NCBI GenBank assembly: GCA_009702755.1
Contig: WLHL01000007.1
Location: forward strand, 1 to 54,253
DNA length: 54,253 nucleotides
Direction of reading: 5' to 3'
From: Actinomycetota bacterium
GTDB taxonomy: Bacteria > Actinomycetota > Acidimicrobiia > Acidimicrobiales > Ilumatobacteraceae
Positions 1 to 54,253 of the stretch are shown in pieces; positions within the stretch are counted from its first letter, which is position 1; each line of letters begins with the position of its first letter. The notes under the pieces were generated by a model. That model did no database searches. It saw only the letters and a list, made by a program, of their open reading frames with translations, and had not been told where the DNA came from. The translations under genes were made by a program, and so were the position numbers.

Positions 1-89
1 AGATCTCCGATGGCCATTGTTGTCCCCCAACTTCAGTGCCTTGGGACACATTAGCGGAATTAACTCCTCAGTCAATTTTTGACATTTCG

Positions 90-1151
90 TCAAGAAGAAG
101 CGCAAGAAAAGGCGGCGACGACACCGGCCGCAAAAGCATCAACATCGGCCTCTGTCGTGTCCCAAGACGTCATCCAGCGCACCTGAGAGCGGCTGATATC
201 CCAGTCCCAAAAGAAGTTCCAGTCTTGAAGTTGCTTCTTGATATCGCGGGGGAGGACTGGGTACATGCTGTTGACAGCAGGGGAGCCAATCTCAAGACCT
301 GGAATACCGGAAACTGCGTGGAACAACCGTTGCGCCATCGCATTGGCTTGCGTCGCTGTCTGGATCCACAGACCATCAGACAAGGCCTCTACAAACTGAG
401 CGGCGGCGTACCGTTGTTTTGATGGCAACTGAGTTGCTTGTTTCCGAATAAACGCACTTCGATCAGAGGCGACACCACGACGCAAGAGAACAGCCTCTGC
501 TCCCAACATCGCATTCTTGGTTCCACCAAAGGACACCGCATCAACACCGGCTTCGAATGTCATGGCGCGAAAAGTGGCGGCGTCCCCACCAAGTGCTGCA
601 ACAGCATTCGAGATACGCGCACCATCGAGATGGACTCGCATCCCAAACGAATGTGCTGTTTCACAAATGGCGCGAATCTCTTCGATGGAATACAGCCCAC
701 CAAGTTCTGTTGCTTGCGTGATGGACACAACTCCTGGTTGCACATGATGAACGTTTCCAAGTGCACCGGCGAGTTCAACAATGTTCTCAGGCGTCAATTT
801 GCCATCAGCAGCATCGACATCCTGAAGTTTTACTCCAAGAAACTTTTCAGGTGCGCCGGTCTCATCGACATTGATGTGGGCCCAGTTTGTGCAGATCACA
901 GAGTCGGCAGGCTTCAGCAGACTTGCCAGCGCAACAACATTTGAACCAGTTCCGTTAAACGTGAAAAGAACGTCAACTTCTTCGTCGCACAATTCTTCAA
1001 AGAGGGAAGTGGCTTGCTTGGTGAGAGCGTCACCGCCGTACGCCATCACGTGACCATCATTGGCACGAGCTATTGCATCGATGTACCGAGGATGGGCGCC
1101 AGAGAAATTGTCACTGGCAAAAAAACTGTTGGGCGCTGGGGGAAGTTCCAC
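90..1151 (-). CDS. ltaE: Low-specificity L-threonine aldolase (beta-eliminating lyase family)
   Basis: PLP enzyme of the aromatic beta-eliminating lyase/threonine aldolase family, expected to split L-threonine or L-allo-threonine into glycine and acetaldehyde in the cytosol. The fold-type I layout is visible: a glycine-rich FTFNGTGSN cofactor region near residue 65, the HLDGAR aspartate motif near 175, and the PLP lysine in SFGGTKNA near residue 212. The length (about 353 aa) is normal. The frame opens at TTG (1157), but GTG at 1151 sits seven bases after a TAGATT -10 box, so I place the start there as a leaderless message. It is divergent from the gene at 1185 with only 33 bases between. Its glycine product fits the nearby riboswitch-controlled gcvP. 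The exact stereospecificity cannot be read. Confidence 0.88.
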   Translation of the reverse strand: MELPPAPNSFFASDNFSGAHPRYIDAIARANDGHVMAYGGDALTKQATSLFEELCDEEVDVLFTFNGTGSNVVALASLLKPADSVICTNWAHINVDETGAPEKFLGVKLQDVDAADGKLTPENIVELAGALGNVHHVQPGVVSITQATELGGLYSIEEIRAICETAHSFGMRVHLDGARISNAVAALGGDAATFRAMTFEAGVDAVSFGGTKNAMLGAEAVLLRRGVASDRSAFIRKQATQLPSKQRYAAAQFVEALSDGLWIQTATQANAMAQRLFHAVSGIPGLEIGSPAVNSMYPVLPRDIKKQLQDWNFFWDWDISRSQVRWMTSWDTTEADVDAFAAGVVAAFSCASS

Positions 1152-1158
1152 AAACAAG

Positions 1159-1164
1159 AATCTA
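1159..1164 (-). promoter_or_regulatory. -10 box of ltaE, leaderless
   Basis: TAGATT on the minus strand, seven bases before GTG at 1151. It fits the TANNNT-N6/7-start pattern seen repeatedly in this window. No convincing -35 box was found. Confidence 0.4.
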
Positions 1165-1172
1165 CAAGGACA

Positions 1173-1178
1173 TACAAT
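1173..1178 (+). promoter_or_regulatory. -10 box of the gene at 1185, leaderless
   Basis: TACAAT followed by exactly six bases and the ATG at 1185, so the transcript probably begins at the start codon. Confidence 0.5.
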
Positions 1179-1184
1179 TACGTC

Positions 1185-1574
1185 ATGACGAAATTACCGT
1201 TGAGGGAAGTGGCGGGGGAACAACAACCCAGGTGCCGATGGTGTCGACATGCCTTGCCCGGCCGAGATGGCCCAGGGCGTCGTAAAGAGTTCTGCAGCCA
1301 AAGATGTCGCCAATGGGATTGGGTATCCAGGCAGCGGGCTACAGAGCTGGAGTTGTCTGAGAACGAACTAGTGATGACCCGTGAAGAACTTGATGCATTG
1401 AAGGATCAGATTTACGTCTTGCATTGCGCATTAGCCGATGCACGCAATGACTTATCCAAGCCTCGTCAGACAAAGGATTCAATTCGAGAGATTCTGGACT
1501 GGGTCATGGAGGCTGCGGAACCCGTTGCCAGCGCATCGTTGCACCCCTCTTCACAATCCCCGTTACGCCCATAA
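1185..1574 (+). CDS. Small zinc-finger-like protein of unknown function
   Basis: A 129-residue protein with an N-terminal Cys cluster: CRWC near residue 16 and CSQRC near residue 36, separated by a basic linker. This is the pattern of a small treble-clef or zinc-ribbon module, followed by an Arg/Gln-rich stretch. Residues about 50-100 are rich in Leu, Glu and Asp and look like a helix or coiled coil (TREELDALKDQIYVLHCALA). The C-terminus is Pro/Ser-rich. The open frame extends upstream to 1014, but that part is antisense to ltaE. ATG 1185 has a perfectly placed -10 box six bases upstream, so it is taken as a leaderless start. I do not recognise a function; nucleic-acid binding is only a guess from the Cys motif and basic charge. 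Confidence 0.6.
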   Translation: MTKLPLREVAGEQQPRCRWCRHALPGRDGPGRRKEFCSQRCRQWDWVSRQRATELELSENELVMTREELDALKDQIYVLHCALADARNDLSKPRQTKDSIREILDWVMEAAEPVASASLHPSSQSPLRP

Positions 1575-1622
1575 TGTCCGTTATGTAATTAATGTATGAA
1601 CCAATGACGCCAATGGTTTCAA

Positions 1623-1656
1623 GGGGTTCTCCCCAACTGTTGGGCACCTAAGGTGC
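1623..1656. promoter_or_regulatory. Three abutting palindromes over the promoter of the PLP decarboxylase
   Basis: Three inverted repeats run directly into one another: 1623-1634 (gggg-ttct-cccc), 1632-1644 (cccaac-t-gttggg) and 1644-1656 (gcacct-a-aggtgc). The last one contains the TAAGGT -10 box at 1649-1654, which lies six bases before ATG 1661. If the message is leaderless, these repeats are upstream of the transcript and must act as DNA, probably as operator sites. Confidence 0.45.
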
Positions 1657-1660
1657 TGTC

Positions 1661-2911
1661 ATGGCAATCAGAAATCTGCAAGACGGCATCGACGCCCAAG
1701 ACGTCCTCAGCGAAATGGAATCGTTCCGTGCAAACGATGTTCGCTGGCGTGATGGTCGGTGCTTCACACTCGCCTATTCCGCGGGTCCTGAGGCCTTAGC
1801 AATTGCCGAAGAGGCATACCGCCGGTTCTCTGGCGAGAACGCACTCAATACAGCCGCGTTCCCCTCACTCAAGCTGATGGCGCAAGATGTTGTCGACACC
1901 GTCGCTGGCTGGTGCCACGGAGACGACGATGTAGCGGGGTTTATGACCTCCGGTGGCACAGAGAGCCTTGTGCTCGTGGTTCGCTCTGCTGTGATGCGTG
2001 CCAAGCGCGAAGGGCGCCTCACAGGCACGCCCAACATGGTTCTTCCCACCTCGGCCCATGCCGCCCTCGAGAAGGGTGCTGACTACTTCTCCGTTGAAAG
2101 TCGTCGCGTTGATGTCGGGCCAGATTGGCGAGCAAACATCAGTGCGATGCGCGCCGCTGTTGACGAGAACACGATCCTCATCGTTGGTTCAGCGCCGCAG
2201 TATCCGCAAGGTGTCGTCGACCCCATTGCGCACATTGCCGCAATTGCCCAAGAGCGAGATATCAACTGTCACGTGGACGCCTGCATGGGCGGCGTCACAC
2301 TTCCCTATCTCGAGCGCCTCGGTGAAGAGATTGCTCCGTGGGATTTCCGAGTTGATGGCGTGACGTCAATTTCGGTCGACTTACACAAGTACGGCTACAC
2401 GTCGAAAGGTGCAGGCGTTCTTCTTCACAAGAACAAGAAACTTCGCAGCGATCAAACGTTCATGACAGATAACTGGCTTGGCGGCATGTACGGATCATCG
2501 GGAATTCTTGGAACAAAGTCTGGTGGCCCTATCGCATCGGCTTGGGCAGTCTTGCGATTCCTCGGTGAAGACGGATACCGCACAGTTGCTCGCAGCGCAC
2601 GAGATAGCGCGTTGAAGATTGCTGCACATATTGATGCTCACCCATTGCTGACCCTGCGAGCTCAACCCGACTCCACACTCCTCTGCTTCGGCACATCAGA
2701 CCCAAAGCGTCATGACGTTTTTGCCTTGGCAGAACTTCTCATCGAGCGCGGCTGGTTTATGGACCGCCAAACTCCGCCCGCGAGCATCCACCTCACCGTT
2801 CATGCTGGGCATGAGGCCCGCATTGATGAGTTCCTCACAGACCTCGACCAATGTCTTTTGGAAATTGAAGGACGCACCGGTTCTGCTGGGTCATACGCCA
2901 CCACCGACTGA
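1661..2911 (+). CDS. PLP-dependent group II decarboxylase / sphingosine-1-phosphate lyase-like protein
   Basis: A 416-residue cytosolic fold-type I PLP enzyme of the pyridoxal-dependent decarboxylase family that includes glutamate decarboxylase and sphingosine-phosphate lyase. The cofactor loop MTSGGTES lies near residue 93, the aspartate motif HVDACMGG near 205, and the PLP lysine in DLHKYGYTSKG at residue 243. The lyase-like half WLGGMYGSSG follows. Family membership is clear. The substrate is not: it could be an amino acid or a phosphorylated long-chain base. ATG 1661 has no Shine-Dalgarno but an exact TAAGGT-N6 spacing, inside a palindrome cluster, so transcription is probably leaderless and repressor-controlled. 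The glycine riboswitch starts 50 bases downstream, in the same direction. Confidence 0.85.
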   Translation: MAIRNLQDGIDAQDVLSEMESFRANDVRWRDGRCFTLAYSAGPEALAIAEEAYRRFSGENALNTAAFPSLKLMAQDVVDTVAGWCHGDDDVAGFMTSGGTESLVLVVRSAVMRAKREGRLTGTPNMVLPTSAHAALEKGADYFSVESRRVDVGPDWRANISAMRAAVDENTILIVGSAPQYPQGVVDPIAHIAAIAQERDINCHVDACMGGVTLPYLERLGEEIAPWDFRVDGVTSISVDLHKYGYTSKGAGVLLHKNKKLRSDQTFMTDNWLGGMYGSSGILGTKSGGPIASAWAVLRFLGEDGYRTVARSARDSALKIAAHIDAHPLLTLRAQPDSTLLCFGTSDPKRHDVFALAELLIERGWFMDRQTPPASIHLTVHAGHEARIDEFLTDLDQCLLEIEGRTGSAGSYATTD

Positions 2912-2946
2912 CCCCCAAGGAATCAATTCACCCCTTCCCCACCGAC

Positions 2947-2952
2947 TACGGT
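2947..2952 (+). promoter_or_regulatory. -10 box for the riboswitch-gcvP transcript
   Basis: TACGGT would set the transcription start near 2959, a few bases before the first paired base of the glycine riboswitch at 2963. No clear -35 element was seen. Confidence 0.45.
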
Positions 2953-2961
2953 GTGAGAAAA

Positions 2962-3130
2962 CATCTACTTGGGAGAGAATGCTTTATGCGTCGCCGAAGG
3001 AGCAACCGCCCCGGAATCTCTCAGGCAAAAGGACCATGTAGATACAGAACGCTGGAAAGAGAGGGTTCGCCCTCCGCCGACGGGGAAAGCCACGCACGTG
3101 GTGAAGCTCTCAGGCACCAAAGACAGCGGG
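2962..3130 (+). ncRNA. Tandem glycine riboswitch (gcvT motif)
   Basis: Two glycine aptamers in series. Aptamer 1 is closed by atctac (2963-2968) pairing with gtagat (3038-3043). It carries the hallmarks GGGAGAGA (2971-2978), CGCCGAAGGAGCAA (around 2992-3005) and TCTCTCAGGCAAAAGGAC. Aptamer 2 is closed by cgctg (3050-3054) and cagcg (3124-3128), with AAGAGAG, CGCCGACGGGG and CTCTCAGGCACCAAAGAC. It lies directly upstream of gcvP, so glycine should switch on glycine cleavage. A short hairpin at 3139-3149 covers the gcvP Shine-Dalgarno and may be the switching element. Confidence 0.95.
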
Positions 3131-3138
3131 GGTCGATA

Positions 3139-3149
3139 CTCCGACGGAG
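3139..3149 (+). promoter_or_regulatory. Small hairpin hiding the gcvP Shine-Dalgarno
   Basis: ctcc (3139-3142) can pair with ggag (3146-3149) across a three-base loop. ggag is the only Shine-Dalgarno-like sequence before the gcvP ATG at 3155. No U-tract terminator is visible between aptamer 2 and gcvP, so control of translation is likelier than attenuation. The four-base-pair stem is weak on its own. Confidence 0.35.
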
Positions 3150-3154
3150 AACAT

Positions 3155-6031
3155 ATGAGCCCGAGCCCCCGGTCTTTGACTACCCCAGGTTTCACACCTG
3201 ACGACTTTGCATTTCGTCATCTCGGTTTGTCTGATGATGACCGTGCCGAGATGCTTCGCGTCATCGGTGTTACATCTGCAGAGGCACTCCTCGATGCCAC
3301 GATTCCCGCTGCGATTCGTTTGCGTGAACGCCTCCCTCTCGCCGAAGCAGTATCCGAACACACAGTTCTCGAAGAGCTTCGCGCAAAGTTTTCATCTGAT
3401 GTGAAGAGAACTTCATTCATTGGACAGGGCTACTACGGCACCATTACGCCACCAGTGGTCAAGCGCAATGTGCTGGAGAATCCTGCCTGGTACACGGCGT
3501 ATACCCCTTATCAGCCAGAGATAAGTCAGGGCCGTTTGGAAGCACTCTTGAACTTCCAAACAATGATCTCAGAAATCACAGGACTACCGCTTGCGAATGC
3601 ATCTCTTCTCGACGAAGCAACAGCGGTTGCTGAAGCAGTGACGATGGCTCATCGCATTAGCAAGTCTTCCTCCAACTCTGTTCTTGTCGATTCAAATACG
3701 CACCCACAAACACTCTCTGTTCTTCGTACTCGAATGGAGCCAATCGGCATCACTGTCGTAGAAGCCGCCGTCAACGACATGAACCCATCAGAGCATTTTG
3801 CGGTTGTCATCTCGTGGCCAGGCAGCAACGGTGCACTCCCCTCGCCCAACCTCATTCGTTCCATCACCTCTGCGGCACAGGAAGCCAAAGCCGTATCCAT
3901 CGCAACAACTGATCTCATGGCCTGCACAGTCGTCATACCTCCAGGACAATTGGGCTTTGACATCGCCGTCGGTTCATCCCAACGCTTCGGAGTTCCCATG
4001 GGATTTGGTGGGCCACACGCAGCATTTATGTCAACGCGAGAATCACATGCACGTTCACTACCTGGTCGCCTTGTTGGCGTGAGTACTGACACAGCGGGGC
4101 GTCCAGCCCTTCGATTAACTCTTCAGACACGCGAGCAACACATCCGCCGCGAGAAAGCCACATCGAATATCTGCACTGCTCAGGTGCTTCTCGCCAATAT
4201 CGCCGGCATGTACGGCGTGTGGCACGGACCCGACGGCCTGCGCCGCATTGCACATCGCATCAACACTCTCGCCTCTCGTGCAGCGAGATCACTAGACGCT
4301 TCTGGCTTCCCTCTGGTCTCGCAGCACTTCTTTGACACCGTGGCGTTCACCGTTTCCGATTCGTCTGTCGTTCTCCAGAATGTTCGCGGTGCTGGCTTCA
4401 ATATTCGACAAATTGATTCCACGACTCTTTCGCTCAGCATTGATGAAACCACGTCAGAGGAATCGCTCAATCAGTTACTGTCAGCAATTGGCGCTCAGGT
4501 GATTATTGAAACGACTGACTCACTTACAGAACGTGAGAGAACAGATTCCTTCATGACGCAATCTGTCTTCCACCGGTATCACACAGAGCACGAAATGCTT
4601 CGATATCTCCGCTTCCTCGCCGATAGAGACCTTGCGCTTGACCGCACGATGATTCCCCTTGGTTCATGCACAATGAAGTTGAACTCGACAACAGAGATGG
4701 AACCAGTGACATGGGCGGAGTTCGCATCTCTGCATCCTTTAGTTCCTGAGGACGAATCTGTCGGGATGAGAAAAGTCATTACGGAGCTTGAAGACATGCT
4801 CGTTGCTATCACTGGCTATGACGCCGTCAGTTTGCAACCCAATGCGGGAAGTCAGGGAGAGTTCGCAGGGCTCATGGCAATTCGTGCGTATCACCAGTCT
4901 CGTGGCGACCATCAGCGCGATATTTGTCTCATCCCTTCCAGCGCACACGGCACCAATGCGGCAAGCGCAGTGATGGCCGGCATGAAAGTCGTCGTCGTCG
5001 CTTGTGATGACAACGGCAATATCGACGTCAACGATCTTCGGAGCCAAGCTGAAAAGGCCGGCTCATCACTGGCTGCAACGATGGTGACTTATCCTTCAAC
5101 TCACGGAGTCTTCGAAGAAGCCATCGGCGAAATCTGTGCAATCATCCACGACAACGGCGGTCAGGTCTACGTTGACGGCGCGAATATGAACGCCCTTGTT
5201 GGAACAGCTCAACCAGGAAAATTCGGCGCAGATGTCAGCCACCTGAACCTGCACAAAACGTTCTGCATCCCCCATGGTGGCGGTGGACCAGGCGTTGGCC
5301 CGGTTGCTGTTCGCTCTCACCTTGCACCCTTTTTACCTGGTGACCCGCTCAAGACGGATTCCCCTGTTGGACCGATCTCAGCTGCGATGTATGGATCAGC
5401 GAGCATTCTGTGTATTCCATGGGTGTACATCACGATGATGGGATCAGATGGCCTCGTTCAAGCAACCTCGGATGCAATTCTTTCCGCCAACTACATCGCG
5501 GCTCGCCTCGATAAGGCATTCCCCGTGCTGTACAGAGGGACGAATAACAGCGTTGCCCATGAATGCATTTTGAATGTTGGAGAAGTTCTGAAGGGGTCCG
5601 AGCTCACCATCGACGACATCGCAAAACGATTGATGGACTATGGGCTTCACGCTCCAACAATGAGCTTTCCCGTTGCCAATACCTTGATGGTGGAGCCAAC
5701 AGAGAGTGAATCATTGTCGGAGGTGAACCGCTTCTGTGAGGCCATGATCAGCATTCGTCGCGAGATCGACCTTGTTCACACAGGTGTAGTCACCGCAGAA
5801 GAGTCGGTCCTACGACATGCTCCCCACACCATTGAGGACATCGCTGGTGATTGGACACATCCATACTCTCGCGAGGAAGCCCTCTTCCCTGTTCCTCAAC
5901 TTCGCTCCCGTGGCTACCACACACCGGTATCCCGCATTGATGCCGCGTACGGCGACCGCAACCTCGTATGCACTTGTGCACCGATCGAGGCGTACGCCAT
6001 GTCCCTTGATGCGAGTACCGTGGGCTCGTGA
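3155..6031 (+). CDS. gcvP: Glycine dehydrogenase (decarboxylating), P-protein
   Basis: P-protein of the glycine cleavage system. It decarboxylates glycine with PLP and passes the aminomethyl group to the lipoyl arm of GcvH. It is the long single-chain form (958 aa) with N- and C-terminal GDC-P halves. The C-terminal half carries the PLP lysine (K701) in LNLHKTFCIPHGGGG and the glycine-rich GPISAAMYGSA segment. The frame is open back to 2969, but that part is the riboswitch. ATG 3155 follows ggaga and begins the conserved FAFRHLG-type N-terminus. It is regulated by the tandem glycine riboswitch. The next gene starts inside its stop codon (GTGA), so they are co-translated. Confidence 0.97.
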   Translation: MSPSPRSLTTPGFTPDDFAFRHLGLSDDDRAEMLRVIGVTSAEALLDATIPAAIRLRERLPLAEAVSEHTVLEELRAKFSSDVKRTSFIGQGYYGTITPPVVKRNVLENPAWYTAYTPYQPEISQGRLEALLNFQTMISEITGLPLANASLLDEATAVAEAVTMAHRISKSSSNSVLVDSNTHPQTLSVLRTRMEPIGITVVEAAVNDMNPSEHFAVVISWPGSNGALPSPNLIRSITSAAQEAKAVSIATTDLMACTVVIPPGQLGFDIAVGSSQRFGVPMGFGGPHAAFMSTRESHARSLPGRLVGVSTDTAGRPALRLTLQTREQHIRREKATSNICTAQVLLANIAGMYGVWHGPDGLRRIAHRINTLASRAARSLDASGFPLVSQHFFDTVAFTVSDSSVVLQNVRGAGFNIRQIDSTTLSLSIDETTSEESLNQLLSAIGAQVIIETTDSLTERERTDSFMTQSVFHRYHTEHEMLRYLRFLADRDLALDRTMIPLGSCTMKLNSTTEMEPVTWAEFASLHPLVPEDESVGMRKVITELEDMLVAITGYDAVSLQPNAGSQGEFAGLMAIRAYHQSRGDHQRDICLIPSSAHGTNAASAVMAGMKVVVVACDDNGNIDVNDLRSQAEKAGSSLAATMVTYPSTHGVFEEAIGEICAIIHDNGGQVYVDGANMNALVGTAQPGKFGADVSHLNLHKTFCIPHGGGGPGVGPVAVRSHLAPFLPGDPLKTDSPVGPISAAMYGSASILCIPWVYITMMGSDGLVQATSDAILSANYIAARLDKAFPVLYRGTNNSVAHECILNVGEVLKGSELTIDDIAKRLMDYGLHAPTMSFPVANTLMVEPTESESLSEVNRFCEAMISIRREIDLVHTGVVTAEESVLRHAPHTIEDIAGDWTHPYSREEALFPVPQLRSRGYHTPVSRIDAAYGDRNLVCTCAPIEAYAMSLDASTVGS

Positions 6032-6489
6032 GCCAAGAGACCCATCACGAATCAACTAGTTCCTCCGAACCAAGTTCACCGACTAACCCCATTGAGCAAT
6101 TGCTGCAATTGCTTGCATTGGTCGACCCCATTGATCTTGCGGGGAAAGCAATCGATACGACTCGCCGTACCACAGAGACTCTCGTCGTTGTTCTTGAGAA
6201 CTTTGCTTCGACAATCGACAATCTGAACAGAACAACAACTCGTGTCAATGCACTGCTAGATGAAGTGGAAGAGCCTCTCAAGCGCGTGATGCCACAACTT
6301 GGTAACGCAATGAACGCGATGGCAACTATGGGTGAAGCTGCATCACAGCTTGCCGAACTGTCAAAACGACTCGGGCCACTCACCACTCTTGCTGAGAATG
6401 CTGGTGGACTCTTTGGCTTCCGACCTGGCAAGCCAAGTGGGAACCAAACTTCCCCTCCTACTTCTTCTTCGCCACAAACGGAGTCATAA
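6028..6489 (+). CDS. Uncharacterised helical protein coupled to gcvP
   Basis: A 153-residue protein with no catalytic motif I recognise. Residues 1-20 are Ser/Pro/Glu-rich and disordered. Residues about 22-120 are amphipathic helix rich in Leu, Thr, Asn and Ala (NRTTTRVNALLDEVEEPLKR), resembling phasin-like or apolipoprotein-like helical bundles. The tail is Pro/Ser/Thr-rich. The GTG start overlaps the gcvP stop (GTGA). Its last 32 bases overlap the convergent gcvT gene. There is no signal peptide or membrane segment. Function is unknown. Coupling to gcvP suggests expression when glycine is abundant. Confidence 0.65.
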   Translation: MSQETHHESTSSSEPSSPTNPIEQLLQLLALVDPIDLAGKAIDTTRRTTETLVVVLENFASTIDNLNRTTTRVNALLDEVEEPLKRVMPQLGNAMNAMATMGEAASQLAELSKRLGPLTTLAENAGGLFGFRPGKPSGNQTSPPTSSSPQTES

Positions 6490-7510
6490 CAACTACTCCG
6501 GGAATCTGTGTCCCACGTACGTCAAGAAGTACGTGATCACCAACAGCAGTCGTTGGCTTCACAAATGCAAGAGCCACACAATGCCCCAGTGTTGGCGAGA
6601 AGTTGCCACTACTGACGAAACCAATCTCGGTGCCCGCTGAGTCCATCACGACTGTTCCGTCGCGAGCGGGACGACGTCCATCGATGGTGATCCCAATCAA
6701 GCGACGTGAAACGCCAGTTTCCTTCTCTTTCGCCAGAGCATCACGACCAAGGAACGAATCCTTCTTCCAAGCAACGACCCACTCAAGGCCAGCTTGCAGA
6801 GAAGTAATCCCCTCGCCTAATTCATGACCATGAAGCGGAAGTGCTGCTTCAAGGCGCAACGTGTCACGTGCACCGAGCCCCGCTGGTACTACGCCCGCCG
6901 CAAGAAGCGCATTCCACACATCTGCGCAACCTTCAATGGGCACCGCTATCTCAATGCCATCTTCGCCTGTGTACCCCGTACCAGCAACAACACAAGGGTG
7001 TCCAGCAACAGTGACCTCACGAACATTGAATCGCGGAACATCTGCAGCCTCTGGACAAAAGGTTGAAACTAAGCGACGCGCCTCAGGACCCTGAACAGCG
7101 ATCACTGCACGAGATGCCGTCGTGTCTATTCCGCCAATCGCAGCAACAACACGATCCGTGTTCGAGGCGTTCGGCATGACATCAAAAACATTTTCAGAGA
7201 CCCACCACACAATGATGTCGTCAAGTACTGAAGCATCAACATCGTTCAATAAGTGTGTGTACTGAGCGCGACCAGGTGCAATCTTTACAAGATCATTTGT
7301 CAGAGCAGCCTGCAGCCGTGCAAAAGCATCAGGGCCTTCTACGCGAACTGTCCCAAGGTGTGACACGTCAAACATCGCAGCCGAATTTCTGCATGCTGCA
7401 TGCTCAGAGAGTGTTCCTTCGGAATATGCCAAAGGCATCTCCCATCCACCGAACGGAACCATCTTTGCATTGAGAGATCGATGCGCAGCATCGAGAGGAG
7501 AGAATTTCAT
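6458..7510 (-). CDS. gcvT: Aminomethyltransferase, T-protein of glycine cleavage
   Basis: T-protein (350 aa). It transfers the methylene group from aminomethyl-GcvH to tetrahydrofolate and releases ammonia. The N-terminal GcvT folate-binding domain begins PFGGWEMPLAY. The aspartates of NDVDASVLDDIIVWW near residue 95 cover the catalytic Asp region, GYTGEDGIEI lies near 180, and the C-terminal barrel contains GFVSSGNFSPTLG. Start ATG 7510 lies two bases after the merR stop at 7513, so it is transcribed with that regulator, not with gcvP or gcvH. It is convergent with, and overlaps, the gene at 6028. Confidence 0.96.
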   Translation of the reverse strand: MKFSPLDAAHRSLNAKMVPFGGWEMPLAYSEGTLSEHAACRNSAAMFDVSHLGTVRVEGPDAFARLQAALTNDLVKIAPGRAQYTHLLNDVDASVLDDIIVWWVSENVFDVMPNASNTDRVVAAIGGIDTTASRAVIAVQGPEARRLVSTFCPEAADVPRFNVREVTVAGHPCVVAGTGYTGEDGIEIAVPIEGCADVWNALLAAGVVPAGLGARDTLRLEAALPLHGHELGEGITSLQAGLEWVVAWKKDSFLGRDALAKEKETGVSRRLIGITIDGRRPARDGTVVMDSAGTEIGFVSSGNFSPTLGHCVALAFVKPTTAVGDHVLLDVRGTQIPGVVVMTPFVAKKK

Positions 7511-7512
7511 GC

Positions 7513-7986
7513 TTACACAGCGACGACAGCAGCTGTGCCACCATCTTCATCACGTGTAGCAACATACGGCATTGGCTCTGGGCGAAGAGAGATGATTTGG
7601 CGGTCGACTTCGTCACGAACGCCGGACATCGGCAAGACGTTCAGCACTCCTTGGCCATGTCGCAGTACGTCAATGAGATCATCGCCGTTACACAACACGA
7701 CACTTCCACCATCAATCACGAGGTGAGCGGCAGAAATATCAGTGTCAACGTGTTCACGCATATACGAGAAGACGTCACGAATAGATTCCAAGCGGATCCC
7801 AGCATCAAGAAGTTTCTTAATGACCTTTAGTTCCAAGAGGTCGCGATATGTGTACAAGCGGCGACTGCCACTTCCCGTTGCATCTGCACCTGTTGGGCGA
7901 ACAAGGTCGGTACGTGCCCAATAATCAAGGCGACGATAAGTGATTCCGACAATTTCAGCTGCCTGTGTTCCGCTAAATGTCTGCAT
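7513..7986 (-). CDS. MerR-family regulator (Rv1830-like) upstream of gcvT
   Basis: A DNA-binding regulator of about 157 aa. The N-terminal MerR winged helix covers roughly residues 3-75, with the helix-turn-helix ITYRRLDYWARTDLVRP and the wing RRLYTYRDLLELKVIKKLLDAG. The C-terminal part has no metal-binding Cys pattern, so it is not a classical metal sensor. The frame opens at TTG 7998, but that is one base from AGGA. ATG 7986 has GGA at a seven-base spacing and is preferred. It matches the second MerR gene after the DUF151 gene in the actinobacterial gcvH-garA-ftsR cluster. It is followed almost without a gap by gcvT. A dyad at 8014-8030 may be its own operator. Confidence 0.85.
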   Translation of the reverse strand: MQTFSGTQAAEIVGITYRRLDYWARTDLVRPTGADATGSGSRRLYTYRDLLELKVIKKLLDAGIRLESIRDVFSYMREHVDTDISAAHLVIDGGSVVLCNGDDLIDVLRHGQGVLNVLPMSGVRDEVDRQIISLRPEPMPYVATRDEDGGTAAVVAV

Positions 7987-8013
7987 GACGACGTCCAATT
8001 CCTAATGCGCATG

Positions 8014-8030
8014 ACCAACAACATGTTGGT
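8014..8030. promoter_or_regulatory. Inverted repeat upstream of the merR-gcvT pair
   Basis: accaac (8014-8019) and gttggt (8025-8030) form a perfect 6-5-6 dyad, 28 bases before the merR ATG and downstream of the proposed promoter at 8048-8077. This is a reasonable place for autoregulation. Confidence 0.4.
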
Positions 8031-8047
8031 AACTACGTGGATGTAAG

Positions 8048-8077
8048 ACGCTAGAGGGACGTTGGCAGAAACGTCAA
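8048..8077 (-). promoter_or_regulatory. Probable promoter of merR-gcvT
   Basis: On the minus strand TTGACG (8072-8077) and TAGCGT (8048-8053) are separated by 18 bases. This is one of the few places in the window with both a good -35 and a -10. The transcript would start near 8041 and have a leader of about 55 bases. Confidence 0.45.
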
Positions 8078-8084
8078 GGGGTGA

Positions 8085-8573
8085 TTATTGAAAATCCTCA
8101 GGGGAAATATTCTCAATAAAATCCCTGAATTCATCGATAATCCCGTCATTTGGTGCGGTTTCTTCTTCTTCGAGTACCTCACCGACCATTTCCAGCAATG
8201 CCTCAGTGGCAAACACCGGGCAAGAGGCCCTCAGGGCAATAGCAATGGCGTCAGACGGCCGCGACGACACACTGGTTTCCTCGCCGGACTCCCCCACTAG
8301 AACAACATCAGCAAAATACGTCCCCGCAGTGACACGGGTGAGAACAACTCGAACTATCGCGTACGACAGATGCTCAAGCGTGTTCACGAACAGTTCATGC
8401 GTTAACGGACGCGGAGTCTGGTCACCGTCAAGAGCTGTTTTAATAGCAGCAGCTTCTGGAGCTCCGATGTAAATCTCAAAAGATCTCCGAGGTGCCTCAT
8501 CCTCTCGAAGCATGACAACAGGGGTACCCGCCATACGGTCGATGCGTACACCTCGGATTGACAAAGACTTCAT
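8085..8573 (-). CDS. DUF151 / bifunctional nuclease (BFN) domain protein
   Basis: A 162-residue protein of the BFN family (DUF151). The core about residues 5-125 shows the family pattern: GTPVVMLREDE, then RSFEIYIGAPEAAAI, then the strongly conserved SSRPSDAIAIALR. The tail is acidic (EVLEEEETAPND). In plants a relative has nuclease activity; in bacteria the role is unsettled. It starts two bases after the ftsR stop and is in the same order as Rv1829 behind Rv1828 in M. tuberculosis. It is transcribed from pgsA downward. Confidence 0.9.
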   Translation of the reverse strand: MKSLSIRGVRIDRMAGTPVVMLREDEAPRRSFEIYIGAPEAAAIKTALDGDQTPRPLTHELFVNTLEHLSYAIVRVVLTRVTAGTYFADVVLVGESGEETSVSSRPSDAIAIALRASCPVFATEALLEMVGEVLEEEETAPNDGIIDEFRDFIENISPEDFQ

Positions 8574-8575
8574 CT

Positions 8576-9421
8576 CTAGCGCTGCTCAGTGAGACGCAAG
8601 ATGTCGCGCTGGATGAGTGCAGAACGAAGCTCACCGCCGAGTTCCATGAACTCGGCAAGCATCTGCAGTGCTTCCTCTCGCGCGGCTGGGTTTCGTTGGC
8701 GCAGATACGGAAGGATTCGTTGTTCAAACAAACTCACTTCACGATCAGCTGAGGTTTTCCAGGCACGAAGATGGCGAACATCAATGCCCAACTCTTGAAA
8801 ACGAGCAGCCGACTTCGCCACAGCAATGGATGACGCGTCAAAAAACGTTGTGTCGCCTACTTCGTGACCATTAATCAGTCCAGCAGATTCAAGTTCTTTC
8901 AAGAACACAGCATCAATCTCAAACTGCTGCAACAACTGATCACGTGGAATCGATTCAGTTTTGTCGGCGTGAAGGACCGCATCCTGTCGTTGCAGGCGTC
9001 TCACTGACTCAGGAACAAAGGGTTCTTGCTCTACCGCTGACATCGGAGCAGATGACCCGTGAGAGGCCCCGTCGCGGGGACGAGGAACCGATGTGCGTGT
9101 TGCAGGATGCCCACTTGTTGCAACGTATTCACTTGGCATCATGATGTCCCTGCTGATATCTCGACTGTTGTCTGCAGTGTCGTCGTCCAATTTGTCTTTG
9201 ATGATTCTCAAGGGCAAGTAATTTGTCCGTTGTTCTCGCAAGATGAAACGCAATCGTTCGACTTCAGATGTCGTGAACTTGCGATATCCAGACGGAGTGC
9301 GTTCAGGCTCAATAAGACCTTGACTCTCCAAGAAACGAATCTTAGAAATCGTGACGTCGGGGAACTCTTCGAGCAACTGCGCCAACACCTCACCGATACT
9401 GAGGAAATCACGATCGCTCAC
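8576..9421 (-). CDS. ftsR: MerR-family regulator FtsR (Rv1828-like)
   Basis: A 281-residue regulator with an N-terminal MerR winged helix (residues about 6-80: DVTISKIRFLESQGLIEPER, then SGYRKFTTSEVERLRFI). The middle is poorly conserved, and the C-terminal helical domain about 160-280 carries EIDAVFLKELESAGLI. FtsR of Corynebacterium activates ftsZ; Rv1828 is its mycobacterial counterpart. Both sit in the same gcvH-FHA-ftsR-DUF151-merR order as here. The start overlaps the stop of the FHA gene by four bases (ATGA). The function in this organism is inferred from orthology and context. Confidence 0.88.
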   Translation of the reverse strand: MSDRDFLSIGEVLAQLLEEFPDVTISKIRFLESQGLIEPERTPSGYRKFTTSEVERLRFILREQRTNYLPLRIIKDKLDDDTADNSRDISRDIMMPSEYVATSGHPATRTSVPRPRDGASHGSSAPMSAVEQEPFVPESVRRLQRQDAVLHADKTESIPRDQLLQQFEIDAVFLKELESAGLINGHEVGDTTFFDASSIAVAKSAARFQELGIDVRHLRAWKTSADREVSLFEQRILPYLRQRNPAAREEALQMLAEFMELGGELRSALIQRDILRLTEQR

Positions 9422-9909
9422 GAGACTTCCTCAGCTCTTTCCAAAAATACAAGTCGGAATTTCCCTACCTGGAGTTCATCGCCTTGCCGCAACTCCATGA
9501 CATCGATCCTTTGTTGATTCACATACGTTCCGTTCAATGAACCCGCATCTCGCACGATGTAATCCCCACCGGAGAAATGAATCTCACTATGTCTGCGAGA
9601 CACAGTGATGTCATCAAGTGCGATATCAGAATCCGCATGACGACCAATTGTGGTAACGGATGAGGCAAGCACGAAATGCTGACCCTCTTCTTCGCCTCCG
9701 CGTATCACCAGAATGGCTGTCCCTCTCTCAATCTCGTTGAGATTCACAGTGGTGTCGTCTTGTGGACCCGGGGCATCCATTAATGGATCAACCTTCGCCA
9801 AAGTAATCGTTCGATCGTCAACCAGGTCAAGCACAGCACCGCACGCTGAACAAAACGACGAGGTTGGCGGATTGCGATGACCGCAGCGATTACAGAATAC
9901 GTACGACAT
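9418..9909 (-). CDS. garA: FHA-domain signalling protein (GarA/OdhI-like) with N-terminal zinc ribbon
   Basis: A phosphothreonine-reading protein of 163 aa. Residues 6-23 form a zinc ribbon (C6, C9, C20, C23). A Thr-Thr pair at residues 53-54 (DDTTVNL) corresponds to the kinase site of GarA/OdhI. The FHA domain runs about 82-155, with the binding signatures IGRHADSDI (R90), VSRRHSEI and SLNGTYVN. GarA controls 2-oxoglutarate and glutamate metabolism after phosphorylation by Ser/Thr kinases. The equivalent role here is inferred. ATG 9909 begins just ahead of the ribbon; a TTG at 9918 overlapping the gcvH stop is the alternative. There is no good Shine-Dalgarno, so coupling to gcvH is likely. 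Confidence 0.88.
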   Translation of the reverse strand: MSYVFCNRCGHRNPPTSSFCSACGAVLDLVDDRTITLAKVDPLMDAPGPQDDTTVNLNEIERGTAILVIRGGEEEGQHFVLASSVTTIGRHADSDIALDDITVSRRHSEIHFSGGDYIVRDAGSLNGTYVNQQRIDVMELRQGDELQVGKFRLVFLERAEEVS

Positions 9910-9914
9910 GGATA

Positions 9915-10292
9915 TCAAGCACCAATCAGTGCTGAATACTCCTCTGCCGTTAAGAGATCCTTCTCATTCAAAGAAGATGTTTCAATCTCACAGATCCAAC
10001 CATTGCCGTATGGGTCACTATTCAGAAGTTCTGGGCTCGAGACCAATGCATCATTGACTGTGACAACGGTGCCAGCAACGGGCGCGTACACATCATTGAC
10101 GCTTTTCGTACTTTCAATCTCACCAATTCCCTGGTGAGCATCAATCTGAGAACCAGCGTCCGGGAGCTGGATAAACACAATGTCTCCGAGAGCGTCCTGC
10201 GCATAGTCGGTGATGCCAACGCGCACTGTTGACCCAGTGACCAAGACCCATTCGTGGTCTTTTGTATAACGAAGATTTGAGGGAACGTTCAC
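9915..10292 (-). CDS. gcvH: Glycine cleavage system H protein
   Basis: The lipoyl carrier of glycine cleavage, 125 aa. The lipoylated lysine is K63 in GEIESTKSVNDVYAP. The family start motif LRYTKDHEW is at residues 7-15. The frame is open another 61 codons upstream, but that part overlaps pgsA and lacks homology. GTG 10292 gives the normal length. A run of Gs abuts this GTG, too close for an ideal Shine-Dalgarno, so coupling to pgsA 17 bases upstream is likely. It lies outside the riboswitch-controlled transcript that carries gcvP. Confidence 0.95.
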   Translation of the reverse strand: MNVPSNLRYTKDHEWVLVTGSTVRVGITDYAQDALGDIVFIQLPDAGSQIDAHQGIGEIESTKSVNDVYAPVAGTVVTVNDALVSSPELLNSDPYGNGWICEIETSSLNEKDLLTAEEYSALIGA

Positions 10293-10309
10293 TCCCCCAA
10301 CGGTACTCG

Positions 10310-10873
10310 CTAGGCGACACGCCTCGAGGACATGTTGGCCCTTACAACAGGCAAATACCGAACAAAAGACACGTAGGAGAAGAACACTCCAGGCACAGCC
10401 GCAACCCACCCAGCAATGGTGAATGGACTCCACCAACCTCCAGCAGTACCGATGGTGATCCATGGGACCGCACACATCAATCCAAAGGCAGCCTGCTTGC
10501 CCATTTTTGTGACAGGGAATCGCTCCATGCCAAGCGCGGTCGCCCCGACCATTAAGACAGCAATTGCTACTTCTCTCGCCAGAATCACAATGCCAAGCCA
10601 GGCGGGAAAGTAGTTGTAGTACATGACCGTGCCGATACCAACGAAGAAAATCAAGCGATCAGCAACGGGATCAAGCACCTTCCCAAACTCACTGACTTGA
10701 TTAAATCGTCGAGCGATGTAGCCATCAATCCAATCGGTGAATGCCAACAGGCCAAAGAACCACGAGCCCGCAACAACTCGACCATCTGCCATCAGCAATA
10801 CGAAGTACGGAAGCAGTGCGATGCGAATCAGTGTGATGACGTTCGGGACTGTAAATACTGAGCGGAGAGGCAC
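10310..10873 (-). CDS. pgsA: CDP-diacylglycerol-glycerol-3-phosphate 3-phosphatidyltransferase
   Basis: An integral membrane CDP-alcohol phosphatidyltransferase (187 aa), probably making phosphatidylglycerol phosphate. The signature D-x2-DG-x2-AR-x8-G-x3-D-x3-D is complete from DWIDGYIARR to LDPVADR (about residues 47-74). Several hydrophobic helices are visible (TLIRIALLPYFVLLMA; AWLGIVILAREVAIAVLMVG). GTG 10873 is preceded by TACCAT and exactly six bases, a leaderless start. It heads the pgsA-gcvH-FHA-ftsR-DUF151 operon and diverges from an SDR gene across a 56-base region with a perfect dyad. Head-group specificity could also be for another CDP-alcohol acceptor. Confidence 0.88.
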   Translation of the reverse strand: MPLRSVFTVPNVITLIRIALLPYFVLLMADGRVVAGSWFFGLLAFTDWIDGYIARRFNQVSEFGKVLDPVADRLIFFVGIGTVMYYNYFPAWLGIVILAREVAIAVLMVGATALGMERFPVTKMGKQAAFGLMCAVPWITIGTAGGWWSPFTIAGWVAAVPGVFFSYVSFVRYLPVVRANMSSRRVA

Positions 10874-10879
10874 GTTCCG

Positions 10880-10885
10880 ATGGTA
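10880..10885 (-). promoter_or_regulatory. pgsA: -10 box of pgsA, leaderless
   Basis: TACCAT on the minus strand, then six bases, then GTG at 10873. Confidence 0.5.
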
Positions 10886-10894
10886 CTCCGAGTG

Positions 10895-10910
10895 CCATCA
10901 GACCTGATGG
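10895..10910. promoter_or_regulatory. Perfect 7-2-7 dyad between divergent pgsA and SDR promoters
   Basis: ccatcag (10895-10901) and ctgatgg (10904-10910) are exact reverse complements around two bases. The dyad covers the expected -35 positions of both the leftward (-10 at 10880-10885) and the rightward (-10 at 10918-10923) promoter, so one regulator could control both. Confidence 0.5.
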
Positions 10911-10917
10911 GACGGCA

Positions 10918-10923
10918 TAGGGT
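10918..10923 (+). promoter_or_regulatory. -10 box of the SDR gene at 10930, leaderless
   Basis: TAGGGT followed by exactly six bases and ATG 10930. Confidence 0.5.
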
Positions 10924-10929
10924 TCCTAC

Positions 10930-11739
10930 ATGACCTTGCCATTACAAGACCAAGTCGCATTCATTACAGGTGCCGGATCTGGCCTCGGAGCCGAGACGGC
11001 CCGTCGCCTCGCTAGAGACGGAGCAATCATCGCTGTGAATGATCTCAATGAAACAGCAGCTCAATCGATAGCTAACGAGGTCGGAGGAATCGCACTCCCC
11101 TTTGACGTTGTTGACTCTCACGCTTTTGACCTGGCGGTTGATTCCTGTGTTTCCCAATTGGGCCGAATTGACATCCTGGTCAACAACGCAGGTATCGCAC
11201 CATCTGACGCTGCGACAAAGACAGACAGAATGATGGCAAATTCCATGCGCCGCATGGAAGGAAAGATCAATGAGTTAGAGCCTCTTGATTTCATGCTGGA
11301 CTTGAGCGACGAGGCATGGGATCGAATGATCAAGATTCATCTCTACGGAAGTTTCTACGGTTGTCGCGCAGCGCTCCGTCACATGCAGCCCCAACGCTCA
11401 GGCCGCATCGTCAATATGTCTTCAGTGCTTGGGCTGTATCCGTCTTCAGGAGCACCGCACTATTCCGTAGCGAAAGCAGCAATCATCACTCTCACCAAGA
11501 CGGTGGCAGAGGAAGTTGCCGGGCTCGGCATCAATGTCAACGCAATTTGTCCTGGCTATATCGACACTCCTCTTCTCACTCCGTTCAGTGAAGTAATGAA
11601 GGCAGGCATCACGATGCGCATCGGAAAGGGCCACATGGGCGAGGCATCCGATATCGCCGAGATGGTTCGATTCCTCGTTGGCCCAGAATCGCGATACTGC
11701 ACTGGAGATGTATTTGCAGTCTCGGGTGGCTACCGATAA
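10930..11739 (+). CDS. Short-chain dehydrogenase/reductase
   Basis: A classical SDR of 269 aa. The NAD(P)-binding motif TGAGSGLG lies near residue 14, NNAGIAP near 88, the catalytic Ser in NMSSVLGL near 158, and the Y-x3-K pair in HYSVAKAA near 172. An insertion with NSMRRMEGKINELEPLDF between strands 4 and 5 is longer than in FabG, so a specific alcohol or 3-hydroxyacyl substrate is more likely than ACP. ATG 10930 is leaderless by the TANNNT rule. The HIT gene starts inside its stop codon (TAATG). Confidence 0.88.
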   Translation: MTLPLQDQVAFITGAGSGLGAETARRLARDGAIIAVNDLNETAAQSIANEVGGIALPFDVVDSHAFDLAVDSCVSQLGRIDILVNNAGIAPSDAATKTDRMMANSMRRMEGKINELEPLDFMLDLSDEAWDRMIKIHLYGSFYGCRAALRHMQPQRSGRIVNMSSVLGLYPSSGAPHYSVAKAAIITLTKTVAEEVAGLGINVNAICPGYIDTPLLTPFSEVMKAGITMRIGKGHMGEASDIAEMVRFLVGPESRYCTGDVFAVSGGYR

Positions 11740-12140
11740 TGCCGACTCTCTTTACGCACATTCTTAACGGGGATATTCCAGGCACATTTGTCTATCGCGA
11801 TGAACTGTGTGCAGCGTTCATGACGATCAACCCACTCGCTGATGGTCATGTTCTTGTTGTTCCCGTGGAGGAAGTCGATCACTGGGTCGACCTCCCTGGG
11901 CCACTGTCTCACCACTTGTTCGCCGTGTCACACCGCATCAGCAAAGCACTTAACAAAGCCTTTCCGTGCGAGCGCGTTGGCATGATCATCGCAGGGTATG
12001 AAGTGAACCACTGTCACATCCATCTCATCCCTACGAACACTCTTGGTCAGTTCAATTTCGCGAATGCCGCAGCATCTATTGAACGAACAACTCTTGAACA
12101 GCATGCACAACGAATTGTTGATGCATTAGAGAATCACTAG
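11739..12140 (+). CDS. HIT-family nucleotide hydrolase/transferase
   Basis: A histidine-triad protein (133 aa), expected to hydrolyse nucleoside phosphoramidates or dinucleoside polyphosphates. The triad HCHIHLIP is near residue 91. The N-terminal FTHILNGDIPGTFVYRDE and the middle ADGHVLVVPVEEVDHW are typical of the HINT branch. It is coupled to the upstream SDR by a TAATG overlap. Its stop codon and that of the convergent SRAP gene share the tetranucleotide CTAG at 12137-12140, so there is no room for a terminator. Confidence 0.92.
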   Translation: MPTLFTHILNGDIPGTFVYRDELCAAFMTINPLADGHVLVVPVEEVDHWVDLPGPLSHHLFAVSHRISKALNKAFPCERVGMIIAGYEVNHCHIHLIPTNTLGQFNFANAAASIERTTLEQHAQRIVDALENH

Positions 12141-12859
12141 AAAAGAGTGGGTGCCCCGGAGTCATCTTCTGGTGGAAAATCTTCTCTTAGTAAATCGGAA
12201 TCATTGTTGCGAACCGAATTGACTCGTGTCGACACCCGTACAGTGCTGAATCGAGGTTGTTGATCGGGTGCAAATAACTCAAGTGGAGCCTGAGTGGCTG
12301 ACATCCATTCAACGGCATCGTATGCCGAGAACTCCACGGGGCTTCGATCATGAATAGCGGAAAGATCTGACACGCTGTCGCGGGTAATCAAAGAGAACGT
12401 TCTTGCCTCGTCAACGATTGGCGAATCACTCCAAATTCCGGCGGACAGCATCAAATGTCCATCAGCACGATTCACGTAGTACGGAATTTTCAACTTCGGA
12501 TTCTCACGGTTCCATTCATAGAAGCCACTCATCGGGATGATACAGCGATGGCCGGGAACAAGTCCCTTGAAGGATGGTTTCTCGGTGATGGTCTCCGAAC
12601 GTGCATTAATCATCTTCGATCCGATGTTTGGGTCTTTCGACCAAATCGGGATGAGACCCCACCGCATGACATCGACCACAACTTCCCTGCCGACAACTCG
12701 AAGAATCGGAACAGTGTGCGTGGGTGCAACATTGAAGTTCTGAAGCAATGGCCCATCAAACTCTGGCACACGTAATGTCAAACCAAAGGCATCGACAGCT
12801 TCGCCAATCTCAGCAATCAAATCCTCTGAATTGAAATTTCCGACGAATCGACCACACAT
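12137..12859 (-). CDS. SRAP-domain abasic-site processing protein (YedK/HMCES)
   Basis: Shields abasic sites in single-stranded DNA by forming a thiazolidine crosslink through its N-terminal cysteine. All catalytic residues are present in 240 aa: C2 (MCGRF, exposed after Met removal), N85 in INARSET, E115 in SGFYEW and H170 in AIHDRSPV. The C-terminal 30 residues are acidic and divergent. ATG 12859 has an excellent Shine-Dalgarno (gaggggag) at normal spacing. It converges with the HIT gene and overlaps it by four bases. Confidence 0.95.
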   Translation of the reverse strand: MCGRFVGNFNSEDLIAEIGEAVDAFGLTLRVPEFDGPLLQNFNVAPTHTVPILRVVGREVVVDVMRWGLIPIWSKDPNIGSKMINARSETITEKPSFKGLVPGHRCIIPMSGFYEWNRENPKLKIPYYVNRADGHLMLSAGIWSDSPIVDEARTFSLITRDSVSDLSAIHDRSPVEFSAYDAVEWMSATQAPLELFAPDQQPRFSTVRVSTRVNSVRNNDSDLLREDFPPEDDSGAPTLF

Positions 12860-12891
12860 AGAAACTCCCCTCGCGTAGTCAAAGGTTTGAT

Positions 12892-13608
12892 CTACGGTCG
12901 CGGACCAGCGACTTTGGGATAGAAGGTCTCGATGTGCTTCGGAAGACTGTTCTTTACGAATGCAGAAGTGTCATCGGCCAACACTTCAGGAAGCCCAGCA
13001 GCAACGCCGTCAAGAGTGCGCTCCACGACTTGGTGCGGCGATGTCTTCGGCATGTCAACACCTGCGGCCATATCGGTATCGATAAATGCCGGATGCACAG
13101 CGACAACAAGTGTCCCTTGTCGCGCTAACTCGAGACGAAGTGCGTTCGTTAGTGACCAGGCAGCCGACTTCGACATTGCATACGTTGCGACTTCTTTGAT
13201 GGACATCCAGGACACTGCAGACAGAACGTTGACGATTGCACCACCACCATTTGCCGATAACACAGGGGCAAACGCTTTCGCGAGATTGAAGGGCCCCCAA
13301 ACGTTCGTTTCAAACTCAGCTTTGGCATTCTCTAATGAGTTCTCTGCAAGAACTCGGGAACCAATGACAACACCTGCGTTGTTAATCAGCATCGTGAGAT
13401 CTGAACATTGCTGAACAGCAGCTTGAATATCTGCAGCACTTGTAACGTCCAGTTTGAGTGGAATCGCCCCTGCATTCGTTACAGACTCAGGAGAACGCGC
13501 TCCGGCATACACCTTTGCCGCACCACGGTCGAGCAACTGGCGCACATACTCAGCGCCCAGTCCACGATTTGCACCGGTGACCAGAACAACTGCACCTTCA
13601 ATATTCAT
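12892..13608 (-). CDS. Short-chain dehydrogenase/reductase downstream of tRNA-Pro
   Basis: A cytosolic SDR of 238 aa with TGANRGLGAEYVRQLL near residue 12, INNAGVVIG near 84, the Ser of NVLSAVSW near 130 and the Y-x3-K pair in TYAMSKSA near 146. It is of the small KR type often annotated as an SDR oxidoreductase; the substrate is unknown. The frame is open to 13686, but those codons run through the tRNA gene. ATG 13608 begins the conserved fold. It lies 29 bases after the tRNA on the same strand, so it may be transcribed with it. Confidence 0.85.
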   Translation of the reverse strand: MNIEGAVVLVTGANRGLGAEYVRQLLDRGAAKVYAGARSPESVTNAGAIPLKLDVTSAADIQAAVQQCSDLTMLINNAGVVIGSRVLAENSLENAKAEFETNVWGPFNLAKAFAPVLSANGGGAIVNVLSAVSWMSIKEVATYAMSKSAAWSLTNALRLELARQGTLVVAVHPAFIDTDMAAGVDMPKTSPHQVVERTLDGVAAGLPEVLADDTSAFVKNSLPKHIETFYPKVAGPRP

Positions 13609-13637
13609 TGACCGACCACTCAATTCATCTGTTCTAA

Positions 13638-13715
13638 TGGTCGGGCTGGCGGGATTTGAACCCACGACCTCTTGTCCCCCAGACAAGCGCGCTAACCAAG
13701 CTGCGCTACAGCCCG
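13638..13715 (-). tRNA. tRNA-Pro (anticodon GGG), CCA encoded
   Basis: The minus strand folds into a complete cloverleaf. The acceptor is CGGGCTG with CAGCCCG; the D arm contains TTGGTTAGCGC. The anticodon stem cttgt/acaag encloses the loop CTGGGGG, so the anticodon is GGG (Pro). The T arm contains GTGGGTTCAAATCCCGC. Discriminator A and a genomic CCA follow (13641 down to 13638). Confidence 0.95.
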
Positions 13716-13726
13716 AATGAGTGCCA

Positions 13727-13732
13727 ACTCTA
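13727..13732 (-). promoter_or_regulatory. Possible -10 box of tRNA-Pro
   Basis: TAGAGT on the minus strand, 11 bases before the first tRNA base. No strong -35 was seen, so this is tentative. Confidence 0.3.
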
Positions 13733-13752
13733 TCGGCAGGACACTTCAGTCA

Positions 13753-13995
13753 CTAGACAAAGATGACGACGACTCTCCAGCCGAGATACAAGCACAACAA
13801 AGACACCAAAAGTTTGAAATGCCACGGAATCTTCTCGCCATCTAACCCGGCAAGTTTCTTCAAATCCAGTTCATCGGGAGTAATGCGACCAGAGACTGTT
13901 GGAGTCTCCAGCCTCTCACCACAATCAGGGCAACTTCCCTGCGCGGTCATTGCAGACGGTGCGAGATAACGAGCGCAGGGTTCACACCATGGCAT
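13753..13995 (-). CDS. Small zinc-ribbon membrane protein
   Basis: An 80-residue protein with two CxxC motifs (WCEPCARY at the N-terminus and SCPDCGERL near residue 21), so a zinc ribbon. A polar linker with ITPDELDLKKL follows, then one hydrophobic segment at the C-terminus (WHFKLLVSLLCLYLGWRVVVIFV) that should anchor it in the membrane. It starts two bases after the der stop and is probably in that operon. Function is unknown. The tail-anchored ribbon resembles small proteins that help larger membrane partners, but nothing proves this. Confidence 0.7.
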   Translation of the reverse strand: MPWCEPCARYLAPSAMTAQGSCPDCGERLETPTVSGRITPDELDLKKLAGLDGEKIPWHFKLLVSLLCLYLGWRVVVIFV

Positions 13996-13997
13996 CG

Positions 13998-15326
13998 CTA
14001 ATCACCCTTTCGACGAACTCGCAACTTCAACGGTGTTGAGCCAAAATCACATGCTTCGCGAATGGAACGTTCGAGATAGCGAAGATACGGCTGTGGGAGA
14101 TCACGGTTCACAAACAACGTGAACGTCGGTGGGTTTGCGGCACCTTGCACAGCAAACATGACCTTTGCTCCACCAGCAGCAGGCTGCTTTTGCTGAGCCT
14201 CGGCAATGATGCGATTCACATCACGCGTCGGGATCTTTCGATGGTATTGATCGATCGCATCTTGCAGAACTGGGCGCAACTTGTGCACTCCCTTTCCAGT
14301 CAATGCCGAAATCTTGAGTACCGGAGCATCATCAATGAAGTACAACATTCGCGCGAGATCGGCTTCTACCTTGCGGCGATCCTCCGAATCAAGCAGTTCC
14401 CATTTATTCAACACGATGAGAATCGGACAGCCAGCAACGTCTACTCGCTCAGCAAGTCGTTGGTCTTGGCTTGTCACGCCAACAGTGGCATCGATGACCA
14501 GCATCGCGACATCTGCTTCATCAATTGCGCGCAGTGCACGCACAAGTGAGTAGTACTCCGCAGAGTCATCAACTTTGCTGCGCTTACGCATACCCGCTGT
14601 GTCAACAAAAATCAGCGGACCATCTTCGGTTTCCACCAAGGTGTCAATCGCATCGCGAGTTGTGCCAGGCAGGTCATGAACAATCGAGCGCTCTTCTCCC
14701 ACAAGACGGTTGAATAGTGTGCTCTTTCCAACATTCGGACGCCCAACAAGCGCGACTCGCGGAACTCCATCTGCGCCAACTGGCTCCGCTTTTTCTTCTG
14801 GACGAAGAACTCGAGGAATACGCGCAACAACTTCGTCAAGGAAATCACCCGAACGTCGACCATGAAGCGCCGAAACGGTAAATGGTTCACCCAATCCCAA
14901 CGACATAAACTCCCAGCGCTCCGCTTCGCGACGCTCGTTGTCTGCCTTGTTGGCGACAAGTAAAACTTCTACCTTGCTGCGACGAAGCCACGCCGCAATC
15001 AATTCGTCTTCGTCTGTCACACCCACCGAAGCATCGACCATGTAAATGACCAAGTTGGCTTCTCTGACGGCTTCTTCCACTTGACGACTCACTTTGTCGT
15101 CCAATTCGGTTCCGTGAGGCATCCACCCACCGGTATCAACAATCCAAAACTCAATACCAAGCCACGAGGCCATACGGCGATGACGATCACGCGTGACACC
15201 TGGCTGATCTTCAACAATCGCTGCACGCTCGCCGATCACACGATTGAACCAGGTGCTCTTTCCGACGTTGGGGCGCCCGACAATCACCACTGTGGGGAAA
15301 TCAATTGTCTCGTCAATGTCAGTCAC
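13998..15326 (-). CDS. der: Ribosome-associated GTPase Der (EngA)
   Basis: An essential tandem-domain GTPase for 50S subunit assembly. Two G domains each have a full P-loop GRPNVGKST (near residues 17 and 190), with switch motifs GVTRDRHRR and GTTRDAIDT and the specificity motifs NKAD and NKWE. The C-terminal KH-like domain ends in TPLKLRVRRKGD. The frame opens 20 codons earlier. GTG 15326 overlaps the upstream DUF512 gene by eight bases and gives 442 aa, the family length. The M. tuberculosis gene lies by scpB-rluB-cmk; here it is far from scpB. Confidence 0.96.
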   Translation of the reverse strand: MTDIDETIDFPTVVIVGRPNVGKSTWFNRVIGERAAIVEDQPGVTRDRHRRMASWLGIEFWIVDTGGWMPHGTELDDKVSRQVEEAVREANLVIYMVDASVGVTDEDELIAAWLRRSKVEVLLVANKADNERREAERWEFMSLGLGEPFTVSALHGRRSGDFLDEVVARIPRVLRPEEKAEPVGADGVPRVALVGRPNVGKSTLFNRLVGEERSIVHDLPGTTRDAIDTLVETEDGPLIFVDTAGMRKRSKVDDSAEYYSLVRALRAIDEADVAMLVIDATVGVTSQDQRLAERVDVAGCPILIVLNKWELLDSEDRRKVEADLARMLYFIDDAPVLKISALTGKGVHKLRPVLQDAIDQYHRKIPTRDVNRIIAEAQQKQPAAGGAKVMFAVQGAANPPTFTLFVNRDLPQPYLRYLERSIREACDFGSTPLKLRVRRKGD

Positions 15327-16758
15327 GACTGTTCTCTTTTCTTGCGGCTTCAAGCCGTTGGCGCAAAGCAACACCACTTGTGGCAATCACTTCAATGTCG
15401 AATTCCTCCGACAGATCACCCACTGTGGCCCCATCCAAAAAAACACCGTCATTTAGACACACATCAGGCAATAGATACACATTCTCGCGCCCATGAGCCC
15501 GAAGCGCACCCTGAATGTCAGCAAATGTCATAAGACCTGCCACTGCGGTATTGCCACCGAAATGATGATTTGGCACTTCTACAACGGGGATATGGGCCAA
15601 ATCAGTTCCCGCCAAGAGTTTTCTGAACATCGAGGACCCGTAGGGGCCGGAAACAATCGCAGGCACCTTGGCCGAACGAGTCCGTGGATTCAGAGACACC
15701 GAGACTGGTTTTGCCACTCGGAGCGATGTTTCCACCGCAGGATTGACGGGTCGGACATAATCAGTGGGAGAACCATGATCAACAGAAGCGAAGAAGCCAT
15801 CGTGGCGACCATTGACATCTGGCCCATTGCCACTGAAGGATTCAATAAAAGAGCGGACTAACCCAACGCCGTCCTCCAACATTGGATATTCACCGTAATG
15901 GTCTGCCGATGGCACGTCCCGGTTCGCAACTAAATAGAACTCGTCTGCCAGATGAATGGGCTGTCGACCTAGGACGCGACGAAAACGTCGCTGCCACTCT
16001 TCAACTAAATCAATAACGGCATTTGCTTCATCAGAAGTTTGAAACCGCATTCGACTCTCAGTATTGAATTGCGATAGCCCCAAAGGCACGACTGCAATCG
16101 ATTCAAGCTCAGGAAACTGTTCAAGAAGACCGCTCAGTGTCGATTCCAGAACGTCGCCATCATTAACGCCTGGACACAGAACAATCTGCGCCCGAATATC
16201 AATCTGGTTATCCAGCATCAGACGAACCCAACGAAGGCTGAATCCACCACGATTGTTACGCAGCATGTCGGAGCGCACGTGGGGATCAACAGCATGAATG
16301 CTGACATACAAAGGCGATAGTTTTTCTTCAATAACTCGTTCGAGATCAGCCTCGGTAAATCGTGTCAACGTTGTGAAGTTGCCAAACAAAAAACTCAGGC
16401 GATAGTCGTCGTCCTTGAGATACAAACTGCGACGCATGCCCTTGGGCAACTGATAGATGAAGCAAAACTCACAATGGTTGTCACATGTGTGAATTCGATC
16501 GAAGACTGCACTATTAATGGAGATTCCAAAGGGCTCTCCGGGTAAACGCTCAACGACAATGTCAAGCGACTCACGGCCTCTGGCAATCTGAAGATCAACA
16601 ACATCAGATTCCACAAGACGATGCCATTCCAGAATGTCGCGGGGCACCACTCCATTCACCAGCACAATCTGGTCGCCCACCTGCACACCCACTCGGGCTG
16701 CCGCAGAAGCCGACTGCACAGCAGAAACCTCAGGAAGGGTGTCGATGGCAGTGCTCAC
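15319..16758 (-). CDS. DUF512 radical-SAM protein with N-terminal PDZ domain
   Basis: A 479-residue protein of the TIGR03279/DUF512 type. A PDZ-like segment (residues about 10-65, VGVQVGDQIVLVNG) precedes a radical-SAM domain whose cluster ligands are C92, C96 and C99 (CDNHCEFCF, a C-x3-C-x2-C motif). The DUF512 region follows (about 260-465). The family is conserved but its reaction is unknown; location beside der suggests ribosome or RNA work, only by context. GTG 16758 is seven bases from TAACCT, so probably leaderless. It diverges from ispH and overlaps der. Confidence 0.9.
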   Translation of the reverse strand: MSTAIDTLPEVSAVQSASAAARVGVQVGDQIVLVNGVVPRDILEWHRLVESDVVDLQIARGRESLDIVVERLPGEPFGISINSAVFDRIHTCDNHCEFCFIYQLPKGMRRSLYLKDDDYRLSFLFGNFTTLTRFTEADLERVIEEKLSPLYVSIHAVDPHVRSDMLRNNRGGFSLRWVRLMLDNQIDIRAQIVLCPGVNDGDVLESTLSGLLEQFPELESIAVVPLGLSQFNTESRMRFQTSDEANAVIDLVEEWQRRFRRVLGRQPIHLADEFYLVANRDVPSADHYGEYPMLEDGVGLVRSFIESFSGNGPDVNGRHDGFFASVDHGSPTDYVRPVNPAVETSLRVAKPVSVSLNPRTRSAKVPAIVSGPYGSSMFRKLLAGTDLAHIPVVEVPNHHFGGNTAVAGLMTFADIQGALRAHGRENVYLLPDVCLNDGVFLDGATVGDLSEEFDIEVIATSGVALRQRLEAARKENSRD

Positions 16759-16765
16759 TCGTCAC

Positions 16766-16771
16766 AGGTTA
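16766..16771 (-). promoter_or_regulatory. -10 box of the DUF512 gene, leaderless
   Basis: TAACCT on the minus strand, seven bases before GTG 16758. Confidence 0.4.
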
Positions 16772-16805
16772 CTGCCACCCCTCATCTGTAGTCTGTGAGG
16801 GTCCT

Positions 16806-17843
16806 ATGTCGGTTGAAAAAGTGCTCCTGGCGTCCCCACGCGGTTTCTGCGCTGGCGTCGAAATGGCCATTAAAGCATTGGCATGGATGGTCCGTTCTTT
16901 TGACGAACCCGTCTACTGCTACCACGAAATTGTGCACAACAAGATTGTGGTTGATCGCTTCATTGACAAGGGTGTTGTCTTCGTTGATTCGATCGACGAG
17001 GTTCCTCTCGGCTCACCCATCATGCTCTCCGCACATGGCTCTGCCCCCGAAGTAGTCGCTGCAGCACGCGAACGTGGCAGTTATGTTGTCGACGCGGTGT
17101 GCCCACTAGTCACAAAGGTGCATCACGAAGTCAAGACTCGTGCCGGCAAGGGTTTTCACATCGTGTATGTCGGCCATGAAGGCCACGAAGAAGCAGTCGG
17201 AACGATGGCTGTTGCGCCCGACGCAATTACGAGAGTGGAATCTGTTGAGGAAGTGGACGCACTTCCTGTCTTTGACAAACCAGTCGCCATGCTCGCTCAG
17301 ACGACTTTGTCTCATCGCGAGTGGAGTGAAGTTGCTGTGCACGTAAAGGAACGCTTCCCCGATGTATGGACACCAGGACGAAGTGATTTATGTTTCGCCA
17401 CAACAAATCGTCAAAGCGCCTTAATGACAATCGCACCACAGGTTGACGCATTTATCGTTATCGGTTCTTCAAATAGTTCCAATACGCGAGCTCTAGAGCG
17501 ACTCGCTGTCGAGGCTGGGTGCACGCATGTGTACCGAGTCAACTCAGCTGATGAACTGCCAACTGATCTGTCCGGAATCGTAGGTGTGACCGCAGGCGCC
17601 TCAGCACCTGAAGAACTGGTGGAAGGAGTTCTCGCACGGCTGAATCCACGGCTCGGAGTTGAAGAAGTGTTCGTCACAGACGAAGACGAGTACTTCCCTC
17701 CACCTCGCAACATTCGAGAACTGCAGAGCTCAATAGACATGGCCATCACAGCCATGTCAGGTGCTTCAATCCTTGGAACACCGGGCCTTGATGATCGTTC
17801 ACTTGCAGCAAGTGTGGTTCTTGAGGCACTCTCTGACTCATGA
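16806..17843 (+). CDS. ispH: 4-hydroxy-3-methylbut-2-enyl diphosphate reductase
   Basis: The last enzyme of the MEP isoprenoid pathway. It is a [4Fe-4S] reductase that makes IPP and DMAPP. The three cluster cysteines are C15 (PRGFCAGVEMA), C99 (DAVCPLV) and C196 (LCFATTNRQ). Substrate histidines appear in EIVHNKIVV and SAHGSAP. The length of 345 aa is typical of actinobacteria. ATG 16806 has gaggg five bases upstream, although a TAGTCT box at 16789-16794 would leave only a very short leader. A small membrane gene overlaps its end (ATGA). It supplies precursors for polyprenyl lipids such as those used by ubiA and dprE1 in this window. Confidence 0.97.
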   Translation: MSVEKVLLASPRGFCAGVEMAIKALAWMVRSFDEPVYCYHEIVHNKIVVDRFIDKGVVFVDSIDEVPLGSPIMLSAHGSAPEVVAAARERGSYVVDAVCPLVTKVHHEVKTRAGKGFHIVYVGHEGHEEAVGTMAVAPDAITRVESVEEVDALPVFDKPVAMLAQTTLSHREWSEVAVHVKERFPDVWTPGRSDLCFATTNRQSALMTIAPQVDAFIVIGSSNSSNTRALERLAVEAGCTHVYRVNSADELPTDLSGIVGVTAGASAPEELVEGVLARLNPRLGVEEVFVTDEDEYFPPPRNIRELQSSIDMAITAMSGASILGTPGLDDRSLAASVVLEALSDS

Positions 17844-18250
17844 TTTCTCCCACACTCGATTCTCTTCGCATCTTTCTCCACATTCTTGGTGTTGCTATTT
17901 GGGTGGGTGGTCAGATCGTTCTTGCCGGACTAGTCCCCACTGTTCGCGTATCGGCACCAGAAGTACTACCGAAAATTGCCAAAGCTTTTGCACGTGTCGC
18001 TTGGCCAGCAATGATTCTCATCGTCTTCACTGGTATGTGGGGATTAACTTCCACGTCATCATCTACTTCAGACACCGAATACATGGTGACTTTTGCAATC
18101 AAGATGCTGTTGGTTCTGGTAGCAGTTGCAGCGACTGTGATTCATTCCCAAGGAAACAGCAAAGCCGCGAAGGCAATCGGTGGAGCGTTCGGGCTCCTCG
18201 GATCACTCCTCGCGGCTTATGCAGGAATTTTGCTTGCCCACGTGGGCTAA
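17840..18250 (+). CDS. Four-helix membrane protein, CopD-like
   Basis: A 136-residue integral membrane protein with about four helices: residues 9-30 (FLHILGVAIWVGGQIVLAGL), 53-70 (AWPAMILIVFTGMWGL), 82-105 (TFAIKMLLVLVAVAATV) and 113-135. The opening HILGVAIWVGG and the conserved histidines resemble the CopD/DUF2269 membrane family. It overlaps ispH by four bases (ATGA), so they are co-translated. Copper transport or heme binding cannot be decided. It ends nine bases before the convergent acyl-CoA dehydrogenase. Confidence 0.75.
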   Translation: MISPTLDSLRIFLHILGVAIWVGGQIVLAGLVPTVRVSAPEVLPKIAKAFARVAWPAMILIVFTGMWGLTSTSSSTSDTEYMVTFAIKMLLVLVAVAATVIHSQGNSKAAKAIGGAFGLLGSLLAAYAGILLAHVG

Positions 18251-18259
18251 CTGTTGTCT

Positions 18260-19459
18260 TTAGTTGCGCGGGACCTTGCTCCATGCAACGTCACGGTCAA
18301 CACGAACATCGCCAGGCAAACCGAGAATTCGTTCACCGAGAATGTTCTTCATCACTTCGGTGGTACCACCTTCGATCGAGTTGGCGCGTGAACGCAAGAA
18401 AGCCTTCTGAATACCTTCGAAGTTCATCGCCATCTCGGGGCGCACCATCTCATATGAGCCATACAGCATTCCTTCAGCACCCATCAGGCCAATTGTGAAT
18501 TCATAGATGGCCTTATTGAGGTTTGCGCTCTCCATCTTTCCAATGGAGCCTTCGGGACCAGGCGCACCCATGCGACGCTGTGCGTTGGCACGAATGTTGG
18601 TGAGGCGGTGCACTTCGGCACGGCTCCACAACTTCATCAGTTCCTCAAGAGCTGCTGGGTCGCGCTGATCAGCTGGCAGTGCCTTCCACGCCTTGATTGC
18701 GTGTGCAATCGCACCGGAACCTTTTTGCGGAATAGAACCACCAATCGAGACACGCTCGTTCATCAATGTTGTGAGGCTCACGCGCCAACCGTCACCAGGG
18801 TTACCCAACATCTCAGCAGCAGGAATACGTGTGTCGGTGAAATACACCTCGTTGAACTCAGCTTCGCCCGTCATCTGACGAAGAGGACGCACTTCAACAG
18901 TGGGTGCATGCATGTCCACCACGAAAGCGGTGAGACCAGCGTGCTTCACCGCATCTGGATCAGTACGAACGACAAGGAGACCCCAGCGAGACAAGTGAGC
19001 AAGAGTTGTCCAAACTTTCTGGCCGTTGCAGATCCACTCATCGCCGTCTTTCACACCTTTTGCGGAAAGCCCCGCAAAGTCAGAACCAGAACCGGGTTCC
19101 GAGAACAACTGGCACCACACTTCTTCACCAGTGAAGAGAGGGCGCAGGTAACGCTTCTTTTGTTCTTCACTACCCCACTCCACAACTGTGGGACCACACA
19201 TTCCGTGTCCAATTGGGTTACGCATCATCGCGTAGGGAGCACCTGCGGCATAGATGCATTCGTTCACAACCTTCTGGAACTTTGGAGAGATACCAAGTCC
19301 ACCGTGGCCGACTGGGAAATGAACCCAGGCAAGACCTTTGTCGAACTGTGCACCGAGAAACTCGACGACCGACACTTTTGATGGCGGAAACTCAGCGAGT
19401 AATTCCTGGGCTAGTTGAAGGACGCGTGCGTCATCAATTTGGGTCTCTACAACACTCAT
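18260..19459 (-). CDS. Acyl-CoA dehydrogenase
   Basis: An FAD flavoprotein of 399 aa for the first oxidation of an acyl-CoA. Typical elements are WCQLFSEPGSGSDFAGL (FAD/substrate loop, near residue 115), GQKVWTTLAH near 143, and the C-terminal EGGTTEVMKNILGERILGLP. The frame opens 38 codons upstream in intergenic sequence. ATG 19459 has a GGGGG Shine-Dalgarno four bases away and starts the family sequence. A -10 box TAATAT is at 19488-19493. It diverges from an acyl-CoA ligase, and a repeated 21-base element lies between them. The closest branches act on branched, steroid-side-chain or long acyl-CoAs; the substrate is not certain. Confidence 0.92.
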   Translation of the reverse strand: MSVVETQIDDARVLQLAQELLAEFPPSKVSVVEFLGAQFDKGLAWVHFPVGHGGLGISPKFQKVVNECIYAAGAPYAMMRNPIGHGMCGPTVVEWGSEEQKKRYLRPLFTGEEVWCQLFSEPGSGSDFAGLSAKGVKDGDEWICNGQKVWTTLAHLSRWGLLVVRTDPDAVKHAGLTAFVVDMHAPTVEVRPLRQMTGEAEFNEVYFTDTRIPAAEMLGNPGDGWRVSLTTLMNERVSIGGSIPQKGSGAIAHAIKAWKALPADQRDPAALEELMKLWSRAEVHRLTNIRANAQRRMGAPGPEGSIGKMESANLNKAIYEFTIGLMGAEGMLYGSYEMVRPEMAMNFEGIQKAFLRSRANSIEGGTTEVMKNILGERILGLPGDVRVDRDVAWSKVPRN

Positions 19460-19465
19460 GTTTCC

Positions 19466-19486
19466 CCCTGAGGTAAGCGTGACCCT
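19466..19486. repeat. Direct repeat copy 1 in the divergent dehydrogenase/ligase region
   Basis: 21 bases, CCCTGAGG-T-AA-GC-GTGACCCT, matching copy 2 at 19528-19548 in 18 positions. It covers the expected start of transcription and leader of the acyl-CoA dehydrogenase gene. Spacing between copies is 62 bases, close to six helical turns. Confidence 0.6.
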
Positions 19487-19487
19487 G

Positions 19488-19493
19488 ATATTA
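19488..19493 (-). promoter_or_regulatory. -10 box of the acyl-CoA dehydrogenase
   Basis: TAATAT on the minus strand, 28 bases before ATG 19459. It leaves room for the GGGGG ribosome binding site in the leader. Confidence 0.4.
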
Positions 19494-19527
19494 GAAGTAA
19501 CCAGAGGGGCTGTACGAACCGTCAGCA

Positions 19528-19548
19528 CCCTGAGGCAAATGTGACCCT
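19528..19548. repeat. Direct repeat copy 2 in the divergent dehydrogenase/ligase region
   Basis: 21 bases, CCCTGAGG-C-AA-AT-GTGACCCT, in the same orientation as copy 1. It ends ten bases before the -10 box of the acyl-CoA ligase, so it covers its -35 area. Confidence 0.6.
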
Positions 19549-19558
19549 CGTCATTCAC

Positions 19559-19564
19559 TAGTTT
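19559..19564 (+). promoter_or_regulatory. -10 box of the acyl-CoA ligase, leaderless
   Basis: TAGTTT, seven bases before ATG 19572. It supports that ATG over the earlier in-frame TTG at 19563. Confidence 0.4.
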
Positions 19565-19571
19565 GGTAGCC

Positions 19572-21128
19572 ATGTACCCAGGCGTCTACGCAGATCAGCA
19601 TCCCGACCGTCCCGCAGTGATTCAGGCTGAAACCGGAGAAATCACCACATACAAACAGCTCCACGAGGGGGCAGTAAGACTGTCGAACGTCTTGCGCTCC
19701 GCCGGCTTTGAGCCTGGTGACCACATCGCCATCTGCATGGAGAACCACCCTCGCTATCTCGAAGTCATCTGGGGGTGCCATTACGCAGGGTTGGTGTACA
19801 CGGCATGTTCCAGTCGACTAACAGAAGCCGAACTCATCTACATCATCAATGACTGTGCTGCGAAGGGCTTCATCACATCGAAGTACAAGGCTGATCAAGC
19901 ACAGGAAGTTGCGGGCGACATCCCGAACGCAACCCTTCGTCTCATGCTCGGTGGAACTATTCCCGGATATGACTCCTATGAGGACACTGTTGCCCAGGCA
20001 TCAACGACCCCACTAGAGAACATGATCGATGGCACCGACATGCTCTATTCAAGTGGCACCACTGGAATGCCAAAGGGAATCACACGCGCCTTCCCCGGTA
20101 CACCCCTGGGAACTGCTGCTGGTCTTGCATCAGCAATCACCGATGGGCTCTTCAAGTTCAGAGACGGAATGGTGTATCTCTCCCCTGCCCCGCTGTATCA
20201 CGCAGCTCCATTGCGTTTCAATATGTCCGTTATCGGACGCGGTGGCACCACAGTGATCATGGAGCACTTCGACGCAGAGGACTACATCAAGTACGTCGAA
20301 AAGTACAAGGCGACACACACGCAACTTGTTCCAACAATGTTTATTCGAATGTTGAAACTCGATCCAGCTGTGCGCTCACAGTACGACGTGTCGTCTCTCG
20401 AGATTGCAATTCACGCAGCAGCACCTTGCCCAGCTGAAACCAAGCGAGCCATGATCGAATGGTGGGGGCCCGTCATCCACGAGTACTACGCCGGGACCGA
20501 AGGCAACGGCTTCGTGTATTGCAACAGCGAAATGTGGCTCGCCCACCCCGGCTCCGTTGGTGTTGCCATTCAAGGCGTCGTTCACATCTGTGATGAGAAC
20601 GGAGAAGAGGTGCCTCAAGGAGAATCGGGCACTGTCTACTTTGAAGGAACAGCTGCGTTCGAATATCACAACGACCCCGAGAAAACGAAGTCATCGCGTG
20701 ACCCCAAAGGCCGTGGCTGGTCCACACTCGGCGATGTCGGCTACCTCGACGCTGACAATTTCTTGTATCTCACCGATCGCAAGGCGTTCATGATTATCTC
20801 GGGTGGCGTCAATATCTATCCGCAAGAGTCAGAGAACATCCTGGTAAATCACGACAAGGTCGTCGACGTTGCAGTCTTCGGTATCCCGAATGATGATTTC
20901 GGTGAAGAAGTCAAGGGAGTAGTGCAACCAAAAACGATGCCCGCAACACCTGAAGAAGCAGCGGCATTAGAAAAAGAACTCATTGCGTACTGCAGGTCGC
21001 ACTTGGCCGACATCAAGTGTCCACGCAGTATCGACTTCCGTGAAGAGCTCCCCCGTCATCCAACGGGCAAGTTGTACAAGAGAATTCTGAAAGACGAGTA
21101 TTGGAAGGCCGCTGGTCGGTCTATCTAA
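19572..21128 (+). CDS. Acyl-CoA synthetase (AMP-forming)
   Basis: An adenylate-forming ligase of 518 aa that activates a carboxylic acid to its CoA thioester. The AMP-binding P-loop is YSSGTTGMPKG near residue 158, the A5 motif is EYYAGTEGNGF near 307, STLGDVGYLD gives the hinge region near 385, and the catalytic lysine follows in PRHPTGKLYKRIL near 506. The context (acyl-CoA dehydrogenase, crotonase, glycerophosphodiesterase) indicates fatty-acid or sterol-side-chain degradation. The start is set by a -10 box seven bases upstream. The next gene begins inside the stop (TAATG). Confidence 0.92.
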   Translation: MYPGVYADQHPDRPAVIQAETGEITTYKQLHEGAVRLSNVLRSAGFEPGDHIAICMENHPRYLEVIWGCHYAGLVYTACSSRLTEAELIYIINDCAAKGFITSKYKADQAQEVAGDIPNATLRLMLGGTIPGYDSYEDTVAQASTTPLENMIDGTDMLYSSGTTGMPKGITRAFPGTPLGTAAGLASAITDGLFKFRDGMVYLSPAPLYHAAPLRFNMSVIGRGGTTVIMEHFDAEDYIKYVEKYKATHTQLVPTMFIRMLKLDPAVRSQYDVSSLEIAIHAAAPCPAETKRAMIEWWGPVIHEYYAGTEGNGFVYCNSEMWLAHPGSVGVAIQGVVHICDENGEEVPQGESGTVYFEGTAAFEYHNDPEKTKSSRDPKGRGWSTLGDVGYLDADNFLYLTDRKAFMIISGGVNIYPQESENILVNHDKVVDVAVFGIPNDDFGEEVKGVVQPKTMPATPEEAAALEKELIAYCRSHLADIKCPRSIDFREELPRHPTGKLYKRILKDEYWKAAGRSI

Positions 21129-21886
21129 TGCCACGTCATTCATATCTTGACCACTCAGGCCCCATCGCATTTGCGCACCGTGGCGGAACATCTGCCGCAC
21201 CTGAGAATTCGTTGCGGGCTTTTGCCGACGCCGTGTCTCTCGGGTACCAGTATTTAGAAACAGATGTACACGCCACCTCCGATGGTGTTTTAGTGGCCTT
21301 TCACGACAACGACCTCGAAAGAACGTGCGGCGAGAAACGAGCAATCGCTACAAGCACATGGGAAGAACTGACCTCTGCTCGCATTGATGGCACTGATCCC
21401 ATTCCCTTGCTTGACGACCTACTGGATGAATTTCCCGAAGCGAAGTTCAATATTGATTGCAAGGCAGATTCAGCCCTAGAACCACTCATCAAGAAGCTGC
21501 GTCAGCGAGACTGTCTTTCAAGAGTCTGCATTGGAAGCTTCAGCGACAAGAGGCTTGAAAGAGTTCGCGCCGAGTTCGGCACCAACGTCTGCACATCGAT
21601 GGGACCCAAGGAGGTCGCAAAGTTGGTCGCACGTGCAACCTCACGGATTCCATTCACCCCGACCGAACATGCGCTGATGGCACAAGTGCCGGTCAAACAA
21701 GGCCCTATCCCTGTTACAACACAACGCTTTGTCGACGTCTCCCATGAGCTTGGCATTCAAGTTCATGTGTGGACAATCGATGATCCGAAAGAAATGGGAC
21801 GGCTTCTCGACCTTGGGGTCGACGGAATCATGAGTGATGACACCCGAGCCCTCCGCGAAGTTTTTACCGCTCGCGGCATCTGGTGA
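21128..21886 (+). CDS. Glycerophosphodiester phosphodiesterase
   Basis: A GDPD-family enzyme of 252 aa that releases glycerol-3-phosphate from deacylated phospholipids. Catalytic residues are in FAHRGGTSAAPENS (His and Arg near residue 17), ETDVHATSDGVLVAFHD (metal Glu/Asp and second His, near 45-60) and NIDCKAD near 112. Late VHVWTIDDPKEM is also typical. There is no signal peptide, so it is probably cytosolic. The frame runs nine codons further upstream, but ATG 21128 overlaps the ligase stop (TAATG) and begins the family sequence. Confidence 0.92.
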   Translation: MPRHSYLDHSGPIAFAHRGGTSAAPENSLRAFADAVSLGYQYLETDVHATSDGVLVAFHDNDLERTCGEKRAIATSTWEELTSARIDGTDPIPLLDDLLDEFPEAKFNIDCKADSALEPLIKKLRQRDCLSRVCIGSFSDKRLERVRAEFGTNVCTSMGPKEVAKLVARATSRIPFTPTEHALMAQVPVKQGPIPVTTQRFVDVSHELGIQVHVWTIDDPKEMGRLLDLGVDGIMSDDTRALREVFTARGIW

Positions 21887-21955
21887 CGCAATACCTCGCA
21901 CAATCGCTTTACAACTTGTTCATTTTTCGAGGCGTTGGCTGCAACGTCTCTGCTG

Positions 21956-21961
21956 TACCTT
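21956..21961 (+). promoter_or_regulatory. -10 box of the LLM oxidoreductase, leaderless
   Basis: TACCTT followed by exactly six bases and ATG 21968. TTGGCT at 21935-21940 could be a -35 box with a short 15-base spacer. Confidence 0.5.
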
Positions 21962-21967
21962 CGTCCT

Positions 21968-23161
21968 ATGCGCGTTGACACCAACTTTTTTTGCACAGTA
22001 CCCATGCCTGATGCTGGTGATCTTTCAATAGACCCGACCTCACGCCGTTACGGCAACGACGATGTCATCGCGTGTTACCGCAATTTGGTCGAATGGGCGC
22101 GCACTGCAGACAACCTGGGCTACGACACCATGTGGCTTACCGAACACCATTTTCAATTCGAAGGCTACGAAGTTCTTCCGAACTTAATCATGTTTGGCCA
22201 GCATCTGGCGATGCAAACAAAGAACCTTCGCTTAGGACAGATGTTTAATGTGGTTCCTCAATGGCATCCACTGCGACTTGCGGAAGATTTTGCACTTGCA
22301 GACATCATCACTGGCGGGCGCATGGAGTTCGGTGTGGGACGCGGCACTGTTCCACGAGAAGCATGGAGTTTGGGGACTGTTGTCGCATCTGGCGACAATG
22401 CCATGTCTGCAGAGCATGACAAGGAGAATCGCCAAACTTTTGAAGAGTCGATGGAAGTGATTAAGCGTGCCTGGACCAATGAGCGATTCAGTTACCGCGG
22501 CGAGAAGTTCCAATTCCCTCCCGACGAGATTCCCGACCGCGGCTCGTACGTTGATGACTTGACTCTCATCCCCCGCCCCGAGCGACCCATTGACATTTAT
22601 CAGCCGGTCACATCGCCCGAGACAATTGAGTATGTTCCGCGCGCTGGTCACAAAGCTGTGTACTGGCTTCAAAACAGTGACAGCCAATTAGACAAATGGA
22701 ATCGGTACGCAGCAATCAGAGAAGAGATGGGCTCCCCCGTCGCGCCTGGCGAAGATCGCATGTTCGTATTGAACGTTCATGTTGGCAAGACACGTGAAGC
22801 CGCGATGTTGCGGGGAGCACCTGGTCACGACGAGTTCTGTCGCTTCCTCTCCCCTTATGGGCGTTTTTCTAGTTATCGAAACCCAGACGGATCAAAAGTT
22901 GCGTTCAATCACTGTCCGTCAGTTGAAGAATCGAATTCGCAAAAGATTATGGCCATTGGTTCGGTTGATGATGTTGTCGACACGATCGGATTCTGGAAAG
23001 AACTTCTCGATCTTAAGCACCTATGTATCTTCTTCGACTTCCCAGGCATCACGCAAGATGGCATGAACGAACAACTGCAATTGTTTGCAGAAGAAGTAAT
23101 GCCAAAGCTTGGTGAGAAGATGGATCGTCGTCCTCTACCCAACCTTGCACCACTTGTATAG
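21968..23161 (+). CDS. LLM-class (luciferase-like) flavin or F420-dependent oxidoreductase
   Basis: A TIM-barrel oxidoreductase of 397 aa in the bacterial luciferase-like superfamily. The N-terminal strand MRVDTNFF, then YDTMWLTEHHF near residue 57 and GGRMEFGVGRG near 116, are family signatures. Such enzymes use FMNH2 with oxygen as monooxygenases, or F420 as dehydrogenases; the sequence alone does not decide. ATG 21968 is leaderless. The amidohydrolase starts three bases after its stop, so both are one transcript, and the ABC transporter follows. This suggests oxidation of an imported compound. Confidence 0.85.
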   Translation: MRVDTNFFCTVPMPDAGDLSIDPTSRRYGNDDVIACYRNLVEWARTADNLGYDTMWLTEHHFQFEGYEVLPNLIMFGQHLAMQTKNLRLGQMFNVVPQWHPLRLAEDFALADIITGGRMEFGVGRGTVPREAWSLGTVVASGDNAMSAEHDKENRQTFEESMEVIKRAWTNERFSYRGEKFQFPPDEIPDRGSYVDDLTLIPRPERPIDIYQPVTSPETIEYVPRAGHKAVYWLQNSDSQLDKWNRYAAIREEMGSPVAPGEDRMFVLNVHVGKTREAAMLRGAPGHDEFCRFLSPYGRFSSYRNPDGSKVAFNHCPSVEESNSQKIMAIGSVDDVVDTIGFWKELLDLKHLCIFFDFPGITQDGMNEQLQLFAEEVMPKLGEKMDRRPLPNLAPLV

Positions 23162-23164
23162 CTA

Positions 23165-24373
23165 ATGACATTTCGTCTCGCATCAGTCACTCTGCCTGAA
23201 CAGGGACAAGTTGATATCGATGTAGACGGCCGACTAGTCGCAGCAATCACTCCAGCGGGGACAACTCCCTGCATTGGTGACTCTTTCAATCTGCATGGCC
23301 ATGTCCTCAGTTCCAGTTTTGCTGAACCTCATGCACACCTCGATAAGGCTTTTCTGGCGGATCGAGTTCAGAACCCGACAGGCGACCTTCTTGGAGCGAT
23401 CCAAGGCCTTGAAGCAGTGCGAGACACCATCACTTTTGATGACATCGTGAACAGAGCAGTCACAGCAGCACAACTGATGTCACGTAATGGCGTGACCAGT
23501 ATTCGCACACATGCAGATACAACCATCAACGCAGGCCTGACGTCTGTTCTCGCCCTTCTTGAAGCCAAACGTCTGTGTTCCTCCTTCATTGATATTCAGG
23601 TTGCGATGCTTTTGGGATGGCCGGTGACCGGAATCCAAGGCGCCGAAAGCCGTGCACTCGCACGAGACGCAATCGATGCAGGAGTTGACGTTGTTGGGGG
23701 TTGTCCTCATCTTGACCCGAATCCTCATGAAGCCGTCGAGTATTTCTTGCATTTGGCACTCGACAACACACTGCCCCTCGATCTTCATGCAGATGAGAAT
23801 CTCCGAGAAACATCCGATGATCTTGAGTATCTTGCCGACCTCATGCTTGCCGGCAACATTAGGCACCAGGCCTCAGCGAGTCATTGTGTGTCGTTGTCCG
23901 TTCAGGGCGAGTCTGGGATCCAACGCACAGCAGAAAAAGTTGCACGCGCTGGCATCACCGTGACCGCACTCCCTCACACCAACCTCTACCTCCAGGGCCG
24001 TGGCATCACCAGTTCCGTTCCTCGAGCAATTACACCTGTCGACGCTTTGCGACGAGCTGGCGTTGTTGTTGCTGCTGGCGCAGACAATGTTCAAGACCCT
24101 TTCAACCTGATGGGAAGAGCAGACCCCCTCGAAACAGCATCACTGATGGTGATGGCGGCCCATCAGAGCCCACAGGATGCTCTCAATATGGTGACATCAG
24201 CGGCGACACAGGTTGTCCACGGAGACGCTTCTCATGTCCGAGTTGGCGAGGTGGCAAACCTTGTCGCTATTCCAGCGAGTAATGTTCGTGGAGCAATCGC
24301 GATGGGGCCCCCCGACAGATTTGTCGTATATGGCGGCGTCGTGATCTCAGATCAAAAACGAAACATAAAGTAA
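23165..24373 (+). CDS. Cytosine-deaminase-like amidohydrolase
   Basis: A metal-dependent amidohydrolase of 402 aa in the CodA/cytosine deaminase branch. Metal and catalytic residues are in place: EPHAHLDK near residue 55 (H-x-H), LHADENLRE near 205 (His and Glu), ASHCVSL near 238 (His) and GADNVQDPFNLMG near 307 (Asp). Relatives deaminate or hydrolyse cytosine, isoguanine, ammelides or creatinine-like rings, so the substrate is a guess. It starts three bases after the LLM gene and is followed by an ABC importer and, further on, a creatininase-family enzyme. The N-terminal beta segment is short. Confidence 0.85.
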   Translation: MTFRLASVTLPEQGQVDIDVDGRLVAAITPAGTTPCIGDSFNLHGHVLSSSFAEPHAHLDKAFLADRVQNPTGDLLGAIQGLEAVRDTITFDDIVNRAVTAAQLMSRNGVTSIRTHADTTINAGLTSVLALLEAKRLCSSFIDIQVAMLLGWPVTGIQGAESRALARDAIDAGVDVVGGCPHLDPNPHEAVEYFLHLALDNTLPLDLHADENLRETSDDLEYLADLMLAGNIRHQASASHCVSLSVQGESGIQRTAEKVARAGITVTALPHTNLYLQGRGITSSVPRAITPVDALRRAGVVVAAGADNVQDPFNLMGRADPLETASLMVMAAHQSPQDALNMVTSAATQVVHGDASHVRVGEVANLVAIPASNVRGAIAMGPPDRFVVYGGVVISDQKRNIK

Positions 24374-24407
24374 ACACTTTTGTGACGATGCTGTTCCTTT
24401 CATCCCT

Positions 24408-24413
24408 TATGGT
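24408..24413 (+). promoter_or_regulatory. -10 box of the ABC transporter operon, leaderless
   Basis: TATGGT followed by exactly six bases and ATG 24420. This decides the start over later in-frame ATGs at 24444 and 24462. Confidence 0.45.
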
Positions 24414-24419
24414 GCAGGT

Positions 24420-25211
24420 ATGCGGAGTCCAGCGGTGTTCGATATGCAGACAGGCACGAACATGATTGAACAACACGCTTCCACCTTGCTCGACTTTGAC
24501 AACGTGTCAATGACGTTCCCCGATGGAACAAAAGCATTGGAGGATATTTCCTTCTCCGTCAACGCTGGCGAATTCGTCACTGTCGTGGGACCATCGGGTT
24601 GCGGCAAGTCAACTTTGTTGCGAATCGCATCAAACCTAGAAGCCAACACTGGCGGCGTGTGCTCCGTTGACAGAAACAGCATCGGCTACGTCTTCCAAGA
24701 CCCAACACTGATGGCATGGCGCACTGTTCAACGAAACGTTGAACTGATTGCTGAACTACACAAGATTTCGAAAAACGAGAGGCAGGCTCGTGCTGCTGAA
24801 GCCATCGAACTAGTGGGACTCAAAGGATTCGAAGACAAATATCCTCGACAGCTGTCTGGTGGCATGAGAATGCGCGCGTCGCTTGCTCGTTCACTCGTGA
24901 TGAAGCCAAAAGTCTTTCTTTTCGACGAGCCATTCGGAGCGTTAGACGAAATAACTCGAGAGCGCCTGAACGATGAAGTGCTTCATCTCTTCCAATCAGA
25001 GGGATTCGCCGGGTTGTTCATCACTCACTCCATCTCGGAAGCTGTGTACATGTCCACCAAAGTTCTCGTGATGTCAGCAAGGCCTGGTCGTATCATCGCT
25101 TCGTTCGATGTCCCGTTTGGACTCAATCGCACACATGATTTGCGGTACGAACCACAGTTTGCGGAATTATGTGGAGAAATCTCTCACGCTCTCAGAGGGG
25201 CTCACCAATGA
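24420..25211 (+). CDS. ABC transporter ATPase, NitT/TauT type
   Basis: The ATP-binding subunit (263 aa) of an importer of the nitrate/sulfonate/taurine/thiamine-precursor family. Walker A VGPSGCGKSTLL is near residue 59, the signature LSGGMRMRASLARS near 145, Walker B KVFLFDEPFGALDE near 163, and the H-loop FITHSISEA near 199. The leaderless ATG 24420 is chosen by its -10 box; ATG 24462 is an alternative with an AGG seven bases ahead. The permease gene overlaps its stop (ATGA). It is encoded right behind the amidohydrolase. Confidence 0.93.
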   Translation: MRSPAVFDMQTGTNMIEQHASTLLDFDNVSMTFPDGTKALEDISFSVNAGEFVTVVGPSGCGKSTLLRIASNLEANTGGVCSVDRNSIGYVFQDPTLMAWRTVQRNVELIAELHKISKNERQARAAEAIELVGLKGFEDKYPRQLSGGMRMRASLARSLVMKPKVFLFDEPFGALDEITRERLNDEVLHLFQSEGFAGLFITHSISEAVYMSTKVLVMSARPGRIIASFDVPFGLNRTHDLRYEPQFAELCGEISHALRGAHQ

Positions 25212-26071
25212 GTTCCGTTGACACAAACAACGCTTCAGTTGATGAGATCATCCACGAGCAAAAAGATGGTTTCAAGATCTCCGATTACGTTGGTCCAGCA
25301 GTCACGTTCGGACTCTTTATTGCTATTTGGTACATCATCTCGGGGATTGTTCTTCCCGAGCACAAACGATTCCTCCTCCCAACACCTCACGAGGTGATTG
25401 ATGAAGGATTTCTTGTATGGCGAACAGGCGAACGACGCGGTCTGCAACCAATTCTCGTATCACTATGGGACTCAGCAAAGATCGCCCTCATTGGTCTGAC
25501 CATCACCATCGTGTTGGGTATGACTCTCGCAGTCATCATGAGCACTCGTCGCTGGCTGGAGAGAGCAACGTGGCCATTCTTGGTTGCTGTTCAGAGCGCA
25601 CCAATTCTTGCATTGACCCCGCTCATTCGGGCACTGATTGATGGCACGCAAACCCAACGGCTCCTCGTCGTCGTGCTGATCTCCATCTTCCCGATCGTAA
25701 GCAATACTCTCTTCGGCCTGCTCTCCGCCGAGAAGAGTCAACACGAACTCTTTACTCTTCAGGGCGCATCACGTTGGGTACGTCTTTCAAAGTTGCAATT
25801 CCCTGCTGCATTGCCAAACATTTTCGTCGGATTCCGAATCTCTGCTGGTCTTGCCGTAATCGGCGCAGTTGTCGGAGATTTCTACTTCCGCGAAGGTGGC
25901 GTTGTCGGAATCGGCGCAATTATTCAGCTGTATCGAAATCGACTCTGGGGTCCAGAGTTGATCGCCTCGATTTTGCTTGCGAGCGCATTAGGTCTGGTTG
26001 TGTTCCTCTTCTTCGGATGGCTCTCGCGCGTAGCCATTGGAAAGTGGCACACCACCAACAGGGGTCAGTGA
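25208..26071 (+). CDS. ABC transporter permease, NitT/TauT type
   Basis: A membrane permease of 287 aa with about six helices, among them FGLFIAIWYIISGIVL, ALIGLTITIVLGMTLAVI and LIASILLASALGLVVFLFFG. The cytoplasmic coupling loop (EAA-like) is LQGASRWVRLSKLQFPAALP near residue 183. It overlaps the ATPase gene by four bases (ATGA). The substrate-binding lipoprotein gene lies 42 bases downstream, so the importer is complete and in one operon. Confidence 0.93.
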   Translation: MSSVDTNNASVDEIIHEQKDGFKISDYVGPAVTFGLFIAIWYIISGIVLPEHKRFLLPTPHEVIDEGFLVWRTGERRGLQPILVSLWDSAKIALIGLTITIVLGMTLAVIMSTRRWLERATWPFLVAVQSAPILALTPLIRALIDGTQTQRLLVVVLISIFPIVSNTLFGLLSAEKSQHELFTLQGASRWVRLSKLQFPAALPNIFVGFRISAGLAVIGAVVGDFYFREGGVVGIGAIIQLYRNRLWGPELIASILLASALGLVVFLFFGWLSRVAIGKWHTTNRGQ

Positions 26072-26113
26072 CCCATCCCTCAGAACAACCATCAATCAGG
26101 AGATCCACCACTC

Positions 26114-27271
26114 ATGAAAATTCGTCCACTCATCGGAGTTGCTATTGCTGCATCACTCGCGCTCGCCGCGTGTGGTGGAAGCGATAGTGCTTCTGACACA
26201 ACAATGCCCACAGCCGCAGAAGGCATCGACCTTGCTGCAGCTGGATGTCCAGCAACCATCGGTATTCAAACTGACTGGTTCCCAGAAGCCGAACACGGCA
26301 ACTTGTACAACCTCGTTGGCCCCGGATACACACTCGATGCGAAGGCATTGACCGTCACCGGAGACCTCGTTTCCGGTGGAAAGACAACTGGCGTCAAAGT
26401 TCAAGTACGCGCAGGAGGTCCAGCCATTGGATACGGACGTCCGATTGCAGCAATGTACGAGAAGCCAGAGGAAATTCTCCTCGGATTCGTCGGAACAGAT
26501 GAGGCAGTGAGCCAATCAACTGCCAAGCCATCGATGGCCGTTGCCGCACCGTTCAACATCAATCCACAGATCATCATGTGGGATCCGACCAACAACCCAG
26601 GCGTCAAGACAATTGCTGACCTCAAAGAACCAGGTGTGAAAGTTCGCTACTTCCAAGATGCGGATTACATGAAGTACCTCATTCAGAGCGGCCAACTTGA
26701 TGCAAAGCAGACAGACGACACCTATGACGGTTCACCTGCAGCTTTCATCGCCTCAGGGGGCAAAGATGCTCAGCAAGGTTTCGGTACTGCCGAGCCATAC
26801 GCATACAAGAACATGTTCAAGGACTGGATGAAGGACGTTGCATACCAGTACGTTCATGACGCTGGCTGGACCGCTTACGCACAGTCCTTGGCAGCAATCC
26901 CTGCCAATCTTGAAAAGTATGACTCTTGCTTAACTGCACTAGTGCCAGTCATTCAGCAGGCCATGGTCGATTACGTCGCTTCACCAGATGCAGCGAACGC
27001 AATCATCATCGATGCAGTGACGACATACAACCAGGACTGGACCTACACAGCAGGTCAAGCAGACGCAGCAGTTGCTCAGATGCAAGCTGACAAGCTTGTT
27101 GCTAACAGCCCCGATGGAACTCTCGGTTCATTTGATCTCGATCGTGTAACCAAGTTCATTGAGACAGCAACACCTGTGTATACCGCCACGGGCGCTGTGC
27201 TCAAGGAAGGCCTCGCTGCAGAAGACATCGTGACCAACAAGTACATCAACAAGAGCATCACGCTCAAGTAG
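26114..27271 (+). CDS. Substrate-binding lipoprotein of the ABC transporter
   Basis: A solute-binding protein of 385 aa anchored outside the membrane. The signal peptide ends in a lipobox SLALAACGGS with the lipidated cysteine at residue 20, followed by a Ser/Thr-rich linker. The mature part is an NMT1/SsuA-like two-lobe binding protein. AGGAG precedes the ATG by 11 bases. There is a strong terminator 12 bases after the stop, closing the operon. The ligand cannot be read from sequence; neighbouring deaminase and creatininase-type hydrolases suggest a cyclic nitrogen compound. Confidence 0.9.
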   Translation: MKIRPLIGVAIAASLALAACGGSDSASDTTMPTAAEGIDLAAAGCPATIGIQTDWFPEAEHGNLYNLVGPGYTLDAKALTVTGDLVSGGKTTGVKVQVRAGGPAIGYGRPIAAMYEKPEEILLGFVGTDEAVSQSTAKPSMAVAAPFNINPQIIMWDPTNNPGVKTIADLKEPGVKVRYFQDADYMKYLIQSGQLDAKQTDDTYDGSPAAFIASGGKDAQQGFGTAEPYAYKNMFKDWMKDVAYQYVHDAGWTAYAQSLAAIPANLEKYDSCLTALVPVIQQAMVDYVASPDAANAIIIDAVTTYNQDWTYTAGQADAAVAQMQADKLVANSPDGTLGSFDLDRVTKFIETATPVYTATGAVLKEGLAAEDIVTNKYINKSITLK

Positions 27272-27283
27272 AGACAATAAGAG

Positions 27284-27315
27284 AAGGGCGGGACCGTATG
27301 GTCCCGCCCTTTTTC
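27284..27315 (+). terminator. Intrinsic terminator after the ABC transporter operon
   Basis: A perfect 12-base-pair GC-rich stem (27284-27295 with 27300-27311), loop gtat, and a T run at 27310-27314. Only two As lead it, so it works mainly rightward. Confidence 0.9.
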
Positions 27316-27360
27316 GTTCTCTATGTCAGAAGACATCTACCGGGGAGTACGTCAGAATCT

Positions 27361-28137
27361 CTAGCGACCAAAATCGAAAGTGCTGATTTCGCGCATGGCG
27401 CCACACAAAGAATCAACAGCAGAGGCAAACATCTGACCGCCGATCTCTGCACTTGCACCGGTTGGATCTCCAATGTGCCCGTCAGCAAAGAAATCATTAG
27501 AAAGCCAGCCAAAGGCCACGCGCCCACCGAACCGAACCTGTTCATTCTCTGCGAGCTTCTCAGGCACACGACGGACCGCAAGGCTCATGTCGACAAGGTC
27601 GGGTCGCAAGTGAAGCATCACCGACGTCTCGTCCATGCCGCCATGAACGCCCATTCCCAGTTCTGATGCAGCCGACGATCCACCTTGATCAGCAGGCATA
27701 TGAGGGTGGGCCAAAAATGTCTGAAGGCCGTACTTCAATCGAATCTCTCGGTTCATCATGGCTGTGAGAGCGCTATTGCCACCATGACCATTGATGAAGA
27801 GAATTTTGCGAGCTGGAGTTGAAGCGACACAACGACCTATGTCGTCGAGAACCGACATCAATGTCGTGGCTGACAGCCAGAAGGTTCCGCCTGACCACGC
27901 ATGTTCATTCGATTTGGTGAATGGAAGTGTTGGGAGCAGCCAGGCATTTGTTTCCTCTCCCACCTTGTTGACAGCCGCCTGGGAAACCGCATCAGCAACA
28001 ACAAAATCAGTGTTCAAAGGAAGGTGCGGACCATGCTGTTCGATCGCCCCCAATGGCAACACAATGATGGAATCCTTTGTTAACGAAGTGGGAATCTGCG
28101 GGGCACGAAGATCTGCAAGATTGCGTGAAGAAGACAT
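27361..28137 (-). CDS. Creatininase-family amidohydrolase
   Basis: A metal amidohydrolase of 258 aa. The family metal motifs are PLGAIEQHGPHLPLNTD near residue 28 (Glu, His, Asp), INGHGGNSA near 115 and HGGMDETSVM near 165 (Glu). Family members open creatinine, deformylate an FAPy intermediate or mature mycofactocin. No mycofactocin genes are in the window. ATG 28137 is six bases from TAGGTT, hence leaderless. It converges on the transporter operon and diverges from a CrtI-like oxidoreductase. A ring amide related to the transporter's ligand is a reasonable substrate, but this is inference. Confidence 0.88.
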   Translation of the reverse strand: MSSSRNLADLRAPQIPTSLTKDSIIVLPLGAIEQHGPHLPLNTDFVVADAVSQAAVNKVGEETNAWLLPTLPFTKSNEHAWSGGTFWLSATTLMSVLDDIGRCVASTPARKILFINGHGGNSALTAMMNREIRLKYGLQTFLAHPHMPADQGGSSAASELGMGVHGGMDETSVMLHLRPDLVDMSLAVRRVPEKLAENEQVRFGGRVAFGWLSNDFFADGHIGDPTGASAEIGGQMFASAVDSLCGAMREISTFDFGR

Positions 28138-28143
28138 ATCTTC

Positions 28144-28149
28144 AACCTA
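28144..28149 (-). promoter_or_regulatory. -10 box of the creatininase gene, leaderless
   Basis: TAGGTT on the minus strand followed by exactly six bases and ATG 28137. Confidence 0.5.
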
Positions 28150-28170
28150 TACCAGTGAGAGAATGAACCT

Positions 28171-29721
28171 ATGACGAAGCGAGCGACGACCGATTTTGAT
28201 GCAGTCGTAATTGGCGCAGGACATAACGGCCTCATCACTGCTGCCTATCTCGCACGTTATGGACTTAGCACTTTGCTCATCGAAGCACGCTCAGAAGTGG
28301 GCGGCACAGCAGCATCTGAGACCTTCTCTGGATCAACAGTCAACATCTGCAATTGCGATCATCTCACTATTCGCACAACCCCCGTCGCCGAAGAACTCAA
28401 CCTTGCTTCCCATGGTTTGAAATACATCAACATCGAACCGCCACAGATCAATCTTGATTGGAACACGGGTCGGCCGTGGGAAATTTGGCATGACGTTGAC
28501 AAGACAGTCGATTCACTTGGTCGGTCACATCCTGATTCAGTCGAGGGCTATCGAAAATTCGCTCGAGCAGCGATCCCCGTCGCCAAACTGATTCTCGACG
28601 CAGCATCACAGCCCCCCACAAGAGGATCTCTTATTTCCTCTGTCGTCAGAAAAGGCGGCCGTGGCGTCGCAACCATGCTCAAGATGAGTCGCATGTCAGC
28701 TGCCGATGTCATGCGACAGTTCTTTGACAACGAAGCCATCATCGGCCCGGCAATGGTGGAGGGTCCTGTCGTCTGGGGCCTGTCCCCTGAAACTCCTGGC
28801 ACCGGCCTCGGAGCAGTTGCGTTTGCACTCCGTCATGTCGCGAATGTCGGTCGGCCAGAAGGTGGAAGTGGCGCGCTCCCCGAATCAATCAAACAATCCT
28901 TCTTGCAATCAGGAGGCCTCCTCCGCACTAACACGCGTGTCACAGGCATTATTTGTGATGGCAATAGCGTCAGTGCAGTACAGACAAGCGACGGAGCCAC
29001 AGTGACAGCGCGCATCGTGGTCTCGGCATGTGACCCACAGCGAACCTTCGTTACTTGGTTGAAGAATCCACCAGCAAGAGCAGCTTCACTTGTTGAAAGA
29101 TGGCGCAGCTCAACCCCAGGCGAGGGCTATGAATCAAAGATCGATGCCATCACCAGCACTCCCCCCACTTTGGCGGGAGTTTCCTCTCTGCACAGCACAC
29201 CAGTGGCATCAACCATTGTCGTTAGCCCTTCACTTGCTGAACTCCATCGAGGCGCTCAGTTAATGCGCGAAGGACGCACGATGCCTCGCATGGCGTTACT
29301 TGCGAATGTTCCATCAGTGGCAGACCCCACAATTTCTCCTTCCCAACAACACGTGTTGAGCTTGGAAGCGTTGTACACCCCCTATTCATTCGTTGATGGA
29401 TGGCAATCACACGAAGAACCTGAACGATGGTTAAAGCAATTTGCCACGCTCGCTCAGCCTGGGTTTATGGAATCAATCATTGACTGGCGTGTCCTCACTC
29501 CGGCCGACTACGAAACCAGTTTCCATTTACCGAAAGGTCACGCCACCAGTTTTGCGGGCGGTCCTTTGGCGGCATTCATAGGTTCCACACCAGAACTCAC
29601 TCGATACCACACCCCCATTAAGGGTTTGTATCTCACTGGTGCAGCAACTTTCCCCGGTGCTGGCGTATGGGGAGCAAGTGGGCGCAACGCCGCACTCACC
29701 ATCATCAAAGAGATGACGTAA
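28171..29721 (+). CDS. FAD-dependent oxidoreductase, CrtI/phytoene-desaturase-like
   Basis: A flavoprotein of 516 aa with the N-terminal dinucleotide fold VIGAGHNGLITAAYLARYG near residue 12 and the second strand LIEARSEVGGTAASE near 35. The C-terminal FAD signature is LYLTGAATFPGAGVWGASGR near 487. This belongs to the PYROXD2/phytoene-dehydrogenase-like group of unknown substrate rather than to true carotenoid desaturases; no carotenoid genes are near. gagag lies nine bases before the ATG. The intergenic gap to the divergent creatininase gene is only 33 bases. Its stop abuts the stop of the convergent phosphoribosyltransferase. Confidence 0.87.
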   Translation: MTKRATTDFDAVVIGAGHNGLITAAYLARYGLSTLLIEARSEVGGTAASETFSGSTVNICNCDHLTIRTTPVAEELNLASHGLKYINIEPPQINLDWNTGRPWEIWHDVDKTVDSLGRSHPDSVEGYRKFARAAIPVAKLILDAASQPPTRGSLISSVVRKGGRGVATMLKMSRMSAADVMRQFFDNEAIIGPAMVEGPVVWGLSPETPGTGLGAVAFALRHVANVGRPEGGSGALPESIKQSFLQSGGLLRTNTRVTGIICDGNSVSAVQTSDGATVTARIVVSACDPQRTFVTWLKNPPARAASLVERWRSSTPGEGYESKIDAITSTPPTLAGVSSLHSTPVASTIVVSPSLAELHRGAQLMREGRTMPRMALLANVPSVADPTISPSQQHVLSLEALYTPYSFVDGWQSHEEPERWLKQFATLAQPGFMESIIDWRVLTPADYETSFHLPKGHATSFAGGPLAAFIGSTPELTRYHTPIKGLYLTGAATFPGAGVWGASGRNAALTIIKEMT

Positions 29722-30216
29722 TTACGCGTCTTTCACAAGTCCGTCGCGCTTAACGACGGGATCCTTGTCGCTCCATGGGAAGTTGATCCATTGATCTGTT
29801 TTCTTCCAGACATAATCACATTGCACGACAGAGTGTGACTTTTCATAGAGGACAGCAGAACGAACTTCCTTCACACGACCACGGAAGAAATCTTCAACGA
29901 TCTTGAGAGTGTGACCTGTATCAGCAACATCATCCACGATGAGTACGCGTGCGAAACGGAGTTCCACAAGATCTGGAACCGGCGGAAGAATCATCGGAAC
30001 TGGAAGGCGCTCATCGACACCGGTGTAGAACTCAACATTCATTGTGTAGAGATTCTTCACAGCGAGGGCATACCCCAACGCTCCTGCGGCCAAGAGACCG
30101 CCTCGCGCAATGGCAAGAATGATGTCTGGCTCGTATCCAGAATCTGCCACCTTTGTTGCGAGTTCACGACTCGCTCCGCCGAAGATGTCCCATGTCATGA
30201 TTTCGCGTTCGCTCAC
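29722..30216 (-). CDS. Purine-type phosphoribosyltransferase
   Basis: A PRTase of 164 aa. The PRPP-binding motif VLIVDDVADTGHTL lies near residue 91, and the N-terminal IILAIARGGLLAAG near 32 carries the conserved Arg-Gly. The hood region is short, as in xanthine/guanine phosphoribosyltransferases, and the C-terminal INFPWSDKDP is like Gpt-type proteins. The base could be xanthine, guanine or hypoxanthine. GTG 30216 is preceded by TAGTTT and six bases, hence leaderless. It is convergent with, and touches, the CrtI-like gene (29721/29722). Confidence 0.85.
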   Translation of the reverse strand: MSEREIMTWDIFGGASRELATKVADSGYEPDIILAIARGGLLAAGALGYALAVKNLYTMNVEFYTGVDERLPVPMILPPVPDLVELRFARVLIVDDVADTGHTLKIVEDFFRGRVKEVRSAVLYEKSHSVVQCDYVWKKTDQWINFPWSDKDPVVKRDGLVKDA

Positions 30217-30222
30217 GAGTTC

Positions 30223-30228
30223 AAACTA
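30223..30228 (-). promoter_or_regulatory. -10 box of the phosphoribosyltransferase, leaderless
   Basis: TAGTTT on the minus strand with exactly six bases to GTG 30216. Confidence 0.45.
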
Positions 30229-30288
30229 GTCGCCACCGTGGCTCAATTCCGATTCCGCGAGGAATTGAACGAAATATCAAGACAACGA

Positions 30289-31089
30289 TCACCCCTCAAA
30301 ATGAGGAGGTCGACCTTCCGATTTCGCCCGACGCATTTCACGTGCATCGTCAGAAAAACTAGCCATGATTTGCTGTCGGTTCTCAAGATCGATTGCGGCC
30401 TGTAATCCAGGAATCTCGAGCGCAGACCACATACCTTCTTTCGTGAGCGCCACCCCAAGAGGAGTGTTGAGTCTGATCTCCTCAGCTTTAGCCAAGGCGG
30501 CATCGAGAAGTACTTCATTAGGCACCACATCGACGAGCAGTCCTATACGAAGTGCTTCTTCGGCATCAAAGAGTCGACCAGTCAGCATCAGCTCTTGTGC
30601 TCGTGCGGCACCGATAAGTCGTGGCAGAAGCCAGCTAGTACCGATATCGCATGCTGAGAGACCAATCCGAATGAATGCAGCATTGAATCGAGCAGTAGTT
30701 GCGGCAATCCGGATGTCAGAACCGAGAACGAGCGCAAAACCCCCACCTGCTGCCGGACCGTTCACCGCTGCGATGACCGGCTGGGGCAAGGAACGCAGTC
30801 GCGGGATGAGCGACGCAATGTGTTTTTGAATAGCGAAACCACGTTCCACCGAGCCCTTCCATTCGTACCCAGGGGCCTCTCCGTACCCTCCCAGGTCGAG
30901 ACCAGCACAGAAGCCACGTCCAGCACCCGTCAGGATCACCACTCGTACTTCCCTGTCCCGGCCCACAGAATTCAAAGATTCGTGCAGTAGTTCGACCATT
31001 TCAGAGGTCATTGCATTGAGTTTGTCAGGACGATTCAGCGTGATCTGGGCGATCGCGTCCCGCGGATAAGAGATATCAACATCAGCCAT
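30289..31089 (-). CDS. Enoyl-CoA hydratase/isomerase-family protein (crotonase fold)
   Basis: A crotonase-superfamily protein of 266 aa. The oxyanion-hole segments are GRGFCAGLDLGG near residue 57 and NGPAAGGGFALVLGSD near 110. In classical hydratases two glutamates follow; here the corresponding stretch reads FIRIGLSACDIGTSW, with an Asp but no clear Glu pair. So it may be an isomerase or another crotonase reaction rather than a hydratase. It has its own start with no strong Shine-Dalgarno. It diverges from the GT-C gene at 31160 around a perfect palindrome. A role in acyl-CoA breakdown is inferred from the family. Confidence 0.85.
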   Translation of the reverse strand: MADVDISYPRDAIAQITLNRPDKLNAMTSEMVELLHESLNSVGRDREVRVVILTGAGRGFCAGLDLGGYGEAPGYEWKGSVERGFAIQKHIASLIPRLRSLPQPVIAAVNGPAAGGGFALVLGSDIRIAATTARFNAAFIRIGLSACDIGTSWLLPRLIGAARAQELMLTGRLFDAEEALRIGLLVDVVPNEVLLDAALAKAEEIRLNTPLGVALTKEGMWSALEIPGLQAAIDLENRQQIMASFSDDAREMRRAKSEGRPPHFEG

Positions 31090-31106
31090 GCTTCATCGTG
31101 CCACAG

Positions 31107-31120
31107 AGCCCGTACGGGCT
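31107..31120. promoter_or_regulatory. Perfect 14-base palindrome between divergent genes
   Basis: agcccgtacgggct is its own reverse complement, midway in the 70-base divergent region between the crotonase and GT-C genes. No T run follows, so it is more likely an operator than a terminator. Confidence 0.4.
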
Positions 31121-31159
31121 TATCAGGGGGCGTAATCTGTTGGGAGCCGCACGGTACTT

Positions 31160-32356
31160 ATGAAGACTCTTTTAAAAGCCCTCCGCATCCCATCCCTCCC
31201 GCCTTCAGATGACCCTTGGGGTCGAGCCCTGCGACGTGGTGCCATTGCGTACATCCTGTCTCGCATTGTTGTTGTTATGGGTGCCTCTATTGCAGTAGCG
31301 GCAGAAGCAGTCACGGCCCGTGTCAATGAGGAAGAGCCCAAAGGCGGCCTTTCGGCGTTGGTACAAGTTTTTGATAGCTGGGATGGACATTGGTACCTCG
31401 ACGTCGTCCGAGACGGCTATCCGCACCACATCATGCCCAATGTGACCTACTTCGTGTCTGATGCACGTGCTGCGTTCTTCCCGATGTATCCGCGTCTCGT
31501 CCACTACCTCGACAACATCATTCCTGGTGGTCCCGTCACCGTTGCTCTCTTGGTCAACCTGCTGCTTGGTGGTCTCTTCATCTACCTCGTCGGCAGAATC
31601 GCACGAGACCTCTTCGACACGAAGACCGCCGAGAAGGCGATGATCATCGCTGCTCTCTTCCCCGGCAGTTTTGTTCTCAGCATGGCCTATTCCGAAGCCC
31701 TTCTTCTGTGTGTTTCCTGCCTCTGCTTTATGGCCCTCCATAAGAAGGCTTGGGTATGGGCTGGCGTCCTTGCTGCGGTAGGAACTGCTAGTCGGCCCAA
31801 CGGATTGGCATTAGTTCTTGCGTGCGGCGTCGCGGCTCTTCTCGCCATCAAAGATGACAGAGACTGGAAGTCTCTGGTTGCACCAATCCTTGCTCCACTC
31901 GGATTCATTAGTTTTATGCTGTTTCTCGCACACCACACCGACGAGAATTTCGCTTGGTTTCGTGTCCAGACAGAAGCGTGGAAAGAAGGAACAAGTTTCG
32001 GAGCTACGGCGGTCTCCCGAACCTTTGATTTTTTTCTGAATCCAACGAGTTCACCAACAACTGTTCTGACGGCAGCATCAATGACGGCCATGATCCTGGC
32101 TTTGTGGTGCCTCAAGAGATACCGAATACCGGCGATGTACATCGCGTTCATTGTTGGCATCCTTGTTCTGATGCTGCTGCCCGCAACGGTGACAGCTCGA
32201 CCGCGGTTCCTCTACACCGCATTCCCACTTATCTTCCCAGTGGCACGCCAACTACGTGACGACGAAGACAAATGGTGGCCACTGGTATTGATTCTGTTCG
32301 CCACAGGACTTGTCACGGTGATGGGCATGTACGGCGTGCGTGCCGCCATTCCGTAG
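31160..32356 (+). CDS. GT-C membrane glycosyltransferase, PIG-V/mannosyltransferase-like
   Basis: A polytopic membrane protein of 398 aa with about ten hydrophobic segments. An external loop after helix 1 carries FDSWDGHWYLDVVRDGY (near residue 72), the aspartate/tryptophan loop of PIG-V-like GT-C enzymes that use polyprenyl-phosphate sugars. AFFPMYPRLV near 110 is also typical. It converges on dprE2 with three bases between stops, so it may use decaprenyl-phospho-arabinose or mannose to decorate the envelope; this is inference from context. The start ATG lies 13 bases after GGGAG, so the exact start is moderately certain. Confidence 0.82.
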   Translation: MKTLLKALRIPSLPPSDDPWGRALRRGAIAYILSRIVVVMGASIAVAAEAVTARVNEEEPKGGLSALVQVFDSWDGHWYLDVVRDGYPHHIMPNVTYFVSDARAAFFPMYPRLVHYLDNIIPGGPVTVALLVNLLLGGLFIYLVGRIARDLFDTKTAEKAMIIAALFPGSFVLSMAYSEALLLCVSCLCFMALHKKAWVWAGVLAAVGTASRPNGLALVLACGVAALLAIKDDRDWKSLVAPILAPLGFISFMLFLAHHTDENFAWFRVQTEAWKEGTSFGATAVSRTFDFFLNPTSSPTTVLTAASMTAMILALWCLKRYRIPAMYIAFIVGILVLMLLPATVTARPRFLYTAFPLIFPVARQLRDDEDKWWPLVLILFATGLVTVMGMYGVRAAIP

Positions 32357-32359
32357 CTA

Positions 32360-33124
32360 TCAGATTGGCAAGCGACGCCAGATGGCAATGGGAAGGTTCT
32401 TCAAAATGAGGAACATCCAATGCAGTGGCGCTGGAGCCCACACAATTTTCTTATCTGAAGAAATTCCCTTTTCGACAATCTGAGCAACCACTTCAGGGTT
32501 AGTCGAGAATGGGGCCTTCTTCATTCCGGTTGTCATCTTGGTCGTGACGAAACCAGGACGCACAACGAGAACGGATGCACCTGAGCCAGCAAGTTCATGA
32601 TCAAGTGCAAGAGCAAACCCGTCGACGCCAGCCTTCGTGGCTCCGTACACCGGATTACCGCGACGAACACGTTCGCCCGCAACAGAAGACAACACGACGA
32701 TCTTGCCGTACCCCTGGGTCCGCATACGAGAAGCCAATGCGTATAACAGCACCATCTCCCCTGTCATGTTCACATTGACAACATCGATGAGTGCAGATGG
32801 AGAGGCGTAATAGTCGACGTTTTCGTTCAGTAATCCCTGAGCAACGACTGCAATGTCGATGTCACCAATTGAATCAGCTACTTCTGCGACAACATGCTCC
32901 ATAGAAGCCGCATCGCTGGCCTCGTAGCGAACATGATGAACATCGAGTTCAGGATGACGATCCACAAGGTCTTGACTCACACGACTGGCAGCGTCGATGT
33001 CACGGCTCACTAAAACAAGACGCGACACGCCCGGCTTCACGATCCGGCGCAAAATTGATTGACCGATCTCGCTCGTTCCTCCGAACAAAACAATGTTCTG
33101 GGCTACTCCGACACCATTCTTCAT
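32360..33124 (-). CDS. dprE2: Decaprenylphospho-2-keto-pentose 2-reductase (DprE2-like SDR)
   Basis: An NAD(P)-dependent SDR of 254 aa that should reduce the 2-keto intermediate to decaprenyl-phospho-arabinose. The cofactor motif is FGGTSEIGQSILRRI near residue 14, the catalytic Ser is in VLSSVAGERV near 147, and the Y-x3-K pair is in PVYGATKAGVDGF near 160. The C-terminal hydrophobic WMFLILKNLPIAIW suggests membrane contact, as in the mycobacterial protein. It overlaps dprE1 by four bases (ATGA) with ggag before the ATG, the same pair order as Rv3790-Rv3791. Confidence 0.88.
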   Translation of the reverse strand: MKNGVGVAQNIVLFGGTSEIGQSILRRIVKPGVSRLVLVSRDIDAASRVSQDLVDRHPELDVHHVRYEASDAASMEHVVAEVADSIGDIDIAVVAQGLLNENVDYYASPSALIDVVNVNMTGEMVLLYALASRMRTQGYGKIVVLSSVAGERVRRGNPVYGATKAGVDGFALALDHELAGSGASVLVVRPGFVTTKMTTGMKKAPFSTNPEVVAQIVEKGISSDKKIVWAPAPLHWMFLILKNLPIAIWRRLPI

Positions 33125-34500
33125 GGGTTTCTCCTTGGATCAACTAAACCGAGACGGCGAGATAGATCACTACGCCATACACCGCGAGGATCCATTGCTT
33201 CTTGAGTGGTCATCCACTCATCGAGCCGTGGATACCCACGACGAACTGCACTTGGCGACACATGTGAGTCTTTCGCCAAGTAATGACGACCGCCAGCATC
33301 GAGAACCATTGCATCGACAGAGGCCAGCAACTCAGCGAGCCCCTTGATGCCTGCTGCCATATCCAAGGTCAGCGTCCAACCCTCAGTAGGAAATGACATG
33401 GGCGCCAGGTTTTGTGGCCCCATTCGCTTGAGAACTGCGAGGAAAGACGCAACTCCAGCTGCAGAAAAAGTCTCGATGACTTTCCGCAACACGTCGGTGC
33501 GGTCAAGAGGAACAATGAATTGGTACTGAATGAAACCTTGGGTTCCGTACAAACGGTTCCATTTGTTCACGCCGTCAAGGGGATGAAAGAAAGCAGGGAT
33601 TGATTCGATTCCAATGTGTCGTTGCGATGGAGCTTTTCGATACCACGCCTCATTGAAGGCCTTGATGGAGAACTTGTTCAATAGTCCATTAGGAACCCAA
33701 CCAGGAGCCGACACCTTTAGTCGTGGGTCATACGCCAAAGGCTCATCACCCTCGGCTTCTGCGGCGGTTGCGTGATCTCCTCGTGTCAGCACTCCGCGGC
33801 CCATCGAAGAACCAGTCGCAAGAAGGTCGACCCAACACACGGAGTAGCGATAGGAATCATCTTCACCATCACCCGACATTGCTTCACACACAGCGTCAAA
33901 GTTCCCAAGGCGCTCAGTTTCCACCCGCACTTTTGAGCTTTCAATCCGGAGCATTTGGAGCGAAGCACGAAGCACAATGCCCGTGAGTCCCATTCCACCA
34001 ACAGTTGCCCAGAACCATGCTGGCTGCGAGCCAGGGGAAAGCTCAACGATCTCACCCGACGACAACATCACCGTCATGGAACGCACATGCTCACCAAAGC
34101 TGCCATCAATGTGATGGTTCTTGCCGTGAACATCAGAGGCAATCGCACCGCCCACAGTGACAAAACGCGTTCCTGGGGTGACGGGAACAAACCAGCCACG
34201 CGGAACACACATACGAAGAATTGAGTCAAGACTCACACTCGCGGCGACATCAAGAATTCCCGAGATCGGATCAAGAACTGCATCGACACCGAGAGGGTCA
34301 TGCTCGCTCGTCATCTCAAGGACGGTCCCACCAGCATTCTGAGCAGCAGCACCGTACGAACGGCCAAGACCTCGAGCTATCACTCCCCGGTCACCGACAG
34401 AAGACAACGTAGAGCGAATCTGGTTCTCGTCAGTCGTGGCGATCACATCTGCCACAGTCCAAGCTGTGCGACCCCAACCGGATAGGCGCTGCATCGTCAT
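33121..34500 (-). CDS. dprE1: Decaprenylphosphoryl-beta-D-ribose 2-oxidase (DprE1-like)
   Basis: An FAD oxidase of 459 aa that starts epimerisation of decaprenyl-phospho-ribose. FAD-binding GLGRSYGAAAQNAGG (near residue 44) and DVHGKNHHIDGSFGEHVRSM (near 123) are very close to mycobacterial DprE1, as is YLAKDSHVS near 408. The C-terminal strand reads GWTLTLD, with T378 at the place of Cys387 of M. tuberculosis DprE1, the covalent target of benzothiazinones. ATG 34500 is six bases from TAGAAT, so dprE1-dprE2 has its own leaderless promoter inside the operon. Confidence 0.92.
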   Translation of the reverse strand: MTMQRLSGWGRTAWTVADVIATTDENQIRSTLSSVGDRGVIARGLGRSYGAAAQNAGGTVLEMTSEHDPLGVDAVLDPISGILDVAASVSLDSILRMCVPRGWFVPVTPGTRFVTVGGAIASDVHGKNHHIDGSFGEHVRSMTVMLSSGEIVELSPGSQPAWFWATVGGMGLTGIVLRASLQMLRIESSKVRVETERLGNFDAVCEAMSGDGEDDSYRYSVCWVDLLATGSSMGRGVLTRGDHATAAEAEGDEPLAYDPRLKVSAPGWVPNGLLNKFSIKAFNEAWYRKAPSQRHIGIESIPAFFHPLDGVNKWNRLYGTQGFIQYQFIVPLDRTDVLRKVIETFSAAGVASFLAVLKRMGPQNLAPMSFPTEGWTLTLDMAAGIKGLAELLASVDAMVLDAGGRHYLAKDSHVSPSAVRRGYPRLDEWMTTQEAMDPRGVWRSDLSRRLGLVDPRRNP

Positions 34501-34506
34501 TATGCA

Positions 34507-34512
34507 ATTCTA
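34507..34512 (-). promoter_or_regulatory. dprE1: -10 box of dprE1-dprE2, leaderless
   Basis: TAGAAT on the minus strand, exactly six bases before ATG 34500, in the 49-base gap after ubiA. Confidence 0.5.
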
Positions 34513-34549
34513 GACCGTGTTCAGCACCCGAAACAGGTGCATCTGCTTA

Positions 34550-35419
34550 TCAGGCGATATAGACGGCAAGCCCGTAAATAACAACCCATACGAGGCCATA
34601 CATCTGCAGAGAACGGTCACGCATGAATACTTCTTCAGGCGCTCCACCGCCGCCATTTTCAAGAACCATGAGATAACGAAGTAAAGCAAGAACCATCGGA
34701 ATTATCGAAAGGCTATGAAAAGGAAATGCTTCACCTGAATTTGTTGAGTTTTCGAATGCCCACATGCAGTACGTAACAACAGTGGCGGTACAAGAGACAA
34801 CAAGAACCTGTCGAAGATAGGACACGGTGTAGGACTTCAATGATGCACGAGTCGAAGCGGCTTGATCGCCCATCTCCACCAATTCTGCGAACCGCTTACC
34901 CGCAACAATGAAGAACGACCCAAATGTCGTGCACAACACAAACCAATTGGACATTGGAGTTTCAGTTCCAGCCGCACCTGCCATCGCTCTCAGAACAAAC
35001 CCAGCAGCCACAATTGCCAAATCCAAGAGAGCAACATGCTTCAATCGTGTGCTGTACGCAATGGTGAGCACTGCATATAGAGCAACAACGCCACCGGCCT
35101 CAAGACGAATAGAAGCAGCCAAGGCAGGACCACCAAGCAAGAGCAGTGTTCCAATGACCTTTGCAATCGGGAGAGGAATAGTGCCACTCGCAATGGGGCG
35201 GAACTTCTTTTTTGGATGCAGACGATCTTGTTCGACGTCTTGAATATCGTTCCAGTAGTAGGTTCCACTGGAGACGAGACAAAATGCCACAAACATGACG
35301 AGCGACTTCCACAGTGGTTCCCATTCGTTGAGAACTCCCAAGGCGCCCGGTGCAGCAAAGACAAGAACGTTCTTTGTCCATTGATTAGGACGAGCTTCTT
35401 TCAAGATGGCTTTCATCAT
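34550..35419 (-). CDS. ubiA: UbiA-family decaprenyl-phosphate phosphoribosyltransferase
   Basis: An integral membrane prenyltransferase-fold enzyme of 289 aa expected to join decaprenyl phosphate and PRPP (Rv3806c type). The first Asp motif is NDIQDVEQD near residue 57; the second region has YSTRLKHVALLDLAIVAAG. About nine helices are seen, with LRPNQWTKN-like ARPNQWTKN at the N-terminus, typical of this subgroup. It overlaps the HAD gene by four bases (ATGA). dprE1 and dprE2 follow, so the three steps to decaprenyl-phospho-arabinose are together. Confidence 0.92.
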   Translation of the reverse strand: MMKAILKEARPNQWTKNVLVFAAPGALGVLNEWEPLWKSLVMFVAFCLVSSGTYYWNDIQDVEQDRLHPKKKFRPIASGTIPLPIAKVIGTLLLLGGPALAASIRLEAGGVVALYAVLTIAYSTRLKHVALLDLAIVAAGFVLRAMAGAAGTETPMSNWFVLCTTFGSFFIVAGKRFAELVEMGDQAASTRASLKSYTVSYLRQVLVVSCTATVVTYCMWAFENSTNSGEAFPFHSLSIIPMVLALLRYLMVLENGGGGAPEEVFMRDRSLQMYGLVWVVIYGLAVYIA

Positions 35420-36039
35420 GCTGGCACTCTGCTCACTTCAATTGATTTCACAAGAACTCCATTGTCTACTGACAACAACATTTGATGATCGCCAGAGGAA
35501 TCGCCGTAGGCGTACTTCACCGCGTCAACGGGAATATTTGCAGTACCGCACCAATCATGCAGACGCGACACTTTCTCTTCGCCACGACAGTTCTGACCGA
35601 GCAACTCCCCTGTGTACACGCCATCGACTGATTGCAGTCGGGTGCACAGAACTGCATCGACTTCGAGCAAGTCACCAAGAACATCTAGGTACGGCTGCAG
35701 TGAGGCAGAAACAAGAACGACAACGTGCCCTTGCTCTTGATGCCAGCGAAGCCGCTCGGCAACATCTGCCCGCATCCAATTCTCTGCAATTTCCGAAGCA
35801 AAGAACGCAGCAATATCTGCCACTTCATCCACTGACTTACCTGTAAATGTCGCGGCAACAAACAATGCCTTCAACCCATCACGGTCTCTCGCCAACAACA
35901 AACGAAGGACACGCCTTAGCTGTCGCATGACTGACACAGCAAGCGAAGTTGACCCAGCAACTTTCCGCATGAAGGGAACAACACAGTCTCGGACCGTCAA
36001 CGTGTTATCCACGTCGAATGCAGCAACTGTCACTTCCAT
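35416..36039 (-). CDS. HAD-IB (SerB-like) phosphatase coupled to ubiA
   Basis: A HAD-superfamily hydrolase of 207 aa. The nucleophile motif is FDVDNTLTV (near residue 8), motif II is VVLVSASLQPYLD near 105, and the later motif is YAYGDSSGDHQML near 175, completing the catalytic set. The cap between is helical as in HAD-IB. The frame opens 24 codons earlier within aroA; ATG 36039, 11 bases after the aroA stop, starts the fold. It is coupled to ubiA (ATGA). It is a good candidate for the phosphatase that turns decaprenyl-phospho-ribose-5-phosphate into the DprE1 substrate; this is inferred, not shown. Confidence 0.85.
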   Translation of the reverse strand: MEVTVAAFDVDNTLTVRDCVVPFMRKVAGSTSLAVSVMRQLRRVLRLLLARDRDGLKALFVAATFTGKSVDEVADIAAFFASEIAENWMRADVAERLRWHQEQGHVVVLVSASLQPYLDVLGDLLEVDAVLCTRLQSVDGVYTGELLGQNCRGEEKVSRLHDWCGTANIPVDAVKYAYGDSSGDHQMLLSVDNGVLVKSIEVSRVPA

Positions 36040-36050
36040 AGAAAATGAGG

Positions 36051-37331
36051 TTAGTGCTGCAGGCTCAAGGCGCCGAGGATTGGCTCCATATCGGCGAAAA
36101 AACTCGGCCAACTCTTGGAAACCACTCCCGGCTCCGAAAGCGTGACACCTGGGATTGCAAGTGAGAGAAGACTAAAGGCCATAGCCAATCGATGATCGTG
36201 ATGCATTTCAAGCAGAGCAGGTCTTCCCTGTTGAAGCGGATGAATCAACAGGCCGTCTTCCTCTACGACAATCTCAGATCCCACCTTCCGCAATTCATCA
36301 GCAAGATCGCCCAATCGATCGCTCTCCTTCTGACGAATGAAACCGACTCCGGTAATGCGACTCGGTGAATCTGCAAACAGCATCGCAACAGCCATGGCGG
36401 GAACAAGATCTGAGCAATCGGCCATATTGATGTCTATGCCATGTAACGGCGCATCGCCACGAGACACCTCAACTGATCCAGCGACTGTACGCACCGAACA
36501 GCCCATGGCATTGAGAAGTTTCGTAATTTCTGCGTCACCTTGGAGAGATGTTGCGGAAAGACCAGGAACTTGAACAGAGCCTTCTCGAACAGCGACTGCT
36601 GCCAACGGAAACGCAGCCGATGAGTAATCCGGCTCAACAACAAATTTGCACGGTAGATATCCGCCAGGAGCGACTGATATCTCAGCTTCTTTCACAATGA
36701 CTGTGGCGCCAAAGTCCTTCATCACCGATGCGGTCATGAGAACGTAGGAACGAGACACAAGTTCACCGACAACATCAATGATGAGACCATCATCGAACAT
36801 GGGTCCAATCAACATCAAGGCAGAAATGAACTGACTGGAGATATCACCACGTATAGACAATCGTCCACCGCGCACTCCCCCGGATTCAACAGAAACTGGC
36901 AAGTGCCCTGTAACCCCTAAAGGCAAAACCTCTGCACCCAAAGCGGCGAGAGCATCGTGGAGATCGGCCATTGGTCGAGAGCGCAGCGGCGCACCACCGT
37001 CAATCACAGATGTAGAGGAACTTAGTGCTGCAACTGCCGTGAGAAAGCGAGAGGAGGTACCGGCCAATTTCGCATCGATGATTCCCGGCAGCTTTACATC
37101 TCGCGAACCAGAGATTGTTACTTCACCATCAACTGCTGTCACACGCTTCATCTGGTCGAGCACCTCAATGATCACCGCGGTGTCATCACCATCTGGCAGG
37201 CCCAGCAGTTGAGAATCTCCATCCGCCAAGAGCGCACATATCAACGCACGATTAGCAATGCTTTTCGAACCAGGCACGGTGATTGATGCATTCAGAACAC
37301 CTTCGGGCGGCAAAAGAAAGATGTTGCTCAT
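36051..37331 (-). CDS. aroA: 3-phosphoshikimate 1-carboxyvinyltransferase (EPSP synthase)
   Basis: The sixth enzyme of the shikimate pathway, 426 aa, joining shikimate-3-phosphate with PEP. The substrate loop PGSKSIANRALICALLADG is near residue 20, AGTSSRFLTAVAAL near 90 replaces the usual AGTAMRFLTA, and the second-domain motif KESDRLGDLADELRKVG is near 335. The length is normal. It overlaps tyrA by four bases. It belongs to the long leftward scpA-to-dprE2 operon. The glyphosate class cannot be stated with confidence. Confidence 0.96.
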   Translation of the reverse strand: MSNIFLLPPEGVLNASITVPGSKSIANRALICALLADGDSQLLGLPDGDDTAVIIEVLDQMKRVTAVDGEVTISGSRDVKLPGIIDAKLAGTSSRFLTAVAALSSSTSVIDGGAPLRSRPMADLHDALAALGAEVLPLGVTGHLPVSVESGGVRGGRLSIRGDISSQFISALMLIGPMFDDGLIIDVVGELVSRSYVLMTASVMKDFGATVIVKEAEISVAPGGYLPCKFVVEPDYSSAAFPLAAVAVREGSVQVPGLSATSLQGDAEITKLLNAMGCSVRTVAGSVEVSRGDAPLHGIDINMADCSDLVPAMAVAMLFADSPSRITGVGFIRQKESDRLGDLADELRKVGSEIVVEEDGLLIHPLQQGRPALLEMHHDHRLAMAFSLLSLAIPGVTLSEPGVVSKSWPSFFADMEPILGALSLQH

Positions 37332-38407
37332 GTCAGTGGTTGCACTGCTGGACGGAAACCGCGCGCCAATAAGCCACCGCGGAATATGTCTGCGTGTTCT
37401 GCTCGAATCACAGTCACCATCACACCACGATCACCCTCGACGCTATGCACGACCTCAAAGTCATAAATGTTCACGGCCAGTTCACCCGACAAAGTGAATA
37501 CGTCAGCAGCACCACCAGGTCGATCAGGAATCGGGATACGAACTTCGACGAGATCTTCAACCGCACCCGCACCAATGGGGAGGTTCATTCGGGCACGACG
37601 GGCTTGTTCTAATGATGAGAACAGAGCATCACGATCTCCCTTTGACACGATGTCTCGCATTTCCGACAAACCAGTGATCAACGAGTCAAGTCCGCGAACA
37701 ATTGCATCACGATTCTGCTCGCAGATATCAAGCCAGATTCCAGGACGACCAGAGGCAATTCTTGTCATGTCTCTGAATCCACCTGCGGCCAAACGAAGAA
37801 GAGCGAGATGTTCTTCCGATCGGTTATCGGCAAGCCTCATGAGGGTTGCCGCAGTGAGGTGTGGAACATGGCTAACGATGGCGACCAAGTCATCGTGATG
37901 TTGCGGGTCAAGCGCCACAACTTCAGCGCCGAGTTTTGTGATTAGTCCAGCAAGAATCGAAAAAGAATCATCAGCCGATGACGCAGTGGGAGTCAATACC
38001 CACACTGCCCCTTCAAACATTTCTGCGTCTGCTCCATCGAGACCGTCCAATTCAGACCCAGCCATCGGATGACCAGCGACAAAGCGAGGATTCGATATCG
38101 CGTGAGCGACATGCGATTTCACAGAACCAACATCGGTGACGACGCCCGACGTCTGCTCCAGAGCAAGAGCAACTTGTTCAGCAACAGTGTTCACCGGAGT
38201 CGCCACAAAAGTCACTTCGGCATCAGCGAAGAGACCGACATGATGAATGATGCTCCTCTGCACAGCTATCTCCGTACGAGATGCATCAGAGTCCGTACCG
38301 CCCACTTCATATCCGGCTCGTTGCAACGCAAGCGCGAGAGAGCCCCCAATGAGGCCAAGCCCGAGAACATTTGCTCGACCGATGAAAGGTGTGGCGCCGG
38401 AACTCAC
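37328..38407 (-). CDS. tyrA: Prephenate dehydrogenase with C-terminal ACT domain
   Basis: Makes 4-hydroxyphenylpyruvate for tyrosine. It is 359 aa. The NAD motif GLGLIGGSLALALQ lies near residue 16. The catalytic histidine region is GHPMAGSELDG near 118 and SHVPHLTAATLMRLADN near 183. Residues about 285-350 form an ACT domain (VRIPIPDRPGGAADV), which suggests feedback control by an aromatic amino acid. GTG 38407 overlaps the rluB stop (GTGA), and its own stop overlaps aroA. Confidence 0.95.
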   Translation of the reverse strand: MSSGATPFIGRANVLGLGLIGGSLALALQRAGYEVGGTDSDASRTEIAVQRSIIHHVGLFADAEVTFVATPVNTVAEQVALALEQTSGVVTDVGSVKSHVAHAISNPRFVAGHPMAGSELDGLDGADAEMFEGAVWVLTPTASSADDSFSILAGLITKLGAEVVALDPQHHDDLVAIVSHVPHLTAATLMRLADNRSEEHLALLRLAAGGFRDMTRIASGRPGIWLDICEQNRDAIVRGLDSLITGLSEMRDIVSKGDRDALFSSLEQARRARMNLPIGAGAVEDLVEVRIPIPDRPGGAADVFTLSGELAVNIYDFEVVHSVEGDRGVMVTVIRAEHADIFRGGLLARGFRPAVQPLT

Positions 38408-39228
38408 GACTCAATGGTATCCATGTCAATGTCTTCGACTGCCCCAGATAAAGCACGCACCTCGTCAAGGGTTAACTCACGCCATTCGCCCGGCGCTAAA
38501 CGCGTGTCGCGCAAGGGACCGATCCGAGTACGGGCCAGTCGAATCACTGGATATCCCACTGCTTCGCACATACGACGAACCTGCCGATTACGACCTTCAT
38601 GGATAACAATGCGCAACACACCTACTTCAGGTTGACCAACTTGAGCTGGTGCAGTCCACCCGTCTTCTAGTTCCACGCCTTCTCTCAACTCACGCAGTGC
38701 ACCATTGGAGACACCGCGAGGACCACACTCGACTTCAGCGATGTATTCCTTTTCAACTCCCCGACTGGGGTGCGTCAGGTGCTGAGTGAGTTGACCATCA
38801 TTCGTCAGAATCAGAAGCCCCGTTGTTTCAATATCGAGCCGTCCGACCGAGAACACACGCGGCTCTTCTGGAACCATCTCAATCACTGTGGGACGTCCGT
38901 GAGTATCTGCAGAGGTAGTCACGACACCCTCGGGTTTATTCATGAGGTAGTAGACCAACCCCGGCACAACACCCACAGGATGACCGTCGACGCACACTTC
39001 GTCTCTTGACACATCGACACGACGACCAAGAACAGCAATCTCGCCATTCACAGTGACACGTCTGTCTGCAATCAAGTCCTCACAGATTCTGCGTGATCCG
39101 AAACCCACACGAGCCAACACCTTTTGCAAGCGCTCGCCTTCTGCTTCGGCATCTTTGGCGTTCTGAATCAAGGTCTCCCACAACGGAGGTTCAGGAACCG
39201 CGCCTCCCGGCGGGGTGTTGCGCGACAC
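38404..39228 (-). CDS. rluB: 23S rRNA pseudouridine synthase, RluB/RsuA family
   Basis: A 274-residue RNA modification enzyme. An S4 RNA-binding domain is near residues 35-85 (LQKVLARVGFGSRRICEDLI). The catalytic domain has GRLDIETTGLLILTNDG near 128 with the nucleophilic Asp. NRQVRRMCEAVGYPVIRL lies near 213. GTG 39228 directly follows the scpB stop. This scpA-scpB-rluB order is classic in actinobacteria. Whether it acts on 23S or 16S rRNA is set only by this order. Confidence 0.94.
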   Translation of the reverse strand: MSRNTPPGGAVPEPPLWETLIQNAKDAEAEGERLQKVLARVGFGSRRICEDLIADRRVTVNGEIAVLGRRVDVSRDEVCVDGHPVGVVPGLVYYLMNKPEGVVTTSADTHGRPTVIEMVPEEPRVFSVGRLDIETTGLLILTNDGQLTQHLTHPSRGVEKEYIAEVECGPRGVSNGALRELREGVELEDGWTAPAQVGQPEVGVLRIVIHEGRNRQVRRMCEAVGYPVIRLARTRIGPLRDTRLAPGEWRELTLDEVRALSGAVEDIDMDTIES

Positions 39229-39888
39229 CTACTCTGCCTCTTTGCTTTCAGGTGTGTCTGATGATTCCTCATTCGATGGTTCCGAATCGCCATCATCAGA
39301 GATAGCCAGTGGCTCTGCTTCGATTCGTAGAGTCTTTTCCAATGCCTCCACCAAAGATGCATCAGGAACGAATGTTGCAATCGGTGGCATATCGGCCAAT
39401 GAAGCGAGTCCTAATTTCTCGAGGAACAGCTGCGTTGTCCCCCACATCACCGCTTGACCAGGGCCACTGTCTCTCGCGACAGGTGCGATATACCCACGAC
39501 CGTGCAAGGTACGCATGACCGCGTCGGGGTCAACACCACGAATTGATGCAATCTGCAAGCGAGAGATCGGCTGCTTATAGGCAATGATTGCAAGAGTTTC
39601 TAATGCAGCACCCGACAAGCGCGCACGTTGCCCGTCAAGAATGAATCGCTCAACATAGGGAGCCAAATCTGGGTGGGTCTGAAAACGCCAGCCACCTGCA
39701 ACTTTCGACACTTGAAAACCATGACCTGCTGCTTCATACGTCTCACCAAGACGAACACATAACTCTTCAACAGTCGCACTAGGGAGTTCGACCAACTGTG
39801 CAATGAGATCCGTAGGAACAGGTTCATGAGCCACCATCAAAATGGCCTCAACGGCTCGCACGGCCTCTGTCGTTACTTCTACTTCCAT
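39229..39888 (-). CDS. scpB: Segregation and condensation protein B
   Basis: The kite subunit of the SMC condensin, 219 aa. Two winged helices run over residues about 5-165. AVEAILMVAHEPVPTDLIAQL and LSGAALETLAIIAYKQPISR (near 92) are family hallmarks, as is RGVDPDAVMRTLHGRGYI. The last 40 residues are an acidic, Ser/Glu-rich tail. It starts five bases after scpA and abuts rluB. Confidence 0.96.
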   Translation of the reverse strand: MEVEVTTEAVRAVEAILMVAHEPVPTDLIAQLVELPSATVEELCVRLGETYEAAGHGFQVSKVAGGWRFQTHPDLAPYVERFILDGQRARLSGAALETLAIIAYKQPISRLQIASIRGVDPDAVMRTLHGRGYIAPVARDSGPGQAVMWGTTQLFLEKLGLASLADMPPIATFVPDASLVEALEKTLRIEAEPLAISDDGDSEPSNEESSDTPESKEAE

Positions 39889-39893
39889 ATTCC

Positions 39894-40670
39894 TTATCCC
39901 TCGTACAAATCAATCTCAAGAGGACCAGAGTCACCTGGTCCGATACCCGTCCACTCAACAACGATGTCGCCAAAGCGATCGATCTGGTCGATCTCGATAT
40001 AGCCCTGCTTGTACATCTCCAGCAGGGCAAGGAAACGAACGACAACTTCAAGACGCTCAACGAGTCCGGTCGTTAACGAACGGAATGAAGTACGCACCAT
40101 GCGCGGCAGTTCATCCATCAATTCTTCAACAGCCTCTGCAACTGTGAAACGAATCGGTGAGACGTGGAAGAGATTCACTTCGTCACGAGGACGTGGCGTG
40201 ATTGCACGAATGAAACCCATCTGAAGTTTCTCAATAGTCATGCCTTCAAGAAGATCAGGCATGACATCGGAGAAACGCTCGTCAACTCCAACAACACGGG
40301 CATACACGCGATCCGCATCATCAACGAAGACAGCGAGCACTTTTGCAACATCCTTGAAGGTCTTGGCTTCCAAAAGACGCGCAAGCAACAAGTCGCGCTC
40401 TTCCCACAGAGCCAATTCCTCATCGAGGTCCACTGTTTCCTTGCCAGGCAAGAGACGGCGAGTTTTCAACTCAATCAAGGTGGCGGCAATCAGAAGGAAC
40501 TCTGTTGCAATCTCTAGGTCAAGTTGTGTCATCTTGACGAGCTCCGCCAAATAGGCATCCACAATGGTGGAAAGACTGATCTCGTGGATATCCACCTCTT
40601 CACGCATAATCAGGTGAAGAAGGAGGTCGAAGGGCCCTTCATAGACCGGGGTTGCCACTTCGATTGCCAC
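39894..40670 (-). CDS. scpA: Segregation and condensation protein A
   Basis: The kleisin subunit of the SMC condensin, 258 aa. The N-terminal VYEGPFDLLLHLIMREEVDI is the SMC-neck binding signature. LDLEIATEFLLIAATLIELKTRRLLP (near residue 55, here split by family helices) is also typical, and the C-terminal winged helix binds the cap. GTG 40670 is six bases from TACGAT, so the large operon down to dprE2 begins with a leaderless message. It diverges from trpS. Confidence 0.96.
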   Translation of the reverse strand: MAIEVATPVYEGPFDLLLHLIMREEVDIHEISLSTIVDAYLAELVKMTQLDLEIATEFLLIAATLIELKTRRLLPGKETVDLDEELALWEERDLLLARLLEAKTFKDVAKVLAVFVDDADRVYARVVGVDERFSDVMPDLLEGMTIEKLQMGFIRAITPRPRDEVNLFHVSPIRFTVAEAVEELMDELPRMVRTSFRSLTTGLVERLEVVVRFLALLEMYKQGYIEIDQIDRFGDIVVEWTGIGPGDSGPLEIDLYEG

Positions 40671-40676
40671 GGGTCA

Positions 40677-40682
40677 ATCGTA
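40677..40682 (-). promoter_or_regulatory. scpA: -10 box of the scpA operon, leaderless
   Basis: TACGAT on the minus strand, exactly six bases before GTG 40670. The same hexamer and spacing precede tlyA. Confidence 0.5.
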
Positions 40683-40737
40683 CTTGTCTGGCCTCCAAGA
40701 CCGATAAACCAACCATGCCCCTGTGAGCTTCAGGCAC

Positions 40738-40743
40738 TAGCGT
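40738..40743 (+). promoter_or_regulatory. trpS: -10 box of trpS, leaderless
   Basis: TAGCGT, exactly six bases before GTG 40750. Confidence 0.5.
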
Positions 40744-40749
40744 TTCAGC

Positions 40750-41739
40750 GTGTCCCGAGTGCTTTCCTGTATCCAGCCCACTGGTTCTGTCCATCTTGGC
40801 AACCATTTGGGGGCATTGGTCAATTGGGTGTCAGGCCAACACGATGCAGACGTCTTCCACGGCATTGTCGACCTCCACGCACTCACGATCACAGAGCAAC
40901 CAGGCATTCTGGGTCAATCAACGGTGGAACTAGCCGCGATGCTCTTTGCCGTCGGGCTTGATCCCGAAGTGGCAACAGTATTCGTGCAAAGCCACATCCA
41001 TGAACACACCGAACTTGCATGGATCATGGAATGCACAGTTTCCTTCGGCGAACTCAGTCGAATGACTCAGTTCAAAGATAAGTCTGCAAAGCGTGAGGGT
41101 GATTTCATCTCCGCTGGCTTGTTTACCTACCCGGCACTCCAAGCAGCAGACATCTTGTTGTACGACGCCAATGAAGTTCCCGTGGGCGAGGACCAACGTC
41201 AACACATCGAGATCACACGAGATATTGCAATTCGATTCAACCATCGCTTCGGAGACACATTTGTTCTCCCGAAGGCAGTGCATCCGAAGGCTGGTGCACG
41301 CGTAATGGATCTTCAGGACCCCACGTCAAAGATGTCGAAGTCTGCAGAAACAGAGAACGGCATTGTGTACTTGCTCGACGACAACTCTGTCATCGAGAAG
41401 AAGTTCAAGCGCGCGGTAACCGATTCCGATGGTGTTGTTACCTACGATCGGGCGAACAAGCCGGGAGTCTCCAATCTTCTCGACATTCTCTCCGCAGCAA
41501 CTGGCACACCAGCAGAGCAGCTGGCCGAAAGCTACAGCCAGTACGGACCACTGAAGAAAGACACTGGTGATGCAGTCATCGCTTTAGTTGATCCGATTCG
41601 GTCGCGGTACCACGAACTCATGAGCGACAAGGGAGAACTTGCTCGTCTCATCAAGATTGGTAATCAGCGAGCTCGCGAAGTCGCGGCACAAACACTTGAC
41701 CGTGCGCATCGTGCCATCGGCTTGATGCCCCGCATCTAA
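40750..41739 (+). CDS. trpS: Tryptophanyl-tRNA synthetase
   Basis: A class I synthetase of 329 aa charging tRNA-Trp. The HIGH-type motif is PTGSVHLGNHLGA near residue 10, and KMSKSA is near 196. The Trp pocket segment FTYPALQAADILLYDA near 125 and GEDQRQHIEITRDIA near 147 are standard. GTG 40750 is leaderless by its -10 box. The stop codon overlaps that of the convergent HD-domain gene (41736-41739). Confidence 0.97.
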   Translation: MSRVLSCIQPTGSVHLGNHLGALVNWVSGQHDADVFHGIVDLHALTITEQPGILGQSTVELAAMLFAVGLDPEVATVFVQSHIHEHTELAWIMECTVSFGELSRMTQFKDKSAKREGDFISAGLFTYPALQAADILLYDANEVPVGEDQRQHIEITRDIAIRFNHRFGDTFVLPKAVHPKAGARVMDLQDPTSKMSKSAETENGIVYLLDDNSVIEKKFKRAVTDSDGVVTYDRANKPGVSNLLDILSAATGTPAEQLAESYSQYGPLKKDTGDAVIALVDPIRSRYHELMSDKGELARLIKIGNQRAREVAAQTLDRAHRAIGLMPRI

Positions 41740-42179
41740 ATGCAGTCTGCGTCACGAAGCGCAGTCATCACGACATCATCAACAGTTCCTGCAACAAGGT
41801 CGATCGTGCGTTGCTCGCTCTTACCCTGCAGCATCTGAGCACCAATCTTTTCGTGGTCGTGATACATCGCAAATGCGACACCACGAGGCCCACAGACTGT
41901 GGCAGCGATTCGCATGAACCAACCAAGGTCTGACACGGTCTTCCCAATGTCATGCAAGAGTGCAGCGGCTTGTTCCGTGCGTTTCGCCGGAGGGTAGAAG
42001 CGCATGAATCGTTCATACACCTGCAAAGAGTGTCGCTGATCACGCGGCTGCATTGACCACCACAGTTCAAACTCAGGAAGCAGTAGCAATCTCTCCACAC
42101 GCTCAACGTCTCCCCCCGAAAGAGGATCATTGGAGAACGAGGTCACTGCCCTCTTCACCAAGTGCCACAGCTTCTTCAT
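41736..42179 (-). CDS. HD-domain phosphohydrolase
   Basis: A 147-residue protein with an HD fold: H50 in QRHSLQVYERF, the H76-D77 pair in AALLHDIGKT, H108 and H110 in YHDHEKIGAQ, and a late Asp in LRDADC. This is the metal set of small HD hydrolases acting on nucleotides or phosphoesters. The frame opens 52 codons earlier inside xerD. ATG 42179 overlaps the xerD stop by one base (TGATG), so it is coupled. The substrate is unknown. It is convergent with trpS. Confidence 0.85.
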   Translation of the reverse strand: MKKLWHLVKRAVTSFSNDPLSGGDVERVERLLLLPEFELWWSMQPRDQRHSLQVYERFMRFYPPAKRTEQAAALLHDIGKTVSDLGWFMRIAATVCGPRGVAFAMYHDHEKIGAQMLQGKSEQRTIDLVAGTVDDVVMTALRDADCI

Positions 42180-43105
42180 CAGCCTCTCGCCCTCGGATGA
42201 GCTTCGCGATACACGTTCATCAAACGTTCTTGTGAGACCTTTGTATAGATCTGCGTTGTTGAAATTGTGGCGTGGCCCAACATCTCTTGAACAATACGCA
42301 AATCCGCACCATGTTCCAGCATGTGAGTGGCACACGAGTGACGCAAGACGTGTGGCGATAACTCTTGTGCGATACCTGAAGCGACACCCGCATCTCGAAC
42401 GATGTTCCAGGCCTTCTGTCGATTCAGACGACGACCTCTATTCGTGAGGAACACTGCCTCGCGGTCGCCCTGCTTCGCCCAATACTCGGGTACCAGGACT
42501 TCACGCCCACCCACAGAAAGATATGTTCGCAAATGAGTCTCCGCCGTGCGACCAAATGGGACGACCCTTTCCTTTGATCCCTTCCCAAAGAGGCGCACTA
42601 CTCGGGAGTTCAAATCAAGATCATCAAGGTTTAGATCGCACGCTTCAGAAATTCGTGCGCCAGTCGCATACAGGAACTCCAACAACGCTCGGTCCCTGAG
42701 TGCTACGGAATCCTCACCAACCACTGAAGACAGAAGAGATTCCACTTCAGGAAGCGAGAGTGGTTTCGGCACACCCGTCGGAACACGGACACCTTCAATT
42801 CGTGCTGAAGGATTATCTGTACGTACGTCCTCTGCCACAAGGTACGAATGCAACATTCGCACGGCAGCTAGGCGGCGCGCAGTACTTGCAACTGCCTCAC
42901 CTTGAGCTTGCAGTGAACGAACGAACGACTCAACATCATTCACCGTTGCTTCCCTCGCCGAAGAATCCCTCTGCTCGAGAAAATCTTCATATTTTCGGAG
43001 ATCACGCCGGTACGACGCAACTGTGTTTGCTGCACGCCCTCTTTCCACTGTCAGCCACAAAAGAAAAGACTCAGCATCTTTCGAAAGCGGGTCGGGAACA
43101 GCCAC
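42179..43105 (-). CDS. xerD: Tyrosine recombinase XerD
   Basis: A site-specific recombinase of 308 aa for resolving chromosome dimers at dif. Catalytic residues are all present: R151 (ATGARISEA), K175 (FGKGSKER), H252 and R255 (SPHVLRHSCATHML), H278 (LGHATISTTQ) and the nucleophile Y287 (IYTKV). The N-terminal SAM-like domain covers residues 8-95. GTG 43105 starts six bases after the nudix stop. This is the housekeeping copy by synteny with pyrG-nudix-xerD of mycobacteria, not a phage integrase. Confidence 0.95.
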   Translation of the reverse strand: MAVPDPLSKDAESFLLWLTVERGRAANTVASYRRDLRKYEDFLEQRDSSAREATVNDVESFVRSLQAQGEAVASTARRLAAVRMLHSYLVAEDVRTDNPSARIEGVRVPTGVPKPLSLPEVESLLSSVVGEDSVALRDRALLEFLYATGARISEACDLNLDDLDLNSRVVRLFGKGSKERVVPFGRTAETHLRTYLSVGGREVLVPEYWAKQGDREAVFLTNRGRRLNRQKAWNIVRDAGVASGIAQELSPHVLRHSCATHMLEHGADLRIVQEMLGHATISTTQIYTKVSQERLMNVYREAHPRARG

Positions 43106-43111
43106 GCCCCA

Positions 43112-43681
43112 CTATCTCACTAAACGAGGGTGACGATGTGCTGCGAGAAGAATTCCGTACGCGGATTTGGCATCAGTCAAACGACCATCTTCAATCATCT
43201 TCAATGCCTCGGAAAAGGGAACAAGCATTGTCTGCATTGCTTCTTCTTCAGGACCATGCGGCTGGAACTCACCAGCCGTCAAGTCTTCTGCGAGATACAC
43301 AATGACGGATGAATCCGTCACTCCAGGAGACGACAGGCACTCACCCAAAAGTTCTACGGAGCGAGCGTCAAAACCTGTCTCTTCACGTAGCTCACGTACA
43401 GCCGTCACGGACGGGTCTTCACCTTCAATATCTCGCATGCCGGCGGGAATTTCGAGAACAAACGCATCGAAGCTGGCCCGATACTGCGACACGAGCACAA
43501 CGTCGCCGTCGCTCGTGACTGCCACGGTGGCAACAGCTCCAGGAGTACTGACATAGGTTCGCTCAAAGGTCTCCCCTTGAGGATCTTTCACTAAACGACG
43601 CAACAAACGGAACATGGCCCACGAATGGACTACTTGTGTTTCAGTCGTCACAAACCGATTCTGGATCGGCTCATTCTTCAT
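43112..43681 (-). CDS. NUDIX hydrolase, ADP-ribose pyrophosphatase type
   Basis: A 189-residue NUDIX enzyme, likely cleaving ADP-ribose. The box runs from PAGMRDIEGEDP to AVRELREETGFD near residue 78-103. It has one extra residue between the Gly and the first Glu, which I recall also for the mycobacterial relative (Rv1700). SPGVTDSSVIVYLA follows near 115. The start lies six bases after pyrG. Gene order pyrG-nudix-xerD is conserved in actinobacteria. Confidence 0.92.
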   Translation of the reverse strand: MKNEPIQNRFVTTETQVVHSWAMFRLLRRLVKDPQGETFERTYVSTPGAVATVAVTSDGDVVLVSQYRASFDAFVLEIPAGMRDIEGEDPSVTAVRELREETGFDARSVELLGECLSSPGVTDSSVIVYLAEDLTAGEFQPHGPEEEAMQTMLVPFSEALKMIEDGRLTDAKSAYGILLAAHRHPRLVR

Positions 43682-43687
43682 AATGAC

Positions 43688-45361
<1,674 letters not shown>

Positions 45362-45398
45362 TCAGCATAACCGATATGAGAGACCAGCCGAGAATCCC

Positions 45399-47039
45399 CT
45401 ACCGGGATTTGCCTTTACCCTTCTTTACAACGCCAGTATCAGTACCGAGCGATGACAGAAGGTCTCGTGCATGGGCAATGGCTGACTCATCTGCCACCCC
45501 GCCCGACAGCATGCGAGCGATTTCCGCTGCCCTGTCTTCTTCCTTAACAGCAGTGGCTGACCCATAGGTGCGGTTCGACTTCACTGTTTTGGACACAGAA
45601 ATTTGCTGATGTGCAGATGCGCCCACCTGAGCCAAATGCGTGACCGCAAAGACTTGATGACCCTGACCAAGTTCTCGCAATGCTGATGCAACTGCAACAG
45701 CCGCCGCACCACCAATGCCAGCGTCCACCTCGTCAAATACCATGGTGGCCGGGTCGCCTGTCAGGACCAGACGCAATGAGAGCATCACTCGAGCAAGTTC
45801 GCCGCCGCTTGCAACCTTTGTAAGCGGCTGAGGTGCACTTCCTGGGTTCGCTGCCAACATAAAGACAACTGATTCACCTGCTGGGTCAGACTCTGGAGCA
45901 CCGACCGACACTTGAACAGTGGCGTTCGGCATCGCCAACTGACGTAAACGATCTTGTACAGCGGCACCGAGCGCAGGAGCAGCAGCGCGTCGTTGGTCGC
46001 CCACACGCAATTGGGCAATTCTCAGCTCTGCCAGCGCCTTCTTCTTGGCGCTCTCTAGTTCTTGGACACGTTCGGCATAGCCCGTGAGTTCATCCAAACG
46101 CTCGCGGGCTTCAAGGCCGAAAGACATGACGTCCTGCAACGAGTCGCCATACTTTCGCATCAGATCTCGGAGCGCTTGGCGACGAAGACGAATGAATTCC
46201 AAACGCTCTGGGTTCTCTTCGGTTGACTCAGCCGCAGCTCGCAAGATGTGAGCAACATCTTCTACCTCAGCAAGAAGATCTTGCAGCCGCTGCGAGGTGG
46301 CAGACATTGAAGAGACATGACCGAGCACTCGAATTGCCTCACCCAGCTTTTCAAGAGCAGCCCCATCATCGGACAACAGTGCGGTTGACTTCCACAAGGA
46401 TTCTTGGTGCCGAACCACATCAGCCAAGAGATCTTCCTCTTGAGAGAGTTCACTGTCTTCATTCGGGCTGGTAATGGCAACAGATTCGATCTCGTCACAT
46501 TGAAATGCAAGAAGATCTAGTTCTCGAGCCCGAGACTTCTCATCTCCACCGAGAGCAGCCAACATGGCATCAAGCTGCGTGACTGCTTCTCGAGATTCAC
46601 GCAACTCGGACAAATCAATCGATGCGTAGGAATCCAATGACTCACGTTGCACCGCTGCAGTCATCAAACGCTGATGAGCATGCTGACCGTGAATGTCCAC
46701 CAGCTCGTCGCCATATTCAGCCAGTGATGCGACTGTGGCCATACGACCATTGATATAGGCGCGGCTACGGCCCTCGCGGTGCACCGTTCGACCAAGAATG
46801 ATTTCTTCTTCGTCACCGTCAGCGCCAACGCGCACAAATCGAGCCTCAACGTGAGCTTCTTCTGCTCCGTCGCGGATCACCGATGTTTCAGCACGGCGAC
46901 CGCACACCAAGTTGATTGCTTCCACCAACATTGTCTTTCCCGCACCGGTTTCACCAGTGAAGGCGGTGAACCCATTCTGAAAAGAGATTCGGGACGATTC
47001 GATAATTCCGAGATTCTCAATGGAAAGTTCAACAAGCAC
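45399..47039 (-). CDS. recN: DNA repair protein RecN
   Basis: An SMC-like ATPase of 546 aa for double-strand break repair. Walker A is FTGETGAGKTMLVEA near residue 30. A long coiled coil fills the middle (about 150-350). The ABC signature ASGGELARVMLSLRLVL is near 416, and Walker B MVFDEVDAGIGG is near 445. GTG 47039 overlaps the nadK stop (TAGTG). The tlyA-nadK-recN order is conserved from Bacillus to Mycobacterium. Confidence 0.96.
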   Translation of the reverse strand: MLVELSIENLGIIESSRISFQNGFTAFTGETGAGKTMLVEAINLVCGRRAETSVIRDGAEEAHVEARFVRVGADGDEEEIILGRTVHREGRSRAYINGRMATVASLAEYGDELVDIHGQHAHQRLMTAAVQRESLDSYASIDLSELRESREAVTQLDAMLAALGGDEKSRARELDLLAFQCDEIESVAITSPNEDSELSQEEDLLADVVRHQESLWKSTALLSDDGAALEKLGEAIRVLGHVSSMSATSQRLQDLLAEVEDVAHILRAAAESTEENPERLEFIRLRRQALRDLMRKYGDSLQDVMSFGLEARERLDELTGYAERVQELESAKKKALAELRIAQLRVGDQRRAAAPALGAAVQDRLRQLAMPNATVQVSVGAPESDPAGESVVFMLAANPGSAPQPLTKVASGGELARVMLSLRLVLTGDPATMVFDEVDAGIGGAAAVAVASALRELGQGHQVFAVTHLAQVGASAHQQISVSKTVKSNRTYGSATAVKEEDRAAEIARMLSGGVADESAIAHARDLLSSLGTDTGVVKKGKGKSR

Positions 47040-47896
47040 TAACGATCACTTAACCCAAACTTGCTCTTCAAAATCTGATGAAAACGACGTTCTTCGAATC
47101 TCATGAACCGAGCCACTTCTTTGGCCGCACGAACTTCAACAACATCATTGGGATGCAATGTGTGCACGAGATCACCATCTGTGGCGACATTGACATGCCG
47201 ATGACCCAATACTTCAATGCGAGCCACTTCTGCGCCATCAAGAACCATTGATCTGTCAAACAACATGTGAGGCGACACAGGGGTGATCAACATGGCTCGT
47301 AGCCGTGGCGACAGAATCGGGCCCCGAGCAGACATTGAGTACGCAGTAGAACCAGTCGGAGTCGCAATGATGAGCCCATCTGCTGCATATGTAGTGAAGG
47401 CCGCCTTGTCAATGTCCACGCCAAGACGAACAGTGTGGCCAGTCTCACGTTTCTCAATAACGACTTCATTCAGAGCAAGAACGTTCGCAAGGCGAGCGCC
47501 CTTCGACCAGATTGCGACTTCCAACAGCATGCGATCATCGAAATGAAAATCAACACCCTCAGAGCCAGTGCGCCACGCATCTAAGCATTCAATGAGTGCA
47601 TCGGCCTCGACGGCAGCCAGGTATCCCAACTGCCCAAGGTTGACACCAATGATGGGCACTTGGCGACCCGACAATGTGCGAACGGCTCGCAACATCGTGC
47701 CATCGCCACCGATTGACACAAGAACATCCACGTCACCAGAATCACCGGGCAACACATGGGGAGAGTTCACAGCCGCAAGGTCTGCTTCATCAACAACAGT
47801 CCCGATGCCGTGCTGCAGTGCCCAGCCGGCCACGTTGCGTGCCACCTCGAGGGCATCAGGACGAAATCGATGAACGGCAATCCCGAGGCGAGTCAT
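47039..47896 (-). CDS. nadK: NAD kinase
   Basis: Phosphorylates NAD to NADP, 285 aa. The GGDGTMLRAVR motif is near residue 63, NLGQLGYLAAVE near 88 and the TPTGSTAYSMSARGP segment near 175. The N-terminal GIAVHRFRPDALE is the usual first strand. The start overlaps tlyA by four bases (ATGA), and its stop overlaps recN. Confidence 0.96.
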   Translation of the reverse strand: MTRLGIAVHRFRPDALEVARNVAGWALQHGIGTVVDEADLAAVNSPHVLPGDSGDVDVLVSIGGDGTMLRAVRTLSGRQVPIIGVNLGQLGYLAAVEADALIECLDAWRTGSEGVDFHFDDRMLLEVAIWSKGARLANVLALNEVVIEKRETGHTVRLGVDIDKAAFTTYAADGLIIATPTGSTAYSMSARGPILSPRLRAMLITPVSPHMLFDRSMVLDGAEVARIEVLGHRHVNVATDGDLVHTLHPNDVVEVRAAKEVARFMRFEERRFHQILKSKFGLSDR

Positions 47897-48663
47897 AACT
47901 CACAACCTACGGAAGAGGTGCGGCATTCAACGAACATCAGGAACTCTGTGTTTCCTTCAGCCCCCTTAATCGGTGATTCGATAAGTCCCAACACCACGCC
48001 ACCAAGGGTTTCCACGCATTCCTGGACAGTCTGAGTGGCCGCGGCATGGATCTCTGGATCAGTAATCACTCCCTTGCCACGAGAGACCTCAACACGACCT
48101 GCCTCGAACTGCGGCTTCACCAAAAGCACCATTTGGGCACTGGGGAAGGCATCCTCAGACGACATCACACCCATGAGGGCTGGGAGGACCTTTGTCAACG
48201 AGATGAATGAGAGATCGGCAACGAGGAGAGAGCAATTAAACGGCATGTCATCGCGACTGATTTCTCTCACGTTGACGCCATCGCGCCAATCGACTTTTGC
48301 ATCGGCCTTGATGCGTTCATGCAATTGATTGCGACCGACATCAACGGCAAAGACTCGCCGCGCTCCACGCTGCAGAACACAGTCGGTGAATCCACCTGTC
48401 GAGACCCCCGCGTCCATCACAGAACGATTCGTCACATCGATACCAAACGAGTCCAAGGCATGAGACAGCTTCTCGCCACCTCGACTCACAAACTTTTTCT
48501 CAACAACAACTGCGATGGGCTCATTAGGAGCCACCATGCGGGAGGACTTATCTGCGAAGGCGCCCGAGACGGTGACATGCCCGGCATCAATGAGTCGTGA
48601 TGCCTCAGAGCGACTTTCTGCAAGTCCTCTTTTGACAAGAGCCGCGTCTAATCGCATTCGCAC
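47893..48663 (-). CDS. tlyA: TlyA-family rRNA 2'-O-methyltransferase
   Basis: A 256-residue enzyme. In mycobacteria TlyA methylates 16S and 23S rRNA cytidines and makes ribosomes sensitive to capreomycin. The S4 domain is at residues 3-60 (RLDAALVKRGLAESRSEASR), and the SAM-dependent FtsJ-like domain follows (VMDAGVSTGGFTDCVLQRGA near 80). Acidic LLVADLSFISL near 145 and a Lys in LLVKPQFEAGR near 180 fit the catalytic tetrad. GTG 48663 is six bases from TACGAT, favouring a leaderless start over the ATG at 48657. Confidence 0.94.
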   Translation of the reverse strand: MRMRLDAALVKRGLAESRSEASRLIDAGHVTVSGAFADKSSRMVAPNEPIAVVVEKKFVSRGGEKLSHALDSFGIDVTNRSVMDAGVSTGGFTDCVLQRGARRVFAVDVGRNQLHERIKADAKVDWRDGVNVREISRDDMPFNCSLLVADLSFISLTKVLPALMGVMSSEDAFPSAQMVLLVKPQFEAGRVEVSRGKGVITDPEIHAAATQTVQECVETLGGVVLGLIESPIKGAEGNTEFLMFVECRTSSVGCEL

Positions 48664-48669
48664 AGTGCC

Positions 48670-48675
48670 ATCGTA
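48670..48675 (-). promoter_or_regulatory. tlyA: -10 box of tlyA-nadK-recN, leaderless
   Basis: TACGAT on the minus strand with exactly six bases to GTG 48663. Confidence 0.5.
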
Positions 48676-48695
48676 CTCGCGTACGGCATACGAGG

Positions 48696-49487
48696 TCAGA
48701 TGCTTAAAAGACGATCAGCAACTTCTGCAAGAGAGTTTTCAATGAATTCAGCGTCAAGACCTTCAGCATGTGGTGTCATCCCACTCAGAACAAGTGCATA
48801 CGCACATCCGATGGTGCGTGCAAACTCACCGTCCGTTGCAGGCATATCCCCCACCATCACCATCTCTTCGGCCGTCACCCCAGGACACATTCTTCGAACA
48901 AGATCAGCCATAGGGAGATGAGGTTTGCCCGTCACAACAGCAGCGACCCCCGTGGTCTTTTCAACGGCAGCGAGAATTGCACCCCCGCCCGGAATTGGAC
49001 CCGATGGTGTTGGGTAGTTCGGATCATTGTTTGACCCGATCAAAAGGGCACCACCACGAACTGCAGTCAGGGCGTCGGTCAGAACCTCGAAATCAAACTC
49101 TCGATGAAATCCAACGACCACTGCATCGAATGGGCCTGGAGCTCCGCGATCTCGGTACGGCACCACAACCTCTGCACCGGCACCTCGGACTTCTTCAATC
49201 AGTCCTTCGCCGCCACAGACCAATACACGCCAGCCCGATTGGATTGCTAAGCCCGCCGACATCGCCGACGTGACGACATCACCTTCTGCATCAATACCAA
49301 TCTTCTTCAAAGCAGCAACTTGCTGGGCTTGTGTGGAGAATGAATTATTCGTGACGAACAGCACGCGAAGACCAGCCGACCGCAACCGTGCAATCGCATC
49401 AACAGAGCCAGCGATGGGCTCATGGGCTAGCCACACCACGCCGTCAAGGTCGCACAGAACAACTTTTGTGGGAAGGGTTTTGCTCAT
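48696..49487 (-). CDS. HAD-IIA phosphatase (NagD/Rv1692-like)
   Basis: A HAD-superfamily sugar- or glycerol-phosphate phosphatase of 263 aa. The nucleophile motif is LCDLDGVVWL (D13 and D15), motif II is FVTNNSFS near residue 45, and the later motif is VMVGDMPATDGEFA near 210. The C2A cap contains VVVGFHREFDFEVL. A relative at the same place in M. tuberculosis (Rv1692, before tlyA) acts on glycerol-3-phosphate. ATG 49487 has agga nine bases ahead; GTG 49505 is an alternative. It is divergent from the DUF1015 gene. Confidence 0.9.
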   Translation of the reverse strand: MSKTLPTKVVLCDLDGVVWLAHEPIAGSVDAIARLRSAGLRVLFVTNNSFSTQAQQVAALKKIGIDAEGDVVTSAMSAGLAIQSGWRVLVCGGEGLIEEVRGAGAEVVVPYRDRGAPGPFDAVVVGFHREFDFEVLTDALTAVRGGALLIGSNNDPNYPTPSGPIPGGGAILAAVEKTTGVAAVVTGKPHLPMADLVRRMCPGVTAEEMVMVGDMPATDGEFARTIGCAYALVLSGMTPHAEGLDAEFIENSLAEVADRLLSI

Positions 49488-49515
49488 CGCCTCTAATCCT
49501 GCCACCCTTGTAGCC

Positions 49516-50703
49516 GTGCCACGATTCGAACCATTCTCAGCCCTTCGCTACTCCACCGGAGCAAGCACGGACATCACCTATCACACGTCTGCGCCCTACG
49601 ACGTTTTCGACGAGGATCGCCGCGCTGAATATGCAGCGATGAGCCCAAGCAATGTTGTCTTGATCGACTACCCCATCGAGTCTGATGGTCCAAGCCGATA
49701 TGACCAAAGTGCCTCAATACTCAAGACATGGATCGCTGATGGCACCATCGTCGAGGACTCATCCCCGACATTTTCTATTTATCGCATGACATTCACAGAT
49801 GAAGCCGGTCGTTCACGCACAACGATCGGGGTCATTGGCGCGCTTGAAGTCGTCGATGAAGGCGCAGGCGGAGTGCTTCCACACGAACGCACGACTCCGA
49901 AGGCAAAGACTGATCGCTTGGACCTCACTCGGGCCACACAGTCAAACCTCAGCCCTATCTGGGGACTCTCTCTCACTGCTGGTCTCACCGATGCTCTTGT
50001 TGCTCCCGCCACAGTTGTTGCCGAGTGCACCGACGAAGAAGGCGTACACCATGTTCTGGAACGCGTGGAAGATCCCGCACGTATCGCGCGTATCTCAGAT
50101 CTTGTGTCAGCCAACCCTGTCCTCATCGCCGATGGTCACCACCGCTATGCAATCAGTCGCACATACCGAGACGAAGTTCGCACAAACGGTGGTCCTGTTG
50201 ATTCAGAACTCACCATGACATATGTCGGTGAACTTGTTCAAGAGCAACTCAGCGTTGCTGCAATTCATCGCCTCTACGACATCTCACCAGAGACTCTCTT
50301 GACAGCGCTCGCGCCTTTCTATGAGACATCGAGTGCAGGCAGCGTCGGTCCACACACCATTAGTGAGATGGATTCACGCGGCTGTTTGTGCCTGGTCTCC
50401 CCTGACGGCTCTGGCACATATCTCACCCCAAAGGAATCAGCGTTTGCTGGCGTACGCGCCCTTGATAGTTCTCGTCTCGAACATGCTCTCAGCACAACAA
50501 CACACTCCGTGTCCTACCAACATGGAGTCACGGAAGTCGTACGCAAAGTGGGTAGTGCTTCGTACGGTGCAGCCATCCTGATTAGACCAGTGTCACTCGA
50601 AGAAATTCGACGCACGGCAGACACAGGCGAACTGATGCCACCAAAGTCGACGTTCTTTACGCCGAAGTTGCGAACTGGAATGGTGATGCGCCCCTTACGG
50701 TAG
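49516..50703 (+). CDS. DUF1015 family protein
   Basis: A 395-residue protein of the widely conserved DUF1015 family, of unknown function. The family opening PRFEPFSALRYS is followed by YDVFDEDRRAEYAAMSPSNVVLIDYP. The conserved ADGHHRYAISRTYRDE is near residue 205, and PKSTFFTPKLRTGMVMRPL is at the end. The frame extends upstream through 82 codons antisense to the HAD gene, which I discard. GTG 49516 starts the family sequence. It has neither a Shine-Dalgarno nor an exact TANNNT box, so the start is the weak point. Confidence 0.88.
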   Translation: MPRFEPFSALRYSTGASTDITYHTSAPYDVFDEDRRAEYAAMSPSNVVLIDYPIESDGPSRYDQSASILKTWIADGTIVEDSSPTFSIYRMTFTDEAGRSRTTIGVIGALEVVDEGAGGVLPHERTTPKAKTDRLDLTRATQSNLSPIWGLSLTAGLTDALVAPATVVAECTDEEGVHHVLERVEDPARIARISDLVSANPVLIADGHHRYAISRTYRDEVRTNGGPVDSELTMTYVGELVQEQLSVAAIHRLYDISPETLLTALAPFYETSSAGSVGPHTISEMDSRGCLCLVSPDGSGTYLTPKESAFAGVRALDSSRLEHALSTTTHSVSYQHGVTEVVRKVGSASYGAAILIRPVSLEEIRRTADTGELMPPKSTFFTPKLRTGMVMRPLR

Positions 50704-50713
50704 GGGTAACAAC

Positions 50714-51601
50714 TCAGGTATTCGACGCTGCGCAGATGCTTGCAATAGATGCATCAAGTGCAGCATTGAACTCTGCATCTGACTGCTTTGCCGAGAGACC
50801 CTCAGTGAGTGCACGAGAGAAACTTGCGATAACGCCCTTGTTGCGCGACAAACGTGCATTGGACTCTTCACGGCTATAGCCACCCGACAATGCAACAACG
50901 CGCAGAACACTTGGGTGAGCGACAAGTTCACTGTAGAAACCATCGGTCTCAGGGAGAGTCAGTTTGAGCATCACCGGCTGATCTGTCGGCTGCTTGTTCA
51001 ACTCTGCGAGCAAAGCTTCTTTCAAAATGACTTCAGCTTCGGCTTTTGTGGCGCTGTTGATGTCAACTTCAGGCTCAATGATGGGCACAAGTCCTGCAGC
51101 GAGAATCTGACGACCCACTTCAAACTGCTGCGCAACAACTGCCTGGATGCCAGCCTTGTTAGCAACCTTGATCACCGAACGCATCTTCGTGCCGAAGATT
51201 CCGTTGGCTACGGCCTTCTTCAGCAACGCATCAAGATCAGGGTTCGGCTTCATCACTTGAACACCGTCGACTTCGTCAGCAAGACCTTTATCGATCTTGA
51301 GGAAAGGAAGAACCTTCTTTGTGTTCCACAAATAGGTTGCAGCCCCCACACCCTCGACCTGACGGTCCATTGTTCCTTCGAAAAGAATCGCGCCAAGAAC
51401 TCGATCGCCACCAAAGACAGGACTTGTCATCATGCGGGTGCGCATGCCATGAATGAGATCAAACATCTGCTCGTCACCTGAGTACTCGTTCTCTTCGATG
51501 CCATAGAGCATGAGTGCCTTAGGAGTGCTTCCACCGCTCTGGTCGAGTGCGGCGATGAAGCCCTTGCCGGAGCGCATATGTTCGACTTGTTCGCTATTCA
51601 T
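50714..51601 (-). CDS. Class I fructose-bisphosphate aldolase
   Basis: A Schiff-base aldolase of 295 aa, cleaving fructose-1,6-bisphosphate in glycolysis. The bacterial class I signature [19 protein letters not shown] is at residues 13-31. [17 protein letters not shown] and [10 protein letters not shown] follow, and the Schiff-base lysine is expected in [10 protein letters not shown] near 214. [11 protein letters not shown] near 240 is a phosphate loop. The frame runs 67 codons further upstream through a neighbour; ATG 51601 begins the family sequence and has aaaggga upstream. It lies 35 bases after the SSB-like gene. Confidence 0.93.
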
Positions 51602-51636
51602 GACGTGTTGTTCCCTTTCGTCGGGGATAACACTAG

Positions 51637-52008
51637 TCAGACATCGAGAAACGCAAGAAGATTCTCGGTAGCTACACCCACAGCTTTCCGTACCTGTGCC
51701 CGACGTCTTATCGGAATCACTGACTGCGCCACCACTTCCGTTCGGCTGGCAACAGATGCTCCAGAGCGAAAGAATCGACGCCGGACGATGCCAACAACAC
51801 ACACTTCGGCCCCCACAACAGCAATTTCAGTTTCACCTTCTAATGAAACTGGCACCGATACCCGACCGTCGGCCGTGACTGTCGCAATGTCAAAAGTAGA
51901 CACAACCGTGCCTGAAGGAAGTTCTCGACTGACAGGCGGAGACGTCACCTCACCCACAAGAACAACGATATTGATGTTGTCGATTTCATCGACCGCAATA
52001 ACTGACAT
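51637..52008 (-). CDS. SSB-like OB-fold protein
   Basis: A 123-residue protein that begins like single-strand DNA-binding proteins: [21 protein letters not shown], then STFDIATV and later [19 protein letters not shown]. It lacks the acidic C-terminal tip of replicative SSB, so it is probably an accessory paralogue rather than the main SSB. The ATG follows gaaaggg, three bases before it counted from the A run. That sequence is one arm of a hairpin (52013-52031). It lies between the TPR gene and aldolase. Confidence 0.75.
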
Positions 52009-52012
52009 ATTT

Positions 52013-52031
52013 CCCTTTCGTTATGAAAGGG
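52013..52031 (-). promoter_or_regulatory. Hairpin covering the ribosome binding site of the SSB-like gene
   Basis: ccctttc (52013-52019) and gaaaggg (52025-52031) pair perfectly around five bases. On the transcribed minus strand one arm, gaaaggg, is the Shine-Dalgarno for ATG 52008, so the fold could limit translation. Confidence 0.45.
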
Positions 52032-52041
52032 ATGTGTACGG

Positions 52042-53691
52042 CTATGCGCCGAGAGTGGCAAGTCTTTCTGCAACGTCAACGAATTGACGATCATGCAGAG
52101 CAATGCGTTCGAAGAACTGACGCGCTTGAATCACATTGCCTTGCTTGTCGTAGATGTCTGCAATCACAAACCACTGACGAAGGTGATACTCAGACGGACG
52201 CTTCATATCGCCTGCAGCCTTTTCCATCAGCGCATGTGCTTCTTCAAATAACTTTCGATCAGACAGTGATCCAGCCATCACAATGCGGCCTTCAGCCAAC
52301 AGTTCAGGGTGCGGAGAAGCCTCAGCGAGTTCACGCCAGTACTTCTCCACCATCTGATGATTACCGAGGGCACGATGACAGTCCTCAATCACCGCATGAT
52401 TGAAAATCCAATCTGGATTCAGAGAAACAGCAGTTTCAAGCTCGGTTAAAGCGCGCTTCCACTGGCCACCGCGATACAAGCACAGGCCCAACATCTCGTG
52501 AATTGCGGAAACACCTGAGTATTCCTTCGCCATCGGATTCAGAATCTTGCGTGCATCTTCGTAACGATGCGCTTCGAATGCCTGCAAAGCTGCGTCATAA
52601 CGCTTGAGCGCACGCACTGACGCACGTGTGCCTAAAGCGCGTTCAAACTCTTCAACAACAGAATCAAGTGCGCGTACTTCTTTGCGGCCACCCTTCTGTG
52701 CACGACCAGTACCGCGCGCACGAATTCCTTCCGGACGTCGAATAGGGCGCGTTGAACCTTCATCAACCCAGATTTCACTTGTGCGATCTGGTGGCCCCGA
52801 CATCTCACCAGTTGTGCGACGACCACCGGTGCGTGTGTTCACTTCATCAGAACGACGCTGTGCGGCAGTGCGATTATCTTGGCGACCTGGGCGGTCTTCA
52901 TCGAAGTGTCGCGGACGGTCATCACGGTCGAAACGACGCGGACGGTCATCATCACGACGTGGACGATCATCACGATCGAAGCGTCCACGAGACGTACGGT
53001 CATCACGATCACGGAACGACGGACGCGAATCACGGTCACCATCAGGACGAGGTCCACGACTTGGGCGGTCATCACGGTCGAAACGACGCGGACGGTCATC
53101 ATCACGACGAGGGCGATCATCACGGTCGAAACGGCCACGTGAAGGGCGGTCACCATCAGGACGCCGACCACGGCTCGGGCGGTCGTCGCGATCAAAGCGA
53201 CCACGGCTTGGACGATCATCACGATCACGGAACGACGGACGCGAATCGCGGTCACCATCAGGACGCGGACCACGGCTCGGGCGGTCATCGCGGTCGAAAC
53301 GACCACGAGCCGGGCGATCACCATCAGGACGTGGACCACGAGATGGGCGGTCATCACGATCAAAGCGACGCGGGCGATCATCATCACGACGTGGACGATC
53401 ATCGCGATCAAAGCGACCACGAGCCGGGCGATCACCATCAGGACGTGGACCACGACTTGGGCGGTCATCACGATCAAAGCGACGCGGACGGTCATCATCA
53501 CGGCGCGGGCGATCATCACGGTCAAAACGGCCACGAGCAGGACGGTCACCATCAGGACGAGGTCCACGAGACGGGCGGTCATCATCACGACGTGGGCCAC
53601 GGGAGAACCCGCCGCCACGTGAGGCGCCAGCTCCGCGAGGACCTGCTCCCCTGTTGGGTCGACCTGAATTGCTGTCGCGACGTTCTGACAT
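52042..53691 (-). CDS. TPR protein with long Arg/Asp-rich repeat domain
   Basis: A 549-residue protein in two parts. Residues about 1-280 are low-complexity and strongly basic/acidic, with ten copies of RFDRDDRP in larger blocks containing RRDDDRPRRFDRDDRP and SRGPRPDGDRP. Residues about 340-549 are TPR-like helices (YEDARKILNPMAKEYSG, ALTELETAVSLNPDWIF). There is no signal peptide or membrane helix. Such Arg-rich disordered regions in other proteins bind RNA. A near-leaderless start is likely (TAGCCT nine bases before ATG). It lies just downstream of the rRNA operon, behind its terminator. Function unknown. Confidence 0.8.
   Translation of the reverse strand: MSERRDSNSGRPNRGAGPRGAGASRGGGFSRGPRRDDDRPSRGPRPDGDRPARGRFDRDDRPRRDDDRPRRFDRDDRPSRGPRPDGDRPARGRFDRDDRPRRDDDRPRRFDRDDRPSRGPRPDGDRPARGRFDRDDRPSRGPRPDGDRDSRPSFRDRDDRPSRGRFDRDDRPSRGRRPDGDRPSRGRFDRDDRPRRDDDRPRRFDRDDRPSRGPRPDGDRDSRPSFRDRDDRTSRGRFDRDDRPRRDDDRPRRFDRDDRPRHFDEDRPGRQDNRTAAQRRSDEVNTRTGGRRTTGEMSGPPDRTSEIWVDEGSTRPIRRPEGIRARGTGRAQKGGRKEVRALDSVVEEFERALGTRASVRALKRYDAALQAFEAHRYEDARKILNPMAKEYSGVSAIHEMLGLCLYRGGQWKRALTELETAVSLNPDWIFNHAVIEDCHRALGNHQMVEKYWRELAEASPHPELLAEGRIVMAGSLSDRKLFEEAHALMEKAAGDMKRPSEYHLRQWFVIADIYDKQGNVIQARQFFERIALHDRQFVDVAERLATLGA
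52890..53620. repeat. In-gene tandem repeats coding the Arg/Asp-rich domain
   Basis: Repeated near-identical blocks of 24 to over 100 bases, all in phase with the codons of the TPR protein. Third bases vary slightly (for example cgg/cga), showing selection for the peptide. They keep several other frames open, which explains long false ORFs on both strands. Confidence 0.85.
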
Positions 53692-53736
53692 AGGCGCGAA
53701 AGGCTAGCGAGTAAACGGCAAATTACCTTAGAAACA

Positions 53737-53775
53737 GAACAAGCCCCGACCCCATATAGGGATCGGGGCTTGTTC
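53737..53775 (-). terminator. rRNA operon terminator
   Basis: A 13-base-pair stem, gaacaagccccga with tcggggcttgttc, on the minus strand just after 5S. It is followed by a T-rich stretch (tgtttc). Confidence 0.85.
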
Positions 53776-53785
53776 CTCGAATAAA

Positions 53786-53902
<117 letters not shown>

Positions 53903-53970
53903 ATCAGTTGTCAATGTGGCAATAACCCCACAAGGACTCCAGAGCAAGCACGAGCATAAATTTCAAAATA

Positions 53971-54253
53971 AAGCCCTCGGCCGATTAGTACCGGTCAGCT
54001 GAGTGCGTTACCGCACTTACACTTCCGGCCTATCAACGTGGTGGTCTTCCACGGGCCTTACCAGGTTAACCCTGTGAGAGTCCTCATCTTTGAACGGGTT
54101 TCCCACTTAGATGCTTTCAGCGGTTATCCCTTCCGGAGGTAGCTAATCAGCCATGCCCTTGGCAGGACAACTGACACACTAGAGCTCCGTCCATCCCGGT
54201 CCTCTCGTACTAGGGATAGCTTTCATCAAGACTCTTCCGGCTGCGGAGGATAG
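53971..54253 (-). rRNA. rrl: 23S ribosomal RNA, 3' end (partial, runs off the window)
   Basis: Minus strand of domain VI: the sarcin-ricin loop AGTACGAGAGGACC, then GCTGAAAGCATCTAAG and the end GTACTAATCGGCCGAGGGCTT. The gene continues beyond base 54253. A 68-base spacer to 5S holds no tRNA. Confidence 0.97.

Follow-up and report, generated by a model that had tools for sequence, protein, structure and literature searches.

The window examined here, a stretch of 54,253 nucleotides from a member of the Ilumatobacteraceae, carries a gene set that is a real module, retained as a set in many related genomes. It probably serves the catabolism of an imported N-heterocycle as a nitrogen source, the best candidate being a ring of the purine or pyrimidine type. 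The five families recognised in the sequence-only reading (a luciferase-like enzyme, a CodA-like amidohydrolase, a NitT/TauT-type importer, a creatininase-family protein and a CrtI/CrtO-like FAD enzyme) were confirmed at the positions given there, and with Pfam and curated models every gene named proved to be present and correctly typed. On the forward strand, a luciferase-like, probably FMNH2-dependent monooxygenase (LLM; 21968..23161; PF00296 Bac_luciferase, 5.7e-38) is separated by the expected 3 nt from a CodA/AtzC-superfamily metal amidohydrolase (AMH; 23165..24373; PF07969 Amidohydro_3, with PRK07583 below its cut-off). The importer lies on the same strand and is complete, as had been proposed: a NitT/TauT-type ABC transporter ATPase (24453..25211; PF00005, taurine/nitrate-type ATPase models being best but below cut-off), a permease (25211..26071; PF00528) whose gene overlaps that of the ATPase by 1 nt, and a lipoprotein substrate-binding protein (SBP; 26114..27271) with a predicted THI5/ThiY-like fold and no Pfam match at 1e-3. 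A creatininase-family hydrolase (CREAT; 27361..28137, reverse strand; PF02633, 4.3e-64) and a CrtI/CrtO-like FAD oxidoreductase (CRT; 28171..29721, forward strand; PF01593) are divergent, with 33 nt between their starts. They are followed by a purine-type phosphoribosyltransferase (PRT; 29722..30216, reverse strand; PF00156; XPRT model 57.3 against a cut-off of 138). CREAT and PRT are thus on the opposite strand to the rest, a point absent from the earlier reading. The neighbouring acyl-CoA dehydrogenase, AMP ligase and GDPD genes were considered as members and set aside because relatives lacking the module enzymes keep them there too; along with IspH they serve as landmarks of a conserved position in the chromosome. 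Among the genes typed within 10 kb of the module in the window, none encodes SsnA, a hydantoinase, a carbamoylase or XDH, which weighs against the proposed role.

Across 100 related genomes, all four enzyme families occur in 45, none in 45 and part of them in 10. For the 39 genomes outside the family but within the same order, the same five contain all four families and, at the thresholds used, none contains a partial set. Co-occurrence in other genomes, on which the proposal had been staked beforehand, was thus observed, and this profile rules out chance clustering, the chance figure being one that ignores phylogeny. Gene order is shuffled between genomes while the set is retained. Within 40 SBP-centred loci, drawn from 39 of the 64 genomes in which an SBP was matched, the seven-family set was present in 19 (by ORF calls) and the gene order of the window in 14, the others being rearranged. 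PRT was found in 28 of the 40 and adjoins xanthine dehydrogenase genes in larger genomes; we regard it as a conserved neighbour whose membership of the module is uncertain. A same-strand neighbour lay within 150 nt of AMH in 25 of 27 cases, and in 18 it was LLM. ORFs in these loci were obtained with a codon-usage caller and labelled by best BLAST match at 1e-10, and consequently the ATP and c25 labels include paralogues; CREAT was missed by the ORF calls in two loci (L051 and L056), though it is present there. The genomes compared are often incomplete MAGs. In eight of the 40 loci only the transporter was in view, and for five of these (genomes G036, G040, G057, G089 and G099) the enzymes were also not found genome-wide; either the ligand may be of use to cells lacking these enzymes, or the transporter may do something else.

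The genes surrounding other copies of the module point to ring degradation. They include Mo-hydroxylases, guanine-deaminase/SsnA-like aminohydrolases, dihydropyrimidinase, carbamoylases, RidA, UbiD and an F420-type LLM, and the ring-degrading enzymes among them support a role in N-heterocycle breakdown. These neighbours are given as raw locus counts, and for many of the unlabelled ones the function was named from a single representative. The named AMH loci, selected by AMH, are the top 80 among at least 550, and of the 31 genomes giving an AMH match at phylum level, loci were retrieved for 10. In L080, CREAT has an 8-oxoguanine-deaminase-like gene (446.8 vs. 532) on one side and a dihydropyrimidinase gene (492.8 vs. 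a cut-off of 393.25) on the other, in a cluster that also contains YqeB (302.2 vs. 220), YqeC, XdhC-like, SsnA-like and Mo-hydroxylase genes. Six of the 80 named AMH loci (L163, L165, L168, L169, L170 and L184), as well as L107, combine AMH and CREAT with Mo-hydroxylase, SsnA-like and XdhC-like genes. Outside the order, L099 unites XDH-like, XdhC, MobA-like, CREAT, SBP, permease, ATPase, AMH and two aminohydrolase genes. Within the family of the window, a xanthine dehydrogenase PucD scores above cut-off (818.1 vs. 783.65) and one carbamoylase exceeds two cut-offs. Relatives with larger genomes have genes for a carbamoylase, an SDR, a gamma-glutamyltransferase-like hydrolase and xanthine dehydrogenase beside the module, and the small-genome genus of the window, with assemblies between 1.1 and 2.5 Mb, retains a reduced core. 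Since Mo-hydroxylases occur in 90 of the 100 genomes, with four matches at other sites in the genome from which the window comes, only their adjacency counts. Some features of these loci speak against the N-heterocycle reading: the SsnA-like neighbours score below the SsnA cut-off, the LLM near Mo-hydroxylase in many of the loci is of the F420 type and not the window type, and the UbiD, Rieske and 2OG-oxygenase genes nearby do not encode classic purine enzymes.

The analogies with characterised enzymes on which the proposal had been built fared less well. Cytosine-deaminase models are the best-scoring for AMH, but all remain below cut-off (PRK07583, 186.7 vs. 403; others, 173.4 vs. 438 and 151.5 vs. 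483). The metal and catalytic residues of CodA (HxH, the H and E of the HCDE type, H246 and D313) are aligned and conserved, and H56, H58, H208, E211, H240 and D307 of AMH are invariant across 25 aligned rows. The metal site is therefore intact, but Gln156, the cytosine-binding residue of CodA, is replaced by Gly at a position that is not conserved, and a cytosine deaminase identity was rejected or at least weakened. The comparison of LLM with RutA was not borne out by sequence either: no RutA-named chain was among its 40 PDB sequence matches (to E 5), the nearest being luciferase alpha type and diketocamphane monooxygenase, and in fold matches of the AF2 model (pLDDT 84), closest to RslO1/luciferase, RutA first appears at rank 39. 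An identity as RutA is thereby rejected or at least weakened. CREAT falls below the creatininase and MftE cut-offs (TIGR04448, 90.5 vs. 235; TIGR03964, 128.8 vs. 172). It conserves the equivalents of creatininase E34, H36, D45 and H120, which, with E122, are the metal ligands of that enzyme. Glu122 is replaced by Gly and Trp174, a substrate residue, by Met, and a creatininase identity was likewise rejected or at least weakened. The creatininase matches in the PDB include mutant chains altered at 122 and 174. CRT is likewise well below the carotenoid-enzyme cut-offs (CrtO, 188.5 vs. 1000; CrtI family, 111.3 vs. 238.1); its family is better known for carotenoids and amines, which counts against an N-heterocycle.

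The transporter raises the question of thiamine. No Pfam match, including NMT1, reaches cut-off for the SBP of the window, and its profile gave one match to PDB sequences, at E 0.74. The AF2 model (pLDDT 92), however, has the formylaminopyrimidine-binding protein 3ix1 as its best fold match (E 4.4e-15) and groups with THI5/ThiY and TauA proteins, the nearest being pyrimidine binders. It could be argued that the SBP imports hydroxymethylpyrimidine or formylaminopyrimidine and that the hydrolases turn what thiamine breakdown yields into a precursor that can be used. The predicted fold, which has ThiY, a thiamin SBP and Thi5 as its closest matches, would agree with this, as would the N-terminal motif DWxPxxxHGxxY common to the SBP and a ThiY-like protein of genome G043 (hhalign E 9.2e-6). 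ThiC, moreover, was found in none of the 61 family genomes searched and in none of the five genomes elsewhere in the order that carry the module, but in 18 of the 39 genomes from the order's other families. Nevertheless, we consider such salvage improbable. No TPP riboswitch reached the gathering score in the window and five relatives' loci (L038, L041, L048, L052, which holds only the transporter and a carbamoylase, and L056), and an Rfam scan of the same sequences yielded no cis-element near the module. The sole TPP riboswitch match in the window's genome is on another contig, upstream of genes for a thiamine diphosphokinase (141.5 vs. 76.4), a thiamine-type ABC binding protein (207.6 vs. 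93.4) and a permease, which indicates that the organism probably takes up intact thiamine. In G043, a separate ThiY-like importer (NMT1, 2.3e-60) is preceded by a TPP-like element whose score of 53.1 falls narrowly short of the gathering score of 54.3; TenA occurs in 10 of the 100 genomes; and salvage would have no need of so many neighbouring genes for oxidation and ring degradation. The TPP riboswitches found in these genomes lie away from the module, and TPP-controlled salvage was rejected or at least weakened.

Two other substrates have to be weighed. Promiscuous hydrolases and oxidoreductases might instead act on an aromatic or aliphatic amide, an amine or an amino-acid derivative, since each of the enzyme families includes members acting on non-heterocycles. 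LLM is nearest to Baeyer-Villiger and aldehyde monooxygenases, and GGT-like, UbiD, Rieske, M15 dipeptidase-like and PALP genes occur as neighbours in relatives. The recurrent linkage to Mo-hydroxylase, XdhC-like, guanine-deaminase-like aminohydrolase, dihydropyrimidinase and carbamoylase genes, together with the resemblance of the modelled SBP to pyrimidine binders, makes this rather unlikely. Breakdown of a pteridine (pterin or lumazine) in place of a purine or pyrimidine seems very improbable. Pterin deaminases of the CodA superfamily are known, and a PTPS-family gene (assigned to PF01242 from one tested copy) is found close to the transporter in four of the 40 loci (L049, L056, L057 and L059) and in 5 of the 80 AMH loci, but it was seen neither in the window module nor in most loci retrieved; in addition, the enzymes are absent from the genome of L049 and lie elsewhere in that of L057.

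Among the matches listed from one open-access library, no paper was recognised that deals with these genes as a set. The closest kind of system in print there is the reductive uric acid cluster (XdhD, YgfK or UacX, SsnA, HyuA, YgeW/UacY, YgeY and YgeX), which has a luciferase-family variant in Chloroflexota and belongs to an anaerobic pathway (PMC12507026). Relatives of the module similarly join LLM-family, Mo-hydroxylase, SsnA-like, D-hydantoinase, M20 hydrolase and PALP genes, though not all in one locus. In contrast, SsnA, HyuA, XdhD and YgeX are absent beside the window copy, an SsnA-like (below cut-off) and a HyuA-type gene occurring only in distant relatives; the window LLM is FMN-luciferase-like, the F420-type LLM being a separate neighbour in relatives; and the module includes CREAT and CRT as well as a dedicated ABC importer. 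With the Rut uracil pathway the module shares an LLM-fold oxygenase and, in some relatives, RidA and flavodoxin-fold, FMN-reductase-like genes, but its LLM is not RutA-like by sequence. The reductive pyrimidine operon of L100 (dihydropyrimidinase, aminotransferase, carbamoylase, NCS1 permease, F420 LLM and CodA) also places LLM and CodA-superfamily genes side by side. It differs in LLM subfamily and transporter class and in its CodA, which is above cut-off (568.1 vs. 483), unlike AMH. The ThiXYZ formylaminopyrimidine importer resembles the transporter in SBP fold and N-terminal motif, and is set apart by the lack of a TPP riboswitch at the module and of an NMT1 match in the SBP.

Of the original proposal, the uptake and breakdown of an N-heterocycle is therefore favoured by co-occurrence and by purine/pyrimidine-type ring-degrading neighbours, while the RutA, CodA and creatininase analogies do not carry it. 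From the gene set, its conservation, co-occurrence and adjacency, the AMH metal site and the predicted folds of LLM and SBP, we infer the substrate class and an order of reactions. SBP, permease and ATPase would import the compound, a direction suggested by their family. AMH might then hydrolyse a C-N bond, of an exocyclic amine or a ring amidine, and LLM could oxygenate the ring or a fragment with reduced flavin. CREAT would hydrolyse an amide or formamide produced by ring opening, and CRT may oxidise a C-N or C-OH bond. It is quite possible, and we put this forward more tentatively, that the module represents an undescribed oxygen-using opening of purine- or pyrimidine-type rings by an oxygenase of the FMN luciferase family, an amidohydrolase other than CodA and a creatininase homologue that differs from creatininase itself, with a THI5-fold SBP turned from vitamin uptake to nitrogen nutrition, widespread in aquatic Acidimicrobiia. 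AMH relatives with parts of the module recur in Acidimicrobiia records with titles that suggest ocean, lake and groundwater samples, and also in Kutzneria.

The annotations cytosine deaminase, creatininase and phytoene desaturase, under which three of the enzyme families go in these genomes, are probably wrong. If a dissolved N-heterocycle is indeed degraded, the module would reveal a source of organic nitrogen for a mostly uncultured group and provide a gene marker for it.

All genes lie where the sequence-only reading had placed them, with the module at 21968-29721 and a purine-type phosphoribosyltransferase (PRTase) at 29722-30216. The luciferase-like enzyme (LLM), the CodA/AtzC-superfamily amidohydrolase (AMH) and the ATPase, permease and lipoprotein substrate-binding protein (SBP) of a NitT/TauT-type importer look like one transcription unit, since they run in the same direction on one strand with gaps of 3, 79, -1, and 42 nt. 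The creatininase-family hydrolase (CREAT) is on the opposite strand, convergent with this run and divergent from the CrtI/CrtO-like FAD oxidoreductase (CRT). Its start is 33 nt from that of CRT, a spacing of 17 to 118 nt in 25 of the 28 fetched loci where both were called and of 1059 to 2851 nt in the other three. Elsewhere in the window, a glycine riboswitch (2960-3046) overlaps the ORF start of the glycine cleavage P-protein (2969-6031), the T-protein (6458-7510) lies on the strand opposite to that ORF, and the right edge (53785-54253, minus strand) carries 5S and the end of 23S rRNA.

The co-occurrence of this gene set in other genomes, expected from the sequence-only reading, was indeed found. 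Profile searches of the same 100 related genomes (thresholds 1e-60 for LLM and AMH, 1e-80 for CRT, 1e-40 for CREAT) gave matches in 54, 51, 50, and 51 genomes, respectively; all four enzymes occurred together in 45, none in 45, and a partial set in 10. These ten all belong to the window's own family; among the 39 genomes from the order's other families, five (G064, G075, G076, G083, and G085) possess all four enzymes and none a partial set. The genome that contains the window measures 1.84 Mb in 94 contigs and is 85% complete. The SBP was matched at E 1e-3 in 64 of the 100 genomes, some of these matches being weak, short, and N-terminal. Among 40 loci fetched around SBP matches, with contents from our own ORF calls, 19 held all seven core families, six all except LLM, eight the transporter only, and seven other combinations. 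The window's gene order recurs in 14 of the 40, and in the others the genes are inverted or transposed with the set still together. In larger genomes the set occupies a conserved slot, with IspH, acyl-CoA dehydrogenase, AMP ligase, and GDPD on one side and PRTase and xanthine dehydrogenase on the other. The enzyme and importer genes thus form a module.

The enzymes are not always beside the transporter: G038 has its CRT, CREAT, carbamoylase, AMH, and LLM genes grouped on one contig and its SBP on another. Three of the eight genomes with transporter-only stretches (G038, G039, and G047) have enzymes elsewhere, and in five (G036, G040, G057, G089, and G099) none were found anywhere in the genome. 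The transporter is kept alone in G036, G040, and G021, where the profile search found no LLM, AMH, CREAT, or CRT. Loci of these three genomes (L058, L061, and L232) show GDPD-ATPase-permease-SBP at the same chromosomal slot.

Loci of the window's family may additionally contain an M20 carbamoylase (in 11 of the 40 SBP loci), an SDR (in 9), a gamma-glutamyltransferase-like hydrolase (in 8), or a xanthine dehydrogenase Mo subunit (in 9). One carbamoylase exceeded the cut-offs of both the hydantoinase/carbamoylase model (424.3 vs. 204) and the allantoate amidohydrolase subfamily (454.9 vs. 452), one Mo subunit that of PucD (818.1 vs. 783.65), and one FAD subunit was XdhB-like with a score below cut-off. 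Since the MoCoBD_1 domain occurs in 90 of the 100 genomes, with four matches in the window's own, only adjacency of Mo-hydroxylases to the module counts. In L107, a locus of the window's family, best BLAST matches label M15-like, CRT, PTPS-like, SBP, permease, ATPase, phosphoesterase, CREAT, AMH, F420-type LLM, aminohydrolase, Mo-hydroxylase, SsnA-like, and XdhC-like genes, with one unlabelled gene in the whole row. A small PTPS-family protein also adjoins the transporter in L049 and L057, stretches without enzymes; the genome of L057 has enzymes elsewhere.

The module context is richer in other families. In L080, CREAT is flanked by an 8-oxoguanine-deaminase-like gene on one side and a dihydropyrimidinase on the other; the latter and a YqeB gene pass their cut-offs, whereas the former and the SsnA-like genes of this locus do not. 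YqeC, Mo-hydroxylase pieces, and an XdhC-like gene (127.2 vs. 161.6) are also present there. L099, whose family lies outside the order, combines XDH-like, XdhC, MobA-like, CREAT, FAD_binding_4, SBP, permease, ATPase, and AMH genes with two genes for aminohydrolases and one for a cupin-type regulator. In Kutzneria viridogrisea, consecutive AMH, ATPase, permease, and SBP genes precede a FAD_binding_4 gene. Such an oxidase adjoins the SBP in L188 and L099, where CRT was not called, possibly one flavoenzyme family replacing another.

Among the best 80 of at least 550 AMH loci (flanks up to 10 kb, many incomplete), labels comprised ATPase (53), permease (49), F420-type LLM (47), LLM (44), SBP (42), CRT (37), CREAT (33), UbiD (26), UbiX-like (23), 8-oxoguanine-deaminase-like (17), Mo subunit (15), SsnA-like (14), M15-like (14), Rieske (13), two PALP-type clusters (13 each), 2OG oxygenase (13), and RidA (11). 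CREAT, Mo subunit, SsnA-like, and XdhC-like labels coincided in six of these 80; AMH was the sole core family in ten and one of two in 13. Three F420-type LLM genes tested had F420-type Mer as best models, with scores below cut-offs. At 1e-70, AMH matched in 31 of 396 genomes of the phylum, ten of which were fetched. Two of these loci (L107 and L108) belong to the window's family, a third is L099 with the module parts listed earlier, and L106 combines a 30% AMH homologue with a nearby set of SBP, permease, and ATPase (36, 44, and 58%). L100-L105 have no SBP label and only AMH homologues of 30-33%; AMH homologues without the module thus exist. The genes of L100 form a pyrimidine-type operon that includes dihydropyrimidinase (571.6 vs. 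393.25), carbamoylase, an NCS1 permease, and an F420-type LLM (597 vs. 295.45) immediately followed by a cytosine deaminase (CodA) that exceeds its cut-off.

The enzyme likenesses first proposed for the module fared less well. AMH retains the metal site of CodA but not its Gln156, and scored below every cytosine-deaminase cut-off listed, so that an identity as CodA is not upheld. The likeness of CREAT to creatininase is weakened: E34, H36, D45, and H120 are conserved in the alignment, while Gly replaces Glu122 and Met replaces Trp174. For LLM, the nearest relatives are luciferase-alpha-type enzymes, RslO1, and diketocamphane monooxygenase, and the suggested resemblance to RutA found no support, with no RutA-named chain among 40 sequence matches and the first RutA at rank 39 of the fold matches. 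The closest matches of CRT are phytoene dehydrogenase and amine oxidases.

The predicted fold of the SBP made salvage of the thiamine pyrimidine a serious rival at first. The model (pLDDT 92) best matches the formylaminopyrimidine-binding protein (E 4.4e-15), with thiamin-binding protein and Thi5 also among the best and TauA and SsuA behind, and the SBP profile aligns with a ThiY-like protein of G043 (hhalign E 9.2e-6, probability 83), including the DWxPxxxHGxxY motif. Furthermore, none of the 61 genomes searched in the window's family gave a ThiC match, vs. 18 of 39 elsewhere in the order, which suggests that this family cannot form the pyrimidine by ThiC. However, the only TPP riboswitch match in the window's genome (G000:C1 27711-27821) is on another contig, where the genes behind it encode a permease and two proteins that exceed their cut-offs, thiamine diphosphokinase and a thiamine-type ABC binding protein. 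Only three genomes (G039, G043, and G050) have a TPP match on the same contig as a module gene, at distances above 100 kb (judged by eye in fragmented assemblies), and no riboswitch reached gathering score near the module in the window and the loci of five relatives. We therefore regard thiamine-pyrimidine salvage as quite improbable.

Several gene families of the uric-acid gene cluster of PMC12507026 also occur in relatives of the module, which makes purine-type ring breakdown the nearest known kind. The window's copy is without the diagnostic members and is therefore not assigned to that system. The sequence-only reading is partly supported: its RutA, CodA, and creatininase likenesses are weakened, and the module is best read as one that probably serves the catabolism of an N-heterocycle.
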